A stretch of 64,000 nt of DNA from the NCBI GenBank assembly GCA_029254025.1, contig JAQWYK010000025.1, positions 1 through 64,000 of the forward strand, read 5' to 3'. Of the stretch, positions 1 through 64,000 are shown piece after piece; positions within the stretch are counted from its first letter, which is position 1; every line of letters starts with the position of its first letter. Under the pieces are notes generated by a model. It did not search any database. It saw nothing but the letters and a program-made list of their open reading frames with translations, and had not been told where the DNA came from. Both the position numbers and the translations under genes were made by a program. This DNA is from Crocinitomicaceae bacterium. Its GTDB lineage: Bacteria; Bacteroidota; Bacteroidia; Flavobacteriales_D; Crocinitomicaceae.

Positions 1-2939
1 CCAACTGGAGCGATATCGTCATTTACAGTAATAATTTGCTCAACAAAAATGAAGTTACCACAGTCATCCGTTACACGGTAACGACGCGTAATCACTTCAG
101 GACAAGAGTTTCCATCAGAAGTATCATCTTCCCAAATAACAGTAGTTACTCCACTGTTATCCGCTTCGTCAGTTACCACAGTAACATCTGGCGCAGGCAC
201 ATCACCAATGCACTGTACTGCAATAGGAGCAGGGTTGGATGCTGTTGGAGGGAAAGGATCAGTAATCAAGATCAATTGCGTTACAGTAATTTGATTACCA
301 CAGTCATCTGTTACAGAGTAAGTACGCGTAATTGTTTCAGGACAAGCCCCATTATCAGATAGATCACTCACCCAAGCTACCACAGGGTTTACTGTACAGT
401 TATCTGCTTCGTCAGTTACCACAGTAACATCTGGGGCAGGAACTGGTCCACCAGGAACAGTTAAGTCGTTGGGGTTGGAAGCTGTTGGGTCAGTAGTATC
501 GTCAATTGTAATGGTTTGGGTAACGAGAGTTACGTTCCCACACTCATCCGTAATGGAGTAAGTACGTGTAATGACTTCGGCACATGTGTTTCCATCAGAA
601 GCATCACTCACGAATGCAACGACAGGAGCAGCAGTACAGTTATCAGACACCCCAGTTACCAGTGCAATATCTGCAGCAGGGACATCACCAATACATTCAA
701 CCACCAAAGGAGCAGGAGCAGTACCTACTGGAGCAATGTCATCATCAATGGTAATCGTTTGAGTAACGTCCGTGAAGTTACCGCAGTCATCTGTAATTCT
801 GTAGGTGCGAGTAATGACTTCGGCACATGTGTTTCCATCAGAAACATCCCCAACGAAAGTTACTACAGGAGCCACAGTACAGTTGTCAGACACACCGGTC
901 AAAGAAGTAATATCATCAGCAGGCACATCTGTTGGACATTGAACAGCAACGTCAGCAGGAGCAGTACCAACTGGAGCGATATCGTCATTGACTGTAATGA
1001 GTTGAGTGACATCTGTGAAGTTACCACAATCATCTGTGATTTTATAAGTACGTGTAATTACTTCAGGGCAAGTAGCACCATTTGAAACGTCCCCAACGTG
1101 AGTGATAGCAGGAGAGGCTGTACAGTTATCTGAAACTCCTGTTACACTAGTTGTATTGACTGCGGGAATGTCTGCAGCGCACTGTACGTTGGCCGCAGCA
1201 GGAGCAGTTCCTATGGGAGCGATATCGTCATTAACTGTGATGAGTTGCGTGACATTTGTGAAATTACCACAATCATCTGTGATTCTATAAGTACGAGTAA
1301 TTACTTCAGGGCAAGTAGCACTATTTGAAACATCCCCAAGGTGAGTGACAACAGGAGCCGCTGTACAGTTGTCCGAAACTCCTGTAAGACTAGTTGTATT
1401 TACTGCAGGAATATCTGCAGCACACTGTACATTGGCCGCAGCAGGAGCAGTTCCTACAGGAGCGATATCGTCATTCACTGTAATGAGTTGCGTCACATCT
1501 GTAAAATTACCACAATCATCTGTGATTCTATAAGTGCGAGTAATTACTTCAGGGCAAGTAGTACCATCTGAAACGTCCTCAACGTGAGTGACAGTAGGAG
1601 CTGCTGTACAGTTATCCGAAACTCCTGCAAGACTTGCTGTATTGACCGCAGGAATATCTGCAGAACATTGAACGTTGACCGCCGCAGGAGCACTTCCTGT
1701 TGGAGCAATTAGGTCGTTAATGGTGATTGTTTGTGAACATTGTTCGGTATTTCCGCAGTTGTCTGTTACAGCATAAGTACGGGTTACCGTTTCAGGGCAA
1801 GATAAACCATTGGAAACTTCACTTACCAAAGTGAACGTTATTGGGTCCACGGTATTGATATCACCAGTTACGCCACCTCCCGCGTTTACAAAGTCAGTCC
1901 AAGTCATGGTCGGAGGGAGTTCAGTTATGCTGCATACGGCGTTCAAGTTAGCAGGACAATTCAGTGCTGTAATTCCAGGAGGGAGCACCGTTACGCAAAC
2001 AATATTTCCATAAACGGGTGCACCACAACCAGTGACTTCTGCCCTGTAGCATGTATTAGTGATTAAGCCAAGACTTGTATAGTTTGTTCCAGTTGCTCCT
2101 CCTATATTTGACCAAGGTCCACCAGAACTAGGGGCTGATTGCCACTGTATATTACCTGCCGAACCGGTCACCGTCAAATCGACAGTCTGTCCCTCACATA
2201 CTTCAATTGCTGATATTGTTGTTGAACCTGCAACTGGCGGTGGTAACATTGTTACTGTATAAGTTGCAGATGTTGTTAAATTACTGCATTCTTCGAATAT
2301 ATCTACCGTGTAGGTTGTAGTTACAGCAGGGCAAACATTTATACTTTGTGAGGTTGCTCCAGTGCTCCAGGTATAGTTTACAGCTAAGTCACAACCTCCG
2401 ATAACGTTTGCGGTTAAGTTGAGACAATCACCTGCGCATATGGTTGCGTTTGTTGAGGATACATTGGCAACGAGCGGATCTATAGCGCCAGGAACGGTAA
2501 AATTCAATGCATTCGACCAAGGACCTCCATTTCCATTATTGTTTTCCCGTACTCGCACTTGGTATTGTATTCCTGGACAAAGATTACCGTATGGAATGGT
2601 GGTCGTAGGGTACGCCTGAACTACACAATCTGGTTTCAACATTTGAGCCGATTGGAAATAGGGATAAGAACTTAAAGCTAAGTATTGTGTGGGGTCAAAC
2701 GGTCCTGCATCAAATGCCTCGCTAATACAGCGTACTTCGATGTCTAGCCAATATTCATCACATCCACAAGTAGGTGATGTGGAGGATGCATTTACTTCGA
2801 CTCCACCAGCAACGACTGTTAATGAAAAATCCTGTACAGCAAGTGCGTGGCAACTTTTTGCTTCATTAGAGTAAAGCAAACTGATAAAAATAACTTTATA
2901 GACTAGTGTTTTAATTATGATAGGTAAATGTAATTTCAT
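1..2939 (-). CDS. Large secreted multidomain surface protein with 81-residue repeats (C-terminus cut by window edge)
   Basis: A continuous reading frame runs from an ATG at 2939 to the left edge, about 979 codons, with no stop seen. The N-terminus has a hydrophobic stretch resembling a signal peptide (residues about 5-25). It is followed by a fibronectin-like section and Ig-like sections with Cys pairs and SxxTxCxG-type starts. Then come at least seven tandem repeats of 81 residues containing the motifs GVSDNCTA, CPEVITRTYRITDDCGNF and QLITVNDDIAPVGTAP. These resemble HYR-like repeats of Bacteroidota adhesins, which often end in a T9SS or gliding-motility-associated C-terminal domain; that end is outside the window. 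A surface or adhesive role is inference. All plus-strand open frames here are antisense shadows of the repeats. Confidence 0.85.
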   Translation of the reverse strand, partial: MKLHLPIIIKTLVYKVIFISLLYSNEAKSCHALAVQDFSLTVVAGGVEVNASSTSPTCGCDEYWLDIEVRCISEAFDAGPFDPTQYLALSSYPYFQSAQMLKPDCVVQAYPTTTIPYGNLCPGIQYQVRVRENNNGNGGPWSNALNFTVPGAIDPLVANVSSTNATICAGDCLNLTANVIGGCDLAVNYTWSTGATSQSINVCPAVTTTYTVDIFEECSNLTTSATYTVTMLPPPVAGSTTISAIEVCEGQTVDLTVTGSAGNIQWQSAPSSGGPWSNIGGATGTNYTSLGLITNTCYRAEVTGCGAPVYGNIVCVTVLPPGITALNCPANLNAVCSITELPPTMTWTDFVNAGGGVTGDINTVDPITFTLVSEVSNGLSCPETVTRTYAVTDNCGNTEQCSQTITINDLIAPTGSAPAAVNVQCSADIPAVNTASLAGVSDNCTAAPTVTHVEDVSDGTTCPEVITRTYRITDDCGNFTDVTQLITVNDDIAPVGTAPAAANVQCAADIPAVNTTSLTGVSDNCTAAPVVTHLGDVSNSATCPEVITRTYRITDDCGNFTNVTQLITVNDDIAPIGTAPAAANVQCAADIPAVNTTSVTGVSDNCTASPAITHVGDVSNGATCPEVITRTYKITDDCGNFTDVTQLITVNDDIAPVGTAPADVAVQCPTDVPADDITSLTGVSDNCTVAPVVTFVGDVSDGNTCAEVITRTYRITDDCGNFTDVTQTITIDDDIAPVGTAPAPLVVECIGDVPAADIALVTGVSDNCTAAPVVAFVSDASDGNTCAEVITRTYSITDECGNVTLVTQTITIDDTTDPTASNPNDLTVPGGPVPAPDVTVVTDEADNCTVNPVVAWVSDLSDNGACPETITRTYSVTDDCGNQITVTQLILITDPFPPTASNPAPIAVQCIGDVPAPDVTVVTDEADNSGVTTVIWEDDTSDGNSCPEVITRRYRVTDDCGNFIFVEQIITVNDDIAPV
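9..1703 (-). repeat. Tandem 243-bp (81-codon) repeat array inside the surface protein gene
   Basis: The landmark AGCGATATCG or a close variant recurs at 9, 732, 975, 1218, 1461 and 1704. The four intervals from 732 to 1704 are exactly 243 bp. The 723 bp between 9 and 732 fits three slightly divergent units of about 241 bp. The middle units are the most alike; those toward each end diverge. The array is coding and in frame, so it is a protein repeat and not an intergenic repeat. It continues past the left edge. Confidence 0.9.
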
Positions 2940-2975
2940 TATTTGTTGTGGTACTTTTGAAATGCTTGACTATCA

Positions 2976-2983
2976 CAAAAATA
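2976..2983 (-). promoter_or_regulatory. Probable promoter -7 box for the repeat-protein gene
   Basis: On the minus strand this reads TATTTTTG, matching the Bacteroidota -7 consensus TAnnTTTG. It lies 36 nt upstream of the ATG at 2939. I did not identify a convincing -33 TTTG element. Confidence 0.45.
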
Positions 2984-3012
2984 GCAAAAAAAAAGAATTG
3001 TCACAGTTATAC

Positions 3013-3174
3013 TTAAACAGTGTTATTGAAAAAATTAGTCATCAAAGAATTTGTAGACAGTTTTATTGTTTCAGCTTCCGTTGAACTACCTCGATAAATA
3101 ATTAATTGATACACAGAATCTTCAAAACTTGCTTTTGTATTAATAGAGATTAAAACTCCAGTAGATAAGATAGA
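3013..3174 (-). pseudogene. In-frame tail after the stop codon of the propeller protein, resembling a T9SS C-terminal end
   Basis: Directly after the TAA at 3175-3177 the same frame stays open for 53 codons until the TAA at 3013-3015. Its start reads STGVLISINTKASFED followed by SVYQLIIYRG. This resembles the last two strands of a type A T9SS sorting domain, like the GVYIVNIF and ENKLLIF end of the upstream gene. No start codon or promoter is evident. It may be a decayed duplicate of a sorting-domain end, or a chance open frame. Confidence 0.3.
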
Positions 3175-5691
3175 TTAGAAAATCAATAGTTTATTTTCAA
3201 ATACATTATTATCAGTGAAAATATTAACAATATAAACACCTGGTTTTATTGTGTCAATTTCAAGGTGATATTTGTTTGTAGTTGCAACTGGAGTTTGAAG
3301 CTCAATCAATTTTCCGCCAATCCCAATAATTTGCACTTTTCTAATTGGATCGGAGCTCGAAATATAAAGACTATTGCCTATCATCAGTGGATTGGGATAA
3401 ATATGAATATGTTGACTGAATTGTTCAATTCCAACTGTTGAATAATCGAATCCATTGGATATTGTTGTGCAACCACCCTGGAACGAACCTACTATGCTGT
3501 AATTTCCGCCTGTAATTGGAACAATGGAATCCGAGAAGATGGATAATGAAAAGCCATCTAAAAACCACTCGTAATCATTGGCTCCAGAAGCGATTAAATA
3601 TCCATTTGAATAGGTGATTTGTATCGTTTTATCCAGACAAAACTTCATGATATAACCATCATTACTCGCTCCACCATAAGTGCTCTGTTGGGTATTTCCA
3701 AAAGAGATTCCGGACAACGAACCAGAAACTTCTCCGGCGATGTAAAAATTCCCGAGAGTATCAAAAAACAAATCGGCAATACCTTCATTTTCAATCCCTC
3801 CAATGTAGCTTCCCCATAGGTACGCTCCTTCACTTGTAAATCCATTGAAGAAACCGTCATATCCTCCGGTTAGGGTGTCTTTAAATGCGTTTACGTTTGC
3901 GATATTGTTGGTGCTCAACGTTTTTCCAGCTACTACGACAAGCGAATCATGGCAGGCAATACTAGTAATGTAGTCCGTAGAGGTACCTCCAAGATAGGTT
4001 CCCCAGATGCGCAATCCATTTTCATTGAACTTTCCAAGAAATCCTTGTTCACTGCTTAGTCGTGTGGGCTGGTAGGCGTCCGGTGTTGCAATTCCTGTTG
4101 TGCTGGAGGCGTCCCCTGTGACATAGATGTTGTTGTCATTGTCAACTGTAAGGTCATAGATTTTATCGGTGAATGCACCGCCATAGTAACTTCCCCAAAT
4201 GATGTTACCTGTAAGGTCAAATCGCTGCAGGAATCCATTGCCAAAACCATTAAGCGTGTATTGATGTGTTCCCAATGTTGAAATGCCACTTGTTGCTGCT
4301 GTGCGCCCTCCTAAAATGATCGAATTATCTAGTAAAGCTAGACCTTCTCCAGAACTATTGCTACTCCCGCCAATATATGTTCCCCAATTTTGCGTTGTTC
4401 CATCAGCATTAAAACTAATCAAAAATGCAGTTTCATTCGCGGTATTGGTGGGTAGAAATGTACCTGCCGTGGCTATTCCGTTTTGACTCGTTGTATGTCC
4501 CGTTAAGAAGAGCTGATTGTCAAAATACACCATTTCAGTAACAAAATCATGTCCCGTCCCACCGATATATGATCCCCACTGTAATTCTCCAGATGTATTG
4601 AATTTTGCAATGAATAAATCGTCAACGCCTTCAATGGTAAGTTGGTAACTTCCAGGAGTGGCTATACCTGTTTCACTGTAGCTTGCCCCCCCTAAATACA
4701 TGTTTCCTAAATCGTCTGTTGTCAATGCATAGGGACGATCTGTTTGCGGTCCACCGAAATAAGTGGACCATAATAAGTTGCCTTCAGAATCATATTTCGC
4801 TAAATAGCCATCAAGTCCACCTTGATAACTAGTTTCATGGGCTCCTGCCGTTGCAATAAAATTAAAACTCATCGTCATTCCGGCATGATAAATATGGTTT
4901 GTGGCATCGCCCATGATAGTAGTAGCTATATCATATTCACTTCCTCCATAATAAGTTCCCCAAACCCCTTCTGGTTCTGGGTCAATAATGAGTAGCTCAG
5001 AATCATCGAAAGATGGTACGCTATAAAAAATCTGATGTCCGACTAGTTTATATTCGCTTTTCGTCAATTTCCGTTTGCCTTTTTGGTTAACGATGTAGCT
5101 GAGTGGAATTGTTTCTTCAAGAACTGCTTCTTTCCTTTCGAATACTAGCGATTCTTTCAGATCAACGAACAAATTACTTCCCCCGTCGAAGGCAAGTGAG
5201 AACATTTCACAGTCGGTTTGATTGTGACAATGGATATTGTATTTAAATGTCCCTTCATCATTGACCAAAAATTCGATGTCCACATTTGGAAAGACATTGT
5301 AGTATATAATTTGATCGAAAGAGTAGATGTTGGAAAAGTGTTGGCCATTTAAATAAACATTTACGCGATTCTTCTTTTCTCTGTTTCTCTCGATGCAGGA
5401 AGGTGAATTCGGGAATGAGAAATCTATCCGATGAGTTTGATAATCGAATAAGACATTTTCATATTCGTCAGCTGCTTTTTCGCTGAATTCATTGTCTGAA
5501 ATGGAGAATATCTCATAGGAAAAACCGTCTTTTCTTAGTTGAACTTTTAAACCAGGTTGTTGGTGAAGGAACAACACGTCTTCATTTTTTGAGAGGTCTT
5601 GCTTTGTAATCTGACCTGCATTCTCCACAAATGAAGCTATTGAGAAATGTGCGAATCCAGTTAGTAGAATGGCGAAAAAAACAATTTTCAT
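3175..5691 (-). CDS. Secreted beta-propeller (SBBP-type) protein with T9SS type A sorting domain
   Basis: 838 residues. A signal peptide occupies residues 1-19, ending FAHFSIAS. The N-terminal half contains the FVENAGQI start typical of the DUF7948 module found ahead of SBBP propeller repeats. At least seven blades follow, each marked by a W-G-x-Y-x-G-G motif such as VWGTYYGGS, LQWGSYIGGT and RIWGTYLGGT, spaced about 50 residues apart. The last 80 residues are a type A sorting domain, with IYPNPL, KPGVYIVNIF and ENKLLIF. The protein is therefore expected to be secreted by T9SS and displayed on or released from the cell surface. No enzymatic motif is visible. A 56-bp gap separates it from the B12 operon upstream, so it could be the last gene transcribed there or an independent gene; there is only a weak -7-like box (TACATTTC). 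Confidence 0.85.
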   Translation of the reverse strand: MKIVFFAILLTGFAHFSIASFVENAGQITKQDLSKNEDVLFLHQQPGLKVQLRKDGFSYEIFSISDNEFSEKAADEYENVLFDYQTHRIDFSFPNSPSCIERNREKKNRVNVYLNGQHFSNIYSFDQIIYYNVFPNVDIEFLVNDEGTFKYNIHCHNQTDCEMFSLAFDGGSNLFVDLKESLVFERKEAVLEETIPLSYIVNQKGKRKLTKSEYKLVGHQIFYSVPSFDDSELLIIDPEPEGVWGTYYGGSEYDIATTIMGDATNHIYHAGMTMSFNFIATAGAHETSYQGGLDGYLAKYDSEGNLLWSTYFGGPQTDRPYALTTDDLGNMYLGGASYSETGIATPGSYQLTIEGVDDLFIAKFNTSGELQWGSYIGGTGHDFVTEMVYFDNQLFLTGHTTSQNGIATAGTFLPTNTANETAFLISFNADGTTQNWGTYIGGSSNSSGEGLALLDNSIILGGRTAATSGISTLGTHQYTLNGFGNGFLQRFDLTGNIIWGSYYGGAFTDKIYDLTVDNDNNIYVTGDASSTTGIATPDAYQPTRLSSEQGFLGKFNENGLRIWGTYLGGTSTDYITSIACHDSLVVVAGKTLSTNNIANVNAFKDTLTGGYDGFFNGFTSEGAYLWGSYIGGIENEGIADLFFDTLGNFYIAGEVSGSLSGISFGNTQQSTYGGASNDGYIMKFCLDKTIQITYSNGYLIASGANDYEWFLDGFSLSIFSDSIVPITGGNYSIVGSFQGGCTTISNGFDYSTVGIEQFSQHIHIYPNPLMIGNSLYISSSDPIRKVQIIGIGGKLIELQTPVATTNKYHLEIDTIKPGVYIVNIFTDNNVFENKLLIF

Positions 5692-5747
5692 GACAAGCTA
5701 TATTTACATGAAATGTACGTTTTTTTTCCAATATGAAAACCGCTTCA

Positions 5748-6743
5748 CTAAAATTGATTTGAAATAATCAGTGGTTTTCTTTCTATAATCCCGGATAATT
5801 CATAAGTGATATAGTACATTCCATTGGGAAGCTTTAACAGAACTTCTTTTTCAGTTTCACACGTTTCAAACGTTTGGACCTTTTTTCCTTCTAAGGAGTA
5901 AATGATAAATTCTCTGCAACTTTCAGAAGGTTGGCGTAAATGAAGTTGATGTTGTGCCGGGTTTGGGAAGAAAGACACTTTATCCGTTGTAATTTGTGGA
6001 ATATTAAGTTCTTTATGAATAACGCCAACACCGTCTAAATCGAAGCCTCCCGACTCGTAAGGAGAAGAGTACGGGTCATTAATTTTGTTTCCGTGGCTAT
6101 CATATGTTGCATGCATGCCAATGCTTCCAATTACATCGACCAATTTTACATGGGTGATGGCGTTAATATTAATACTTGTTGAATCTTTCAAATCTTCGAG
6201 GTCAAATGGGGTTCCATATCCTGCGCGGTATTTTCCAGCTAAATTGTGAATTCTGCGAGTATCGGTTAGTCCAAATCCGTGAATCTGAACTTGACTTTGG
6301 ACTTCAGAATGATTGGGAAAACGCACAAATCGTTCTCCATCTGAACTCACTTCAACAAAGGCGAATTCCAAGTAATCATCGCTAAAGCTATTTTCAAAAA
6401 CAGCAAAATCGAATCCAGGGCCATTGGTAATCGGATTGTCGAAGGTGAGAATCGCTAATCCTGAGTCACCAAGTGAAACCACATCAGATGGATTTCCTGT
6501 GGCCTTTCCTAGGGCGAACGAGGGCGATCCAAATGTGGCTAGCGAACTTCCATTAGCTTGGAAGGTGGTGTCTTCTATGAAGACAAATCCACGATAAACC
6601 TCAATTCCAGAGGCCCAGCTAGTAAAAATTAAGCTGTCCATATGGATAGCGGTTGAACCCGTATGGCCAGCAGGAGGAGCATAGCTTTGTGCCATACTCA
6701 AAAAATTCCATCCCATAAAGATTAGAAAGATACTTCTATTCAT
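5748..6743 (-). CDS. T9SS-sorted surface protein of the B12 uptake operon, function unknown
   Basis: 331 residues with a short signal peptide (MNRSIFLIFMGWNFLSMAQS). The central 200 residues are a single globular domain with the motifs DFAVFENSF, EFAFVEVSSDG, AGKYRAGYGTPFDL and SGGFDLDGVGVIH. I recognise this as a family annotated only as cell-surface protein in Bacteroidota and often found beside BtuB/BtuG genes. The C-terminus (VSFFPNPAQ, then NGMYYITYEL) is a type A T9SS sorting domain. The start overlaps the end of the BtuG-like gene by 8 bp, so the two are translationally coupled in one operon. By context it probably binds or hands over cobamides at the surface, but nothing in the sequence shows ligand binding. 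Confidence 0.75.
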   Translation of the reverse strand: MNRSIFLIFMGWNFLSMAQSYAPPAGHTGSTAIHMDSLIFTSWASGIEVYRGFVFIEDTTFQANGSSLATFGSPSFALGKATGNPSDVVSLGDSGLAILTFDNPITNGPGFDFAVFENSFSDDYLEFAFVEVSSDGERFVRFPNHSEVQSQVQIHGFGLTDTRRIHNLAGKYRAGYGTPFDLEDLKDSTSININAITHVKLVDVIGSIGMHATYDSHGNKINDPYSSPYESGGFDLDGVGVIHKELNIPQITTDKVSFFPNPAQHQLHLRQPSESCREFIIYSLEGKKVQTFETCETEKEVLLKLPNGMYYITYELSGIIERKPLIISNQF

Positions 6744-7785
6744 AATGAATCAGTTTATTAGGGTTTAAGCCTACCGAAATGCTATTGAGTAAGTTTCCAC
6801 TTGAATTAAATCGTTTTAAATATCCACTATTCGTAAATCCTTGTGCGTCAAAACACATGAAATCTCCATTCTCGAATGCATAAATTCCATAAAGTGTTTG
6901 AATACTTCCGGCTGCAATTAATGAATTATTTACTAAGGTCTGATTTGACAAATCGTAAAGAGCAACACTGGATTGTTGAGTATTGTAATCGAAGTAACTG
7001 ATGTAGAGCAATTCGCCTTTTTTATGAAGTGAAGTTGCTGGAACACCAAGTTGTGTAACTGTATTTGAACCAGTATTGATGTAAACTAACTCCGAAGGGT
7101 CATTGCCATAATTTCCGCGTTTAACAACGTAGATATTACCTTGACTATCGCTTTCAACTTGGCCAGGATTTGCTCCTACGTGAAATGAATTTTCAACCTC
7201 TTTAGTATTTAAATTAATTTGGTAAACTGTCGAATCTACATTAGGGAAATTGAGCCCCCCTGAATTGGCTACATATAAATAGTTACCATGTGTAGTAAGT
7301 CCTTCTGGGTTATTTCCAACAGCGATTCGATCAGTTATTACAAGGCTAGCCGTGTCCAAAATGTTTACAAATCCATCATAACTAGAGATATAGGCTTTAC
7401 TTCCTGAGAAGGCAATACTTCGGGGTTGCTGACTTTGTTGACTGTAGGTCAAAGAAACTTGTTTTATACTTTCAAGCGTGTAAGCATTCATGACCTCAAC
7501 TATTGAGGACCCGTTCATGACGACATATACCTTTCCACCGTATCGTTTTAAGTCATTTCCGGTGTCGCCTAATGGACGGTTGTTGATGTTTAGAAAGAGA
7601 CTGCTTGTTGCGCTATTGTCTTCCAAATCAATCCAAGTAAGGGTGGAATTATTTTGTTGAAATAACCCTTCGTTGAGCACCAGTAAACCGTTTTTCAAAG
7701 AATGAGGTGTTTCATTTTCGGGTAGCGCTTCTTTTTTACATGCAACTAAAAGCGCAATAATGGCAATCCATTTAATGTAAAGCAT
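6736..7785 (-). CDS. btuG: BtuG-like cobalamin-binding beta-propeller surface lipoprotein
   Basis: 349 residues. The N-terminus is a lipoprotein signal with lipobox LLVAC (Cys at residue 16), followed by KKE. A charged stretch just after the Cys is what surface-exported Bacteroidota lipoproteins tend to carry. The rest is a YncE/DUF5074-type seven-bladed propeller: repeated strands such as GKVYVVMNG, SKAYISSYDG, NYLYVANSGG and GNIYVVKRGNYG. BtuG proteins capture vitamin B12 with very high affinity on the outer face of BtuB and pass it through. Here the gene follows btuB with a 14-bp overlap and lies in a B12-riboswitch operon, which makes this the best assignment. A generic YncE-like protein is the alternative. 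Confidence 0.8.
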   Translation of the reverse strand: MLYIKWIAIIALLVACKKEALPENETPHSLKNGLLVLNEGLFQQNNSTLTWIDLEDNSATSSLFLNINNRPLGDTGNDLKRYGGKVYVVMNGSSIVEVMNAYTLESIKQVSLTYSQQSQQPRSIAFSGSKAYISSYDGFVNILDTASLVITDRIAVGNNPEGLTTHGNYLYVANSGGLNFPNVDSTVYQINLNTKEVENSFHVGANPGQVESDSQGNIYVVKRGNYGNDPSELVYINTGSNTVTQLGVPATSLHKKGELLYISYFDYNTQQSSVALYDLSNQTLVNNSLIAAGSIQTLYGIYAFENGDFMCFDAQGFTNSGYLKRFNSSGNLLNSISVGLNPNKLIHYE

Positions 7786-9739
7786 AAGTCAATTTTATAA
7801 AGTAATTTCTTCCGGGCATCACAAAGTTTCGGATGTAGGAGTATGAACTATTCGCGATGTTTCTTATGCCTAATTGAAGCTTAAATTTGTGACTTTTTTT
7901 AAGCGCTATTCTATATTCGAGTGAAGCATCTAGCACCACAAAAGGGTCGAGTCTGTTGGAGGGAATATTTTGATTTAAACTATAACGTTCTCCTACAAAA
8001 TTGGTGGTTTGATGAAAGGAAAAATCCTTAATGTAAAGGCTGAGTGTATTACTACTGTTCCATTTTGGGGTGTAGATGATTTGATGTCTGTAAGTTGGCG
8101 AATTTTCATCAGAAATATCCATCACTTCTTGATACGTCACATTTGCTCGCCACTTAATTTGAGTGGAAATGTTGAATTCGTGATGCAATTGAGTTTCAAA
8201 ATCAATCCCTTTTACCTCAACTTCGCCGATGTTGGCAATCGACCAAATGAAAAGGTTTTGAGTGGGCACGGCAATGATTTTATTGGTCACTTGATTATAG
8301 TAACCATTTAATTTTACGTTAAACTGTGTTGAGCGAATACGTTTGTTGAAAACAGCTCCGAGGTTGAACTGCCAACTATCTTCAGGAATCAGTGAGGTAT
8401 TGCCAATTTGTGAATAATACATTTCGTTAAAGCTGGGCGCGCGCATTGTTTTCTTTGCCCAAGTATAAAAGGAGAAGGTTTTCGAAAGTTTCTCAGCTGT
8501 GATAATTTGAAATTGCGGATTCCATCGCTGAAAAGTATTTGAGTGATTAATGAGTCGATTTTCATCATGAAGATATTGATGAAATATCTTTGCACTGGTT
8601 TCGATGTAGTTATTTTGGTGACTTAAACCAATCATCGTTGTTGAAAAAAGTCGCTCAGGAACTCCAAAATCTGCTCTGTTGGAATAAAGGAAGCTCTTTT
8701 CCGTATCTGTGCCAACTTGAAGTGTAAATTGTTTGTTCAAAAGATAATTAAATGAGCCGCCTGCTTGAGTACTCAGGTTTTTATAATAATTGTCAATCAG
8801 TCCAGCCTGATTAAAGTAAGTTGGATCTAAATAGCGAACTTCATGCTGATTGTACCCTCCAAACAAACGTGCCTTGAATTTTTTATGAAGCATCGTATAG
8901 TCTGTTCCTATGCGATAGCTATAAGTGTGAAGGGATTCATCAGAAAAATCACTATACAAAATCACGGCACCAGGCAATTGTTTTGAGCTCGTAGTTACTT
9001 GAGTATTTATTTTTAAAAAATGATAACGCTGTTTAATGGTGTCTACGACAGTTTTTAATCCTGCTCCGAAAGCGATGAATGATTCTTGAAGTTCATTATT
9101 TCGGCGTGTTCCTTCCATGAAATGGTCTCCAAACGGAATGCGATACTCATAATTCCCCTTGGCTTCACGGTATTTTCCGCTGATACTAACGAAGTAATTT
9201 TTGTTGGCATTTTTATAGCCGCCATAAAGTTCGTGCTGACCAAAACTTCCTATTGTGCTGCTTGTTCTGACTTGATGTTTGTGAGAAGAGAAGGTATTTT
9301 CAAAAGTGGTGATTTCTATTGTGCTCCCCATGGCTTGCGCTGAGGCAGGAATTAAGGAGCTATGGTTTAGTCCCATAGAAACATCGACGGATTCAACATT
9401 GTCCACTTGAATTAACCCATAATCTGTTTGTCCATTTTGGGCATTGGTTACTGTTTGTCCATTAACAAGAAGCTTGGTGTGTTCTCCACCTAGTCCTCTA
9501 ATTGACAAGGTTTTCATTCCTCCGAGTCCACCGTAGTCCCGCAAAGCAATTCCGGATGAGTTTTGAAGAAGGTGCCCCAAATCATATGGAGCTAGTTTTT
9601 CGATGTCTTCTTTTATATACTTCGTTTCTTGTGTGAATTCCTGTATTCCACGAATGGTAACGCCTTCAAATACTTTGGTAGTGTCTTGGGCATATGCAGT
9701 AGAAGTCAATAAAACGAAAAACAAAAATATCCCGTTCAC
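7772..9739 (-). CDS. btuB: TonB-dependent outer-membrane cobalamin receptor, BtuB-like
   Basis: About 655 residues from a GTG at 9739. The open frame extends back to a TTG at 9820, but that would put 27 charged residues in front of the signal peptide (NGIFLFFVLLTSTAYAQ), so I prefer the GTG; no ATG is available. The plug domain follows (VTIRGIQ, LGHLLQNSSGI, GMKTLSIRGLGGEHTKLLVNG and VESVDVSMG). A 22-strand-type barrel comes next, ending in YFIKLTYALH. It imports cobalamin across the outer membrane using TonB energy. The B12 riboswitch upstream, the BtuG-like gene downstream and the divergent btuFCD support cobalamin over iron or another ligand. A 17-bp inverted repeat covers the start region. 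Confidence 0.85.
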   Translation of the reverse strand: MNGIFLFFVLLTSTAYAQDTTKVFEGVTIRGIQEFTQETKYIKEDIEKLAPYDLGHLLQNSSGIALRDYGGLGGMKTLSIRGLGGEHTKLLVNGQTVTNAQNGQTDYGLIQVDNVESVDVSMGLNHSSLIPASAQAMGSTIEITTFENTFSSHKHQVRTSSTIGSFGQHELYGGYKNANKNYFVSISGKYREAKGNYEYRIPFGDHFMEGTRRNNELQESFIAFGAGLKTVVDTIKQRYHFLKINTQVTTSSKQLPGAVILYSDFSDESLHTYSYRIGTDYTMLHKKFKARLFGGYNQHEVRYLDPTYFNQAGLIDNYYKNLSTQAGGSFNYLLNKQFTLQVGTDTEKSFLYSNRADFGVPERLFSTTMIGLSHQNNYIETSAKIFHQYLHDENRLINHSNTFQRWNPQFQIITAEKLSKTFSFYTWAKKTMRAPSFNEMYYSQIGNTSLIPEDSWQFNLGAVFNKRIRSTQFNVKLNGYYNQVTNKIIAVPTQNLFIWSIANIGEVEVKGIDFETQLHHEFNISTQIKWRANVTYQEVMDISDENSPTYRHQIIYTPKWNSSNTLSLYIKDFSFHQTTNFVGERYSLNQNIPSNRLDPFVVLDASLEYRIALKKSHKFKLQLGIRNIANSSYSYIRNFVMPGRNYFIKLTYALH

Positions 9740-9810
9740 TCCGAAATAAGAATTCGAACAAACGCCTGCTCTTCTTTTTACAAAGAAAAAGGAAACGGGA
9801 TATTTTTGTT
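9720..9810 (-). promoter_or_regulatory. Perfect 17-bp inverted repeat over the btuB start (possible translational control hairpin)
   Basis: Positions 9720-9736 (AACAAAAATATCCCGTT) and 9794-9810 are exact reverse complements, separated by 57 nt. A smaller nested hairpin (CTTTTT pairing with AAAAAG) sits in the loop. In the mRNA the 3' arm starts immediately after the likely GTG start (9739-9737), so folding would bury the first codons of btuB. The structure lies in the 88-bp gap between the DUF4465 gene and the GTG. Alternatively it is a weak attenuator, since the 3' arm is followed by a T-rich stretch. Confidence 0.5.
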
Positions 9811-9827
9811 GGTTACTCAATGGACTA

Positions 9828-10805
9828 TTATTGAATAATTATTTTTTGAGTCTGTGAAGCTGAATCAGTGGTCAAACGAATAAAGTAAACGCCAGCTGGA
9901 TAATCTGAAACAGATAATTTCGAATAGCCAGAGTGGTGTGTTTTATTCATGACTCTTCCGTTCATATCGGTTAGGCTAAGTTCTCCCGCCTGACCATTTA
10001 AAACTACATACTCAGTTGCTGGATTCGGATATACTTGTGTAATCAATTTTTCGTCTGAAAGATTGTTAACCAATTCTGAGTACTCCAAATTATCCAATGC
10101 GAAATACTGCGGAGTGTTGATTCCAAAATCTCCAACATCGGATGACGTAAACTTGAACGTCATGTACTTTGATCCATTTAAGTTAGATAGGTCGAAAGTT
10201 GTCCATTGTTCTAGAATATAATCGTTCGAATTGTCGGCAAATCGATAATCAGCTAGATAGATTTCAAGTGAATCAACTAACTCGAGGTTTTGGTTCCATC
10301 CGTATAATGTAACGAAGAAGTAATCTTCTCCATTGGTGCCATCGGGCTGTCCATCGGGACCATTCGGACTTCCAAATTGTTTAGCAAACATATCTCCGTC
10401 GCGCATGGAGATTCCAGCGTACGTTGTATTGGTGATAGCGACATTCCCAAATTGTGCTCCTATGCCTGGGAATATGATAGTGTCACTTGGATAAAATAGG
10501 GCATAGTTCTCTGAGTTGGTCGCCCCTTGTCCCGCAAATGAACTGTATTGATTTCCAAATCCAGCAGTTGTATTATCGGTCATGTTGGAATACGAAAAAC
10601 CATTCCAATAATAACCCCATGCGGTTTCTTCATAGTAATTTCCAAAAACGACATTTTTTGATGAGAACTGACCCTCGAGGTCTGAACCGTTGTAGAATGT
10701 ATCTACAGCAGGTAATATTAGGTCTTCAAAATCAACAGTGATGAACTGCGCCTTTAACGAGTTCATAGCAAGTAGTGCGCCTGCCAAAAAATAAATTTTC
10801 TTCAT
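9828..10805 (-). CDS. DUF4465 surface protein with T9SS sorting domain, first gene of the B12 operon
   Basis: 325 residues. Signal peptide MKKIYFLAGALLAMNSLKAQ. The body matches the DUF4465 pattern: VDFEDLILP, then YYWNGFSYSNMTDNTTAGF, NQYSSFAGQG, ENYALFY, GEDYFFVTLYGW and TFKFTSSDVGDFGINTPQYF. The C-terminus is a type A sorting domain (QVYPNPATEYVV, PAGVYFIRL, QKIIIQ). DUF4465 genes are frequent neighbours of btuB in Bacteroidota, and I recall that a cobamide-binding family named BtuH belongs to this type, but I am not certain of that equivalence. It is the first cistron after the riboswitch, so it should be repressed when B12 is plentiful. Gut Bacteroides analogues are lipoproteins; this one uses T9SS. 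Confidence 0.8.
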   Translation of the reverse strand: MKKIYFLAGALLAMNSLKAQFITVDFEDLILPAVDTFYNGSDLEGQFSSKNVVFGNYYEETAWGYYWNGFSYSNMTDNTTAGFGNQYSSFAGQGATNSENYALFYPSDTIIFPGIGAQFGNVAITNTTYAGISMRDGDMFAKQFGSPNGPDGQPDGTNGEDYFFVTLYGWNQNLELVDSLEIYLADYRFADNSNDYILEQWTTFDLSNLNGSKYMTFKFTSSDVGDFGINTPQYFALDNLEYSELVNNLSDEKLITQVYPNPATEYVVLNGQAGELSLTDMNGRVMNKTHHSGYSKLSVSDYPAGVYFIRLTTDSASQTQKIIIQ

Positions 10806-10836
10806 TTTAAAAATTTAATCAGTTAAATAATAAATT

Positions 10837-10924
10837 AAAAAAATGAAGACTCAGGGAAAATGATGTTCCACTAAAAAAAGAAATATCAATACATGATAAG
10901 TCTGACTTTATTCTGAAGTCTTCC
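10837..10924 (-). terminator. Candidate expression-platform terminator of the B12 riboswitch
   Basis: On the minus strand the arm GGAAGACTTCAG (10924-10913) can pair with CTGAGTCTTC (10854-10845) with one bulge. The second arm is followed by A and seven T residues. The loop is long (about 58 nt) and partly self-complementary. The position, between the aptamer and the first gene, is right for ligand-dependent termination. Confidence 0.45.
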
Positions 10925-10926
10925 TT

Positions 10927-11090
10927 TAACGCATTTGAGGCAAGTCTTCTGACTCACTCCTTATCCTACTCACCTTCCCATCCGTCGAGCGACGGACAGT
11001 GGCATCATGAGTAAAACTACTAGAGTTTACAGCTGCAGATACAGTTCTTGAATTTCACAAGATTCCTTATTAAAGTCATTGCGTTACTAA
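10927..11090 (-). promoter_or_regulatory. Cobalamin (B12) riboswitch aptamer
   Basis: Read on the minus strand, conserved blocks appear in the right order: GGAATCTTGTGAAATTC, then CTGCAGCTGTAA, then GCCACTGT. A hairpin CCGTCGCTCGACGG follows, then ATGGGAAGG and the B12 box GAGTCAGAAGACTTGCCT. The ends AACGCA and TGCGTT can form the closing P1 helix. The element lies about 120 nt upstream of the DUF4465 gene and should lower expression of that gene, btuB, btuG and the 331-residue protein when adenosyl- or related cobalamin binds. Confidence 0.92.
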
Positions 11091-11110
11091 TGACTACCTA
11101 AAACGTGATA

Positions 11111-11118
11111 CAAAGTTA
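11111..11118 (-). promoter_or_regulatory. Promoter -7 box for the riboswitch operon
   Basis: On the minus strand this reads TAACTTTG, an exact TAnnTTTG match, about 20 nt before the start of the aptamer P1 helix. Transcription would start near 11105, so the whole aptamer is in the leader. Confidence 0.6.
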
Positions 11119-11174
11119 ACTCATTTTTTTGAATTGGCATTGCTTAGAATATTTTAGCAATTTTGTTGTCTATA

Positions 11175-12284
11175 ATGAAAAGGATGTATCGCTATTTATT
11201 TTTTTGTTCGCTATTCATTTTTGGAGGTTGTTCCGAAATACCGTCAACTGAGAAAAATGAAGCTCAACCAGGTATTGAGGTACAAAACTCTTACGCAGAA
11301 GCCTTTCGAATTACTCGATTTGAGAACTATATTCAAATTGATGTCATCGATCCACACACCAAAGAAGTTGATTTTGAATATATCGTTGGATTAGCGCGGA
11401 AGGATAATCAATGCATAAAACTTTCTAAAAGTCCCTCGCGGGTAATTGCGCTTTCTTCTACCCATGTCGGGATGATTGAAGAATTAGGCCTATCGGATAG
11501 AATTGTTGGAGTTTCGAGTGCTGATTATGTTTGTTCAAAAACAGTTCTTACACAAATTGAAAATAAAAAAACAGTTTCGCTTGGAGATATTGGTTCTTCT
11601 GACATCGAAGGCTATTTGGCATCACAACCGGATTTGATAATTACTTCTGGTTTTGATAATAAAGCGCCTATCCTATCGAAAATGAGGTCCGCTGGACTTA
11701 CCCTGTTCACCAATTATGATTGGAAAGAAACGCATCCATTAGGCCGAGCAGAATGGATAAAAGTTTTTGGGATTCTATTTGATCAAGAAGAAAAAGCAAA
11801 TGAGCTATTCGAAATGATTCGAGAAAAGTATCTTGAAGCCTTACAAATAGTAGCTGAAATTGACACTAAGCCAACCGTATTCGTTGGAACACTTTACGGT
11901 GATATCTTCAATGCGCCAGCAGGAGATAGTTATATGGCCAAATTATTGAAAGACGCGAACGTGCATTATGTGTATGCCAATACATATGGTGTAGGAAGTT
12001 TGACATTAACACTAGAAGATGTAATTTCAACGAATCGAACAACTGATTTTTGGTTAAACCCTGCTGCTAAAAATAGAGAACAATTAGTGCAAATGAATTC
12101 ACGTTTTGAACTTTTAGCATGTATTGATAACGGGAAAGTCTATTCGTATTATCAACATGTAAATTGCTTCTGGGAGCAATCTGCAGTAAAGCCTCACATA
12201 TTTTTAAAGGATTTGTGTATCATCTTTTATCCCGAATTATTTAAAAATGATGAGTTGAATTTCTATTCGTTAATTCAGCCGTAG
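11175..12284 (+). CDS. btuF: BtuF-like periplasmic cobalamin-binding lipoprotein of an ABC importer
   Basis: 369 residues from the ATG at 11175; the frame opens at a TTG at 11163 but the ATG gives a proper lipoprotein signal ending FGGC (lipobox). The TroA/BtuF-type binding fold (PF01497) is visible: SRVIALSSTHVGMIEELGL and DRIVGVSSADYV in the first lobe. Next come ASQPDLIITSG, a long connecting helix and a second lobe with GDIFNAPAGDSYMAKLLKDA. It is divergent from the riboswitch operon and upstream of permease and ATPase genes, so cobalamin is the likely substrate. Sequence alone would also allow a siderophore-binding protein. Confidence 0.8.
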   Translation: MKRMYRYLFFCSLFIFGGCSEIPSTEKNEAQPGIEVQNSYAEAFRITRFENYIQIDVIDPHTKEVDFEYIVGLARKDNQCIKLSKSPSRVIALSSTHVGMIEELGLSDRIVGVSSADYVCSKTVLTQIENKKTVSLGDIGSSDIEGYLASQPDLIITSGFDNKAPILSKMRSAGLTLFTNYDWKETHPLGRAEWIKVFGILFDQEEKANELFEMIREKYLEALQIVAEIDTKPTVFVGTLYGDIFNAPAGDSYMAKLLKDANVHYVYANTYGVGSLTLTLEDVISTNRTTDFWLNPAAKNREQLVQMNSRFELLACIDNGKVYSYYQHVNCFWEQSAVKPHIFLKDLCIIFYPELFKNDELNFYSLIQP

Positions 12285-12345
12285 ACTTCGAAAAGGCTTT
12301 CGTTATGTGATCCAATCGGTTCAGATATCATATTTTATAAATATG

Positions 12346-12353
12346 TACATTTG
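12346..12353 (+). promoter_or_regulatory. Promoter -7 box directly in front of btuC
   Basis: TACATTTG matches TAnnTTTG. Only 5 nt separate it from the ATG at 12359, so a transcript from here would be leaderless. No clear -33 element is seen, and read-through from btuF is also possible. Confidence 0.45.
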
Positions 12354-12358
12354 CTGAA

Positions 12359-13360
12359 ATGGATAAGACGAATAATCGATATTATGTACAAGTAAGTGGC
12401 GGATTACTTCTCCTTCTCCTTGTTGCAGTTTTATATGATTTGAGTCTTGGTAGTGTTTCCATTTCATGGTCAACAATTGTTAAAAGTATTGTAGATTACG
12501 ATATCACCTCATCAGAGGAATTGACTGTTCAGGTATTTCGAATTCCAAGAGTGTTAACTGCTGTTTTTACTGGGGTAGCATTGTCTATTGCGGGGTTATT
12601 AATGCAAACACTCTTTCAAAATCCGTTGGCTGGACCTTATGTTTTAGGTATAAATTCAGGAGCGAGTTTGCTTGTTGCGTTGAGTACCATGACAGGGGTT
12701 ACATTTTTCTCTTCCGATGTGGATATGGTCTCAGCTGCGCTTGTAGGTGCGTTGGCTAGTGGACTTTTTATACTATTTTGCGCGCTTTATGTAAAGAATA
12801 AAGTATCGCTTCTTTTGGTAGGTATTATGTTTGGAAGTTTTGCCGGTGCGCTGGTGAATGTTGTTCAGTCATACAGTAGTCCTGACGATTTAAAGTTGTT
12901 CATGTTGTGGAGTTTTGGTTCACTTCAAAATGTGGAGATGACTCAACTTCCTATTTTTGGCGGAGTCGTTTTGATAGGTGTACTTTTATCTTTCTTTATT
13001 GTTAAATCGCTTAATTTGCTGGTTCTGGGCGAATCAAGCGCATCCTTTTTAGGGGTCAATGTAAAGTTTACCCGCTTCTCCATCATTTATATTACGGCGA
13101 TTTTCACAGGAGTATCAACCGCCTATTGCGGGCCTATAGCGTTTGTTGGATTAATCGTGCCAAATATTACTAAGATGGTGTATAAAACTACTAATCACTT
13201 TTTTTTGTTGGTTGGAACACTTCTTTTGGGTGGATTGATGATTGTGTTTTGCGACATTTTGATGAATCTTTTACAACCGATTGTATCACTTCCTCTTAAC
13301 GCATTAACTGCGCTAATGGGGGCTCCATTAGTAGTTTGGATAATTCTAAAACGCTTCTAG
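12359..13360 (+). CDS. btuC: BtuC-like permease of the cobalamin ABC importer (FecCD family)
   Basis: 333 residues, the usual length for a FecCD/BtuC permease with about ten membrane helices. Family signatures are clear: FRIPRVLTAVFTGVALSIAG, LMQTLFQNPLAGPYVLGINS, then LLVGIMFGSF and AFVGLIVPNI. The GPIAFVGLIVPN loop is the coupling helix that contacts the ATPase. It forms the inner-membrane channel with the ATPase encoded immediately downstream; the stop codon of this gene and the ATG of the next are adjacent. Cobalamin as substrate is inferred from the neighbouring riboswitch operon and BtuG-like gene. Confidence 0.85.
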   Translation: MDKTNNRYYVQVSGGLLLLLLVAVLYDLSLGSVSISWSTIVKSIVDYDITSSEELTVQVFRIPRVLTAVFTGVALSIAGLLMQTLFQNPLAGPYVLGINSGASLLVALSTMTGVTFFSSDVDMVSAALVGALASGLFILFCALYVKNKVSLLLVGIMFGSFAGALVNVVQSYSSPDDLKLFMLWSFGSLQNVEMTQLPIFGGVVLIGVLLSFFIVKSLNLLVLGESSASFLGVNVKFTRFSIIYITAIFTGVSTAYCGPIAFVGLIVPNITKMVYKTTNHFFLLVGTLLLGGLMIVFCDILMNLLQPIVSLPLNALTALMGAPLVVWIILKRF

Positions 13361-14074
13361 ATGCTTAAGTTCGAAGACATACAAATAGGTTATAAAGAAG
13401 TGCTGTTTCACGTCCCGAACATGGAACTATCCACTGGGCAATTAGTGACATTAATTGGACCGAATGGATCTGGGAAAACTACTTTTTTGAATACAGTATT
13501 GGGTTTACAAAAACCTCTTTCGGGAAGTTTAACACTTAATAAAAAGGCATTTACTCAGATTTCAAAAGCAGATAAAACAAAGTTATTGAGTCATGTAGCT
13601 TCGAAGTTTGAGGGTGTCAATTATTTAACAGTTGTTGATTTAGTTGCCATGGGAAGGGCACCCTTTACAAACGTGTTAAATGTCCTAAAAAGCGAAGATA
13701 TACGCGTCATTAATCAAGTGATTAGTGATTTGTCTTTAGAGGATATCTCAAGTAAAAGTACAACTGAAATTAGTGATGGTGAGCGTCAAATCGCGATGAT
13801 TGGAAAGGCTTTAGCTCAAGAAACACAAGTGATTGTATTGGATGAGCCCACTGCATTTTTAGATTATTCTAATCGAAGAAGGGTTTTACGTCTTTTGAAG
13901 AAAGTTGCCAAGGAAAAGGAGAAACTAATTTTACTGACTTCACACGATTTGGAATTATGTTTTCAATATAGTGATCAAATTATTGGAGTCGACACCTTAG
14001 CAAAAACACTTAAACGATATACTCGAGAAACCCCTGGAGAGGATATGATAACTGAATTATTTGGAAACAAATAA
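13361..14074 (+). CDS. btuD: BtuD-like ATPase of the cobalamin ABC importer
   Basis: 237 residues. Walker A GPNGSGKTT (residues about 33-41), ABC signature ISDGERQ (a conservative variant of LSGGQ), Walker B VIVLDEPTAFLDY and the switch histidine in LLTSHDLEL are all present, so it should be active. The N-terminus (MLKFEDIQIGYKEVLF) is typical of FecE/BtuD ATPases. It starts at the base after the permease stop and powers import through that permease. The last 30 residues are a short variable tail with no extra domain. Confidence 0.88.
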   Translation: MLKFEDIQIGYKEVLFHVPNMELSTGQLVTLIGPNGSGKTTFLNTVLGLQKPLSGSLTLNKKAFTQISKADKTKLLSHVASKFEGVNYLTVVDLVAMGRAPFTNVLNVLKSEDIRVINQVISDLSLEDISSKSTTEISDGERQIAMIGKALAQETQVIVLDEPTAFLDYSNRRRVLRLLKKVAKEKEKLILLTSHDLELCFQYSDQIIGVDTLAKTLKRYTRETPGEDMITELFGNK

Positions 14075-14123
14075 CCTTGGCACTCTAATTGTTAATGATA
14101 TGTTAAATTAAATACTTTGAACT

Positions 14124-15554
14124 ATGAAAGCAGCACTATTTATTCTCTCGTTTTTATTTTTCGCATCGGTTGTTTTTGCAGAAGTGCCATATCAGCGCCA
14201 AGATAGTGATCACATAAAAGAAATTTTTACTTCTTGGGACACAGTCAAGGGAGATTGGCTATATGCATCGTTAGATGCGTTAGTAATGGATTCAGAATTT
14301 CCTGTTCGCCCTGAAGGAGTTGTTGAAACGGCGTTTGAATTGATTTCCTCCATGGGTACTACCCGGAAAAATAGAGTCGAAGAAGCTTCCAGATTAGCTC
14401 TTGAGAATGAGCGAAATGGAGCAGATAGAGAGCAGACTCAGTTTTACTGGTCGGTCTGGTCTGAATATTTCAGCAGAGCCTCCTGTTCCATGAGTCAGGG
14501 TAGATCAAATGGTGATCCTCACATGCGCACATTTGACGGAGAAACATACGATTTTCAAACTGCAGGAGAATATGATTTGGTGAATTCTGAGTTCTCTCGT
14601 TTAACTATACAGACTAGACAAGTACGACACAATTCAAAAGTTTCGGTGAATGCTGCAGCGGTGTTAAATGTAAATGGAGATACTATTTCAGTGTATGCCC
14701 AAGATTTTCCTGATGATGCCAGAAACAGCCCGATTCGTGTTAATGGAAACGTTTTAGAAAATGATAAAGAGGCCTTTTTCTTGAAAAATGGTGGGGTTAT
14801 TCGATATGTGAATAATCGTCATGTCATTAATTGGCCCTCCGGAGAACAAATGCACGTTAAGGTTCGCTCATTTGATGGTTCAGCTCTGTTAGATATTGAT
14901 GTTTTTGTCCCTACGTGTGTATTGAGCTCCTATACAGGTTTATTACGTGATGTGACGCGTTTGCCCGAATTCGACGAGCCTTCTGGAACTCAAGGAAGGG
15001 GAGTATTTAACCGAAATAGAGATTTTGATGTGGTATTTGGGGCTGGACGTCATGAAACAGCGAACCAAACACGTGAGCTTCAATTACTTCAATTTATGGC
15101 TGAGGATTTCGGAGAGCGTTACGCAGTAGATAATGAACGTTCCTTGTTTGAAGTTCCAATGGCCCCACTCTCTTCTGAATTAAAATTCCCTGAAACATAC
15201 ATTACGTTGTCTGATTTGACGGATGACGAAATCAAGGAGGCCATGAAGGAATGTCGTGCAGCGGGTGTGGCGGAAGAAGACCTTATGGATTGCGTGTACG
15301 ATAAAGGATACGTTGGATTGATACCGGAATTACCAGCATCTTATGATAGCACATATACACAGGTGCCGACTGTAAAGGAGCCAGTTACAACAGAAGGTGC
15401 TGGAGTGACACCAAGAGTAAATAATCCGCCTACGACTGTTTTTCCTCCTAGAAGACGAATCCCTATATTTCGAGGTTCAACACCGCCACCTAGGTCTACA
15501 ACTCCTAGAGGTGGAGGAGGAGCGACTTTACCAACACCAAGAACCCCGCGTTAA
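14124..15554 (+). CDS. Secreted VWD-domain protein with Pro/Thr-rich C-terminus
   Basis: 476 residues. Signal peptide at residues 1-19 (ending SVVFA). A von Willebrand factor type D domain begins near residue 127 with the diagnostic GDPHMRTFDGETYDF and continues to about 290. The Cys-containing helix region MKECRAAGVAEEDLMDCVYD near residues 370-390 is often found behind bacterial VWD domains. The tail is a disordered stretch rich in Pro, Thr, Arg and Gly with no T9SS domain. It lies 49 bp after btuD; whether it shares that transcript is unclear, although a near-consensus box (TACTTTG) lies just before its ATG. Function unknown; VWD domains usually mediate protein-protein assembly outside the cell. 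Confidence 0.75.
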   Translation: MKAALFILSFLFFASVVFAEVPYQRQDSDHIKEIFTSWDTVKGDWLYASLDALVMDSEFPVRPEGVVETAFELISSMGTTRKNRVEEASRLALENERNGADREQTQFYWSVWSEYFSRASCSMSQGRSNGDPHMRTFDGETYDFQTAGEYDLVNSEFSRLTIQTRQVRHNSKVSVNAAAVLNVNGDTISVYAQDFPDDARNSPIRVNGNVLENDKEAFFLKNGGVIRYVNNRHVINWPSGEQMHVKVRSFDGSALLDIDVFVPTCVLSSYTGLLRDVTRLPEFDEPSGTQGRGVFNRNRDFDVVFGAGRHETANQTRELQLLQFMAEDFGERYAVDNERSLFEVPMAPLSSELKFPETYITLSDLTDDEIKEAMKECRAAGVAEEDLMDCVYDKGYVGLIPELPASYDSTYTQVPTVKEPVTTEGAGVTPRVNNPPTTVFPPRRRIPIFRGSTPPPRSTTPRGGGGATLPTPRTPR

Positions 15555-15555
15555 T

Positions 15556-16137
15556 TTATAGTCCTTTGGAATTTACGATAGGCTCAAGCAACTTGAGCCT
15601 ATTTTTTTTGTGAATAAAATAAGCTGCAGTATCGAATAAAATAAGAAAAGCACCTTGCATGATAAGAGAGTTACCAAATCCCTTTTGTAATTCGGCGTTT
15701 GTTCCGCCAATTAGGGACCGGTTGTGCAAAAATGTTCCAGCCCCTATGTAACCTATGTCGACAATACTATTAATCAGGAAGATGCGTTCTGTTTTAAGTT
15801 GTATGCGCATACTTTCTATTAAGTTAAATGATTTGGATGAATCTTTATTGTAACGCAGAAGTCCACCAAGGGATAGGCTTAAATTAACCGTGTTCCATAA
15901 AGAATTCATTTGGTGGAAATGTTGTGTGGTTCCAGAAGTAGTTAGCGATCCTACTATTCCAGTGCTAATGTTTACTGCTGACCAGCCACCAAGTGTTAAC
16001 ATGAGCCGTTTATTCTTTGTTAATCGTGCTGAATTAAATTCATTGAGTTGAGCATTATTCTGGCCGGAAAGTGAGAACGTTAAGAAAAATAGGACAACAT
16101 AAAATGAAACGATTTGGAGGGAGTTCGAGTGTGTCAT
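15556..16137 (-). CDS. Conserved membrane protein, function unknown (DUF6992-like)
   Basis: 193 residues with a signal peptide or first membrane helix (LQIVSFYVVLFFLTFSLSGQ) and about three further hydrophobic segments. These are LMLTLGGWSAVNISTGIVGS, the region around IFLINSIVDIGYIGAGTFL, and SLIMQGAFLILFDTAAYFIH. The pattern GGWSAVNI followed by HFHQMNSLWNTVN reminds me of a Bacteroidota-only membrane family (DUF6992), but I am not sure of the number. It is convergent to the VWD gene with only 1 bp between stops, and its last codons encode the terminator of that gene. No function can be proposed. Confidence 0.65.
   Translation of the reverse strand: MTHSNSLQIVSFYVVLFFLTFSLSGQNNAQLNEFNSARLTKNKRLMLTLGGWSAVNISTGIVGSLTTSGTTQHFHQMNSLWNTVNLSLSLGGLLRYNKDSSKSFNLIESMRIQLKTERIFLINSIVDIGYIGAGTFLHNRSLIGGTNAELQKGFGNSLIMQGAFLILFDTAAYFIHKKNRLKLLEPIVNSKGL
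15580..15609 (+). terminator. Intrinsic terminator after the VWD gene
   Basis: A perfect 9-bp stem AGGCTCAAG / CTTGAGCCT with a 3-nt loop is followed by A and eight T residues. It terminates the plus-strand gene, yet lies inside the last codons of the convergent gene on the minus strand. Confidence 0.88.
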
Positions 16138-16368
16138 ATTTTCGATGTTTGGTTGTTAAAATTTGTCACTGCATTCAAAATTCTGTTTTTTTTTCTGAGA
16201 AAGAGCAGATAATAACTGATTTTTTGTTTAATATTAAGACATGAATTCAAAAAATTCGCATCTTATTTTTACTTATTTCCTAAATGAAATGTAGCGTATT
16301 CGACCGAAACTTCTATCGTTCTTCCCCACCTTGCTTTCTGAATCAATACTATTAAAACTGAAAAAACT

Positions 16369-19300
16369 ATGAAAATGTTTAACAAAATTGTATTTGCCGT
16401 ATTCCTGTTTTTTGGCTTACAAACACTTAACGCCCAAACTATTTACGAATGGTACCAGGATGGGATCGTTATTTTTCAGACGAAAGTCGATGCTGATTTA
16501 AAAATTCCTTCCCGAAATAAGGAAGTTGATATGAGTCGAGTTGGTTTCATCTCGAAGATAAAAGATGAATATGGAATCTATGAGATGACACAACTCCATC
16601 CAAATGATCCAGATGTGTTACTCACACATACGTATCAATTGAAATTTGATAAATGGAATGAGGTTGAAAATTTGATTTGGGCAATCCAGCAAAATGGCAA
16701 TATTGCTTATGCTGAGAAAAAGGAATTACACAAACATTTTTTAACGCCGAATGATTTAGGTGCAAATTCTACCTCGGGCACCGGAATGTGGCATTTATAC
16801 AGAATCAATGCTCAACAAGCATGGGATTTGTCAACTGGTGATCCTAATATTGTGGTGGCAGTTACGGATGATGCCATTTTGGCCACGCATGAAGATCTTC
16901 AAAATAAGTTGGTCCAAGGATATGATGCGCCAACAGGGGGAACTAATACGAATCCGTGTGGGTCGAACGACGGTAATCATGGAACGCACGTGTCTGGTAC
17001 AGTTGGAGCGCAGTCTAATAACGGAATTGGTGTTGCTTCCATTGGGTATAATGTAAGTATTATGCCAATTAAAATTGGAAATTGTACTGGTGCTTTAACA
17101 CATGGTTATGAAGGGATAAATTATGCTGCAAATAACGGAGCAGATGTAGTGAATATGTCTTGGGGAGGTGGAGGATTCTCTACCTATGGTCAAAACGTAT
17201 GTAATGCTGCATTTAATGCCGGGACAATACTTGTTGCTGCTGCAGGTAACGATGGAACGAATCAACAATTTTACCCGGCGGCTTACGACAATGTAATCGC
17301 GGTTGCTTCGACAACCACGAATGATGCGAAATCAGGGTTTTCACAATATGGAACTTGGATAACTATTTCAGCACCTGGTTCCGCTATTCGCAGTACTTAT
17401 GCCACGTCAAATAGTGGATACTCAAGAATCCAAGGAACGTCAATGGCCTCTCCAAATGTTGCGGGTCTCGTCGGTTTGATCAAATCGTATGTTCCTACTG
17501 CTTCAAATCAGGATATAATTAACTGTTTGACATCCACGGCAGATAATATAGATGCCGTGAACGGTTCGTATATTGGTCAGTTAGGCTCAGGACGAATCAA
17601 TGCTTTTGAAGCATTACAATGTATTGGTGCATTTAATGTTGCGCTGGATGCCGGAATTATTGAAGTTGTAAATCCTTCTAGTGTAGTCTGTGGTAATACT
17701 TTTACCCCTCAGGTATTGCTTCGCAACTTTGGTACAAATACACTTAATAGTGTGGTGATCAATTATGAATGGAATGGTACTCCGAATGTATTTAACTGGA
17801 CCGGAACCTTGACTCAAGGTCAGTCGGTCGCGGTGAACTTACCCAATCAAATCGCTCCAAACGGTTCTTATACATTTACTGCGTCTACTTCCAATCCTAA
17901 TGGAGGAACAGACCAAAATGCATCGAACAACCAAACGACAGCAAATTTTATAGTAGATGAAAATGGACAAACAGTAGACTTATCCTTAAATTTAGATTGT
18001 TTTGGTAGCGAAATTTCATGGTCGATTGTGAATGAGAATGGAGTAACGATTACTTCTGGTGGTGGATACCCTGACAATGCTGCTGGTGCTAATGTTACGG
18101 AGTCTTTTTGTCTTCCTGTGGGCTGTTACACATTTAGCATTAACGATTCATATGGAGATGGAATGTACGGAAGTCAATGGCAAAGCTGTTCGATAAACGG
18201 TGATTATGCAATTACTGATGAGAATGGAAATACTTTGGTGCAGATGACCGCTGCAAATGCAGATTTTGGGTTCGGAACAACGCATGAATTCTGTGTAGTT
18301 GCACCTAATAATATGAACGATGCAGGGATTGCGACTATCATTTCCCCAAGTGGTATCAATTGTTCGTCCTCAGTGATACCTGTGATCGAGTTGAGAAACT
18401 ATGGAAATGCCCCACTTACTTCGGTAACGATTAATTACCAAACAACCGGAGGTGTTCAACAATTTGCTTGGACAGGTTCTTTAACAACAGGGCAAACAAC
18501 GAATGTTACGTTGCCTGCCATAGCAACTGCTGGAGGTAATGTAACCCTCACTGTCTATACCTCAAATCCAAATGGTCAAGCTGACGATGACGGCAGCAAC
18601 GATGAAAGTACGGTTGGACTTAACGTCTACGCGGCTGTTGCGACGCTTCCGTTTGTGGAAGATTTTGAGAACAATGTATTCACTACTGGCGAATGGTCTC
18701 TTGTGAACCCAGATGCTGATATTACATGGGAATTGGCTACGGTTGGTGGAATTACACCAGGATCAACTGCGGCGAAAATAGATTTCTTCAATTATTCAAC
18801 TGCGGCGCAACGCGATGGATTAATATCTCCTCGGATAAGTCTCGCAGGCTATAATACAGCTGAGATGAACTTTGATCACGCGTACAGAAGATACAACCAG
18901 AATGCATCAGATTCATTGGTGATTTATGTTTCAACCGATTGTGGTCAATCGTGGACCTCGGTTTTTGCGGCAGCAGAAGATGGAACAGGTTCATTCGCAA
19001 CACAAACGACGAATACCGCTAGTTTTACCCCTGCCATCGCAGATGATTGGTGTTTTGCCGGTGGAGTAGGGGCGACTTGCTTTACAGTGGATTTAACCCC
19101 CTTTGTTGGTCAGGAAATTTTTGTAAAGTTTGAATCTTATAATGCTGGGACAATTGGGAACAACTTGTTTATTGACAACATTAATATTGACGGAGTTCCA
19201 AATTCAGCGCCGCCTATTCCAAATTTTACATCCAATACCACAACAATTTGTGAAAATGGAACTGTCGAGTTTACAGATTTGTCAACCGCAAATATTACGG

Positions 19301-20598
19301 ATTGGTCCTGGTCATTCCCTGGTGGAGTGCCGGCAACATCAACGGACCAAAACCCAATTGTTACTTATTCAACTGCCGGAAACTACAATGTGGAGCTAAC
19401 TGTTACGAATAATTTCGGTACAGAGACAATATTAATGACGAATGAAATTACCGTGAATACACTACCCGTAGTGACTGTTTCTGCAGTTTCAAATGAAATT
19501 TGTGCGGGAACATCAACACAGTTATCGGCAAGTGGCGCCAATTCATACTCTTGGGACAATGGCCTTGGAGTAGGTGCAACTAAAACGGTTTCTCCGACAA
19601 CTACAACTTCGTACACAGTTACAGGTTCGAATGGACTAGGTTGTGAAGTGTCTGAATCAATTACGATTACTGTTATAGCAAGCCCTAGTGTTGTTGCTAC
19701 TGCTAACCAAACAACGGTTTGTTCCGGAGACGCTGTAACATTAACTGGTAGTGGAGCAACTACTTATTCCTGGGATAATGGTTTGGGTGCAGGAGCGGTT
19801 CAAACAATTAACCCGACGACAACAACAATCTATACAGTGACTGGAACAAATGGTGGAAACTGCTCGAATACCGCAACAGTTACGATAACTGTAAATGACT
19901 TCCCTGTGGTTACAGTGAATTCGTCGGCATTGACAATCTGTGAAGGAACGAGCGCCTCTCTTGCGGCAAGTGGTGCTGATACGTATGTATGGACACCAAC
20001 AACAGGATTGAGCGCAGGAATTGGAGCAGCCATTGTAGCATCCCCTACTGCTACCACTACATATACTGTAGAAGGAACAAATAACTGTGGAACAGATTCA
20101 GAAACGGTGACTATTTTCGTGAATGCAGTACCATCTGCACCAGTAATTAGTCAAACTGGAAATGATCTTTCCGTAGTTCTTCAAACAGGCGAAACAGCGG
20201 TGTGGTACTTAAATGGAAATGCCATAGGAAACGGTCCAGTTATTACGATGACAGGAAATGGATTGTATGAAGTAGTGGTGACGAATAATTCTGATTGTAG
20301 CGCCTCTGCAAGCGGTAATTTCGAAATGGATACGACTTCAATCAATGAAGCGGAATTGGATTCAGGAGTGTCTGTGTTTCCCAACCCAACTTCGGGTAAC
20401 TTTACCATTACAATCTCTGGATTGAATACGATTAATGTATGGTTAACTGATGCCATCGGTAGAAGATTGTCTGAAACAATAGCGTTGGCTGATAACGCCC
20501 CTGTAAACTTTGATATATCTGCTTTTGAAGCCGGTGTCTACATGATTGTGTTCGAATCAGATGGAGGAGTATTTACAAGAAAAATTACATTGAGATAA
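16369..20598 (+). CDS. Secreted subtilisin-like (S8) serine protease with PKD/Ig-like repeats and T9SS sorting domain
   Basis: 1409 residues, signal peptide ending QTLNAQ. The S8 protease domain spans about residues 120-420. The catalytic triad can be placed at Asp167 (in VAVTDDAI), His204 (NHGTHVSGT) and Ser358 (GTSMASPNVAGL). After it come two CARDB-like modules (about 425-530 and 650-755) flanking another beta domain, a MAM/cleaved-adhesin-like domain (LPFVEDFEN, about 760-940), a PKD domain (about 945-1025) and three Ig-like repeats with SGANSYSWDNGLG-type motifs. The C-terminus is a type A sorting domain (VFPNPTSGNF, GVYMIVFES). It is predicted to be a surface or released protease; substrate unknown. 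It stands alone between a divergent gene and a terminator. Confidence 0.9.
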   Translation: MKMFNKIVFAVFLFFGLQTLNAQTIYEWYQDGIVIFQTKVDADLKIPSRNKEVDMSRVGFISKIKDEYGIYEMTQLHPNDPDVLLTHTYQLKFDKWNEVENLIWAIQQNGNIAYAEKKELHKHFLTPNDLGANSTSGTGMWHLYRINAQQAWDLSTGDPNIVVAVTDDAILATHEDLQNKLVQGYDAPTGGTNTNPCGSNDGNHGTHVSGTVGAQSNNGIGVASIGYNVSIMPIKIGNCTGALTHGYEGINYAANNGADVVNMSWGGGGFSTYGQNVCNAAFNAGTILVAAAGNDGTNQQFYPAAYDNVIAVASTTTNDAKSGFSQYGTWITISAPGSAIRSTYATSNSGYSRIQGTSMASPNVAGLVGLIKSYVPTASNQDIINCLTSTADNIDAVNGSYIGQLGSGRINAFEALQCIGAFNVALDAGIIEVVNPSSVVCGNTFTPQVLLRNFGTNTLNSVVINYEWNGTPNVFNWTGTLTQGQSVAVNLPNQIAPNGSYTFTASTSNPNGGTDQNASNNQTTANFIVDENGQTVDLSLNLDCFGSEISWSIVNENGVTITSGGGYPDNAAGANVTESFCLPVGCYTFSINDSYGDGMYGSQWQSCSINGDYAITDENGNTLVQMTAANADFGFGTTHEFCVVAPNNMNDAGIATIISPSGINCSSSVIPVIELRNYGNAPLTSVTINYQTTGGVQQFAWTGSLTTGQTTNVTLPAIATAGGNVTLTVYTSNPNGQADDDGSNDESTVGLNVYAAVATLPFVEDFENNVFTTGEWSLVNPDADITWELATVGGITPGSTAAKIDFFNYSTAAQRDGLISPRISLAGYNTAEMNFDHAYRRYNQNASDSLVIYVSTDCGQSWTSVFAAAEDGTGSFATQTTNTASFTPAIADDWCFAGGVGATCFTVDLTPFVGQEIFVKFESYNAGTIGNNLFIDNINIDGVPNSAPPIPNFTSNTTTICENGTVEFTDLSTANITDWSWSFPGGVPATSTDQNPIVTYSTAGNYNVELTVTNNFGTETILMTNEITVNTLPVVTVSAVSNEICAGTSTQLSASGANSYSWDNGLGVGATKTVSPTTTTSYTVTGSNGLGCEVSESITITVIASPSVVATANQTTVCSGDAVTLTGSGATTYSWDNGLGAGAVQTINPTTTTIYTVTGTNGGNCSNTATVTITVNDFPVVTVNSSALTICEGTSASLAASGADTYVWTPTTGLSAGIGAAIVASPTATTTYTVEGTNNCGTDSETVTIFVNAVPSAPVISQTGNDLSVVLQTGETAVWYLNGNAIGNGPVITMTGNGLYEVVVTNNSDCSASASGNFEMDTTSINEAELDSGVSVFPNPTSGNFTITISGLNTINVWLTDAIGRRLSETIALADNAPVNFDISAFEAGVYMIVFESDGGVFTRKITLR

Positions 20599-20618
20599 TT
20601 ATTATTAGAATCTAAAAG

Positions 20619-20649
20619 AAGGGAATCGCTTTTGTGGTTCCCTTTTTTT
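20619..20649 (+). terminator. Intrinsic terminator after the S8 protease gene
   Basis: AAGGGAA and TTCCCTT form the stem around a short interior, followed by a run of seven T residues. It lies 20 bp after the protease stop and 25 bp before the next ATG. Confidence 0.75.
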
Positions 20650-20673
20650 ATTTTTGGAAAGAACTAAGCGAAT

Positions 20674-23600
20674 ATGTGGAAGCGTGGAAAATTTTGGAAA
20701 CGGGCAGTGCTACTGCTATTGATTGCGCCTATTGTGCTATTCTCGTTCATTACGCTGGTTTTGTATTGGAAGCAAGATGCAATTGTTCAAAGTGTCTTGG
20801 AAAGCGCGAATACTGATTTTTATGGAAAGGTAGAAATAGAGGAATCACACATCGCGCCATTTGCCAATTTTCCATATATATCAATTGATTTAGAGCATTT
20901 GCGCGTTTTTGACAGTAAGGAAGGAAAAGAATCTCCAGTTGTTGATATTGGCCATGTATACATCGGGTTTGACCTGTTTACCTTAATTGGTGGAAATTTT
21001 GATGTTAAATCCTTGAAGTTGTCGAATGGTATTGTTGACGTCTTCGCTTATGAGAATGGAGAATTGAATATCGAAAGGGCCTTTAAAACCGACAAGCCTT
21101 CGGAAGAAATAGAAGAAGATTTTCATTTCGCGTTGAAGAAATTGAAAATAGAGAACATTGATATTGCAAAAACGAATGCGCAAGGATTAAAGCTAGATAG
21201 TTATTTTCACAAGGCTGAGATTGGTTTCAGTACGAAAGAGGAACACCTTTTCTTTTCATTGGATGGTAATTTTGACCTCTCCATTATTGAAAATGGGGAT
21301 ACTAGTTTTATCCATGACAAACATTTCGATGTGGATGCAGAGTTGGATTATTACAAGAAAACGGAAATTCTTGATATTCAACGTGGTTTATTGAATATTT
21401 CTGGAGCCCAGTTTGATTTAGAAGGAGAAATTGATATCTTTAATGATCTTGATTTGGATTTAAAAATGTCGGGTAAAAAGCCCGATTTTAGCTTATTCAT
21501 CGCCTTAGCTCCTGATGATTTAATCCCCGTACTCGAACTGTTTGAAAATCGGGGAGATGTATTTTTTTCAGCTACTGCCAATGGTAAATCGGCAAACGGG
21601 AAAATTCCTAAAATACATGCGGAATTCGGGTGCGATAATGGATTCTTTAAAAATCCGAAAACCAACAAAACGCTGGATGACTTATTCTTCCGAGGGGCCT
21701 TTACAACAGGAGAGGAGCCATCACTCGAAAACATGAGGTTTACCATGTCCGACTTCTCTGCGAAGCCAGAAACGGGAAAGTTTGATATTAATTTATCCTT
21801 AGAGAATTTTGTTTCGCCGGATATACAACTTCAGCTAACAACTCTTTTTGATCTCGATTATTTAGCTCAATTTTTGAATTTAGAATCGTTAGAAGAGCTA
21901 AAGGGAATGGTAGAATTGAAGATGAATTTTCATGACATTATCGACCTAGAAAATCCGGAGAAAAGTATCGAGAAGCTGAACGAGTCATATTATACGGAGT
22001 TGAATGTAGAGAACCTTAGCTTTATTATCCCTGGATATAATCAACGAATTGATGATATTGACGTTGAACTTAAAATGGATGGCCACAAAGCGGATTTGAG
22101 GGAGTTGTTCATTCGTGTTGGAAATACGGATCTTTCCATTTCTGGTTCTATCGATGATCTTCCGGCCGTTATTCATCACACAGCACTTCCTGTAGTTACT
22201 GATTTACATATCAAATCTAAAGTGATTGATCTGAACCTACTCACAAATGCAAAAGGAGACAAGGTGGTAAATGAGAAAATTAAGAACCTGAAATTGGACT
22301 TGAAATTTCAAAGTAGTGCACGCGCAATTACTGAATCTCCTTATCTTCCAGTAGGTGAATTTTTTGTGGAGAATTTGTTCGCTGATTTTACACACTACCC
22401 CCATTCATTGCATGATTTTCATGCCGATATCTATATTGATACAGCGGATATTAGTGTGGTTGATTTTACTGGTATGATTGACGATTCTGATTTTCATTTT
22501 TCAGGTGGCGTAAATAAGTACCCACTATTTTTTCAAGAGAAGTTGGAGGGTGATACGGAGTTGGAATTTGATTTAACATCTGAGGAATTTCATTTAGCGG
22601 ATGTACTTTCATTTGGTGGTGAGAATAGTATCCCAGAAGATTATCGTGAAGAAGAGTTTAAGGGATTAAAGCTACACGGGAAAACCCAAATACATTTTCG
22701 TCAAGAACACTTTCAATCCATCGACATGCAGCTTACAGAATTCACAGGAAAAATGAAGATTCATCCAATGAAACTCGAACGTTTTAGTGGAAATGTGCAC
22801 TTCGAGGACGATCATCTTACGGTAAATAAATTTAAAGGGATAATGGGAAAATCAGATTTACTCATGGATCTAGATCTGTTTTTCGGGGAGTTAAAACAAA
22901 AACAGAAAAAGCAAAATCAATTAGTTTTTGTTTCTCGCAATTTAGATTTTGACCAATTACTATCTTATGAAACTACAGCTGCTGAACCACCCGAAAACCA
23001 TGATAGTGTGTTCAGTGTATTCGATATTCCTTTTCCTGATATGAAGTATGATGTTAAAATAGCGAAGATGAATTACCACCGTTACTTATCGTCAAACATT
23101 AATGCGGTGATGCGCACCACCAAGGAACATTATTTATATATGGATACTCTGCAAATGGATATCGCTGGTGGGCATATGGACATTGGAGGATATTTTAATG
23201 GCTCGGACAGAAATAATATTTATTTCAGTCCTACAATCGGCATGAAGAATATTAATCTCGACAAATTAATGTTCAAGTTTGAGAATTTTGGTCAGGATCA
23301 ACTTGTTTCTGAAAACTTACATGGAAGGATTTCTGGTAAACTTTGGGGTAAAATTCATATGCACGCGGATTTAGTGCCGATTATTGATGATTCTGAAATT
23401 CATATGGATGTAGAGGTTACCGGTGGAAGTGTTGAGAAGTATGGACCACTTGAAGCGCTATCAGGATTTTTTGAAGACGAGAAATTGCATAAGGTCATTT
23501 TTGACACTCTTCAAAATCATATTGATATGACAGATGGTGTAATGACTATTCCAAATATGGTGATTAATACTAACCTTGGATTTATCGAAATTTCTGGAAA

Positions 23601-23823
23601 ACAGGACATGGAATATAACATGGAGTATTATCTAAAAGTGCCAATGAAAATGATTACCTCCGCAGGCTCAAATAAATTGTTTGGTAAGAAAAAAGAGGAA
23701 ACATCGAACCCTGAAGAACTATTCGAATATGATCAAACCAAGAAATACAGATATGTAAATATCAAAATTAGTGGTGACGCAGAGGATTATAAAATCACCT
23801 TAGGTAAAGGTAAAGGGAGATAA
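20674..23823 (+). CDS. AsmA-family envelope protein
   Basis: 1049 residues, with one N-terminal membrane helix (AVLLLLIAPIVLFSFITLVL, residues about 10-30) and a very long beta-rich periplasmic part. The start has the AsmA layout: helix, then VEIEESHIAPFANFPYISID and VDIGHVYIGFDLFTLIGGNF. The C-terminal 200 residues, with KMNYHRYLSSNINAVM, DIAGGHMDIGG and KYGPLEALSGFF, resemble the AsmA C-terminal domain. AsmA-like proteins are thought to form bridge-like grooves that move lipids between inner and outer membrane. It is a single gene, with a terminator on either side. Confidence 0.75.
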   Translation: MWKRGKFWKRAVLLLLIAPIVLFSFITLVLYWKQDAIVQSVLESANTDFYGKVEIEESHIAPFANFPYISIDLEHLRVFDSKEGKESPVVDIGHVYIGFDLFTLIGGNFDVKSLKLSNGIVDVFAYENGELNIERAFKTDKPSEEIEEDFHFALKKLKIENIDIAKTNAQGLKLDSYFHKAEIGFSTKEEHLFFSLDGNFDLSIIENGDTSFIHDKHFDVDAELDYYKKTEILDIQRGLLNISGAQFDLEGEIDIFNDLDLDLKMSGKKPDFSLFIALAPDDLIPVLELFENRGDVFFSATANGKSANGKIPKIHAEFGCDNGFFKNPKTNKTLDDLFFRGAFTTGEEPSLENMRFTMSDFSAKPETGKFDINLSLENFVSPDIQLQLTTLFDLDYLAQFLNLESLEELKGMVELKMNFHDIIDLENPEKSIEKLNESYYTELNVENLSFIIPGYNQRIDDIDVELKMDGHKADLRELFIRVGNTDLSISGSIDDLPAVIHHTALPVVTDLHIKSKVIDLNLLTNAKGDKVVNEKIKNLKLDLKFQSSARAITESPYLPVGEFFVENLFADFTHYPHSLHDFHADIYIDTADISVVDFTGMIDDSDFHFSGGVNKYPLFFQEKLEGDTELEFDLTSEEFHLADVLSFGGENSIPEDYREEEFKGLKLHGKTQIHFRQEHFQSIDMQLTEFTGKMKIHPMKLERFSGNVHFEDDHLTVNKFKGIMGKSDLLMDLDLFFGELKQKQKKQNQLVFVSRNLDFDQLLSYETTAAEPPENHDSVFSVFDIPFPDMKYDVKIAKMNYHRYLSSNINAVMRTTKEHYLYMDTLQMDIAGGHMDIGGYFNGSDRNNIYFSPTIGMKNINLDKLMFKFENFGQDQLVSENLHGRISGKLWGKIHMHADLVPIIDDSEIHMDVEVTGGSVEKYGPLEALSGFFEDEKLHKVIFDTLQNHIDMTDGVMTIPNMVINTNLGFIEISGKQDMEYNMEYYLKVPMKMITSAGSNKLFGKKKEETSNPEELFEYDQTKKYRYVNIKISGDAEDYKITLGKGKGR

Positions 23824-23847
23824 ATCTTAGAAATGGCAAAAAGAAAA

Positions 23848-23880
23848 AGGGGTGAATTCTTACACCCCCTTATCTTTTTT
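23848..23880. terminator. Terminator between the AsmA-like gene and tRNA-Leu
   Basis: AGGGGTG and CACCCCCT form a stem with an 8-nt loop, followed on the plus strand by TATC and seven T residues. On the minus strand the stem is followed by several T residues too, so it can end the tRNA transcript as well. Confidence 0.7.
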
Positions 23881-23882
23881 TG

Positions 23883-23965
23883 TGCCCACGACTGGATTCG
23901 AACCAGCACGCACATAGTGCACAACCCCCTCAAGATTGCATGTCTACCAATTTCACCACGTGGGC
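23883..23965 (-). tRNA. tRNA-Leu (anticodon GAG)
   Basis: 83 nt on the minus strand. The acceptor arms GCCCACG and CGTGGGC pair. The D-arm region GTGGTGAAATTGGTAGACA is typical of class II tRNA-Leu. The anticodon stem CAATC/GGTTG holds the loop TTGAGGG with anticodon GAG. The long variable arm (TGTGCACTATGTGCG region) and the T-arm CTGGTTCGAATCCAG are present. CCA is not encoded. Confidence 0.95.
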
Positions 23966-23998
23966 GTAGTGTATGCTTAAGAGTAGGACAAAATTAAT

Positions 23999-24006
23999 AA
24001 TTTGAT
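23999..24006 (-). promoter_or_regulatory. Promoter -7 box for tRNA-Leu
   Basis: On the minus strand this reads TAATTTTG, matching TAnnTTTG, 33 nt before the tRNA 5' end. Confidence 0.45.
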
Positions 24007-24048
24007 TGAAATAGTGGCATGAAGTGGTAAAAATAGCGGTGAATTCTG

Positions 24049-24078
24049 TTTGAACCTGTAAACTATTGAGTAAATTTG
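24049..24078 (+). promoter_or_regulatory. Promoter for the 33-residue membrane peptide
   Basis: TTTG at 24049-24052, an 18-nt spacer and TAAATTTG at 24071-24078 give both Bacteroidota promoter elements. The GTG start at 24084 follows the -7 box by 5 nt, so the message would be leaderless. Confidence 0.55.
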
Positions 24079-24083
24079 AGGAA

Positions 24084-24185
24084 GTGAAAGAATGGTGGAT
24101 TAAATATTATCCGTACTTTGTAGATATTTGGCAGTACTTGATTATAGTTCTCATTTTTATTCTTGCTGCGCTTTTTATTTTGTAA
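24084..24185 (+). CDS. Small single-pass membrane protein, 33 residues
   Basis: GTG at 24084 to TAA at 24183. The peptide starts VKEWWIKYYPYFVDIW and continues into a clean hydrophobic helix (YLIIVLIFILAALFIL) ending at the C-terminus. The aromatic, basic N-terminus before one helix suggests a membrane-anchored peptide. It is preceded by a two-element promoter and lies between tRNA-Leu and the choice-of-anchor-B gene. I do not recognise a family. It is real if relatives keep it; chance is the alternative, but the composition is hard to get by chance. Confidence 0.5.
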   Translation: MKEWWIKYYPYFVDIWQYLIIVLIFILAALFIL

Positions 24186-24233
24186 TTTTCAACGTTTTGT
24201 GAGCGCTACGCGTTTTTATTTCAACTATTCAAT

Positions 24234-26573
24234 ATGAAGATATTTTTTATTTTAATTTCCCTTTTTTCCGTGTCGTTCTCGTTTACTCAGGGATTGAACC
24301 TTGACTTTCAAGGAAGTATCGATTATGATAATACCCGAAATACCCGTTTGAGCGATGTATGGGGATATGTAGACGAACAAGGAAATGAATATGGACTTGT
24401 TGGCGCTAGAAAGGGAGTGGCTGTTGTAGATGTTACTGACCCAGCGAGCCCCGTTGAGGTGTTTTGGCATCCGGATACAGAGAGTGTTTGGAGAGATTTA
24501 AAAACTTGGGGGGATTATGCATATATAACCACTGAGGCAAACTCTGGATTATTGATTATTGATTTATCACCATTGCCGGATAACGCCATTACTGTTACTA
24601 CTAACTTTTTTGGAGACCCCGGACAAACTTGGGCTACTGCGCATAACTTGTACATTGATGAAAATGGATATTGTTATATTTTTGGTTCAAACAGAGGGAA
24701 TGGAGGTGTAATTATTTATGATGTCGCTACTGATCCGATGAATCCTATTGAAGTAGGGGAATTTGATAATTGGTACGTACATGATGGTTTTGTGCGAAAT
24801 AATATAATGTACTTAGGGCATATATATGAAGGAACATTTTCGCTCGTGGATGTTACAGATAAGGCGAATCCTGTATTGTTGGGCACGCAAATGACTTCAT
24901 CGAATTTTGCACACAATATTTGGCCGAGTGATGATGGGAACTATGTGTTCACCACGGATGAGGTTTCTAATGCTTTCATAGACGCATATGATGTATCGGA
25001 TCCATTTAATATGTTCCTTACGGACAAAATTCAATCAAATCCAGGAACGGCAACTGTACCGCACAACGCGCATGTTTTGGGAGATTTTTTAATCACATCT
25101 TATTATGCGGACGGGGTTACAGTGCATGATATTTCAGATCCTTATAATTTAGTTGAAGTAGGAAACTACGATACTCACCCAGGAACATCTACAAATACAA
25201 CGGGGTGTTGGGGCGCCTATCCATTTCTCCCATCTGGCAATTTATTGGTTACTGATATTCAGACTGGATTTTATGTATTGACTCCAGATTATAAATTGGC
25301 GAGCAAACTAGAGGGAAATATTGTAAACGCCTTATCCTTAAATCCGGTCAATGGGGTTGAAGTAGCTGTTCAAAGTAGCAACCAATTGGAGTCATCTGAT
25401 TTGTTGGGGGATTATAAGGCCGGAATAATTAGCGAAGGGTTATTGGATGTTACATATACCAAATATGGCTATGAGCCACAGACGATTCCTGTCAACTTTG
25501 TAAATGCAACCACGGTTACACAAGATGTGCAACTAGTTCCTATTGCGCCTTTCAACTTTAAGGTAATTGCTCAAGATGATCAAAGCAATCCATTGGTGAA
25601 TGCATCTGTTCGTATCGAACACAACGGAGTTATTCTTGAAGCCTTAACGAATGGATTAGGAGAAGCTAGTTTTGAGTTGTATTACTTTGATGATTACGCT
25701 ATTACAGTTGGCAAGTGGGGCTATATTTCAAATTGCCAAACAGTTTTTCTAGATCAAACGATCCCTGAATTGACAATAGGTCTGCCTACAGGGTATTATG
25801 ATGATTTCTCATTCGATTTCGGTTGGTCAGCTTTTGGCGATGCCTCTGCAGGTCTTTGGGAACGAGCCCTTCCTGTATATGTGGAAATTGGAGGTGGAGT
25901 TAGCTCAAATCCGAGTCAAGATAGTGAAGGGGATTGTGAAGTGTTCGCCTATGTTACAGGTAATGCGCCAACTGCTTCAGACAATGTTACCGATGGTACA
26001 GTTACGTTGGTGTCTCCAGTTTGGGATGCAACAAGTTATTCCGATCCGTACGTTTATTATGAGCGTTGGTTTTTTAACTTCTTAGGTGATTTCGCCCCTG
26101 ACGATACTATTCGAGTTGTACTTTCAAACGGTACCGATATGGTAGAAATTGACAAAGAAGGAAGTGAGTTCAATCAACTCGAAACTTGGGTGCCTGTTAG
26201 TAAGCGCATTGCGGATTATTTGACCCCAACGAACACGATGCAGCTCTTTGTAAATATTTCCGATTTAGCACCAAAAAACAATGCCACAGAGGGAGGGTTT
26301 GATAACTTTAGGGTGACAGAAGGAGCCTACCTAACGGTTGACGGAGAGGAGCTGAAAGTTTTATCGGTTTATCCAAATCCGTTCTCCTCCTTTTTTATAG
26401 TAGAAGGAGTGAGTGCATCACAACTTTATCAACTTACAGATATGAAAGGAGCTGTATTCTTAGAGGGGATAACTCAGGATAGTCAAACTAAAATAAATAC
26501 AGCGCAGCTGCCAAGCGGTATGTATTTTTTGAGAGTCGGAGAAGAGGTAGTGAAATTAGTGAAGTACGACTAA
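24234..26573 (+). CDS. Choice-of-anchor-B surface protein with LVIVD-like repeats and T9SS sorting domain
   Basis: 779 residues, signal peptide ending SFSFTQG. Residues about 20-360 form the choice-of-anchor-B propeller (TIGR04312-like): VWGYVDEQGNEYGLVGA, GVAVVDVTDPASPVEV, WRDLKTWGDYAYITTE, and PHNAHVLGDFLITSYYADGV. Carboxypeptidase-regulatory-like segments follow (about 370-520), then a MAM/adhesin-like domain (about 520-700). The end is a type A sorting domain (LSVYPNPFSS, PSGMYFLRVGEEVV). It is predicted to be displayed on the cell surface; no catalytic residues are evident. The gene stands alone, convergent to the DUF4442 gene with a 13-bp gap and no terminator visible. Confidence 0.85.
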   Translation: MKIFFILISLFSVSFSFTQGLNLDFQGSIDYDNTRNTRLSDVWGYVDEQGNEYGLVGARKGVAVVDVTDPASPVEVFWHPDTESVWRDLKTWGDYAYITTEANSGLLIIDLSPLPDNAITVTTNFFGDPGQTWATAHNLYIDENGYCYIFGSNRGNGGVIIYDVATDPMNPIEVGEFDNWYVHDGFVRNNIMYLGHIYEGTFSLVDVTDKANPVLLGTQMTSSNFAHNIWPSDDGNYVFTTDEVSNAFIDAYDVSDPFNMFLTDKIQSNPGTATVPHNAHVLGDFLITSYYADGVTVHDISDPYNLVEVGNYDTHPGTSTNTTGCWGAYPFLPSGNLLVTDIQTGFYVLTPDYKLASKLEGNIVNALSLNPVNGVEVAVQSSNQLESSDLLGDYKAGIISEGLLDVTYTKYGYEPQTIPVNFVNATTVTQDVQLVPIAPFNFKVIAQDDQSNPLVNASVRIEHNGVILEALTNGLGEASFELYYFDDYAITVGKWGYISNCQTVFLDQTIPELTIGLPTGYYDDFSFDFGWSAFGDASAGLWERALPVYVEIGGGVSSNPSQDSEGDCEVFAYVTGNAPTASDNVTDGTVTLVSPVWDATSYSDPYVYYERWFFNFLGDFAPDDTIRVVLSNGTDMVEIDKEGSEFNQLETWVPVSKRIADYLTPTNTMQLFVNISDLAPKNNATEGGFDNFRVTEGAYLTVDGEELKVLSVYPNPFSSFFIVEGVSASQLYQLTDMKGAVFLEGITQDSQTKINTAQLPSGMYFLRVGEEVVKLVKYD

Positions 26574-26586
26574 TGCAAGTCTAACT

Positions 26587-27063
26587 TCACTTCACCTTGA
26601 TTGAAATCACCAATTCAAATTCGGCAACAGGTTCGTTTAGGGTGTTATAAGCAACAACGTTTACTGGTTTATTCACGCGTTCTCCAGTCGACATAGCTTC
26701 TTCGAAGGCGGCATGAACAATGGCGCCATCTTCTGAAACAAATACGACATCGGTCATAGCACGTTGAAGAAATTCTCCCTTCACAGCTTTGAAAGCAAAC
26801 GAAACTTTAACTCCTGACTGTTTTGCAAAATAAAACGCATGAATTCCTGCTGCAACATCTGCACCTACGGCTAAAGCTCCAAAATACATTGATTTTAAGT
26901 GGTTTCTGGAACGCCTACGTAAAGGGATTTTAACCCGCACAGTGGTGTCGTCTAGCTGCAGTAATTTCGGTTTTACATACCCAATCAATGGAATTTGGAC
27001 CCAACCCATTAACCAAAGTAATCGCTGCATTTTGGATAAAGAAAGACTAGTTGATTTCTGCAT
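26587..27063 (-). CDS. DUF4442 hotdog-fold protein (probable thioesterase)
   Basis: 158 residues from the ATG at 27063; the frame opens at a TTG at 27075. The DUF4442 pattern is visible: NHLKSMYFGALAVGADVAAG (the helix of the hotdog fold with a catalytic-type Asn/Asp region), followed by KAVKGEFLQRAMTDVVFV. It most likely acts on acyl-CoA or acyl-ACP thioesters in the cytoplasm; the substrate is unknown. It overlaps the stop of the upstream flavin oxidoreductase gene by 17 bp, so the two are probably co-translated. Confidence 0.75.
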   Translation of the reverse strand: MQKSTSLSLSKMQRLLWLMGWVQIPLIGYVKPKLLQLDDTTVRVKIPLRRRSRNHLKSMYFGALAVGADVAAGIHAFYFAKQSGVKVSFAFKAVKGEFLQRAMTDVVFVSEDGAIVHAAFEEAMSTGERVNKPVNVVAYNTLNEPVAEFELVISIKVK

Positions 27064-28024
27064 ATTCGCTAACAAGTTGATTAATAATTGCTCCCAATGG
27101 TTTTACCTCCTTCACGTGCTCAATACTCGGGCCAGCGCACCACATTGTCTTATACGTAGCCCCAAAAGCTGCTTTGCGCAAAGACTTCATTCCTTTAATA
27201 AATGTGAGTGCTTTCATCCATTTTTTCAAACGTTTGTTTTTATTCAATAAGCGTTCGAGCCAATTTTGTTGAGTTCCTAATTTTTCTACATACGGTGTGT
27301 TGATCACAGTGCACGGGGTTCCAGAAATTTTTGTGGTCATCACAATATCCTTCGAGCCATAGTCAATACAAGCTTGTTTATACTCGTCGTTCACACCAGC
27401 TTCATTTGAAGCGATGAAAATGGATCCAATCGATAAGCCATCTGCTCCAATATCCATGACTTGGCGCATTTCATGTCCATTACCTACACCTCCAGCACTA
27501 ATAACAGGAATGGAACATGCTTTTTTAAGTTGAGGAATCAATTCTTGGTATGGAATGTTCCCAGCATGTCCTCCAGCTCGATTATTTACGGCAATAATGG
27601 CATCTGCACCGAGGGCCTCTACCTTTTTTGCATATTCAATATTAACGACATCACAGAGCACCTTGACACCATGTTGATGTGCCATATTAATGGTTTCTTC
27701 AGGAGATCCTAAGCTCGTGATGATATAATCGACTTTTTCTTCACAAATTACAGCTAACTGCTCCTTGTACAAGAAATTACTTTTATTTACAATTAAGTTG
27801 ATCCCTAGAGGACCATTTACTGCTTTTTTGACTGTTTGAATGGCAGTACGCAAATCTTCCAACGTTCTATAATTCAACGCGGGTATCGCTGCAGTAGCAC
27901 CAGCTTTGATAGCGGCGATCACCATGTCCGTATTGGAGACAAGAAACATTGGGGCTACAATAATGGGATATCTAATCCCCAAAAGTTCCGATAATGGACT
28001 TTCAATTTTTTCTGGAATACTCAT
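27047..28024 (-). CDS. FMN-dependent nitronate monooxygenase / 2-nitropropane dioxygenase-like oxidoreductase
   Basis: 325 residues, TIM-barrel flavoenzyme. Motifs: LGIRYPIIVAPMFLVSNTDM at the start, VNNRAGGHAGNIPYQEL (the AGGHxG loop near the flavin), SIPVISAGGVGNGHEM and GADGLSIGSIFIASNEA (phosphate-binding end of the barrel). Proteins of this family oxidise nitronates or act as NAD(P)H:quinone or enoyl reductases; the exact reaction cannot be told here. It is first in a two-gene unit with the DUF4442 protein. Confidence 0.82.
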   Translation of the reverse strand: MSIPEKIESPLSELLGIRYPIIVAPMFLVSNTDMVIAAIKAGATAAIPALNYRTLEDLRTAIQTVKKAVNGPLGINLIVNKSNFLYKEQLAVICEEKVDYIITSLGSPEETINMAHQHGVKVLCDVVNIEYAKKVEALGADAIIAVNNRAGGHAGNIPYQELIPQLKKACSIPVISAGGVGNGHEMRQVMDIGADGLSIGSIFIASNEAGVNDEYKQACIDYGSKDIVMTTKISGTPCTVINTPYVEKLGTQQNWLERLLNKNKRLKKWMKALTFIKGMKSLRKAAFGATYKTMWCAGPSIEHVKEVKPLGAIINQLVSEYAEIN

Positions 28025-28154
28025 AACGCTAAAGTATCAAATTATATGCATACATAATAAAGATGTGTAAAAAAAAATTTTTGGACGGAAGTAGTATGAA
28101 AGTATAACCACATAAAAAATAATCAATTGGAAGAAGTTAGTTCCTTAGATTCTA

Positions 28155-28162
28155 TATATTTG
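28155..28162 (+). promoter_or_regulatory. Promoter -7 box for the TPR protein
   Basis: TATATTTG matches TAnnTTTG, 22 nt before the ATG at 28185. Confidence 0.5.
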
Positions 28163-28184
28163 ATTGTTTTATACAATAATTTTC

Positions 28185-29459
28185 ATGCGGCTGTTTCTTC
28201 AATTCATTTTTGCTTGCACAAGTTGTTTTATAGGCGCCTATTTTTCCATGGGGCAGTCTATCGAAGAATGGGACGTGCGTTTTCGCGAAGGGAATTTAGA
28301 TGAAAAAATAGAAGCATTATATCACTTGTATTTTCTTCAAGAAGAGGCAGATGTGGACGATGCGTTTTCATATGCTCAACATGTTCATGAGTTGGGTATT
28401 CAAGAAGGAAGAGAAGATGCCTTGGCCATGGCCAATTATTGTCACGGTCATTATTTGTCGTCCAAAATGCTCCTGGAGGAATCTCTTCTGCGTTTTGAAG
28501 CTGCTTTTTCAACATTTTATGCATTGCAGAATGATACACTTTGTTCAGAAGTTTATAATGGTATTGGTAATGCATATTTTTTGAAAGGTGACTATTCTTC
28601 TGCCGAAGAGTATTACCTGCGGTCCATTGATTTAGCCAGAACGTCAGATGCTGAGCGGTTTCAGCTCATCGCATATCCGAATTTGGCAAGAATCTATCGT
28701 ATCCAAAACAACTATGTTGAAGCAGAAGTATTGCTGCAGGAATATATTAACTTCTATGAGGAAACGGGAAAGCTCACGAAACTTGGAAATGCTTATGGAA
28801 TCCTCGGTCAACTTTATTTGGATCAAGAAAAGGTTGAAACGGCGATGGAATATTTGCAGAAGGGCTTGGAATTTCAATTGGCGTTGGGAAGTTTAAGAGC
28901 TACGGCAAATGGCTATACGAACTTGGCCATCGCCAATTTTCTTAAAGGAGATGTAGCTCAAGCGGAGCGGGACTTTCGTACAGCATTGAAGTACAGACTG
29001 CAAGAAGGGAATCCTTTTTTCTTAGCGGAAGCTTATTTCAACATGGGTGATTTTTACATTGAACAAGAGGAATTAGATTCAACGATTCATTATTATTTGA
29101 TGTCTCTTTCAATTGCTGAGCAATCAACTAACTTAATTGGAAGTAGCGACGCTTGCAAGCGATTAGCGGAAGCATATGAGCGCGTCGGTAACATTTCCAA
29201 GCAATTGGAGTATTTGAAAAAGTACATTGCACTCCAAGAGGAACAAACACTGCAGACGACTTCAAAACAGCTGAATTTACTGCGCGAAAGTTTTGAATGG
29301 TCAAAGTTGGAACAAGAACAACGCAATCGAAGCCGAGAGCAAGAAATGCAGGCTGATCTTACCTATTTTGAGCATGCATGGGTTCGCTGGAGATGGATTA
29401 TGGTGGCTATTGTTTCAGCGTTAGGCATCATTTTTATTGTTAAGCGACGCACAACTTAA
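28185..29459 (+). CDS. Periplasmic TPR-repeat protein with C-terminal membrane anchor
   Basis: 424 residues from the ATG at 28185; an upstream TTG at 28164 is too close to the promoter box. Signal sequence in residues 1-25 (FIFACTSCFIGAYFSMGQ). Six or more TPR units follow, for example SEVYNGIGNAYFLKGDYSSA, LGNAYGILGQLYLDQE and AEAYFNMGDFYIEQEELDS. A coiled-coil stretch rich in Gln, Glu and Arg (about 355-395) leads to a membrane helix (WIMVAIVSALGIIFIV) and a short basic end. This is the sensor half of many Bacteroidota two-component or LuxR-type proteins, but no kinase or DNA-binding domain follows. Partner unknown. Confidence 0.75.
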   Translation: MRLFLQFIFACTSCFIGAYFSMGQSIEEWDVRFREGNLDEKIEALYHLYFLQEEADVDDAFSYAQHVHELGIQEGREDALAMANYCHGHYLSSKMLLEESLLRFEAAFSTFYALQNDTLCSEVYNGIGNAYFLKGDYSSAEEYYLRSIDLARTSDAERFQLIAYPNLARIYRIQNNYVEAEVLLQEYINFYEETGKLTKLGNAYGILGQLYLDQEKVETAMEYLQKGLEFQLALGSLRATANGYTNLAIANFLKGDVAQAERDFRTALKYRLQEGNPFFLAEAYFNMGDFYIEQEELDSTIHYYLMSLSIAEQSTNLIGSSDACKRLAEAYERVGNISKQLEYLKKYIALQEEQTLQTTSKQLNLLRESFEWSKLEQEQRNRSREQEMQADLTYFEHAWVRWRWIMVAIVSALGIIFIVKRRTT

Positions 29460-29497
29460 ACATCTTCTCTTTATTATTGTTAATCGTAAAATAGAAT

Positions 29498-30040
29498 ATG
29501 TCAATAAAAGAAGTAACATTTGGAGCAGGATGTTTTTGGTGCGTGGAAGCATGTTTCAAAGACTTAGAAGGAGTGGTGAATGTTTTACCAGGTTACTCTG
29601 GGGGTCAGATAAAAAACCCTTCATACAAGGAAGTCTGCTTGGGTACTACTGGCCATGCAGAAGTCGCACGTGTAGAGTATAACGAAGAACTTATTTCTTT
29701 TGAGGAGTTGTTGGAAGTGTTTTGGTTTGTGCACAATCCTACTACCTTAAATCGTCAAGGAAATGATATTGGTGAACAATACCGTTCTGTGATTTTTTAT
29801 CATGATGACCAGCAAAAAACACTTTCTGAAAAATACAAGCAGCAGTTGAATGAATCAGGCGCCTGGGAGAATCCAGTTGTTACTGAAATTAGTCCACTGA
29901 TTAATTTTTATCCTGCTGAAAATTATCACCATAACTATTTCCAAAATAACCCTGATCAGTCTTATTGCGCGAGCGTTGTCCGTCCTAAGGTAGAAAAATT
30001 CAGAAAGGCATTTCAACAACGATTGAAGCAACATTCATAG
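29498..30040 (+). CDS. msrA: Peptide-methionine (S)-S-oxide reductase MsrA
   Basis: 180 residues, full length. The active-site motif GAGCFWCVEA lies at residues 9-18, with catalytic Cys12. Further MsrA signatures are GYSGGQIKNPSY, GHAEVARVEY, FWFVHNPTTLNRQGNDIGEQ and YHHNYFQ. It reduces methionine-S-sulfoxide in proteins with thioredoxin. No signal peptide, so it is cytoplasmic. It stands alone, 38 bp after the TPR gene; no promoter box is obvious. Confidence 0.95.
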   Translation: MSIKEVTFGAGCFWCVEACFKDLEGVVNVLPGYSGGQIKNPSYKEVCLGTTGHAEVARVEYNEELISFEELLEVFWFVHNPTTLNRQGNDIGEQYRSVIFYHDDQQKTLSEKYKQQLNESGAWENPVVTEISPLINFYPAENYHHNYFQNNPDQSYCASVVRPKVEKFRKAFQQRLKQHS

Positions 30041-30098
30041 GGTATTCAGACTGAAGCATATTTTTTTTTAGAATTCATTTTTTTATCATTTTTAATCA

Positions 30099-30106
30099 TA
30101 CATTTG
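30099..30106 (+). promoter_or_regulatory. Promoter -7 box for the small lipoprotein gene
   Basis: TACATTTG matches TAnnTTTG, 18 nt before the first ATG at 30125. Confidence 0.5.
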
Positions 30107-30124
30107 CTTCGATTTAAAACAATT

Positions 30125-30469
30125 ATGATGAAAAAGGTATTTATGGTTATGGTTGCTGGAACTTTAGTTTTAAGTTCATGTGGTAACAAAAAAGATTTTT
30201 GCGAGTGTGTAACTGAATCTATGGCTTCAGAAGATCCAAATGCTTATCCAGAAGGATGTGAGTACATCAAGGATATGGATGAGGCAGAAGTTGCTTCTAA
30301 GTCTACAGAGTGTTTGGGAGATATCTTCGGAGCACTTGGTGATGCATTAGGAGAAGGAATGGAAAATCTTGGTGCAGAAATGGATGCGGCGCTTGAAGCA
30401 GCTGTTGATTCATTAGGTGCTGCAGCTGATTCAGTTGCTGTTGAAATGGAAGAAGCTACAGAAATGTAA
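30125..30469 (+). CDS. Small lipoprotein, function unknown
   Basis: 114 residues from the ATG at 30125 (30128 is equally possible). Lipobox VLSSC, then GNKKDFCECVTESM. The mature part is acidic, rich in Ala, Glu and Asp, with four Cys residues in the first 60 and a C-terminal amphipathic helix (DAALEAAVDSLGAAADSV). Short Cys-containing lipoproteins like this are common in Flavobacteriales without assigned function. It has its own promoter and a strong terminator, so it is a single-gene unit. Confidence 0.7.
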   Translation: MMKKVFMVMVAGTLVLSSCGNKKDFCECVTESMASEDPNAYPEGCEYIKDMDEAEVASKSTECLGDIFGALGDALGEGMENLGAEMDAALEAAVDSLGAAADSVAVEMEEATEM

Positions 30470-30502
30470 TTCGTTAAGTTTACAATACACTATTGATAAA
30501 AG

Positions 30503-30534
30503 TAGGAGTGGAACTTTCCATTCCTATTTTTTTT
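30503..30534 (+). terminator. Intrinsic terminator after the small lipoprotein gene
   Basis: TAGGAGTGGA and TCCATTCCTA form a 10-bp stem with one G-T pair and a tight loop, followed by eight or more T residues. Confidence 0.85.
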
Positions 30535-30599
30535 ACGCTATTTTTCCAATCTTCACTTTTTTCGCTTCCTCTTTTTCGAATTATCATTATTTTCAGCAA

Positions 30600-33500
30600 A
30601 TGGAAACAAAAAGACCGTTGGAAATAGTGAGTGCTTCTGCTGGCAGCGGCAAAACATTTTCATTGGTCCAAGTGTACCTTAAGTTAACACTTGACCCAAA
30701 GCGCGACAACTCCTATTTTTCCAGTGTAATTGCGATGACCTTTACCAATAAGGCATCCATGGAAATGAAAGAGCGAATCATGGAGGCGCTTGATATGCTG
30801 GCGTATCCTGAAAGGTCCAACCCGAAAGACCAAAAAAAAGCAGATGACTTATTACGTACCACTGAGGAAAACCTCGGGTTTCCAAGGGAGGTGATTCGAG
30901 AGAATGCACAACATGTCCTGAGCGCTATATTGCACAGTTATGGCGAATTTAAAGTGCAAACAATTGATAAATTTAGTCTTCAATTGATTCGAACTTTTTC
31001 GAGAGATTTGAATGTGAATGACGACTTCGAAGTAGTGCTGAAAGTAGATGAAATCATTGAACGGGTTGTCGATCAATTATTATCTAAAATTGGTTCGCCA
31101 GAGCATAAAGAAGTGACGAAGTTAGCGTTGCTGTATGCGAAATCCAACCTCGATGAAGGTGATAAATGGAATTTTCGTTCGAGTCTGATTGATTTTGCAA
31201 AAGTACTCACCAAAGAGAACAATCAGGACTATGTCTTATCGATATTGAAACAATCCTTCACCAAAGAATTGTTTCAACAAGTGAATCGCGATTACCAGCA
31301 CGCATTATTTTTGTTTCAACAAGAACGCGATGAATTATATGCGTCATTTGTAAATTATAACCTTGATAGTAAAGATATGCCTCAAGGAAACCGTGGTTTA
31401 TATGGTTATTTGAGTAAGCTTCCACAGATGGAAAAGCCGAATAGAAAGGTAAACTCCTACATCACTGGAACGTTGGATGGATCACTAGTAAAAGACAAAC
31501 ACACGATACCTCCTGAATTAATCACTAAAACGTACAAATTTCTATTCTACATAGAAGATAGTATTGATGAGGTGTATGTGCTGTCGAAATTACGCGATAA
31601 TTTTTACAACCTATCCCTTCTAAAATACATTGCAAATGAACTAGAAGAGATGAAACTCAATGACAATATTGTATTGATTTCTGACTTCAATAAAATGATT
31701 GCACAATTGCTAGTAGATGAAAATGCGAATTACGTATATGAGCGACTGGGCAATCGATTTAATCATTACTTGTTGGATGAGTTTCAAGACACGAGTAGGC
31801 TGCAATGGATGAATTTGATACCACTATTGCACAATTCCCTGGCCCAAGATTATTCCAACCTAATTGTAGGTGACCCGAAGCAAGCAATTTATCGTTTTCG
31901 AAATGGGGTCGTGGAACAGTTTGTAGCGTTACCTGGAATTTTTAATCCAGAACAGAGCCCAAAGATAAATGCTGTATCCAAGTATTTCGAGAAACGCGGG
32001 GTGAACAAAACATTGGATGACAATTGGCGTTCACGCGAAAACATCGTTCGCTTCAACAATGACTTTTTCAAAATAGCGGTAGAAACGTTAGCACACGATA
32101 CGCAAGCGTATTATGCCGATGTTAAACAACATCCAAAAGGCGCGACTGGGGGATATTTAAGGTTTGATTTTTTCGCGCGTGAAGATGATCGGTTCGTCGT
32201 GGAGGAAGAATTTATCCTCCGAACAATTCGAGCATGTGTTGCAGATGGTTTCAAGCGCGGAGACATCTGCTTATTGGCGCGTTCAGGAAAGGATGGGAAT
32301 CGCTGGGCGAAATTGCTCGCAAAGGCTCCTGAGAAATTTAAGGTAGTCAGTGAGGACAGTTTGAACGTAAGTGCAGATAAAACAGTGCAAGTCATCATCC
32401 ATTATTTGCGCTTGCGTAAAAATAATGCCAACACCACTGCCCAAATTCGATTTGCTTCCGACTTCATCGCGGTAACTGGAGAAGATCCAATTCAATGCTT
32501 GAGCGATTACTGGAAAACAAAAGTAGGAGATTTAGATTTTCCTAAATTTATTGCCGATTACTTTCAATCGGAAGAAGCATTTTATTTCAATTATGAAAAC
32601 CTGTACGACTTAGGTCAACAGTTGTCACGATTGCTTCAAGTCAATGAACTCAACAATCCCTACCTTCATCATTTAATGGAGATGTTTCACCGGTATGATG
32701 AACAATATGGTCCGGACTTAAGAGGGTTTATGGAGCAATGGGAAATTGATGGTTACAAAGAAACGGTACAAATGCCGGATAATGATGAAGCCATTAAAAT
32801 AATGACCGCTCATAAAGCAAAAGGATTAGAATTCCCGATAGTTGTTTTGCCGAATTTGGCGTGGGAAATTAAATTAAGGGATTCATTCTTTCTTGAAGTT
32901 GGAGAGGGAAAAGTTGTGCATACCAAGCTGACAAAAAATGTGGAGACATCTCCCGAATTTGCGAGTACTCGATATTTGGAAGAAGTAAAGAAGGTGTTTT
33001 TGGATGAATTCAACTTGTTATATGTAGCGATGACGCGACCTGTGCATCGTTTATATGGTTTAGTGGAAGCCAATGAAAAAGGCGTGGAGAAACTAGGCAA
33101 TATCTCTGATGACAGCTATTCGGATATCCCTACTATGAGCCAATTGGTATTTGGCGTACTGAAAAATCTATCAACATCTCCAGAATTGATAATTGATGAT
33201 GAGAAAATAGAGTATGGAAGGGCAGAAGTGCATGAAGTGCAGAGCGAATCGGATGAGGTGAACAAAGTTTTTGCGGCGAACATTAGCGATCGATTGTGGT
33301 TTCCAGAAATTTCTTTCCGTGATAGTACGTCCATTGAACAAGAAGAGGTCAGTGAAGAACTCCGGTTTGGATCCCAATTGCACCTGGTGTTAGAAAATAC
33401 TTCGCCAAAAGAGAAGCCGACATTAACCCTTGATAAACTATTGCGCCAAGATCGAGTGGAACAGCGATTTGTAAAGCGTCTTTTCGAGAAAGCAAAAGAA

Positions 33501-33782
33501 GTTATGACTTTTCCTCCGTACCTGGAGTTGTTTCAAGCTGCGGAAACGGTGTACAACGAACAGGATATTATTTCAAGCGAGGTAGGAGTATTGCGCCCTG
33601 ACATTTTATTTGTAAAAGATAAAACATGTACCGTACTGGACTATAAAACAGGGATAGAACGTAGAGTGCATCATCAGCAAATGCAGCAATATTTGGCTGT
33701 CCTACAGGAAATGGGGTATACTGATTTGAAAGGAATACTTTTCTATACCTCAGAGATGAAATTTGTGCATTGTTCACGTTGA
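30600..33782 (+). CDS. RecB/AddA-like UvrD-family helicase with C-terminal nuclease domain
   Basis: 1060 residues from the ATG at 30600 (METKRPLEIV); the frame stays open upstream but that part overlaps the lipoprotein gene and its terminator. Walker A is SASAGSGKTF (residues 11-20). Other superfamily 1 motifs are AMTFTNKASMEM, YLLDEFQDTSRLQW, VGDPKQAIYRFR, DDNWRSRENIVRF, IMTAHKAKGLEFP and LLYVAMTRP. A PD-(D/E)XK nuclease of RecB type lies at about residues 990-1020 (RPDILF, then VLDYKTG). Such enzymes resect double-strand breaks and degrade linear DNA, normally with an AddB/RecC partner, which is not encoded next to it here. Confidence 0.88.
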   Translation: METKRPLEIVSASAGSGKTFSLVQVYLKLTLDPKRDNSYFSSVIAMTFTNKASMEMKERIMEALDMLAYPERSNPKDQKKADDLLRTTEENLGFPREVIRENAQHVLSAILHSYGEFKVQTIDKFSLQLIRTFSRDLNVNDDFEVVLKVDEIIERVVDQLLSKIGSPEHKEVTKLALLYAKSNLDEGDKWNFRSSLIDFAKVLTKENNQDYVLSILKQSFTKELFQQVNRDYQHALFLFQQERDELYASFVNYNLDSKDMPQGNRGLYGYLSKLPQMEKPNRKVNSYITGTLDGSLVKDKHTIPPELITKTYKFLFYIEDSIDEVYVLSKLRDNFYNLSLLKYIANELEEMKLNDNIVLISDFNKMIAQLLVDENANYVYERLGNRFNHYLLDEFQDTSRLQWMNLIPLLHNSLAQDYSNLIVGDPKQAIYRFRNGVVEQFVALPGIFNPEQSPKINAVSKYFEKRGVNKTLDDNWRSRENIVRFNNDFFKIAVETLAHDTQAYYADVKQHPKGATGGYLRFDFFAREDDRFVVEEEFILRTIRACVADGFKRGDICLLARSGKDGNRWAKLLAKAPEKFKVVSEDSLNVSADKTVQVIIHYLRLRKNNANTTAQIRFASDFIAVTGEDPIQCLSDYWKTKVGDLDFPKFIADYFQSEEAFYFNYENLYDLGQQLSRLLQVNELNNPYLHHLMEMFHRYDEQYGPDLRGFMEQWEIDGYKETVQMPDNDEAIKIMTAHKAKGLEFPIVVLPNLAWEIKLRDSFFLEVGEGKVVHTKLTKNVETSPEFASTRYLEEVKKVFLDEFNLLYVAMTRPVHRLYGLVEANEKGVEKLGNISDDSYSDIPTMSQLVFGVLKNLSTSPELIIDDEKIEYGRAEVHEVQSESDEVNKVFAANISDRLWFPEISFRDSTSIEQEEVSEELRFGSQLHLVLENTSPKEKPTLTLDKLLRQDRVEQRFVKRLFEKAKEVMTFPPYLELFQAAETVYNEQDIISSEVGVLRPDILFVKDKTCTVLDYKTGIERRVHHQQMQQYLAVLQEMGYTDLKGILFYTSEMKFVHCSR

Positions 33783-33989
33783 AATCCTATTAGGTTATAA
33801 TATTCACGTTTCACTGCATAGAAAGTGACGTAACAGAGCGCTAAATTTCATACATGAAAAAAAATAGAGGTCAAACAAATGTTGCTAGTTTTAGGCTCTG
33901 CCAACTCTGTATTCTAAACCTCAAATAAGAGGAATTCACTTAACCTTCAACAAAACTTCTTTCCCTCCCTGTCTTAATCCAAATCTTGG

Positions 33990-33997
33990 TATATTTG
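33990..33997 (+). promoter_or_regulatory. Promoter -7 box for the PfkB kinase gene
   Basis: TATATTTG matches TAnnTTTG, 16 nt before the ATG at 34014. The rest of the 231-bp gap from 33783 shows no gene or clear structure. Confidence 0.5.
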
Positions 33998-34013
33998 TGA
34001 AAAATTAAAGAAT

Positions 34014-34943
34014 ATGAGTTTATTGACAGTTGGAAGTGTCGCTTTTGATGCCATCGAAACCCCTTTTGGGAAAACAGATAAAATTATTGGAGGAGCAGGT
34101 ACATATATCGCTTTTTCATCCTCTTACTTTGTGCCTACCCAGAATATTGTTTCTGTTGTTGGAAACGATTTTCCCCAAGAAATGTTGGACAAATTGAAAG
34201 GGAGAGGTGTTAACTTAGAAGGGTTGCAAATTAAGCAGGGAGAGAAGACATTTTTCTGGTCAGGACGTTACCACAATGACATGAACTCGAGAGATACATT
34301 GGTAACTGAGTTGAACGTGTTAGAACATTTTGACCCAATTATTCCAGCATCTTACCAAGGAGCAGATTATGTATTGCTCGGGAATTTAAGTCCTCAGGTA
34401 CAAAAAACGGTAATTGAGCGATTAGATACACGTCCAAAGTTAGTAGCGATGGATACCATGAATTTCTGGATGGACATCGCAATGGATGCGTTGAAAGAAA
34501 CATTGAAGTTGGTGGATGTATTGATTATCAATGATGAAGAAGCGCGTCAGCTTTCTGGTGAATATTCATTAGTAAAAGCAGCGAAAAAAATTCGCGAAAT
34601 GGGTCCAACTTATTTAATCATTAAAAAAGGAGAGCACGGAGCGTTATTGTTTCATGGAGAACAAGTGTTCTTCGCGCCAGCTCTGCCTTTGGAGGAAGTA
34701 TTCGATCCAACAGGAGCAGGAGATACATTTGCGGGTGGATTTATGGGGTATATCGCTTCTACAGATGATTATTCGTTTGAAAATATGAAACGTGCTATTA
34801 TTACAGGTTCTGCTATGGCTTCTTTTTGTGTGGAAGAATTTGGAACAAATAAATTAGAGAATTTAACGAAATCAGAAATTGAAGAGCGTATTCAAAGTTT
34901 TGTGCGATTGACAGACTTTGATATGGTTCAAACCGTAGGTTAA
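34014..34943 (+). CDS. PfkB-family sugar/nucleoside kinase
   Basis: 309 residues. The ribokinase/PfkB fold shows in the N-terminal GGAGTYIAFSSSYF (substrate glycine pair), VGNDFPQEMLDKLKGRGVNL, and the C-terminal signature DPTGAGDTFAGGFMGY with the catalytic Asp in GAGD. It phosphorylates a sugar, nucleoside or related alcohol with ATP; the substrate cannot be read from sequence. It is followed after 9 bp by a DUF349 gene, suggesting one transcript. Confidence 0.88.
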   Translation: MSLLTVGSVAFDAIETPFGKTDKIIGGAGTYIAFSSSYFVPTQNIVSVVGNDFPQEMLDKLKGRGVNLEGLQIKQGEKTFFWSGRYHNDMNSRDTLVTELNVLEHFDPIIPASYQGADYVLLGNLSPQVQKTVIERLDTRPKLVAMDTMNFWMDIAMDALKETLKLVDVLIINDEEARQLSGEYSLVKAAKKIREMGPTYLIIKKGEHGALLFHGEQVFFAPALPLEEVFDPTGAGDTFAGGFMGYIASTDDYSFENMKRAIITGSAMASFCVEEFGTNKLENLTKSEIEERIQSFVRLTDFDMVQTVG

Positions 34944-34952
34944 TTTTACAGC

Positions 34953-36656
34953 ATGGAAAATCAGACTTTTATTGAGAATCTAAAGGAGCTAGCAGGACAA
35001 GAGGATTTGTTGGCTGTTGGTCGTGAGGTGAGTGAATTAAAAACAAAATTTGACGACTTCATTTTAGGGGAAGAACGCAAATTTCAAGTAGCTCAACTCG
35101 AAGCTCAAGTAAAAGGGGAGACCTTAGAAAGCGACGGAGAAATCGAACGATTAAAAGAAGCTTTTTATGACGTTTACGCTGATTTTAAACAACGCAGAAA
35201 AACACTCGTCGATGCAAAAAATGCAGAGGAAGCTGAAAACCTAAAGGTGAAGCGTACGCTGATTACCCGATTTAAAGAAATTATTGCAAACGAAGAGAAT
35301 ATTGGATCAGCTTTTTCGGCCCATAAAGAAATTAATGAAGTATGGAAAAGTGTGGGTGATATTCCACGCGAAAAACGTCACGATATTCAGCAAGAATATA
35401 GCCGCTTAATGGAGGAGTTCTTCTATAACATGAAGATTTACCGCGAAATTAAGGACTATGATTTTAAAAAGAATTTCGATGCCAAACAGGACGTGATCAA
35501 TCGAATTAAGTGCTTGGAGCAGATTTCTGATATGAAAGAAGTAGAGGGGACACTCAAGGCATTGCAAAACGAATGGGAAGACATTGGTCCTACGAAACGA
35601 GAATTGTGGGAACAAATCAAAGAAGATTACTGGAATTCAATTAAGTCAGTGTATGACCGAATAAGAGCCCATTATGATGCGGTGCGTGAGCAAATGCATG
35701 AAAATCTGGAAGCAAAAAAAGAATTAATTGTTAAGACAAAGGAACTGATTGCATTGGAGCGAAACTCTATAAAGGCCTGGAATAAACATACTCAACAACT
35801 TTTGGAAACCCAGGAGAGGTGGAAAAAAATTGGTTTTGGTCCAAAGAAAGAGAATGAACAGCTATGGCAGGAATTCAGGGCGTTATGTGATGGCTTCTTT
35901 GAAGGGAAAAGTGCCTATTTTGAAAGTATCCAAGGTGATTTTGATAGAGTCGCTAAGCAGAAGGAGAGCATCATTTTAAAAATTGAAGCGATAAAAGACG
36001 ACGAAAACTGGAAGCGAACTTCTGAGCAGGTATTGCGTCTTCAGAAAGAATGGAAAAGCGCTGGCAATGCAGGGGCGAAAAACGAACAGCGTTTGTGGAA
36101 GCAATTCAGAACGGCGTGTGATCATTTCTTTGCCCGTAAAAAAGCATTTTTTGAAGAATTAGATAAAGCCAATGAAGCGAATTTTGTTGCCAAACAAGCG
36201 CTGTTAGAAAAGATTGAAGTATATGCTCCAAGGGAAGATAAAAAGCAAACACTTGCTGATTTGAAACAATTTGCAGAAGAATTCGCAACAATCGGTCAAG
36301 TGCCTTTTAAACAAAAGGAAGCCGTCTATATAGCTTATAAAACGGCCTTAGATAAACAATACAATGCGCTTGGATTAAAGGGTGAAGAGAAAGAGGAAGT
36401 ATTGTTCCAAGCGAAACTGTCTCAAATTGCAGGAAGTGCGGATTCAGCTGGGTTATTTGAAAAGGAAAAGCAAGCGATTCGCAATGAAATCAATAAGATC
36501 AGGCAAGACATGAATCAATTGGAGAATAACTTAGGTTTTTTCTCCAATTCGAAAGGAGCCAACGCCTTGAAAGCAGAAGTGGAAAAGAAAATCGAAGTAG
36601 AGCGAGAGAAAATTGAAGTATTGAAAGCTAAATTAAAATCGATTCCGAATGAATAG
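34953..36656 (+). CDS. DUF349-repeat coiled-coil protein
   Basis: 567 residues, cytoplasmic, highly charged and largely helical. About five DUF349 units are visible through recurring W-x-x-I/V-G/A motifs, such as EVWKSVGDIPREKRHDI, EWEDIGPTKRELWEQI, RWKKIGFGPKKENEQLWQEF and EWKSAGNAGAKNEQRLWKQF. The C-terminal 80 residues form a coiled coil (QAIRNEINKIRQDMNQLENN). DUF349 proteins are near-universal in Bacteroidota and their role is not established. It overlaps the next gene by 8 bp. Confidence 0.85.
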   Translation: MENQTFIENLKELAGQEDLLAVGREVSELKTKFDDFILGEERKFQVAQLEAQVKGETLESDGEIERLKEAFYDVYADFKQRRKTLVDAKNAEEAENLKVKRTLITRFKEIIANEENIGSAFSAHKEINEVWKSVGDIPREKRHDIQQEYSRLMEEFFYNMKIYREIKDYDFKKNFDAKQDVINRIKCLEQISDMKEVEGTLKALQNEWEDIGPTKRELWEQIKEDYWNSIKSVYDRIRAHYDAVREQMHENLEAKKELIVKTKELIALERNSIKAWNKHTQQLLETQERWKKIGFGPKKENEQLWQEFRALCDGFFEGKSAYFESIQGDFDRVAKQKESIILKIEAIKDDENWKRTSEQVLRLQKEWKSAGNAGAKNEQRLWKQFRTACDHFFARKKAFFEELDKANEANFVAKQALLEKIEVYAPREDKKQTLADLKQFAEEFATIGQVPFKQKEAVYIAYKTALDKQYNALGLKGEEKEEVLFQAKLSQIAGSADSAGLFEKEKQAIRNEINKIRQDMNQLENNLGFFSNSKGANALKAEVEKKIEVEREKIEVLKAKLKSIPNE

Positions 36657-37317
36657 ATTGGCCAATAGCTGGTTGCTCTTGATAGCGATTATTATTTTTC
36701 CATTTGCCTTTGCAATTGGCTACAACATTGATTATTCGTTGTTTGGGCTACAGATTCAAGGAGAAGAGTTTGAGCATAAGGAGCTGATTTTTGGGATTGC
36801 AGCTGGTGCGGTTTTCTTGTTTGGTGCACTCAAAGCAACACGCCGATGGATGGGCTTGCGCATTGTTGCTCAAAAAAACAAGTTTATTTATTCGGATATT
36901 ATTAGTGCAGATCGCAAACGTCGCATCAGTCTATACGGAATATTGGAAATTATCTTCTTGTTACTTTTTGCTGGATATTATGCTACGTTAAGTGCGTACA
37001 CGGTATATGTTGGACTCGTATATTTAATTATTGCCTCGGAACATATAGTACATCTGTCTCTGGGCTTAGGTAAGAATTTATACCGAATTGGACTCACAAA
37101 AAAAGCACTTGTCGCCGTGGATCGGGAATCCCGTGTCATTTTCTTCTCAGGTCTCCGAAAAGTGTCTAAACATCAACAAACACTTTATTTCGAGTACAGC
37201 AATGAATTAGTCATGCACATTCCGATAAATATGATTCCTGATCAGGAAACATTCATGAAAGAACTGCGCCAAGTGGTGAATCCGGACAAAGTGTTTTTTG
37301 AAGGATTCGAAAAATAA
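36649..37317 (+). CDS. Membrane protein of unknown function with cytoplasmic PH-like tail
   Basis: 222 residues. Hydrophobic segments lie near residues 8-24 (LLLIAIIIFPFAFAIGY), 48-62 (FGIAAGAVFLFGALKA), 98-112 (LEIIFLLLFAGYYA) and 117-133 (VYVGLVYLIIASEHIVHL). The last 80 residues are soluble and beta-rich (ALVAVDRESRVIFFSGLRKV). That pattern recalls the bacterial PH domains of membrane proteins, but no signature is decisive. Start overlaps the DUF349 stop by 8 bp, implying translational coupling. Confidence 0.7.
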   Translation: MNRLANSWLLLIAIIIFPFAFAIGYNIDYSLFGLQIQGEEFEHKELIFGIAAGAVFLFGALKATRRWMGLRIVAQKNKFIYSDIISADRKRRISLYGILEIIFLLLFAGYYATLSAYTVYVGLVYLIIASEHIVHLSLGLGKNLYRIGLTKKALVAVDRESRVIFFSGLRKVSKHQQTLYFEYSNELVMHIPINMIPDQETFMKELRQVVNPDKVFFEGFEK

Positions 37318-37379
37318 CATTTTATAAAATGAACCATAACGTATATAATCTGTTAGTGGTTTGTACTCAACAGTAAACA

Positions 37380-38561
37380 ATGAATACTATTCCAGATAAA
37401 AAAAAGGGTGTTGCCATTCTTGGATCCACAGGTTCAATTGGAACCCAGGCGTTAGATGTAATTGAAGCTTACCCGGATTATTTCGATTTGCAAGTTATTA
37501 CAGCCAATGGAAATGCTGATTTGCTCATTGAGCAAGCCATGAAGTTTAAGCCGAATACCGTGGTGATTGTCGATGAATCGAAATACGAACACGTAAGCAA
37601 GGCTCTGGAAGCAGAAGATATTCATGTGTATGCTGGCGAAGAAGCACTTTGTCAGGTGGTGGAGATGAAAGAAGTCGACGTCGTTTTGACCGCTCTTGTA
37701 GGTTACGCAGGACTAAAACCAACACTTCGCGCCATCGCAGCCAAAAAAGATATCGCCTTAGCGAATAAAGAAACACTTGTTGTCGCTGGAGAACTCGTAA
37801 CTAAAGAAGCAAAAGCAAATGGCGTGAATATTTACCCGGTAGATTCAGAACATTCAGCTATTTTTCAGTGTATTGTTGGTGAATTCCACAATCCATTGGA
37901 AAAAATATTCCTCACCGCCTCAGGCGGACCATTCAGAGGATGGACAGCCGAACAATTGAAAGATGTAAAACCAGCCCAAGCTTTAAAACATCCAAACTGG
38001 GATATGGGAGCTAAAATCACGATTGATTCAGCTACACTTATGAACAAAGGATTAGAAGTAATCGAAGCAAAATGGTTGTTTGGCTTAAAAGCCGATCAGA
38101 TTGATGTAATTGTACATCCACAGTCGATAGTGCATTCTATTGCGCAATTCGAAGATGGGAGCATGAAAGCTCAAATGGGGTTGCCCGATATGAAGCTACC
38201 GATACAATTCGCGTTAACATATCCGGAACGTTTTAAGACTGATTTCCCACGATTTAATTTTCTAGATTATCCACAACTCACCTTCGAACAACCAGATAGA
38301 GCTACGTTTAGAAACTTAGATTTAGCATTTGAAGCCATGGCGTTGGAGGGTACAGCAGCCTGTGCGCTAAATGCAGCCAATGAAGTAACCGTTCAAGCTT
38401 TTCTAGAAGAGAAAATCGGATTTTTAGACATCGCCAAAATTAATGAGGCGACAATGCGCGCCGTGGAATTGATCAAAAATCCAAAATACGATGATTTTGT
38501 GGCCGTAGACGCTGAGGCTCGGAAAGTGTCAATGGATTTATTAGGTGGTGGTCATTTCTAA
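37380..38561 (+). CDS. dxr: 1-deoxy-D-xylulose 5-phosphate reductoisomerase (Dxr/IspC)
   Basis: 393 residues, full length. NADPH-binding GSTGSIGTQALDVIEAYP at the start, ALANKETLVVAGELV, then PVDSEHSAIFQC and SGGPFRGW (metal and substrate residues). The C-terminal part shows WDMGAKITIDSATLMNKGLE and LEVIEAKWLFG. It makes 2-C-methyl-D-erythritol 4-phosphate, the first committed step of the MEP isoprenoid pathway, in the cytoplasm. In many Bacteroidota an rseP protease gene follows; here it does not. Confidence 0.96.
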   Translation: MNTIPDKKKGVAILGSTGSIGTQALDVIEAYPDYFDLQVITANGNADLLIEQAMKFKPNTVVIVDESKYEHVSKALEAEDIHVYAGEEALCQVVEMKEVDVVLTALVGYAGLKPTLRAIAAKKDIALANKETLVVAGELVTKEAKANGVNIYPVDSEHSAIFQCIVGEFHNPLEKIFLTASGGPFRGWTAEQLKDVKPAQALKHPNWDMGAKITIDSATLMNKGLEVIEAKWLFGLKADQIDVIVHPQSIVHSIAQFEDGSMKAQMGLPDMKLPIQFALTYPERFKTDFPRFNFLDYPQLTFEQPDRATFRNLDLAFEAMALEGTAACALNAANEVTVQAFLEEKIGFLDIAKINEATMRAVELIKNPKYDDFVAVDAEARKVSMDLLGGGHF

Positions 38562-38769
38562 ATTCATTGTTCGAAATATCTAGTAATTAAATAGCAGCTC
38601 CATTAGGTTATATAATTATTAATTATGCAACCATAATAGAAGTCGAAATCCGTGGTTCGTTAATTGAGTCAAATCACGTCTCACTTCTTATTTAATAATC
38701 ATTCAAGTTAATTTGGGGTTTCAGATTTGCAAGTAATTGATACTCCTTTCCTGTCAACCTTTTTATGTT

Positions 38770-38777
38770 TAACTTTG
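38770..38777 (+). promoter_or_regulatory. Promoter -7 box for gap
   Basis: TAACTTTG matches TAnnTTTG, 19 nt before the ATG at 38797. The remaining gap back to dxr (38562) shows no gene. Confidence 0.55.
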
Positions 38778-38796
38778 TTCATCATAAAAGAAAAGA

Positions 38797-39783
38797 ATGA
38801 AAAAAATAGGGGTAAATGGTTTTGGCCGAATTGGAAGGTATTTCACGCGACTATCATTGGCGGAAAGTTTAATTGATGTGGCTGTAGTAAATGACTTGGC
38901 AGATATCAATACGCTTGCTCATTTGTTCAAGTACGATTCAGTTCATCGGGGTTTAAACCATTCTTTTTCGATTGAGGGAGATACGTTGGTTTTTGAGAAC
39001 GGAAAGAAAATTGTGTTCACGAATCATAAGAACCCAGCGGATATTCCTTGGGGTGAATATGGTGTTGAAATCGTGATCGAATCAACGGGTGTTTTTCGTT
39101 CTCGGGATAATGCAGAATTGCATCTTTTAGGAGGGGCGAAAAAGGTTGTGATTAGTGCCCCTGCACAAGGAGATGATATTCCTTCTCTTGTTCTTGGTGT
39201 GAATGAGGAAGTTTTGAACACTCCTTTTAACGTGATAAGCAATGCTTCTTGTACAACGAATTCAGCGGCACCAATGATTAAAGTTATCGATGATTTCTGT
39301 GAGATTGAGAGCGCATATATTACAACGGTTCATAGTTACACATCGGATCAGCGACTGCATGACGCTCCACACTTAGATTTACGTCGTGCAAGAGGTGCGG
39401 CACAATCCATCGTGCCAACAACTACTGGAGCTGCCAAGGCATTGTCTAAAATATTCCCGAATCTAGTGATGGGTGGCTGCGGTATTCGAGTACCTGTCCC
39501 AAATGGTTCCTTGACTGATTTAACAATCAACGTTAAAGGGGAAGTGCCTTCTGTAGATGAGATTAATGCACGTTTTCTAGCAGCATCAAAGGATGAACTT
39601 AAGGGTGTTTTATCTTTTATTGATGAGCCCATTGTTTCGGCAGATGTAATTGGAAACCCTTTCTCTTGCACGTTTGATAGCTTGTTAACGAGTACAGTAG
39701 GGAATATGATCAAGTTGGTCGGATGGTACGATAATGAAGCAGGATACTCGAATCGTTTGATGGATTTAGTGAAGCGATTGTAA
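38797..39783 (+). CDS. gap: Glyceraldehyde-3-phosphate dehydrogenase, type I
   Basis: 328 residues. NAD-binding start GVNGFGRIGRYFTRLSL, catalytic NASCTTNSAAP with Cys152, the HSYTSDQRLHDAPHLDLRRARGA segment with catalytic His, and the C-terminal WYDNEAGYSNRLMDLVKRL. It converts glyceraldehyde 3-phosphate to 1,3-bisphosphoglycerate in glycolysis, or the reverse in gluconeogenesis. Family length is normal. The next gene (CYTH protein) starts 1 bp after its stop, so they share a transcript. Confidence 0.95.
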   Translation: MKKIGVNGFGRIGRYFTRLSLAESLIDVAVVNDLADINTLAHLFKYDSVHRGLNHSFSIEGDTLVFENGKKIVFTNHKNPADIPWGEYGVEIVIESTGVFRSRDNAELHLLGGAKKVVISAPAQGDDIPSLVLGVNEEVLNTPFNVISNASCTTNSAAPMIKVIDDFCEIESAYITTVHSYTSDQRLHDAPHLDLRRARGAAQSIVPTTTGAAKALSKIFPNLVMGGCGIRVPVPNGSLTDLTINVKGEVPSVDEINARFLAASKDELKGVLSFIDEPIVSADVIGNPFSCTFDSLLTSTVGNMIKLVGWYDNEAGYSNRLMDLVKRL

Positions 39784-39784
39784 T

Positions 39785-40231
39785 ATGGGAAAAGAAATTG
39801 AACGAAAATATTTAGTCCACAAAGCCTACTGGGGAGCCCTTGAAAAACCGGAAGGGATGGATATTCGCCAAGGATATTTGAATCGAACTCCTGAAAACAC
39901 CGTGCGTATTCGCATAAAAAAAGGAGTAGGTTATCTGACAATTAAAGGAAAAGAAGAAAGCGGTGTTCGTCCTGAATTTGAATATTTAATACCTTTTAAT
40001 GAAGCTGTTGAAATGTTAGATTTATTTTGTGATAGAGTTTTGCATAAGACGCGCTTTGAGATATTGCACAAGGGACATCTATGGGAAGTGGATGAATTTC
40101 ATTCGCCTAATAAAGGATTGGTATTAGCTGAAATCGAATTAACAAATCCAGCGGAATCATTTGAACTTCCAGAGTGGGTGTCTGAGGAGGTGACGGGGCT
40201 GCCTCAATATTACAACGCGAATATGTTGTAA
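39785..40231 (+). CDS. CYTH-domain protein (possible inorganic triphosphatase)
   Basis: 148 residues forming a single CYTH domain. MGKEIERKYLVHKAYW carries the ExExK signature, then RQGYLNRTPENTVRIRIKK and GYLTIKGKEE place alternating Arg/Lys on the tunnel strands, and LVLAEIELTNPAESFELP supplies the second acidic strand. Bacterial CYTH proteins of this size usually hydrolyse inorganic triphosphate, less often make cAMP. It is cytoplasmic and coupled to gap. Confidence 0.85.
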   Translation: MGKEIERKYLVHKAYWGALEKPEGMDIRQGYLNRTPENTVRIRIKKGVGYLTIKGKEESGVRPEFEYLIPFNEAVEMLDLFCDRVLHKTRFEILHKGHLWEVDEFHSPNKGLVLAEIELTNPAESFELPEWVSEEVTGLPQYYNANML

Positions 40232-40267
40232 TTGGCTATGTTTAGTAAATTAAGAAGTAAGTACGAT

Positions 40268-40906
40268 ATGCAAATAGAAGTGTGGAGCGATGTGATGTGT
40301 CCGTTTTGTTATATTGGTAAAAGAAGATTAGAACAAGCATTGGAACAATTAGCCCCAAAGGAGGTAGAGATTACTTGGAAAAGTTTTTTGTTGAACCCAG
40401 ATTTAGAAACAGATACAGAAAAAAGTGTGTTCGACTATTTGGCAGAGAATAAGGGGATTACAAAAGAAGCTGTCCGTGAAATGTGCGCGCAAGCAGAAGC
40501 TATGGCCGGAGAGGTGGGCTTAAATTATACCTTGGAAAAAACGGTAGTAGCCGATTCGCTAAAGGCGCATCGCTTTTTACATTTTGCCAAACATGCAGGG
40601 AAACAACAAGTAGTAAAAGAACGATTACTCGCAGCACATTTTGGGGAGAATAAAAATGTAGATGATAACGATGTGCTTTTGGAGATTGCGCATGCAGTGG
40701 GACTAGATCCGACGCGAACACTTGAAATTTTAAATTCTCGAGAATTTGAGGAAGGGGTTAAGTATGATATTTATGAAGCACATCAATTGGGTGTAAAAGG
40801 AGTTCCGTTTTTTGTTTTCAATAATAAATATGGCATTTCTGGTGCTCAGCCAGCTGAAGTGTTTACTAAGACTTTGCAGAAGGTTATGAGTGAAGAACAG
40901 GCATGA
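40268..40906 (+). CDS. DsbA-family thioredoxin-fold oxidoreductase (FrnE-like)
   Basis: 212 residues from the ATG at 40268 (MQIEVWSDVMCPFCYIGKRR). That start aligns with the usual FrnE beginning; in-frame starts at 40238 (ATG) and 40232 (TTG) would add a short basic extension. The CPFC active site lies at residues 11-14, followed by YIGKRRLEQAL. The helical insert and the cis-Pro segment GVKGVPFFVFNNKYGISGAQ are characteristic. It is a cytoplasmic dithiol oxidoreductase or isomerase of the 2-hydroxychromene-2-carboxylate isomerase/DsbA group. It may belong to the gap-CYTH transcript. Confidence 0.88.
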   Translation: MQIEVWSDVMCPFCYIGKRRLEQALEQLAPKEVEITWKSFLLNPDLETDTEKSVFDYLAENKGITKEAVREMCAQAEAMAGEVGLNYTLEKTVVADSLKAHRFLHFAKHAGKQQVVKERLLAAHFGENKNVDDNDVLLEIAHAVGLDPTRTLEILNSREFEEGVKYDIYEAHQLGVKGVPFFVFNNKYGISGAQPAEVFTKTLQKVMSEEQA

Positions 40907-40984
40907 ATGAGGTGTTTTTTTCGCGGATTACCGATGACGGGAACATATTGTCGGTGGACTCTTCCAATAATCCCAAACAATAAT

Positions 40985-40992
40985 TATCTTTG
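40985..40992 (+). promoter_or_regulatory. Promoter -7 box for valS
   Basis: TATCTTTG matches TAnnTTTG, 17 nt before the ATG at 41010. Confidence 0.6.
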
Positions 40993-41009
40993 CAGCAAAT
41001 TCAATTTTA

Positions 41010-43637
41010 ATGGAAATCCCCAAGACTTACGAACCCGGAAGAGCGGAAGAAAAATGGTATTCTTACTGGATGGAAAAAGGCTATTTTCACAGTGAACCTG
41101 ACGAAAGAGAAGCCTACACAGTTGTTATTCCTCCTCCTAATGTTACAGGTGTCCTCCATATGGGGCACATGTTGAACAATACAATTCAAGATGTCTTAGT
41201 ACGTCGAGCTAGAATGTTGGGGAAAAATGCGTGTTGGGTTCCTGGAACTGACCATGCATCAATCGCTACAGAGGCGAAGGTGGTTAATAAATTGCGTTCC
41301 GAAGGAATCAAGAAATCGGATTTGTCGCGCGATGAATTCATGAATCATGCCTGGGAATGGAAGGAAAAGCATGGTGGAATTATTCTTGACCAGCTTAAAA
41401 AACTAGGTGCATCATGCGATTGGGAGCGTACGCATTTTACGATGGATAAGGAGTACTCTGAATCTGTATTAGATGTGTTTATCGACTTGTACAAAAAGGG
41501 TAAAGTATATCGCGGAGTGCGCATGATTAATTGGGATCCTGAAGCGAAAACAGCGCTTTCTGATGAGGAAGTAGTGTACAAAGAGGTGAATTCGAAGTTG
41601 TTCAATATTCGCTATAAAATTGCAGGAACAGAAGATGATTGGCTGACGATTGCTACTACACGTCCTGAAACGATTCTTGGTGACAGCGCAATTTGTATCA
41701 ATCCGAATGATGCTCGCTTTTTGAAGCTCCATGGTAAGTTTGCAATTGTACCAATAGTGAACCGTACCATTCCAATTATTCTGGATGATTATGTTGATAT
41801 GGAATTCGGAACGGGGTGTTTAAAAGTTACACCAGCTCATGATTTGAATGATTATGAGCTAGGCAATAAACACGGTTTAAAATCTATTAACATTTTGAAT
41901 GATGATGCTACATTAAATGAGAATGGGTTGCATTATCAAGGGAAGGAACGCTTTGAAGTACGAAAGCTAATTGCTAAAGAATTGGATGAGGCAGGGTACT
42001 TAGTGAAGGTGGAAGACCACATTAACAAAGTAGGGTTTTCTGAACGTACGGATGCCGTAATTGAGCCACGTTTATCTCCTCAATGGTTCGTGGACATGAA
42101 AGAACTGGCACAACCTGCCTTGGATAATGTTATGAATGGAAACATTAAGTTCTATCCTGATAACATGAAGAATACCTACCGTCATTGGATGGAAAATATC
42201 AAAGACTGGTGTATTTCTAGACAATTGTGGTGGGGTCATCGGATTCCAGCTTGGTATTATGGAGCCGGCGAGAATGACTTCGTTGTAGCAAAGAGTGAAT
42301 CAGTTGCTGTAAAAACAGCTACTGAGAAGTCCGGGAGACCTATTAGTGCTGCCGATCTTAAACAAGATGAGGATGTCTTGGACACATGGTTCTCAAGCTG
42401 GTTGTGGCCGATTTCAGTGTTTAATGGATTAACTCAGCCTGGCAATCCAGAAATTAAGTATTACTATCCCACTAACGACTTAGTGACTGCTCCGGAAATC
42501 ATGTTTTTCTGGGTGGCTCGAATGATTATAGCTGGATATGAATATATGGACGAAATTCCGTTTAAGAATGTTTATTATACAGGGATCGTACGAGATAAAT
42601 TAGGGCGAAAAATGTCCAAGTCTTTGGGGAATTCCCCTGATCCAATAGAACTAATTAATAAGTATGGTGCTGATGGAGTTCGTGTGGGAATGTTAGTTTC
42701 ATCTCCTGCTGGAAATGATCTTCCGTTCGATTCGAGTCAATGTGAGCAAGGACGTAATTTTACGAATAAAATGTGGAACGCATTCCGTTTGATTCATTCT
42801 TGGGAAGTGAAAGATATGGAGCAATCCGAGTCGAATAGAAAATCCATTCAATGGTTTGAGAATAAGTTTAATCAAGCGTTGAACAACATCAATGAGCAGT
42901 TTGATAAATTCCGAATCTCGGATGCTTTAATGGCCACTTATAAATTAGTTTGGGATGATTTCTGTTCGTGGTATTTGGAATTAATAAAGCCAGGTTATGA
43001 ACAGCCTATTGATCGTGCTACCAAAGAGAAGACCATTGAGATTTTTGAAAACATCTTAAAGTTAGTTCATCCATTTACACCATTTATAGCGGAGGATTTG
43101 TGGCATTTAATTCGCCAGCGTTCTGAAGGAGAAGATATTATTGTGGCACAATGGCCACAATTGGGAACAGTTGATGAATCTGTTTTAGAAGCCTTTAAAG
43201 TAGCTGCTGAAGTGATAGGTAATATACGAAACATTCGTAAGGAGAACAATATTGCGAATAAAATCAAAATTGATTTGCGTATTGGTACTAATACGATTAT
43301 TCCGAAGTCATTAGATGTATTAATTGTTAAAATGGGCAACTTACAATCTCTCGACTATACGGATGAAAAAATTGGTAGTGCCTACTCGTTTATTGTTAAA
43401 AATGTGGAGTTTTTCATTCCTTTTGGAGAGAATGTAGACATTGCTGCAGAGAAAGATAAAATTATTGAAGAGTTGGAATACACTAAGGGTTTTTTGAATT
43501 CGGTACAAAAGAAATTGGGAAATGCCAATTTTGTGAATAATGCTCCGGATTTAGTAGTCGCAAGTGAAAAGAAGAAACAGGCGGATGCCGAGGAAAAAAT
43601 AAAAATTCTAGAGCAGAAATTAGTAACGTTAAAGTAG
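41010..43637 (+). CDS. valS: Valyl-tRNA synthetase
   Basis: 875 residues, normal length. Class I signatures: VLHMGHML (HIGH motif, residues 48-55) and KMSKS at 534-538. Also PGTDHASIATEAKV, TTRPETILGD and GTGCLKVTPAHDLNDYE from the editing domain (CP1), and the anticodon-binding domain after residue 590. A C-terminal tRNA-binding coiled coil covers the last 65 residues (AAEKDKIIEELEYTKGFLNS). It charges tRNA-Val in the cytoplasm. It has its own promoter and a bidirectional terminator. Confidence 0.97.
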   Translation: MEIPKTYEPGRAEEKWYSYWMEKGYFHSEPDEREAYTVVIPPPNVTGVLHMGHMLNNTIQDVLVRRARMLGKNACWVPGTDHASIATEAKVVNKLRSEGIKKSDLSRDEFMNHAWEWKEKHGGIILDQLKKLGASCDWERTHFTMDKEYSESVLDVFIDLYKKGKVYRGVRMINWDPEAKTALSDEEVVYKEVNSKLFNIRYKIAGTEDDWLTIATTRPETILGDSAICINPNDARFLKLHGKFAIVPIVNRTIPIILDDYVDMEFGTGCLKVTPAHDLNDYELGNKHGLKSINILNDDATLNENGLHYQGKERFEVRKLIAKELDEAGYLVKVEDHINKVGFSERTDAVIEPRLSPQWFVDMKELAQPALDNVMNGNIKFYPDNMKNTYRHWMENIKDWCISRQLWWGHRIPAWYYGAGENDFVVAKSESVAVKTATEKSGRPISAADLKQDEDVLDTWFSSWLWPISVFNGLTQPGNPEIKYYYPTNDLVTAPEIMFFWVARMIIAGYEYMDEIPFKNVYYTGIVRDKLGRKMSKSLGNSPDPIELINKYGADGVRVGMLVSSPAGNDLPFDSSQCEQGRNFTNKMWNAFRLIHSWEVKDMEQSESNRKSIQWFENKFNQALNNINEQFDKFRISDALMATYKLVWDDFCSWYLELIKPGYEQPIDRATKEKTIEIFENILKLVHPFTPFIAEDLWHLIRQRSEGEDIIVAQWPQLGTVDESVLEAFKVAAEVIGNIRNIRKENNIANKIKIDLRIGTNTIIPKSLDVLIVKMGNLQSLDYTDEKIGSAYSFIVKNVEFFIPFGENVDIAAEKDKIIEELEYTKGFLNSVQKKLGNANFVNNAPDLVVASEKKKQADAEEKIKILEQKLVTLK

Positions 43638-43699
43638 TTTTTTTGATCGACTCCTATTTCCCGACTTGATTCGGATAGTAGTGAGGCGAAACCATAAAT

Positions 43700-43732
43700 A
43701 AAAGCCCGATCAGTAATGAACGGGCTTTTTTA
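43700..43732. terminator. Bidirectional terminator between valS and the SPFH gene
   Basis: AAAGCCCG and CGGGCTTT form an 8-bp stem with a 12-nt loop; T-runs follow on both strands. It ends both convergent genes. Confidence 0.85.
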
Positions 43733-43752
43733 TTTAAATGAGCATTATATAA

Positions 43753-44595
43753 CTATTTGATATCCATCATATTCATAAACGGATTTTGACCATCCATAAA
43801 TAATGTTTTTGCGTTCGGTGATTTCGACAGTTCCAAGAGTGCTTCAATTTGTTTCATCTTTAAGACGTTTGGGGTCAAGCTTTGGCTGAGTTTATCGTTG
43901 GCTAATTTATTTGCTTCAGCTTCAATTTCTATAACTCGAGCTTTCGCTTCAGCGGCAATAATCATCTGCTGTTTCAATGCCTCGGCCTTGATTTCAGTGC
44001 GTTCTGCTTCTTTGGTTTCTTGAGCAAGTATGTATTCCATTCGGAAGGCATCCTGTTCTGCCTCTAACTTCATTTCAATAGCTTCAGCAAGTCCTTTCGG
44101 AAGGGTTATACTTTTCATAAGTACCGCTTCAATCTCGAAACCTCTCGGTTGGAGGTATTCATTCATTAATTCTGTAATTCGCATTTCGATGGATCTTCGC
44201 TCTCCACTGTGCATGTCCTTTGCTAGAAATTGAGAGCACACATCAGCTGCCGATGAACGGAATACGCTGGTGATAATTTGATCGTAATTTAATCCAATCT
44301 CTTCTATAACCGTTGTCACTTTAGTTGGATCAATTCTGTATAGAATGGAAACGTCCGACTGAATGGTAAGTCCTTCTTTTGACGGAAGATTCATACTCAT
44401 TTCACGGTTAATTGTTCGTGTTGGTACGCGTATGATTGAGGAAACTAGTGGGTTATAGAACATTAATCCCGCGTCAACTGTTTTTTCGTTGAGTTTTCCC
44501 AATCTGGATTTCACGCCTACTTGGCCTGGACGAATAACGGCACACGAACTTAGTCCTAACATGCCGATGAAAGAAAAGATGATAATTTTATTCAT
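43753..44595 (-). CDS. SPFH/prohibitin-family lipoprotein
   Basis: 280 residues from the ATG at 44595 (an in-frame GTG lies at 44604). Lipobox GLSSC, then AVIRPGQVGVKSRLGKLNE, the start of a Band 7/SPFH domain. Its core continues to about residue 170 (EMSMNLPSKEGLTIQSDVSI, LNYDQIITSVFRSSAADVCS). A long Ala/Glu-rich helix follows (residues 175-255), as in stomatin and prohibitin oligomers. Such proteins form membrane rings or scaffolds. The lipid anchor in place of a membrane helix is common for Bacteroidota members. Confidence 0.85.
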   Translation of the reverse strand: MNKIIIFSFIGMLGLSSCAVIRPGQVGVKSRLGKLNEKTVDAGLMFYNPLVSSIIRVPTRTINREMSMNLPSKEGLTIQSDVSILYRIDPTKVTTVIEEIGLNYDQIITSVFRSSAADVCSQFLAKDMHSGERRSIEMRITELMNEYLQPRGFEIEAVLMKSITLPKGLAEAIEMKLEAEQDAFRMEYILAQETKEAERTEIKAEALKQQMIIAAEAKARVIEIEAEANKLANDKLSQSLTPNVLKMKQIEALLELSKSPNAKTLFMDGQNPFMNMMDIK

Positions 44596-44826
44596 AGTAT
44601 TCACTTTAAGTTTTTACAGATTAAGAAAACTTCATGCCATAAATGTTAAAAAAGTGTTAACAAAACTTAAAACACCATACAAAATAGATGTGTCATGTTA
44701 AGAGACATTACTTATTGAGTATTAAAAGAATGGATTCTTGCGGTGTTTTTGTATGCTACCTACAACATTAGCTTTGGAAATTGTTGAAAATTTTGACTTT
44801 CCGTTTCTTTTATTAAATAAGTTGCC

Positions 44827-44834
44827 TATCTTTG
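44827..44834 (+). promoter_or_regulatory. Promoter -7 box for rpsF-rpsR-rplI
   Basis: TATCTTTG matches TAnnTTTG, 24 nt before the rpsF ATG at 44859. Confidence 0.6.
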
Positions 44835-44858
44835 CAGGCTCAATTAAAAATTAATAAT

Positions 44859-45215
44859 ATGAATAACTACGAAACTGTTTTCATTTTAACTCCCGTTTTG
44901 TCTGAAGACCAGGCAAAGGAAGCAGTAAAGAAGTTCGAAGACGAAATTCAGTCCTTAGGTGGAAAATTAAAGCACTCTGAATCTTGGGGTCTTAAGAAAT
45001 TGGCTTACCCAATTCAAAAGAAGACAACAGGTTTTTACTTTATGCTTGAATTTGAAGGCGCAGGTGACATTATTGGTCAGCTAGAACTCTCTATGAAACG
45101 TGATGAAAGAATCATACGTTTCTTAACTGTTAAAATGGACAAGCATCATGCTGCATGGGCAGAAAAGAGAAAGTCGAGAATTAAAGGTGCTAAAACTGCA
45201 ACAGCAGAGGCATAG
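44859..45215 (+). CDS. rpsF: 30S ribosomal protein S6
   Basis: 118 residues from the ATG at 44859 (MNNYETVFILTPVLSEDQ); the frame is open upstream to a TTG at 44832 that overlaps the promoter box. S6 hallmarks: GGKLKHSESWGLKKLAYPIQ and FYFMLEFEG, then RFLTVKMDKHHAAWAEKR. It binds 16S rRNA together with S18, whose gene follows after 31 bp. First gene of the rpsF-rpsR-rplI operon. Confidence 0.96.
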   Translation: MNNYETVFILTPVLSEDQAKEAVKKFEDEIQSLGGKLKHSESWGLKKLAYPIQKKTTGFYFMLEFEGAGDIIGQLELSMKRDERIIRFLTVKMDKHHAAWAEKRKSRIKGAKTATAEA

Positions 45216-45246
45216 TAATTAAGTAAAAAACCGAAAAAACAAGATC

Positions 45247-45510
45247 ATGGCACAAAATGATGTAAGATATCTGACTCCGGTAAACATTGAAATTAATAAA
45301 GACAAGTACTGTCGTTTCAAAAAGTCCGGAATTAAGTTTGTCGATTATAAAGATGGTAACTTCTTATTGAAGTTATTGAACGAACAAGGAAAAATTCTTC
45401 CACGTCGTTTGACTGGAACTTCCGCAAAGTTCCAAAAGAAAGTAAACAAGGCTGTTAAACGTGCACGTCACATCGCTATCCTTCCATACGTGGGAGATAT
45501 GCTTAAGTAG
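45247..45510 (+). CDS. rpsR: 30S ribosomal protein S18
   Basis: 87 residues. The S18 core is obvious: [39 protein letters not shown] and [11 protein letters not shown]. It is a small basic protein of the 30S platform that pairs with S6. Middle gene of the operon. Confidence 0.97.
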
Positions 45511-45541
45511 GCCTATTGTTGTACCATATAATTGATTAACG

Positions 45542-45988
45542 ATGGAAGTAATTTTAAAGAAAAACGTAGATAAGTTAGGATATAAAGATGATATCGTAAC
45601 AGTAAAGCCTGGATATGGAAGAAATTTCTTGATTCCTCAGGGGTATGCTGTAGTAGCGAATGCTTCAGCGAAAAAGTCACATGCGGAAACGTTAAAACAA
45701 CGTGCCCATAAGGAAGTAAAAATTAAGGAAGAAGCACAAGGTATTGCTGCAAAACTAAACGGAGCGGCTATCAAAATTGCTGCTAAAGTTGGTGAGAACG
45801 GTAAGATCTTTGGTTCGGTAAATACAGTACAATTATCTGAAGCTTTGAAAGTAGCAGGTATTGATATTGATAGAAAATCGCTTAAAATTAAAGACGAGCC
45901 AATCAAAGAAGTTGGAACGTTCAAAGCAGAGGCAAACCTTCACAAAGAGGTTTCTGTAGAATTTGAATTTGAAGTAGCGGGTGAATAA
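45542..45988 (+). CDS. rplI: 50S ribosomal protein L9
   Basis: 148 residues. The N-terminal L9 domain MEVILKKNVDKLGYKDDIVT and VKPGYGRNFLIPQGYAVVAN is followed by the connecting helix and a C-terminal domain (AKVGENGKIFGSVNTVQLSE). Binds 23S rRNA near L1. Last gene of the operon, ended by a strong terminator. Confidence 0.97.
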   Translation: MEVILKKNVDKLGYKDDIVTVKPGYGRNFLIPQGYAVVANASAKKSHAETLKQRAHKEVKIKEEAQGIAAKLNGAAIKIAAKVGENGKIFGSVNTVQLSEALKVAGIDIDRKSLKIKDEPIKEVGTFKAEANLHKEVSVEFEFEVAGE

Positions 45989-46012
45989 TCACTGTTGCTT
46001 GTTAGTATACTT

Positions 46013-46042
46013 AAAAGACTCTCCAAATGGAGGGTCTTTTTT
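46013..46042 (+). terminator. Intrinsic terminator of the rpsF-rpsR-rplI operon
   Basis: AAAGACTCTCC and GGAGGGTCTTT pair around an AAAT loop, followed by T residues. Confidence 0.9.
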
Positions 46043-46121
46043 GTTCCATACAAGAAGTAATGGACGAAACTGAAAGAGTTAGACTTTAGACAGGAATTGT
46101 ACACCCAACAATAACGAATTT

Positions 46122-46265
46122 CTACTTATTTGGACAAGAACCGCAAAACTTGCCTTTTTTCTTATACTTCTTACAGCACTTTTTCTTTTTTCCGAATGCG
46201 TCTAACTGGCAACAAGAAAATACACCTGGTGTATCTGTTTGGGTAAATGCGGCTTCTAACTTCAT
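46122..46265 (-). CDS. Small Cys/Lys-rich protein, 47 residues
   Basis: ATG at 46265 to TAG at 46122. The protein begins MKLEAAFTQTDTPGVFSCCQ, continues with KKKKCCKKYKKKGKFCGSCP and ends NK. Six Cys residues in pairs (CC, CC, CxxC) suggest a metal-binding knuckle, and the Lys-rich spacers suggest nucleic-acid contact; a distant likeness to SEC-C-type zinc motifs can be argued. A promoter box stands 22 nt upstream. I recall similar short CC...CxxCP proteins in Flavobacteriales, without a function. Confidence 0.7.
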   Translation of the reverse strand: MKLEAAFTQTDTPGVFSCCQLDAFGKKKKCCKKYKKKGKFCGSCPNK

Positions 46266-46287
46266 CCTTATTTAGAATTAATCCAAA

Positions 46288-46295
46288 CAAAAATA
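46288..46295 (-). promoter_or_regulatory. Promoter -7 box for the Cys-rich small protein
   Basis: On the minus strand this reads TATTTTTG, matching TAnnTTTG, 22 nt before the ATG at 46265. Confidence 0.5.
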
Positions 46296-46386
46296 AAGAT
46301 TAATTGCATATGAAATTATTTTTTTATAAAAAAATGATGTTATTCAGTTTTATGATTCAAACTTTCTGCCTACATTTAATAGAACT

Positions 46387-48675
46387 ATGAATATTATTCC
46401 CGAAGAAATCACATCCCCAGCGGAATTTACAGAGAAATTTATTAATCAAACGAATCAATCCATATTCCTTACGGGAAAAGCGGGTACGGGTAAAACAACT
46501 TTGCTTAAAAAAATTATTGCTTCCACTCACAAAAACACGATAATTGTAGCCCCGACTGGAATAGCGGCACTCAATGCTGGAGGGGTCACTATTCATTCCA
46601 TGTTCCAACTTCCTTTTGGTGGATTTTTGCCAATTACTGGACAGCCGCCATTTATTTCTGAGCGCCTTCAAATACAAACGAAAGATACTTTGCAACGTCA
46701 TTTTCGAATGAACTCGAAACGACAGGCGATCTTCCGAAATATGGAGTTGTTGATTATTGATGAAGTAAGTATGCTGCGTGCAGACCTTCTTGATGCAATG
46801 GATTTTATGCTGCGAAAAGTACGCAAACGAAATATTCCGTTTGGTGGTGTTCAAGTATTGTTCATTGGTGACCTGCTTCAGCTACCACCTGTTGTCAATC
46901 AACATGAATGGCACGTTCTTAAGGACTATTATGGTGGAATATTTTTCTTTCATGCTCAGGTCCTCAAGGAGGCTGTTCCGTTGTACATTGAACTCGATAA
47001 AATATATCGTCAATCAGATCAGTCCTTCATAGACATTCTGAATAATCTCCGCAATAACTACGTTTCCCAAAAGGATGTATCGCTCTTAAATAACTACGTG
47101 CGCCCGGATTTCGACGCGACCAAAGAGGAGGGGTACATCACACTTACTACACACAACGCGAAAGCAGATGATATGAATACTTCTGCCTTGAAGGCATTAA
47201 GTTCGAAGTTGCTGACGTATAAGGCGGAGGTGACAGGTGATTTTCCAGCTCATATGTTCCCCATTCCTGAACTCATGGAACTGAAAGTTGGTGCTCAAGT
47301 GATGTTCATTAAAAATGACATATCTCCAGATAAACTTTTTTACAATGGAAAAATAGGGCGCATTTCTTCCTTGTCTCCATCCGAGGTGACTGTTACCTTT
47401 CCAGAGGAAAATAAAACAATTTCAGTTGAAAAATACGAATGGGAAAATGTGCGATTTAGTTTAGATGAACAATCTAATGAAATTCATGAAGAAGTCATTG
47501 GTACGTTTGTTCATTATCCACTTAAGTTGGCATGGGCAATCACTGTGCACAAGAGTCAAGGTCTCACTTTTGAAAAGGCTGTAATTGACATCTCAAGTGT
47601 TTTCGCTCCAGGGCAAGCATATGTCGCATTATCGCGGCTAACATCCCTTGCAGGCTTGGTCTTATTGAATCCAATTCAGTTAAACGGTCTCTCGAGTGAT
47701 CAGCAGGTGGTTCAATATGCGCAAAATAAAGCAGATGAAGAATTATTGAAGTCTTCCTTAGAACTCGGGACACTTGGTTTTATTCAGCGTCAATTGCACG
47801 AGGCATTTTTTTGGGAGGATGTGGTTAGTGCATGGTTAGCCCTAGAGGGTGAGCATAAGCGAGCAGCGTTTAATTCGGATAAAGGAAAACATTTGCCTTG
47901 GTTTGAAGAACAATTAAAGAATTTACTCACCACTTTAGAGCCAGCACGTAAGTTTCGTATACAAATCCAACGATTATGTCACCCTTCTCATTTTGATATG
48001 GAAACCATTCATACTCGCACTCAGGCGGCTTACGGTTACTTCATTCAAATATTGGAACCTGTCTTTCGGTCTACGTTGAAGAAAATGGTTTTATTGGGAA
48101 GGAAATCTCGCGCAAAACAGTACTTAGAAGAATTAGCGGAATTAGATGACCTTATGACGGAATCCATCCTCCGCTTGAAACGTGCGCGAATTCTGATTGA
48201 AAACATGTACAATGGAAGGGAAATATCGAAAGAGACCATTTGGAACAACGAAATTCAAAACTATAAAATGGCCAAAGTTCAAATGGTCAAGAACGAAATT
48301 CGAATAGAAAACCCAACCATCACGGATATTGATGAGGGAACAATTATCTCAACTCGCGCTAAAAAGAAACAGTCTAAAACACCTAAAAAATCTACGTATA
48401 CCCAAACGTTGGAGTACTTTGAATCGGGCATGGATATTCCGACCATTGCAGAAAAACGTAAGCTGACGGTCCAAACGATCTACAGTCACCTGACGAAGTT
48501 AATCAGCAGTGGCGAAGTAGATATTAAAGCGGTGATGAGTGAAGACCGTTTGAATTATTTTCATGAAAAAATAAATAAAAACACCTCCCTTTCACTGGGT
48601 CAGATGAAAGAGGTAGTCGGAGATGAGGTGTCATGGGAAGAAGTCCGGATGTACAGGGCTAGCCTTATTCAGTAA
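46387..48675 (+). CDS. PIF1/RecD-like superfamily 1B DNA helicase with C-terminal helix-turn-helix
   Basis: 762 residues. Walker A GKAGTGKTT at residues 30-38, VAPTGIAALNAGGVTIHSMF, Walker B LLIIDEVSMLRADLLDAMD, VLFIGDLLQLPPVV and the superfamily motif WAITVHKSQGLTFEKAVIDI with YVALSRLTSL. A Lys-rich linker (about 630-650) leads to a helix-turn-helix module (TYTQTLEYFESGMDIPTIAE, KLTVQTIYSHLTKL) like that at the end of RecQ proteins. This architecture is widespread in Bacteroidota; it should unwind DNA 5' to 3', perhaps at structured DNA. Promoter box TACATTTA lies just upstream. Confidence 0.88.
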   Translation: MNIIPEEITSPAEFTEKFINQTNQSIFLTGKAGTGKTTLLKKIIASTHKNTIIVAPTGIAALNAGGVTIHSMFQLPFGGFLPITGQPPFISERLQIQTKDTLQRHFRMNSKRQAIFRNMELLIIDEVSMLRADLLDAMDFMLRKVRKRNIPFGGVQVLFIGDLLQLPPVVNQHEWHVLKDYYGGIFFFHAQVLKEAVPLYIELDKIYRQSDQSFIDILNNLRNNYVSQKDVSLLNNYVRPDFDATKEEGYITLTTHNAKADDMNTSALKALSSKLLTYKAEVTGDFPAHMFPIPELMELKVGAQVMFIKNDISPDKLFYNGKIGRISSLSPSEVTVTFPEENKTISVEKYEWENVRFSLDEQSNEIHEEVIGTFVHYPLKLAWAITVHKSQGLTFEKAVIDISSVFAPGQAYVALSRLTSLAGLVLLNPIQLNGLSSDQQVVQYAQNKADEELLKSSLELGTLGFIQRQLHEAFFWEDVVSAWLALEGEHKRAAFNSDKGKHLPWFEEQLKNLLTTLEPARKFRIQIQRLCHPSHFDMETIHTRTQAAYGYFIQILEPVFRSTLKKMVLLGRKSRAKQYLEELAELDDLMTESILRLKRARILIENMYNGREISKETIWNNEIQNYKMAKVQMVKNEIRIENPTITDIDEGTIISTRAKKKQSKTPKKSTYTQTLEYFESGMDIPTIAEKRKLTVQTIYSHLTKLISSGEVDIKAVMSEDRLNYFHEKINKNTSLSLGQMKEVVGDEVSWEEVRMYRASLIQ

Positions 48676-48763
48676 CTGGTTTCCAAGTGCTAAGAAAGAT
48701 CTATTTTATCGACTTGCAACAGTGTCATAAGGAGTACATTACAAAAAAAAGTTATTCGTCTTG

Positions 48764-48794
48764 TTGTTCGAATAGATTATTTACTTCATATTTG
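48764..48794 (+). promoter_or_regulatory. Promoter of the trp operon leader
   Basis: TTG at 48764-48766, a 20-nt spacer and CATATTTG at 48787-48794 (one mismatch to TAnnTTTG). Only 6 nt separate the box from the leader ATG at 48801, so the leader peptide mRNA would be essentially leaderless. Confidence 0.5.
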
Positions 48795-48800
48795 CATTCT

Positions 48801-48869
48801 ATGAATAGGACAATTCAAAATACAAATTGGTGGTGGCTAAGCACGCGATGGTGTGATTTAGCGCAATAA
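48801..48869 (+). CDS. trpL: trp operon leader peptide, 22 residues with four Trp
   Basis: Peptide MNRTIQNTNWWWLSTRWCDL then AQ and stop. It has three consecutive Trp codons at 48828-48836 and a fourth at 48849. It lies 91 bp before trpE, between a promoter and an intrinsic terminator, and its 3' half forms the attenuator stems. This is the textbook layout of ribosome-mediated attenuation: stalling at the Trp codons when charged tRNA-Trp is scarce should permit read-through into trpE. The frame is open further upstream, but only this ATG fits the promoter. Confidence 0.88.
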   Translation: MNRTIQNTNWWWLSTRWCDLAQ

Positions 48870-48909
48870 TATTTGTATTTATACTCAATATAAAAGCGGT
48901 TACTCACAC
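48836..48909 (+). promoter_or_regulatory. trp attenuator: mutually exclusive RNA pairings
   Basis: Region 1 GCTAAGCAC (48836-48844) pairs with GTG and TTTAGC of region 2 (48853-48862, one bulged A). Region 2 GTGTGA (48851-48856) can instead pair with TCACAC of region 3 (48904-48909). Region 3 overlaps the left arm and loop of the terminator. A ribosome paused on the Trp triplet covers region 1 and frees region 2 to pair with region 3; one that reaches the stop codon covers region 2 and lets the terminator form. Confidence 0.65.
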
Positions 48910-48925
48910 GAGTGCCGCTTTTTTT
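48893..48925 (+). terminator. Attenuator terminator before trpE
   Basis: AAAGCGG (48893-48899) pairs with CCGCTTT (48915-48921), and ACTC with GAGT at the top around an ACAC loop. Seven T residues end at 48925. It lies 35 bp before the trpE ATG. Confidence 0.85.
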
Positions 48926-48959
48926 GTTCCATTTTTTTTCTCAAAAATCATTAATTATC

Positions 48960-50360
48960 ATGTTTATTCTATCCAAAATAGAGCAGTTTAATGCAGATAC
49001 ATTTTCACCAGTCGGTGTTTATATGAGTTTGCGCGATCATTATCGCAAGCCTTGTTTATTAGAGAGTAATTCGTACTATGATCGGTCGAATTCAAAATCA
49101 TTTATTGGGTTGGATCCCCTTGTAGAACTCCAGCTTTTTGATACGTACTATTTGGTCAATGATTGCGGAGTGGAGCGCAAAGTCCCAGTAGACCGCTCAA
49201 ATTTTTCCGAGCAATTAGAAGCGCTGGTGGGGGAGTATTCATTTCAGAATACGCATTTTACAAACGGTTTTTTTGCCTATTCAGGATTCGAACTTTCTGC
49301 CTTTGTAGAACAGAATACAATTCTAAAAGAGGGAGTTTTAGACCTTCCTCATTTACACCTTATTTTATTCCGTTACATGATTGTATTGGATCATTTTAAC
49401 GATGAAGGACTGATGGTAGAACACACCACTGATACGTTCTCTATTAACTTTGATAATATCCACGAAAAAATTAGTTTTCGGGCCGCTACCACTTTTCCTT
49501 TTACATTGACAGGGGAAGAGAAGGAGTCAACGACTGCAGAAGAGTTTAAGCAGGGCGTAGACCACGCAATTGCACATTGTCAACGTGGCGATGTATTTCA
49601 ATTGGTATTATCTCGTCGTTTTCAGCAGGCGTTCGATGGGGAGGATTTTGAAATCTATCGCCAACTACGTCGCACCAATCCTTCCCCGTATTTGTTCTAT
49701 TTTGACTATGAATCGCACCGTTTGATGGGCTCTTCCCCTGAGGCACAATTAGTCGTTCAGAACGGTGAAGCAGAGATTCATCCCATTGCTGGGACAGTGA
49801 AACGAACAAATGACAGAGAGCTCGATGAGCGCATGACACAGTTTTTGCGTGATGATGAGAAGGAAAATGCAGAACATACGATGTTGGTGGATCTTGCGCG
49901 TAATGACCTAAGTAAGCATTGTACGGAGGTAAAAGTCGCTCGATACAAGGATGTCCAGGCATTTAGTCATGTCATTCATTTAGTGTCAAAAGTAAAGGGT
50001 CGCCTGCATGGAAACAACGCACTACCGATATACCTGGATACGTTTCCTGCTGGGACGTTGTCAGGAACACCGAAGCCCAAAGCACTCGAGTTAATTGCAA
50101 AGTACGAGCCACATGCGCGCGAATTCTATGGAGGTGGTATTGGTTTTATCGGGGTGCATGGAAATTTGAATATGGCCATTGTTATTCGTTCTATTCTTTC
50201 AAAAAACAACCAACTTCATTATCAAGCTGGTGCTGGAGTAGTGCTTGACTCTAATCGCGAAGCTGAAAGTCAAGAAGTACATAATAAATTAAATGCGCTG
50301 CGCACAGCAATACGTTTGTGCGCACAGCAGTCTGTTCATCAAGAAAAATTTGCCCTATGA
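48960..50360 (+). CDS. trpE: Anthranilate synthase component I
   Basis: 466 residues from the ATG at 48960; an open frame further upstream overlaps the attenuator. The Trp feedback motif LLESNSYYDR lies near residues 32-41. The chorismate-binding domain shows GDVFQLVLSRRFQQAF, NPSPYLFYFDYESHRLMGSS, HPIAGTVKRT, FPAGTLSGTPK and FYGGGIGFIG. It makes anthranilate from chorismate with ammonia from TrpG. Its stop overlaps the trpG start (ATGA). Confidence 0.96.
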   Translation: MFILSKIEQFNADTFSPVGVYMSLRDHYRKPCLLESNSYYDRSNSKSFIGLDPLVELQLFDTYYLVNDCGVERKVPVDRSNFSEQLEALVGEYSFQNTHFTNGFFAYSGFELSAFVEQNTILKEGVLDLPHLHLILFRYMIVLDHFNDEGLMVEHTTDTFSINFDNIHEKISFRAATTFPFTLTGEEKESTTAEEFKQGVDHAIAHCQRGDVFQLVLSRRFQQAFDGEDFEIYRQLRRTNPSPYLFYFDYESHRLMGSSPEAQLVVQNGEAEIHPIAGTVKRTNDRELDERMTQFLRDDEKENAEHTMLVDLARNDLSKHCTEVKVARYKDVQAFSHVIHLVSKVKGRLHGNNALPIYLDTFPAGTLSGTPKPKALELIAKYEPHAREFYGGGIGFIGVHGNLNMAIVIRSILSKNNQLHYQAGAGVVLDSNREAESQEVHNKLNALRTAIRLCAQQSVHQEKFAL

Positions 50361-50932
50361 AAATTGCAATTATAGATAACTACGATTCGTTTGTTTACAA
50401 CCTTGTGCGTTATGTTAAGGAGACCTACGGAGTGACTGAGGTACGTGTAATGCGCAATGATGCCATAGATGAAGAGTTTTTGAATGCTTCAGCAGGTATT
50501 TTGTTGTCTCCTGGTCCTGGTATACCTTCTGAAGCAGGCGAGTTACTTCGGGTTATAGATCGGTATTCTACGGAGAAAAGTGTATTCGGAGTTTGTCTCG
50601 GCCATCAAGCCATTGGAGAATATTTCAAGGGGAAATTGGAAAAAGCACCGATCATTTATCATGGAAAGTCTTCGATTGTGCAGATGGCTAATGATTCAAA
50701 ACTATTTAAAGGGCTGAGTGAACAAGAACCCGTGGGTCGCTATCACAGTTGGCAAATCGCCAAAAAAATGCCTACTTGTTTAAAAGTAACGGCCACTGAT
50801 GCTGCAGGAAATGTTATGGCATTTGAACACCGAGAATTACCAATCATGGGGGTTCAATTTCATCCTGAAAGCATACTTACTCCGAACGGAAGAATAATTA
50901 TCAAAAATTGGATAGAGACATGTACACATTAA
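50357..50932 (+). CDS. trpG: Anthranilate synthase component II (glutamine amidotransferase)
   Basis: 191 residues from the ATG at 50357. Class I amidotransferase: IDNYDSFVYNLVRY, LLSPGPGIPSEAG (oxyanion region), GVCLGHQAIGEYF with catalytic Cys80 and GVQFHPESILTPNG with the His-Glu pair. Supplies ammonia to TrpE. Overlaps trpE by 4 bp and trpD by 13 bp. No fusion to trpD, unlike enterobacteria. Confidence 0.96.
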   Translation: MKIAIIDNYDSFVYNLVRYVKETYGVTEVRVMRNDAIDEEFLNASAGILLSPGPGIPSEAGELLRVIDRYSTEKSVFGVCLGHQAIGEYFKGKLEKAPIIYHGKSSIVQMANDSKLFKGLSEQEPVGRYHSWQIAKKMPTCLKVTATDAAGNVMAFEHRELPIMGVQFHPESILTPNGRIIIKNWIETCTH

Positions 50933-51909
50933 CAAAACTAGTCGCACAGCAACCGCTGTCAGAAGAGGAAGCGTATGGAATGCTTATGGAGATCAATCAT
51001 GACGAACTCAGTGATGCTCAAGTAACAGGTCTTATGGTTGCCCTTCAAACAAGAAATATTACTCTTTCTGAAATTGCAGGTTTTAAACGCGCATTGATAG
51101 CGCTTTCTATTAAACCTGAATTGGATGGTACTGGAGCCATTGACTTGTGCGGTACAGGCGGGGATGGAAAGAATACGTTCAACATCAGTACAACTACTTC
51201 CTTCGTTTTAGGCGCGATGGGCTATAAAGTCATCAAGCATGGGAATTATGGAGTCTCTTCACTCTGCGGGTCATCGAATGTATTGGAAGAGTTGGGGTAT
51301 AACTTTTCAAGCGACTCTACTCGACTTCAGAAGAGTCTAATTGATTTCAATTTGACGTTTCTTCATGCCCCATTGTTTCATCCTATTATGAAAAAAGTTG
51401 CTCCAATGCGCAAATCGCTTGGCATCCCAACCTTTTTTAATATAATGGGACCACTTGTGAATCCAGTTCAACCAGACTATCAGCTAACAGGAACGTTTAA
51501 CTTGGCAGTTGCCCGCATGTATCATCATGTGTTGAAGACGTGTAGGAAAAATTACAAAGTGGTCTTTACGATGGATGGTTACGATGAGATTAGCTTAACG
51601 GGAGATACGCGCATATTTGCGCATGGACAAGATGAACTTTTTCATCCCCGTCAAATCAAACTGAAACAATTGGAGCAAAAGGATATTTATGGTGGGCGAT
51701 CTCCACAAGAAGCTGCGCAAATCATTCGAGCAATTCTGGGAGGAAGAGGATCAGATGAGCAGCGAACAGTTGTTGCATCAAATACCGCACACGCGATTCA
51801 AGTGATTAACCCAGAAAAATCCCTAGTTGAACTATATGCAAACGTAGAAGATTTTATGCGCACGGGCAGAGCAGAAGAATATTTAAATGATTTTTTAAAC
51901 CAAGATTAA
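50920..51909 (+). CDS. trpD: Anthranilate phosphoribosyltransferase
   Basis: 329 residues from the ATG at 50920 (MYTLTKLVAQQPLSEEEAYG), which sits inside the trpG end; a TTG at 50908 is less likely. Signatures: DLCGTGGDGKNTFNISTTTS (PRPP binding), KHGNYGVSSLCGSSNVLEEL, HPIMKKVAPMRKSLGIPTFF and NIMGPLVNP. Transfers the phosphoribosyl group from PRPP to anthranilate, second step of Trp synthesis. Confidence 0.96.
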   Translation: MYTLTKLVAQQPLSEEEAYGMLMEINHDELSDAQVTGLMVALQTRNITLSEIAGFKRALIALSIKPELDGTGAIDLCGTGGDGKNTFNISTTTSFVLGAMGYKVIKHGNYGVSSLCGSSNVLEELGYNFSSDSTRLQKSLIDFNLTFLHAPLFHPIMKKVAPMRKSLGIPTFFNIMGPLVNPVQPDYQLTGTFNLAVARMYHHVLKTCRKNYKVVFTMDGYDEISLTGDTRIFAHGQDELFHPRQIKLKQLEQKDIYGGRSPQEAAQIIRAILGGRGSDEQRTVVASNTAHAIQVINPEKSLVELYANVEDFMRTGRAEEYLNDFLNQD

Positions 51910-51913
51910 GACA

Positions 51914-52702
51914 ATGAACTATTTAGATAAAATTATTGAACATAAGAAGAATGAAGTGAAACAGAAGAGAGTTGAAGTGAAGCGTTTGGAACTTGAATCA
52001 TCTCCATACTTCAAATTACCCGCTTACTCGTTGAGACAATCGCTTCTGGAGAAGAATTTTGGAATTATTGCTGAAATAAAACGAAAGTCGCCAAGTAAAG
52101 GTGTTATCGACCCTGACTTAAACCCTGTTGACTTGGCCCGCAATTACGAGCACTCGGGAGCTGCAGCCATTTCTGTCCTAACAGACCAATATTTTTTCGG
52201 AGGATCCAATGATGACCTTCTAGCAGTGCGCTCAGTGAGTCAATTACCAATCCTTCGTAAAGACTTTATTATTGATGAATATCAAATTTTTGAGGCAAAA
52301 TCGATCGGTGCGGATTGTATCCTGTTAATTGCCGAAGTATTGAGCAAGGAGCATCTACATGAACTCGCGTTGATAGCGAGGAGTCTAGGCATGGAAGTAC
52401 TCATGGAAATTCATGCTGAGGCATCCTTGGAGAAGTTAAACGCAGAAGTAACTTTGATTGGTGTTAACAACCGAAACTTGGCCACGCAGGAAATTGCATT
52501 GGAGACTAGTCGTAGGATCTATCCATTTTTACCGCAAGGAGTCCCGCTTATTTCAGAGTCAGGAATTCGAGGCATTTCTGATTTACAAGAAATAGCTCAA
52601 ATCGGCTATCAAGGGGCACTTATTGGGACTTCCATTGTTGCTCACAATAAGCCGAGCGCTTTTTTAAGTGAATTAGTTAACGTTCAAAATCTAGCTGTAT
52701 GA
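51914..52702 (+). CDS. trpC: Indole-3-glycerol phosphate synthase
   Basis: 262 residues. TIM barrel with GIIAEIKRKSPSKGVIDPDL (catalytic Glu and Lys), AAAISVLTDQYFFGGS, LPILRKDFIIDEYQ and IGVNNRNLATQEIAL. Converts carboxyphenylaminodeoxyribulose 5-phosphate to indole-3-glycerol phosphate. Stands 4 bp after trpD and overlaps trpF by 4 bp; not fused to trpF. Confidence 0.96.
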   Translation: MNYLDKIIEHKKNEVKQKRVEVKRLELESSPYFKLPAYSLRQSLLEKNFGIIAEIKRKSPSKGVIDPDLNPVDLARNYEHSGAAAISVLTDQYFFGGSNDDLLAVRSVSQLPILRKDFIIDEYQIFEAKSIGADCILLIAEVLSKEHLHELALIARSLGMEVLMEIHAEASLEKLNAEVTLIGVNNRNLATQEIALETSRRIYPFLPQGVPLISESGIRGISDLQEIAQIGYQGALIGTSIVAHNKPSAFLSELVNVQNLAV

Positions 52703-53319
52703 TCTTGAAAGTATGTGGACTAAATGATGTCGAAAATATTCGCACGGTGGAAGGAATGAAAGGCGTAACGCACACGGGATTTATCTTCGTGCAGAATTCT
52801 CCACGAAACGCCTTGTCATTAATTGAAATTCCGGAAAAGAGGGAGGGGGTAAAACGTGTTGGTGTATTCATGAACCCTGAGGTAAAGGAGGTTATCCTGT
52901 GTGCGAAAAGATTTCACTTAGACATTGTGCAGTTACATGGGGATGAAGCACCTGAATTATGTTCTGAAATAAGTGCCTTCGCGGAAGTGTGGAAAGCAAT
53001 AGGAATTGCCTCCGCCGATGACTTTGCCAAAATAGATCAGTATTTACCTTTTTGTACTGCTTTTGTGTTGGACAAAAAAACACCATTAGGAGGAGGTTCG
53101 GGTGAGCAATACAATTGGCAACTTCTTTCGAACTATCAATTTCATATACCCTTTTTGTTGAGTGGAGGGATTGCTGCAACGGATGCTGCGCGTCTTGCTG
53201 CGCTAAAACATAATAAATGTGTAGGATACGATATTAATAGTCGGTTTGAAGTATCTCCGGGAATAAAAGATGCTCGGGCAATTAACTTATTTATTGAACA
53301 ATTAGAACAAAACAAATGA
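52699..53319 (+). CDS. trpF: Phosphoribosylanthranilate isomerase
   Basis: 206 residues. Start [19 protein letters not shown] has the catalytic Cys in [52 protein letters not shown] (with catalytic Asp) and [15 protein letters not shown] follow. Third-step isomerase. Overlaps trpC and trpB by 4 bp each. Confidence 0.95.
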
Positions 53320-54506
53320 ACTCTTACTTAGACACAGATGAATTAGGATTTTATGGGGATTTTGGAGGAGCATATATTCCAGAATTATTGAGACCAAACA
53401 TCGAAGAATTAGAACAAGCGTTTTCCTATTATCGGAACGATGCACAATTCATAGATGAATATAAATCCTTATTGAAAGATTATGTAGGTCGTCCAACTCC
53501 GCTGTATTTTTCAGCGAAATTATCTGCTACGTTTGGCGCGAAAATTTATTTGAAACGAGAAGATCTTTGTCACACAGGTGCCCATAAGGTCAATAATACC
53601 ATTGGACAAATTCTATTGGCGAAACGGATGGGGAAGTCAACAATTATAGCAGAAACTGGTGCTGGTCAGCATGGTGTTGCAACGGCAACAGCCTGTGCTC
53701 TGTCTGGTATGGAGTGCAAGGTATTTATGGGTGAAAAGGATATTGAACGTCAAGCTCCGAACGTTTTGCGCATGAATTATTTAGGAGCGGAGGTGATACC
53801 TGCCGTTTCAGGAAGTAAAACACTCAAGGACGCAACGAATGAAGCAATTCGATACTGGATAAATCACCCCGAAACATTTTATTTGATTGGTTCCGTAGTC
53901 GGTCCTCATCCATATCCCAAAATGGTAGCTGAATTTCAATCCATTATTAGTGAGGAAATCCGACAACAACTGTTGGAAAAAGAAGGTCGTAGAAATCCGG
54001 ATATTGTCATTGCATGTGTAGGTGGTGGAAGCAATGCAGCGGGTGCCTTTTACCATTTTTACGATGTCCCAGAAGTACAATTGATAGCTGTCGAGGCGGC
54101 GGGTGAAGGGGTAATGACAGGGAAGAGTGCAGCGACGTCTGCTTTGGGAACGCCTGGAGTAATTCATGGTTCTATGACGTTGTTGATGCAAGATCAAGAT
54201 GGTCAAATTACTGAGCCGCACAGTATCTCAGCAGGTTTAGATTATCCCGGTATAGGCCCTTTGCATGCACATACGATTTCTTCTGGAAGGGTGCAAGCCA
54301 TTGCTGTAACGGATAATGAAGCCTTGGAAGCGGCTCATGCCTTGGCGCTGACAGAAGGAATTATTCCAGCGTTAGAAACGGCACATGCGCTAGGAGCATT
54401 GAACCAATTGACCCTAAATCCAGATGATGTTGTGGTGATAAATCTCTCAGGAAGGGGAGATAAAGATCTGGAAACAATCGCGAAATTCATAAATAAGACG
54501 TCATGA
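53316..54506 (+). CDS. trpB: Tryptophan synthase beta chain
   Basis: 396 residues. The PLP lysine is Lys91 in [10 protein letters not shown]. Other hallmarks: [55 protein letters not shown] (phosphate loop), [14 protein letters not shown] and [16 protein letters not shown]. Condenses indole with serine to form Trp, as an alpha2beta2 complex with TrpA. Class TrpB1 by length and context. Confidence 0.97.
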
Positions 54507-55246
54507 AATTAAAAACTACGCATCCTTTATTGAGTATATTTCTCACAGCAGGTTACCCACAGTTAAATGATCTGCCACGTCAACTTGCACTTCTTGAAAA
54601 ATATGGGGTCGATTTTGTCGAGGTGGGAATTCCTTTTTCAGATCCTTTAGCTGATGGACCTGTTATCCAAGAATCAAGTACTATTGCCTTGAAAAATGGA
54701 ATGCAGTTATCACTTATTTTTCAACAATTGAAAGCGGTGAACACTTCGGTTCCGTTGGTACTTATGGGCTACCTTAATCCGATTTTACAATTTGGAATGG
54801 ATCGATTTCTAGCTGAAGCAAATCATGTAGGGGTGAAGCATGTTGTGTTGCCAGATTTGAGCATCGAAATCTATGAGCGCTCTTATAAGGAGATATTTGA
54901 TCATTATGGTGTGACGCCTTGTTTTTTAGTGACTCCTAAAACATCCGATGACCGCATTCGAAAAGCGGCACGTCTTTCAGAAAAAGGATTTGTGTATTTG
55001 GTGTCGACGAATGCGACAACTGGGTCTCAGCATCTAACCACGCTTAATTTGCAAGAGCGTTACCGCGAAGTGAAATCACTTTGTGGAGCTACTCCAGTAA
55101 TTATGGGGTTTGGAATCAGGGATAAAGCGACATTTGAAGCAGCAACAGTAGACGTGGATGGTGCCATCATCGGAAGTGCTTTCATTCAGGCATTGGGTAG
55201 CGGCAAAGAAGAGGAGTTCTTAGCACAATTAAAATCACCGAAATAA
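54503..55246 (+). CDS. trpA: Tryptophan synthase alpha chain
   Basis: 247 residues. Catalytic Glu40 and Asp51 in [37 protein letters not shown], then [13 protein letters not shown] and [14 protein letters not shown], and [14 protein letters not shown]. Cleaves indole-3-glycerol phosphate to indole and glyceraldehyde 3-phosphate. Last gene of the operon, overlapping trpB by 4 bp. No terminator is visible after it. Confidence 0.96.
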
Positions 55247-55291
55247 TATGTTGAATGGCGATTAAGAATTGGGAGGATAAAAGATAAATGG

Positions 55292-55299
55292 TAGTTTTG
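55292..55299 (+). promoter_or_regulatory. Promoter -7 box for terC
   Basis: TAGTTTTG matches TAnnTTTG, 16 nt before the ATG at 55316. Confidence 0.45.
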
Positions 55300-55315
55300 C
55301 AGAAATAATTAATGC

Positions 55316-56059
55316 ATGGCAATCGATTTTTCAATTTTTTCAGAAGGACATACGTGGGTCGCTTTATTGACCTTGATTTTCTTGGAGATTATCCTTGGGG
55401 TGGATAATATTATATTTATCTCCATTGTTTCCTCCAAATTACCGAAAGAGCAGCAAGCAAAAGCGCGTACAATCGGGTTGATGATGGCCTTAGTTTTTCG
55501 TGTATTATTGTTGATGGGGATTACCTATATCATTAAACTGACCGAGCCTGTTTTTACAATTGATTTTCTTGGGTTTGTCCAGGGTTTTAGTTGGCGCGAC
55601 TTAATTTTACTTGCGGGAGGACTCTTTTTAATTGCGAAAAGTACTTCAGAAATTCATCATAAAATCTCAGGAGCAGAACAGTCTGAACAGAAACAAGGCG
55701 CAAAAGGCTCGATGAGTAAGATTATTTTTCAAATCATTTTACTGGACATTGTGTTTAGTTTTGATTCAATCCTTACTGCAATAGGATTGGTTGACCAAAT
55801 AATCTTAATGATCATTGCTGTGGTGGTAGCGATGGTAGTTATGATGATTTTTACAGGTGCCATTAGTCGATTTATTGAAGCCAGACCAACACTTCAAATT
55901 TTGGCGTTGTCGTTTTTAATCTTGATTGGTGTAATGTTGGTGGCAGAGGGCTTTGGAGAGCATGTTCCGAAAGGCTATATCTATTTTTCTGTAGCTTTCT
56001 CTTTGATTGTCGAGATTCTGAATATGCGTTTAAGAAAAAAAATAGAAGAACCTAGTTAA
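55316..56059 (+). CDS. TerC-family integral membrane protein
   Basis: 247 residues with about seven membrane helices. Family motifs: FLEIILGVDNIIFISIVSSK with the conserved acidic residue in the first helix, GGLFLIAKSTSEIHHK, and LLDIVFSFDSILTAIGLVDQ in the matching second half. TerC proteins export Mn2+ or load secreted metalloproteins; tellurite resistance is an older label. Its last 8 bp overlap the convergent GNAT gene. Confidence 0.92.
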   Translation: MAIDFSIFSEGHTWVALLTLIFLEIILGVDNIIFISIVSSKLPKEQQAKARTIGLMMALVFRVLLLMGITYIIKLTEPVFTIDFLGFVQGFSWRDLILLAGGLFLIAKSTSEIHHKISGAEQSEQKQGAKGSMSKIIFQIILLDIVFSFDSILTAIGLVDQIILMIIAVVVAMVVMMIFTGAISRFIEARPTLQILALSFLILIGVMLVAEGFGEHVPKGYIYFSVAFSLIVEILNMRLRKKIEEPS

Positions 56060-56537
56060 TTGGTAATTCCATTACGTAGTCCTCCATAAGGTATCCATTT
56101 CCGATGTCGATGTCTTCCGAATGGAGGATATTCATACCGATATGTTGATAGAACTCAACCGCTTTGTTGTACCGGTTGACATTTAAATAAACAGACGGTG
56201 CGCCACGTTCTTTAGCCCAATCAATAACGAAATCAAGCATCTGTTTTCCGAATCCTTTCCCTTGTTCACAGGGAAGTAGGTACAGTTTGTGAATTTTTAC
56301 CCGATGGTCTTCTTGTTGTTCAACCCCTACAAAACCTATAGGCATTTCATCTGTGAGTAGAAAAAAATGGTGGCCTTCCTCCATCTGACTGATCAGCTTT
56401 TCAGGTGAATACATCCAATTCAACATGTATTCGATTTGAGCTTTCGATAATATCTCAGAAAAGGTGTCTGGCCAAATGCGGTGAGCAAGATCTTGAATAA
56501 TCGTTACCTCAGATGGACCAATCGCGCGACTGATCAT
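56052..56537 (-). CDS. GNAT-family N-acetyltransferase
   Basis: 161 residues. The acetyl-CoA motif is KLYLLPCEQGKGFGKQMLDF (a Q/R-x-x-G-x-G/A loop variant), followed by YLNVNRYNKAVEFYQHIGMN, typical of the C-terminal part of the fold. IGFVGVEQQ forms an earlier strand. Substrate unknown. It converges on terC with an 8-bp overlap of stops. Confidence 0.9.
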   Translation of the reverse strand: MISRAIGPSEVTIIQDLAHRIWPDTFSEILSKAQIEYMLNWMYSPEKLISQMEEGHHFFLLTDEMPIGFVGVEQQEDHRVKIHKLYLLPCEQGKGFGKQMLDFVIDWAKERGAPSVYLNVNRYNKAVEFYQHIGMNILHSEDIDIGNGYLMEDYVMELPIN

Positions 56538-56555
56538 GGCGGATATCTTTTATTG

Positions 56556-56563
56556 CAAATGTA
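56556..56563 (-). promoter_or_regulatory. Promoter -7 box for the GNAT gene
   Basis: On the minus strand this reads TACATTTG, an exact TAnnTTTG match, 18 nt before the ATG at 56537. Confidence 0.55.
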
Positions 56564-56632
56564 CTACAAATTGAATTTCCTATAAAATTGATAAAAAAAG
56601 TGAGAATTGAGGTGATGTATTCCCTAGCTCGT

Positions 56633-56640
56633 TATCTTTG
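56633..56640 (+). promoter_or_regulatory. Promoter -7 box for the HPF-like gene
   Basis: TATCTTTG matches TAnnTTTG, 24 nt before the ATG at 56665. Confidence 0.55.
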
Positions 56641-56664
56641 AAGACAGAACAAATTTAATATACA

Positions 56665-56982
56665 ATGGATATACAATTTAATACAGACAGTTCAGTAGAA
56701 GGAAAACAAGCTTTGGAAACATATATGTCTGAGACTATTTCCTCAGCTTTATCCCGGTACAGTGATAAAATAACACGTATCGAGGTTCACGTTTCTGATG
56801 AGAATGGAGATAAAAAGGCACCAAATGATAAGAGATGTGTTTTGGAAGCACGTTTGAAAGGGCTTGATCCAATTGCTGTAACGGGAACAGGAGATACCAT
56901 TCAAATGGCTGTTACTAGCGCGATTAATAAAATCAAAGCTGCTTTGGATACTGCATTAGGTAAATTATCGAACAAACGGTAA
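56665..56982 (+). CDS. HPF/RaiA-like ribosome-associated protein
   Basis: 105 residues. The single domain has the beta-alpha-beta-beta-beta-alpha plan of hibernation factors: DIQFNTDSSVEGKQALETYM, RIEVHVSDENGDKKAP, RCVLEARLKGLDPIAVTGTG and TIQMAVTSAINKIKAALD. HPF-type proteins bind the 30S decoding region in stationary phase. It lacks the long C-terminal dimerisation domain, so it belongs to the short form. Cytoplasmic. Confidence 0.8.
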   Translation: MDIQFNTDSSVEGKQALETYMSETISSALSRYSDKITRIEVHVSDENGDKKAPNDKRCVLEARLKGLDPIAVTGTGDTIQMAVTSAINKIKAALDTALGKLSNKR

Positions 56983-57023
56983 TACACTGTGTTCTTGATC
57001 AAACAAGGATATATCTATAGCAC

Positions 57024-57611
57024 ATGAAGTACAATTTAAGTGAAATTACTGCGCTTATAAAGGATCGAAGAACCATTTATCCGGAGTTCTTTAGCGACCG
57101 AAAAGTGCATAAGGAGCAGGTGGAGTTGTTATTGAATAATGCCATATGGGCACCTACGCATGGAATGACTCAACCCTGGAGGTTTAAAGTGTTCATGGGA
57201 GAGGGTAAAGCGAAGCTGGGAGATTTTTTGCGTGAACTTTATTTGTCTACCGTACCGAAAGAGGAACAAAAAGAACTTAAACTCCAACGCATGACTGATC
57301 GTCCTGCCCGAGCAGGTGCGGTAATTGCAGTTTGCATGGAGCGTCAAAAAGAAGAGCGAATCCCGGAGATTGAAGAGGTGGAAGCGGTGGCCTGTGCTAT
57401 TCAAAATATGTACTTGACATGCACGGCATATGGATTAGGAGGGTTTTGGGCAACCCCAAAGCTGATTTACACGTCGGAAATGAACGCGTTTTTAGGATTA
57501 GGACCCAAAGATAAGTGTCTCGGATTGTTTTACGTAGGTTATCCGGCGAATGAGTGGCCAAAGGGACAAAGAAAACCCATTGAATATGTAACAGAATGGA
57601 TCCAGGAGTAG
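57024..57611 (+). CDS. Nitroreductase-family oxidoreductase
   Basis: 195 residues. FMN-binding features: DRRTIYPEFFSDRKVHKEQV, LLNNAIWAPTHGMTQPWRF, AVACAIQNMYLTCTAYGLGG (helix carrying flavin contacts) and FWATPKL. Reduces nitro or quinone compounds with NAD(P)H; physiological substrate unknown. It overlaps the next gene by 16 bp. Confidence 0.9.
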   Translation: MKYNLSEITALIKDRRTIYPEFFSDRKVHKEQVELLLNNAIWAPTHGMTQPWRFKVFMGEGKAKLGDFLRELYLSTVPKEEQKELKLQRMTDRPARAGAVIAVCMERQKEERIPEIEEVEAVACAIQNMYLTCTAYGLGGFWATPKLIYTSEMNAFLGLGPKDKCLGLFYVGYPANEWPKGQRKPIEYVTEWIQE

Positions 57612-58030
57612 AGAATATTGTTGACCTTGGACTTGTTAATTATGTCCGTCATCCAACGAATCCAGATTATGTTGTTTTTCGCTTTGGTGACGCATCACGT
57701 GCAGCCCATTTTGAGCAAGCCCTAATTGAGCGTAAAATATGGTTTGAAAAAGGAGAGGAGCAGGGTAGAACCAAAATAATTTTCCTTTATGCAATAAGGA
57801 ATAGGGATTACAAGAAGGTTCAAGCCATTAACTTTACCGTAGAAGGTCAACACCGAAAATTCATTATCCCTAATCACTTCTTGAGGTGGGGGTTGGTACT
57901 ATTTTTTATTGGAATTTGTGTTTTTGCATTTGTGGGATATTTGACCCGTCCAGATGTGATTGAACGAAATTACATTGAGCAAGTATACAATGATTCTGTT
58001 CAAGATGCGTTAATACCACCTTCGGAATAG
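57596..58030 (+). CDS. Single-pass membrane protein of unknown function
   Basis: 144 residues, starting inside the nitroreductase end. Residues 1-90 are cytoplasmic with YVVFRFGDASRAAHFEQALI and FEKGEEQGRTKIIFLYAIRN, a ferredoxin-like look. A membrane helix spans about 102-120 (LVLFFIGICVFAFVGYL), leaving a short acidic end. No family recognised. Coupling with the nitroreductase and the barrel gene 15 bp downstream suggests one transcript. Confidence 0.65.
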   Translation: MDPGVENIVDLGLVNYVRHPTNPDYVVFRFGDASRAAHFEQALIERKIWFEKGEEQGRTKIIFLYAIRNRDYKKVQAINFTVEGQHRKFIIPNHFLRWGLVLFFIGICVFAFVGYLTRPDVIERNYIEQVYNDSVQDALIPPSE

Positions 58031-58045
58031 TTGTACTTTTAAGGC

Positions 58046-58813
58046 ATGAATAAAATTGGCATTTTTCTCATTATGATAATCACGGTCTTGCACAGCGAGG
58101 TTATCGCCCAAGTGAAGACGAAGAAAAAAGCAGACAATTACTTTGGATTTCATTACAAGCCCTTAATTCCCGTTAGTGTTGTTGGAGATCGACCATTCGA
58201 GATTGGTCAGGGCCCGTTCACTTCGGTTGTATCACCTCGATTAGGATACACCTATGGTGGTGTTGTTCGTGTAGGGTTAACTGAATTATTGGCCATAGAA
58301 ACAGGAATATCCTATACTCAACGAAATTTCAGTGTGAATTACGAGGTTCCTGATTCATCAGTAGTAGGTGAGGATGGGTTGAGCTACATTAATTTTGATA
58401 TTCCGGTCAATTTTTTAGTTTACATAAAGTTGTCAGATCGTTTTTATATGAATTCTAGCTTGGGTACTTCTCTGATTTATTATCCTTCTAATGTTCGTGC
58501 AGTTATTAATCCTGGTGGGGCACACCAATTCATCTTCGAAGGGAGACGACTTTCTTTTTTTAGTGCAGATATTAATGCGAACGTTGGTTTTGAATTTAGG
58601 TCCGAGAAAAAAGGAATTTTTTATGTAGGAATTTCTGGTAAAATTCCAGTGACCCCTGTACTTCGTATTGCAACAGAATACAGATATGATACTGAGAAAT
58701 TTGTAGCGTTCAGCGAGATCCAAGGCGCCCAGGTCTCGTTGGATTTCAAGTATTTTATTCCCTATGTTAAAAACAAGGGGACTCAGTTCAATGGAGGTCC
58801 CATTGAGCAGTAG
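58046..58813 (+). CDS. Outer-membrane beta-barrel protein (PorT/OMP_b-brl-like)
   Basis: 255 residues, signal peptide in residues 1-21 (ending SEVIAQ). The rest alternates aromatic and polar residues as in an eight-stranded barrel: GYTYGGVVRVGLTELLAIET, GISYTQRNFSVNYEVP, INFDIPVNFLVYIKLSDRFY and RIATEYRYDTEKFVAF. The general outer-membrane beta-barrel family of Bacteroidota fits. No ligand or partner can be assigned. Convergent or terminator signals are not seen downstream. Confidence 0.72.
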   Translation: MNKIGIFLIMIITVLHSEVIAQVKTKKKADNYFGFHYKPLIPVSVVGDRPFEIGQGPFTSVVSPRLGYTYGGVVRVGLTELLAIETGISYTQRNFSVNYEVPDSSVVGEDGLSYINFDIPVNFLVYIKLSDRFYMNSSLGTSLIYYPSNVRAVINPGGAHQFIFEGRRLSFFSADINANVGFEFRSEKKGIFYVGISGKIPVTPVLRIATEYRYDTEKFVAFSEIQGAQVSLDFKYFIPYVKNKGTQFNGGPIEQ

Positions 58814-58981
58814 ATTTTTTGTCGAAAGTCAAGAGTCAAAATAGTTTTTTCGTTTGATTTAGATACTTCATAAATCAGCTAATAGCCCTTTCGGCTTTTC
58901 ACTTTCAACGAACTGTTGTGAACGCCCAAATAAAAAACGACGTATTTTATGTTTCTTGTTGCTATTAAAGAATGGAAATTC

Positions 58982-58989
58982 TATATTTG
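58982..58989 (+). promoter_or_regulatory. Promoter -7 box for secDF
   Basis: TATATTTG matches TAnnTTTG, 32 nt before the ATG at 59022. Confidence 0.55.
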
Positions 58990-59021
58990 CCAGCTATTAA
59001 ATAAACAAACGACATTTCGAC

Positions 59022-62000
59022 ATGCGTAATAAAGGATTTTTTTGGTTTTTTACGGTTTTAATTGCCATCGTTAGTATCTACCAGTTCACATTTACCTTTG
59101 TGGGTAACAACATTGAAGCAGAGGCAGAAGCACTCGCTATAGAGCGTTTAGAGGAGTTGAAGGCTGCTTCTGGTGATTTTGATGCACTTTTGCCAAATGG
59201 AACATATGTAAACTTTTCTTCAGATATTGAAGCAGAAGATAAGGCTAAAGCGGCTTTCATTAATGAAATCTTGAAAGAAAAGAATACTGAAGAGGTATTT
59301 TTTGGAAATACTTTTCAGGAAGTTAAGGATAAGAGTATCTCCCTTGGGCTTGACCTTAAAGGAGGTATGTCCGTGACACTCGAGCTTTCAATGCCTGAGT
59401 TATTAAAGAACAAAGCATTGAATCCAAGAGATTTGAATTTTATAAAACCATATGAAAATGCCGTGGCTGCTTACAATAAAAACGGAGGAGACTTTGTGGA
59501 TTTGTTTGCGGCGGAGCACAAAGCAAATTCTCCTGAGCGGCCATTGATTCGTGAATTTAGTACTGAGGAGATTGTTTCTGAAATTGGTAATAAAGCGACG
59601 GATGAGCAAGTTGTAAACTACTTAAAAGGTCTGGCGGAGTCTTCTTTGGATGGAGTTGAAGGAATTATGGAAAACCGTATCAACCAGTTTGGTGTGGCAC
59701 AGCCAAATATTACTAAGGACTTGGAGAATAATAGACTTTACATCGAACTTCCTGGGGTGAAAGACCAGGAAACAGTTCGTAGAAGATTACAAGCTACCGC
59801 GAATTTGGAATTTTTCCTAGCTGCGAAAGCTTCTGAGATTGGTGGTTTTTTCAATGAATTGTATACGGTGACTGAGGTCGCTGAATCAACGGAAGATGCA
59901 AGTTTCTTGGATGAGGCAGCTACTCCAGACTCTTCTCTAACTGCTGAAGGTGATTCAACAGCGACTGGCGACGTAAGCCTTGAAGATATGTTGGCAGAAG
60001 AGGAGAATGATACAGTTCAGAAGGTATCTGAGTTTGCACGTATGTTCATGCCGAACATTGATGCTGAAAATAAATATTCCAATTCACCTCAATTAGGTTT
60101 CGCGAAAGCGCGCGATACAGTTAAGATTAATGATTTAATCAAAGCACAAGCTGACAAATTGTTGTTAGAGAATATTCGATTTGTTTGGAGTGCGAAAGAA
60201 ATTAAGTTCAACGACAACGATACGTTATATTACACATTGTATGCATTGCAAGTGCCTGAGAATGGTAAGGCACGTGTAGGTGGACAAGACATCGGAAATG
60301 CACGAGTATCTGTTGATCCAGATAACGGAACCATCGGTGTATCAGTTGATATGATTGGTGGTGGTGCAGAAGAATGGGGAGATATGACTGCAGAGAACGT
60401 TGGTAATTTTATTGCGATAGCGATGGATGACAAGGTATTCAGTGCTCCGGTTATTAATGGTCCTATTCGTGGAGGTAGCACATTGATTTCGGGAGGTTTC
60501 TCTTCTGAAGAGGCGAAAGCATTATCCACGTTATTGAATGCAGGTGCACTTCCTGCTCCATGTGTCATTATTGACGAAGCAGTTGTTGGTCCTACGATCG
60601 GTGCTGAAAACTCACGAGCTGGATTGATCTCGTTTGGAATTGCCTTGGTCTTAGTACTTCTTTACATGATTTTCTATTATGGTAAGGCTGGTGTTGTAGC
60701 CGATCTTGCTTTAGTATTGAATATTGTGTTTATAATTGGTTTCTTAGCCGCCTTCGGAGCAGTACTGACGTTAGCTGGAATTGCTGGTATCGTGCTGACA
60801 ATCGGTATGTCTGTGGATGCGAACGTTCTTATATTTGAGCGTATTCGTGAAGAAGTAGCTGAAGGAAAAGGAATGAAGTTGGCGATTAAAGACGGATATT
60901 CTAAAGCATTGTCTTCGATTGTTGATGCGAACGTTACAACCTTGTTGACGGCAATCGTTTTGAAAACCTTCGGAACTGGACCAATTGAGAGTTTCGCAAC
61001 AACACTGATCATTGGTATCTTTACTTCTGTATTTGCAGCTGTAGTAATTACACGATTGATTTTTGAATTTCAATTGGCGCGAAAAGGAACTTTTGAGTTC
61101 TCAACTAAGCTTACAAAAGGTGCTTTCCAAAATCTAAATTTCGGATTTATCAAGAATAGAAAGAAATTCTATATCATTTCTTCTGTTTTGGTGATTGGAG
61201 GACTTATTGCCATCTTTACAAGAGAGTTGAAGCCAAGTATTGAATTCGCTGGTGGTAGAAGTTATGAAACCGTGTTTACTGAGCCAGTTGCCGATAAGGT
61301 AGGAGAGATTAATAACCTTCTTCGTACTGCACTGGTGGATGAAAATGGAACAAATGCATCTGTTGAGGTGAAGAAGCGTAATTCAGATTTCCGTGTGGAA
61401 ATTGCTACTGACTTCTTGCAAGGTGTTCCAAATTCAGAGAATGAAGTACGCACGCGTATCGAAAACGCACTAGCGGATAACGCTGATGTATATGGGGTGG
61501 CGATAATTGAAAATAGTCGTTCGGTATCACCTTCGATTTCCAATGAGTTGAAATCATCCTCGTTGATCTCCATTATTTTATCGTTAATCATCATTTTCCT
61601 TTATATCTTGATTCGTTTCGGAAAGTGGCAATATGGTTTAGGAGCGTTGCTGGCGATGGCACATGACGTAATTATCGTGCTTGGTGTATTCGCATTGCTA
61701 CACGGTGTTCTTCCTTTTAACATGGAAGTAGACCAAGCGTTCATTGCGGCGATTCTAACGGTAGTTGGTTATTCGATTAATGATACCGTGGTAGTATTCG
61801 ATAGATTAAGAGAATACTTAGTGAAATACCGTCGTAAGGATAGAAAAGAAGTAATTAACGATGCGATTAACTCTACACTTAGCAGAACAATTAATACTTC
61901 GTTGTCTACATTTATTGTATTGTTAACAATCTTCATTTTTGATGGAGGGGCGATCAAAGGTTTCGTGTTCGCGTTAATGATTGGTGTGATAGTGGGTACA

Positions 62001-62072
62001 TACTCTTCTGTATGTATTGCTTCTCCGGCAGTTGTTGACTTGGTGAAGGGAACAAAAGAAGACGAAGAATAG
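59022..62072 (+). CDS. secDF: Protein translocase subunit SecDF (fused)
   Basis: 1016 residues. The SecD half has an N-terminal helix, GLDLKGGMSVTLELSMPELL, a large periplasmic domain with a Bacteroidota-type acidic insertion (about 285-340), then five further helices with IGMSVDANVLIFERIREEVA. The SecF half starts near residue 710, with FAGGRSYETVF and GYSINDTVVVFDRLREYLVK. It uses the proton gradient to pull exported proteins through SecYEG. The SecD-SecF fusion is usual in Bacteroidota. Confidence 0.97.
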   Translation: MRNKGFFWFFTVLIAIVSIYQFTFTFVGNNIEAEAEALAIERLEELKAASGDFDALLPNGTYVNFSSDIEAEDKAKAAFINEILKEKNTEEVFFGNTFQEVKDKSISLGLDLKGGMSVTLELSMPELLKNKALNPRDLNFIKPYENAVAAYNKNGGDFVDLFAAEHKANSPERPLIREFSTEEIVSEIGNKATDEQVVNYLKGLAESSLDGVEGIMENRINQFGVAQPNITKDLENNRLYIELPGVKDQETVRRRLQATANLEFFLAAKASEIGGFFNELYTVTEVAESTEDASFLDEAATPDSSLTAEGDSTATGDVSLEDMLAEEENDTVQKVSEFARMFMPNIDAENKYSNSPQLGFAKARDTVKINDLIKAQADKLLLENIRFVWSAKEIKFNDNDTLYYTLYALQVPENGKARVGGQDIGNARVSVDPDNGTIGVSVDMIGGGAEEWGDMTAENVGNFIAIAMDDKVFSAPVINGPIRGGSTLISGGFSSEEAKALSTLLNAGALPAPCVIIDEAVVGPTIGAENSRAGLISFGIALVLVLLYMIFYYGKAGVVADLALVLNIVFIIGFLAAFGAVLTLAGIAGIVLTIGMSVDANVLIFERIREEVAEGKGMKLAIKDGYSKALSSIVDANVTTLLTAIVLKTFGTGPIESFATTLIIGIFTSVFAAVVITRLIFEFQLARKGTFEFSTKLTKGAFQNLNFGFIKNRKKFYIISSVLVIGGLIAIFTRELKPSIEFAGGRSYETVFTEPVADKVGEINNLLRTALVDENGTNASVEVKKRNSDFRVEIATDFLQGVPNSENEVRTRIENALADNADVYGVAIIENSRSVSPSISNELKSSSLISIILSLIIIFLYILIRFGKWQYGLGALLAMAHDVIIVLGVFALLHGVLPFNMEVDQAFIAAILTVVGYSINDTVVVFDRLREYLVKYRRKDRKEVINDAINSTLSRTINTSLSTFIVLLTIFIFDGGAIKGFVFALMIGVIVGTYSSVCIASPAVVDLVKGTKEDEE

Positions 62073-62089
62073 ATTATTAAAAATTATAG

Positions 62090-62128
62090 AAATGGCTAAT
62101 TAGTGATTGTACTGGTTAGCCATTTTTT
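62090..62128 (+). terminator. Intrinsic terminator after secDF
   Basis: AAATGGCTAA and TTAGCCATTT form a stem around a 16-nt loop, followed by T residues. Confidence 0.8.
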
Positions 62129-62182
62129 ATTTAGGTCCGTTCTAATTTATTCCTTCTGACTTCTAACTTCTATTTTTCTCCT

Positions 62183-62190
62183 TATCTTTG
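62183..62190 (+). promoter_or_regulatory. Promoter -7 box directly in front of tatA
   Basis: TATCTTTG matches TAnnTTTG; the ATG at 62196 follows after 5 nt, implying a leaderless mRNA. No clear -33 element. Confidence 0.5.
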
Positions 62191-62195
62191 TGTCA

Positions 62196-62594
62196 ATGGT
62201 GTTATTTCTAAATAGTATAGCAGGTTCTGAAATCATTGTGATTTTGTTGTTTATCCTCATCTTTTTTGGGGCTCAAAGTATTCCTGGTATGTCCCGTTCC
62301 CTAGGTCGGGGAATCCGCCAAATAAAGGATGCCAGTCAAGAAATTCAGGATGAAATTCGAAAGACTACAGGCGATATGAAAAAGGATATGGACATTAATA
62401 GGACCTTAAAGGAGGCTTCAGAAAATTTTAAAAAGCCTTTTCAGAATGTCGCTGAAGATATAAACAAAGAGACAAATGAAGTTCAACGTTCACTGGAGTC
62501 TGCTCCCTCAACGATGAAAACTTCTGCTACTGTACCAAGCCCATCTAAAGAAGAAGTACCACCTAAAACAGGTCAAGACGATCATGTTGGTTAA
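62196..62594 (+). CDS. tatA: TatA/TatE-like twin-arginine translocase subunit
   Basis: 132 residues from the ATG at 62196 (a GTG at 62190 overlaps the promoter box). An N-terminal helix (EIIVILLFILIFFGA) is followed by the hinge and amphipathic helix SIPGMSRSLGRGIRQIKDAS. A long charged tail with a Pro/Thr-rich end follows. It forms the pore of the Tat pathway with TatC, which is not in this window. Overlaps the antiporter gene by 11 bp. Confidence 0.85.
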   Translation: MVLFLNSIAGSEIIVILLFILIFFGAQSIPGMSRSLGRGIRQIKDASQEIQDEIRKTTGDMKKDMDINRTLKEASENFKKPFQNVAEDINKETNEVQRSLESAPSTMKTSATVPSPSKEEVPPKTGQDDHVG

Positions 62595-63528
62595 TATATG
62601 TCTTGTTATAATAGGCTTGGCTGCTCTAGTTATTGGTGGTGACTTTCTTGTGAAAGGAGCTGTTGGAATAGCTGTAAAAGTTCGTTTATCAAAACTGGTT
62701 ATTGGAATGACAGTTGTCTCGTTCGGGACCTCGGCCCCCGAATTGATTGTTTCTTTACAAGCGGCATTTGATAATGTTCCTGAGCTAGCTGTTGGAAACG
62801 TAATAGGTTCAAATATTGCAAATTTAGCGCTTGTTTTGGGGATTACTGTACTAATTTTTCCAATGCCCGTTGGAATTAATACGAAGAAATACGATTGGCC
62901 GATGATGATGTTGGCCTCTATTTTATTTTATTTGTTCGCGTTGAACTTTCGCGTAGACCGCTGGGAAGGAATTTTGATGTTTATTATTCTAATTGGCTTC
63001 ATGACCTTTTTGATCGTGAATTCTCGTAAGAATAGCGTTCGACTGGATGAAGAAACTGCAGAGAACGATATCCCGACGGGGGGTATAAATATTTGGAAAT
63101 ACCTTGGTTTGTTATTGTTGGGTTTAATTTGTCTATATTTTGGTTCTCAATGGCTAGTTGTTGGAGCATCTGATTTAGCATTAGGTCTAGGGGTTTCTAA
63201 GCACGTTATTGGAATTACAATTGTAGCATTTGGCACGTCTGTTCCGGAGTTAGTAACTAGTGTAGTCGCAGCATATCGAAAGGAAACGGATATCTCCGTA
63301 GGAAATCTTGTGGGGAGTAATGTGTTTAATATTCTGGCTGTGATAGGACTCACATCTGCCGTAAAACCGATCCCAATAGAATCTTTTGTCGTTAGTTGGG
63401 ACCTGATATGGATGTTGGGAATATCTTTTATATTGTTGCCGATGATGTTTATCGGACCCCGTATTGGTCGAGTAAGTGGCCTGATTTTATTGGGGTCTTA
63501 CATTACCTATATCGCTTTGCTCTTTTAA
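62584..63528 (+). CDS. Calcium/sodium antiporter (CaCA family, YrbG-like)
   Basis: 314 residues and about ten membrane helices in two inverted halves, each with the alpha-repeat signature: GMTVVSFGTSAPELIVSLQA in the first and GITIVAFGTSVPELVTSVVA in the second, followed by GNVIGSNIANLALVLG and GNLVGSNVFNILAVIG. Exchanges Ca2+ or a related cation for Na+ or H+ across the inner membrane. The start lies within the tatA end, so the two are coupled. Confidence 0.93.
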   Translation: MLVNICLVIIGLAALVIGGDFLVKGAVGIAVKVRLSKLVIGMTVVSFGTSAPELIVSLQAAFDNVPELAVGNVIGSNIANLALVLGITVLIFPMPVGINTKKYDWPMMMLASILFYLFALNFRVDRWEGILMFIILIGFMTFLIVNSRKNSVRLDEETAENDIPTGGINIWKYLGLLLLGLICLYFGSQWLVVGASDLALGLGVSKHVIGITIVAFGTSVPELVTSVVAAYRKETDISVGNLVGSNVFNILAVIGLTSAVKPIPIESFVVSWDLIWMLGISFILLPMMFIGPRIGRVSGLILLGSYITYIALLF

Positions 63529-63735
63529 TTCTTAGCTTCTAACCTATACATGTTATAATTCGGAAGGATATTCGATTTGGTGGGCTAGTGTTCCACAAAA
63601 CCAATTTAAATCCAACGTATAAACTCCTTTCAGATAATCGTAATTCTGTCGTTCTTTCGTATTTCCCTTATCCGCTCAATGAAGGTAGTTTTCAAGAAGT
63701 AATAATCCAATTGAATCACTGTCTATTGGACCTAA

Positions 63736-64000
63736 TTAATCCTTTTTCCAGTTTTCGTCTTTGTGCGGGGTGAAAGGTATTCCAGCATCCATCATTATTT
63801 TCTCTAAAGAATTAATGTCCGCAATGATTTTGTCAAGTCGTGGGCGGAGGTTTCCATATTCTTCAGTACAAATCGCTAACCCTTGAATTTGTGTTTCAGT
63901 AGGTGCTGAAGTAGTTCCGTAACGTTGCCATTTGATTGTACTCAAGCGATCCGATAGGACAGGGGGCGTTTCAATCTCTAGGGCAGGAAGAATATCATCT
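63736..64000 (-). CDS. C-terminal end of a BNR/sortilin-type repeat protein (start beyond the window)
   Basis: The frame is open from the right edge to the TAA at 63736, 87 residues. The tail YGTTSAPTETQIQGLAICTE, then LRPRLDKIIADINSLEKIMM and DAGIPFTP, matches the conserved helical end of large VPS10/sortilin-like BNR-repeat proteins labelled glycosyl hydrolases. These usually run about 1000 residues with a signal peptide, which would lie outside. The ATG at 63945 is internal, not the start. Confidence 0.65.
   Translation of the reverse strand, partial: DDILPALEIETPPVLSDRLSTIKWQRYGTTSAPTETQIQGLAICTEEYGNLRPRLDKIIADINSLEKIMMDAGIPFTPHKDENWKKD

Follow-up and report, generated by a model that had tools for sequence, protein, structure and literature searches.

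The stretch of DNA analysed here (the window) comprises the first 64,000 nucleotides of contig JAQWYK010000025.1 from a Crocinitomicaceae bacterium (Bacteroidota; assembly GCA_029254025.1) and carries a trp operon of seven genes in the order trpEGDCFBA, with trpE starting at 48960. Profile searches matched the genes to trpE, trpG, trpD, trpC, trpF, trpB and trpA models, with some of the scores, that of trpE among them, falling below the NCBI curated cut-offs. Upstream of trpE lies a 22-codon, Trp-rich leader ORF, MNRTIQNTNWWWLSTRWCDLAQ (start ATG at 48801, stop TAA at 48867-48869), in which codons 10-12 encode WWW and codon 17 a fourth W. An intrinsic terminator, formed by a hairpin and T7 (48892-48925), stands between this ORF and trpE. 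The peptide with its four Trp residues, the terminator and a promoter box 6 nt before the leader ATG had all been pointed out in an earlier reading of the letters without database searches (the sequence-only reading), and all three were borne out. The features of the locus are listed below with the evidence for each:

48764-48766, plus strand: TTG, a weak candidate for a -33 element, from its position relative to the predicted start site
48787-48794, plus strand: -7 promoter box CATATTTG, with five of the six fixed positions of TAnnTTTG and counterparts at conserved spacing in relatives
48799-48801, plus strand: predicted transcription start, 0-2 nt before the AUG, from the box spacing and the 4-5 nt rule of F. 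johnsoniae (PMC6847099)
48801-48869, plus strand: trp leader peptide ORF, from the sequence and homologous leaders
48818-48827, plus strand: region 1, the 5' strand of the outer stem, from folding and covariation; the RF01692 consensus has the same stem
48828-48836, plus strand: WWW regulatory codons 10-12, from translation and conservation
48851-48856, plus strand: region 2, the 5' strand of the antiterminator (GUGUGA), from covariation and folding
48871-48880, plus strand: 3' strand of the outer stem, directly past the stop codon, from folding, covariation and the RF01692 consensus
48892-48925, plus strand: intrinsic terminator hairpin and T-run, from folding and relatives
48904-48909, plus strand: region 3, the 3' strand of the antiterminator (UCACAC), in the terminator 5' arm and loop, from covariation and folding
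48960-50360, plus strand: trpE, with TIGR00564 as the best model
50357-55246, plus strand: trpG, trpD, trpC, trpF, trpB and trpA, from profile matches

This is the anatomy of an attenuator: a short ORF enriched in codons for the regulated amino acid lies 5' of the operon, an intrinsic terminator separates that ORF from the first gene, and an antiterminator that is conserved by covariation is mutually exclusive with the terminator. The 146-nt leader has a minimum free energy of -42.3 kcal/mol against a mean of -26 in dinucleotide shuffles (z -4.84) and folds better than 200 of 200 such shuffles. Region 1 pairs with the bases that follow the stop codon, and region 2 with the 5' arm and loop of the terminator; across the leaders, region 2 lies inside the ORF at a median of about 24 nt past the first Trp codon. 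Stalling was simulated by partition-function folding at the moment of terminator-loop emergence, which yields equilibrium energy estimates. The mean probability of the antiterminator changed from 0.21 for ribosome-free RNA to 0.88 when a ribosome was halted on the first Trp codon (n=79), and in the window from 0.008 to 0.99; since the core helix was selected for complementarity, the contrast between these states is informative and the absolute value is not. With the ribosome at the stop codon the probability was zero, as a consequence of the assumed footprint, which excludes region 2. The sequence-only reading had proposed folding of the leader as a check and had described regions 1, 2 and 3 as pairing exclusively, by the enterobacterial logic; the shuffles and the simulated Trp stall agree with such a switch, and it is the exact E. 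coli layout of 1:2, 2:3 and 3:4 pairing that does not hold.

Conservation was examined in 111 regions upstream of trpE, nearly all from the class Bacteroidia and mostly one per species, in which a leader was recognised automatically as a short ATG ORF with a WW, WWW or W-x-W motif. A Trp-rich leader and a terminator precede trpE in 94 of these regions, counting one (L061) that lacks a proper terminator and is possibly spurious; several of the remaining regions have a single Trp codon and a terminator. In a first sample, nearly every full-length trpE relative with enough upstream sequence had a Trp-rich leader. The Trp codons are conserved and the rest of the leader peptide varies widely between families. 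Covariation was assessed by comparing the pairing energy of each leader's own partners with that of species-permuted partners, a test chosen over an alignment-based pair count because leader lengths differ and picking a register would be circular. The partners of the antiterminator, at about codons 17-19 of the leader and in the terminator 5' arm and loop, co-vary (z -12.2, n=89), and so do those of the outer stem, in which the codons ahead of WWW pair with the bases past the stop codon (z -10.1). Trp-rich leaders with covarying stems are thus present upstream of trpE, where the sequence-only reading had suggested looking for them, and its own grounds for abandonment, a lack of conserved Trp codons or stems in relatives, do not apply, as both are kept across Bacteroidia. 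The conserved Trp codons, the antiterminator and the covarying outer stem support its interpretation that the operon would be attenuated according to Trp limitation. At the stall site, WRW or WLW replaces WWW in L080, L083, L084, L091 and L101 (family f24) and in L115 and L122 (family f52). A near-threshold match to Flavo-1 RNA in L122 (413-508, plus strand; 38.4 bits against a cut-off of 42) overlaps the region past the trp leader, which may have a bearing on the role of Flavo-1 RNA.

The position of the promoter relative to the leader ORF was analysed in the window and in the relatives. The box in the window has one mismatch to TAnnTTTG, with 6 nt between its end and the ATG. Transcription in F. 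johnsoniae begins 4-5 nt past the TAnnTTTG box, and the -33 element of Flavobacterium is poorly defined (PMC6847099). This rule and the 6-nt spacing together predict a 5' UTR of 0-2 nt in the window, where, given the spacing and the mismatch, a UTR of 1-2 nt would be as likely as none. The sequence-only reading had called the leader apparently leaderless; the near-leaderless spacing stands and the wording does not, a predicted 5' UTR of 0-2 nt being the appropriate description. Among the 94 leaders, 49 have a perfect -7 box 4-10 nt before the ATG, for which a 5' UTR of 0-6 nt is predicted, against 2 of 318 control gene starts, which include mid-operon genes and mechanically chosen ATGs, and 0.8% of shuffles. 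When the count is limited to starts that have some perfect box no more than 40 nt away, the spacing is short in 49 of 69 leaders and 2 of 19 controls (Fisher p 2e-6). The spacings have a further mode at about 18 nt, and the longer spacing (17-23 nt) in about a fifth of leaders indicates that the mechanism does not depend on near-leaderless initiation. Short-spacing leaders are without the A-rich pre-AUG sequence typical of long-spacing ones, the fraction of A in the six bases before the ATG being 0.25 and 0.69, respectively (p 7e-8). Where the spacing is exactly 4 nt and the start would fall on the A of the ATG, a C precedes in 11 of 16 leaders; the leader of Fluviicola chungangensis (L034) reads TATCTTTG, 4 nt, ATG. 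Of 28 families, 22 have leaders with short spacing and 8 have leaders with long spacing, the spacing counts referring to genomes and not to independent evolutionary events. Leaderless mRNAs are a minority in Bacteroidota (PMC6847099). For the window leader, we infer a near-leaderless start from the promoter spacing, with support from the pre-AUG composition.

The window resembles the Bacteroid-trp leader RNA (RF01692) in phylum, operon, Trp leader ORF and the sequence and position of the outer stem. That RNA was found in 2010 by comparative genomics (Weinberg et al. 2010, PMC2864571) and has also been recorded in front of the trp operon of F. psychrophilum (PMC6414381). The anatomy of that family, namely an AUG, an outer stem spanning the Trp codons, a downstream terminator and a trp operon, is present. 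Rfam gave no match at the window leader at curated cut-offs; in a relaxed search the window aligned to RF01692 over its full length at 26.5 bits (E 0.28; gathering cut-off 49). The leader is therefore below the threshold and formally no member of the family as the model stands, and related genomes have intermediate scores. Among 295 Bacteroidia genomes, 10 have a match above the cut-off of the model, mostly a leadered form, and the consensus includes about 20 nt before the AUG, whereas 0-2 nt are predicted in the window. One of the ten (G219, L059) has a spacing of 4, which places both start types within one RNA family. Where trpB is the first gene of the operon, as in four genomes (L167-L170), it is trpB that the Trp leader precedes; all four of these leaders score above the RF01692 cut-off, and in three of them the box lies 22-23 nt before the ATG. 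The Rfam model misses most Trp attenuators of the class Bacteroidia; with an extended RF01692, Trp control in some 28 of its families would fall under one mechanism.

Ribosome-mediated attenuation is a classical mechanism. E. coli trpL (RF00513) has the same working as that proposed for the window, in that stalling at Trp codons selects the antiterminator over the terminator, and it differs from the window, where region 2 lies within the ORF, region 1 pairs past the stop codon and no TrpR partner was found. The window was absent among RF00513 matches up to E = 10, and some of its relatives score 28-38 bits where the cut-off is 41. Leaderless Trp leaders with a start site mapped at the AUG have been described for trpL of Sinorhizobium meliloti (PMC7298713) and TrpL1 of Streptomyces lividans, MFAHSTRNWWWTAHPAAH (PMC8079986). 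Both resemble the window in having a Trp leader peptide upstream of trpE followed by an attenuator, but they belong to other phyla with other promoters, and their start is mapped whereas that of the window is predicted. The transcriptomics of F. psychrophilum gave 'strong clues' for leader-peptide attenuation and conserved 5' elements at pheA and hisG (PMC9723704); the main text of that study holds no trp details and no link of leader peptides to leaderless initiation. The sequence-only reading had missed that Rfam already lists this type of element, as RF01692, and that leaderless Trp leaders are published for other phyla. No description of a near-leaderless Bacteroid-trp subtype was found in the open-access literature; the kind is already known, and the promoter spacing appears to be the new part.

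The same attenuator could be transcribed from further upstream, in which case the leader would be an ordinary leadered ORF lacking a Shine-Dalgarno sequence, and the main promoter would be other than the box adjoining the ATG. A leadered subtype (17-23 nt) does exist in the same RNA family, whose consensus extends upstream of the AUG, and the window box has only five of six matches; however, between 48600 and the leader ORF there is no second box with 5 or 6 matches to TAnnTTTG, short spacing recurs in most of the families, and the window leader is without the A-rich stretch of its leadered relatives. A start of this kind, which the sequence-only reading had itself named as telling against its proposal, seems unlikely to us after the promoter-box search.

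In other phyla, trp operons are controlled by TrpR-type repression, TRAP, a T-box or a riboswitch, and comparable protein or ligand control of the leader RNA would make the Trp codons incidental. Neither a TrpR nor a TRAP gene was found in the window's genome, and curated and relaxed Rfam searches gave no T-box or riboswitch match at the window leader; these four modes of control were rejected on those grounds. The Trp codons are moreover kept while the remaining peptide varies, and we hold such control to be extremely improbable. The rnTrpL and peTrpL of S. meliloti act in trans (PMC7298713), and the window transcript is similarly short and apparently leaderless, so that its transcript or peptide might act in trans besides the control in cis. 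This appears very improbable, as the analysis gave no sign of it and the peptide beyond the Trp codons varies between families in the way expected of a peptide used for sensing only.

The element in the window is most probably a ribosome-mediated attenuator of trpEGDCFBA, of a divergent Bacteroid-trp type and a promoter-abutting, near-leaderless subtype. For this attenuator we infer the start site, the leaderless initiation, the ribosome footprints and the regulation in the cell as follows. RNA polymerase would start 0-2 nt before the leader AUG, and the ribosome would initiate at or very near the 5' end of the transcript. When charged tRNA-Trp is scarce, the ribosome would stall at codons 10-12 and free region 2 (codons 17-19) for pairing with region 3, and polymerase would enter trpE. 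With ample Trp, the ribosome would proceed to the stop codon and cover region 2, and the terminator would form; in untranslated RNA, region 2 would be sequestered by the outer stem together with an inner hairpin, and termination should prevail as well.

Leaders of this type also occur at other loci. A His-rich leader is present at 20 of 20 hisG loci examined, with a mix of spacings as for the Trp leaders. In the window's own genome, the leader upstream of hisG (L141; G000:C15, minus strand, about 2258-2205) encodes VITNNTHHHHVMSRQAR, has a GTG start 5 nt past a perfect -7 box, TAAATTTG, and a terminator downstream; it is apparently a leaderless GUG leader. A genome of the same genus (G001) has a His leader in which an ATG stands at the same distance from the box. 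Four genomes of family f52 (L180-L183) have a second Trp-rich leader, for example MKTINNNWWWLNEIS, before a separate trpD-trpF cluster, with a longer box spacing than the trpE leaders of the same genomes and hence two initiation styles per genome. For Leu/Ile/Val leaders upstream of ilvD only a few candidates were obtained.

We tentatively suggest, as a generalisation with slightly less than an even chance of being correct, that amino-acid attenuators of Bacteroidia comprise two initiation classes of the same leader RNA, one promoter-abutting and leaderless, GUG starts included, and one leadered with A-rich pre-AUG sequence; that lineages have switched repeatedly between them; and that one of the main natural roles of leaderless initiation, in a phylum that does without Shine-Dalgarno guidance, is the translation of leader peptides. 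Between related genomes, and even inside a single one, the near-leaderless starts provide natural pairs for the study of start-codon choice without such guidance, and the same pairs could serve to test whether leaderless loading helps the ribosome to match the pace of RNA polymerase in a short leader.

A scan of the window for other short ORFs adjoining a perfect box and a terminator gave none that was convincing. Two longer ORFs of 333 and 132 codons, at 12359 and 62196 on the plus strand, have their ATG 5 nt past a perfect -7 box and are possible leaderless mRNAs. On the minus strand, the window also contains a cobalamin riboswitch at 10922-11116 (RF00174, 96.1 bits).
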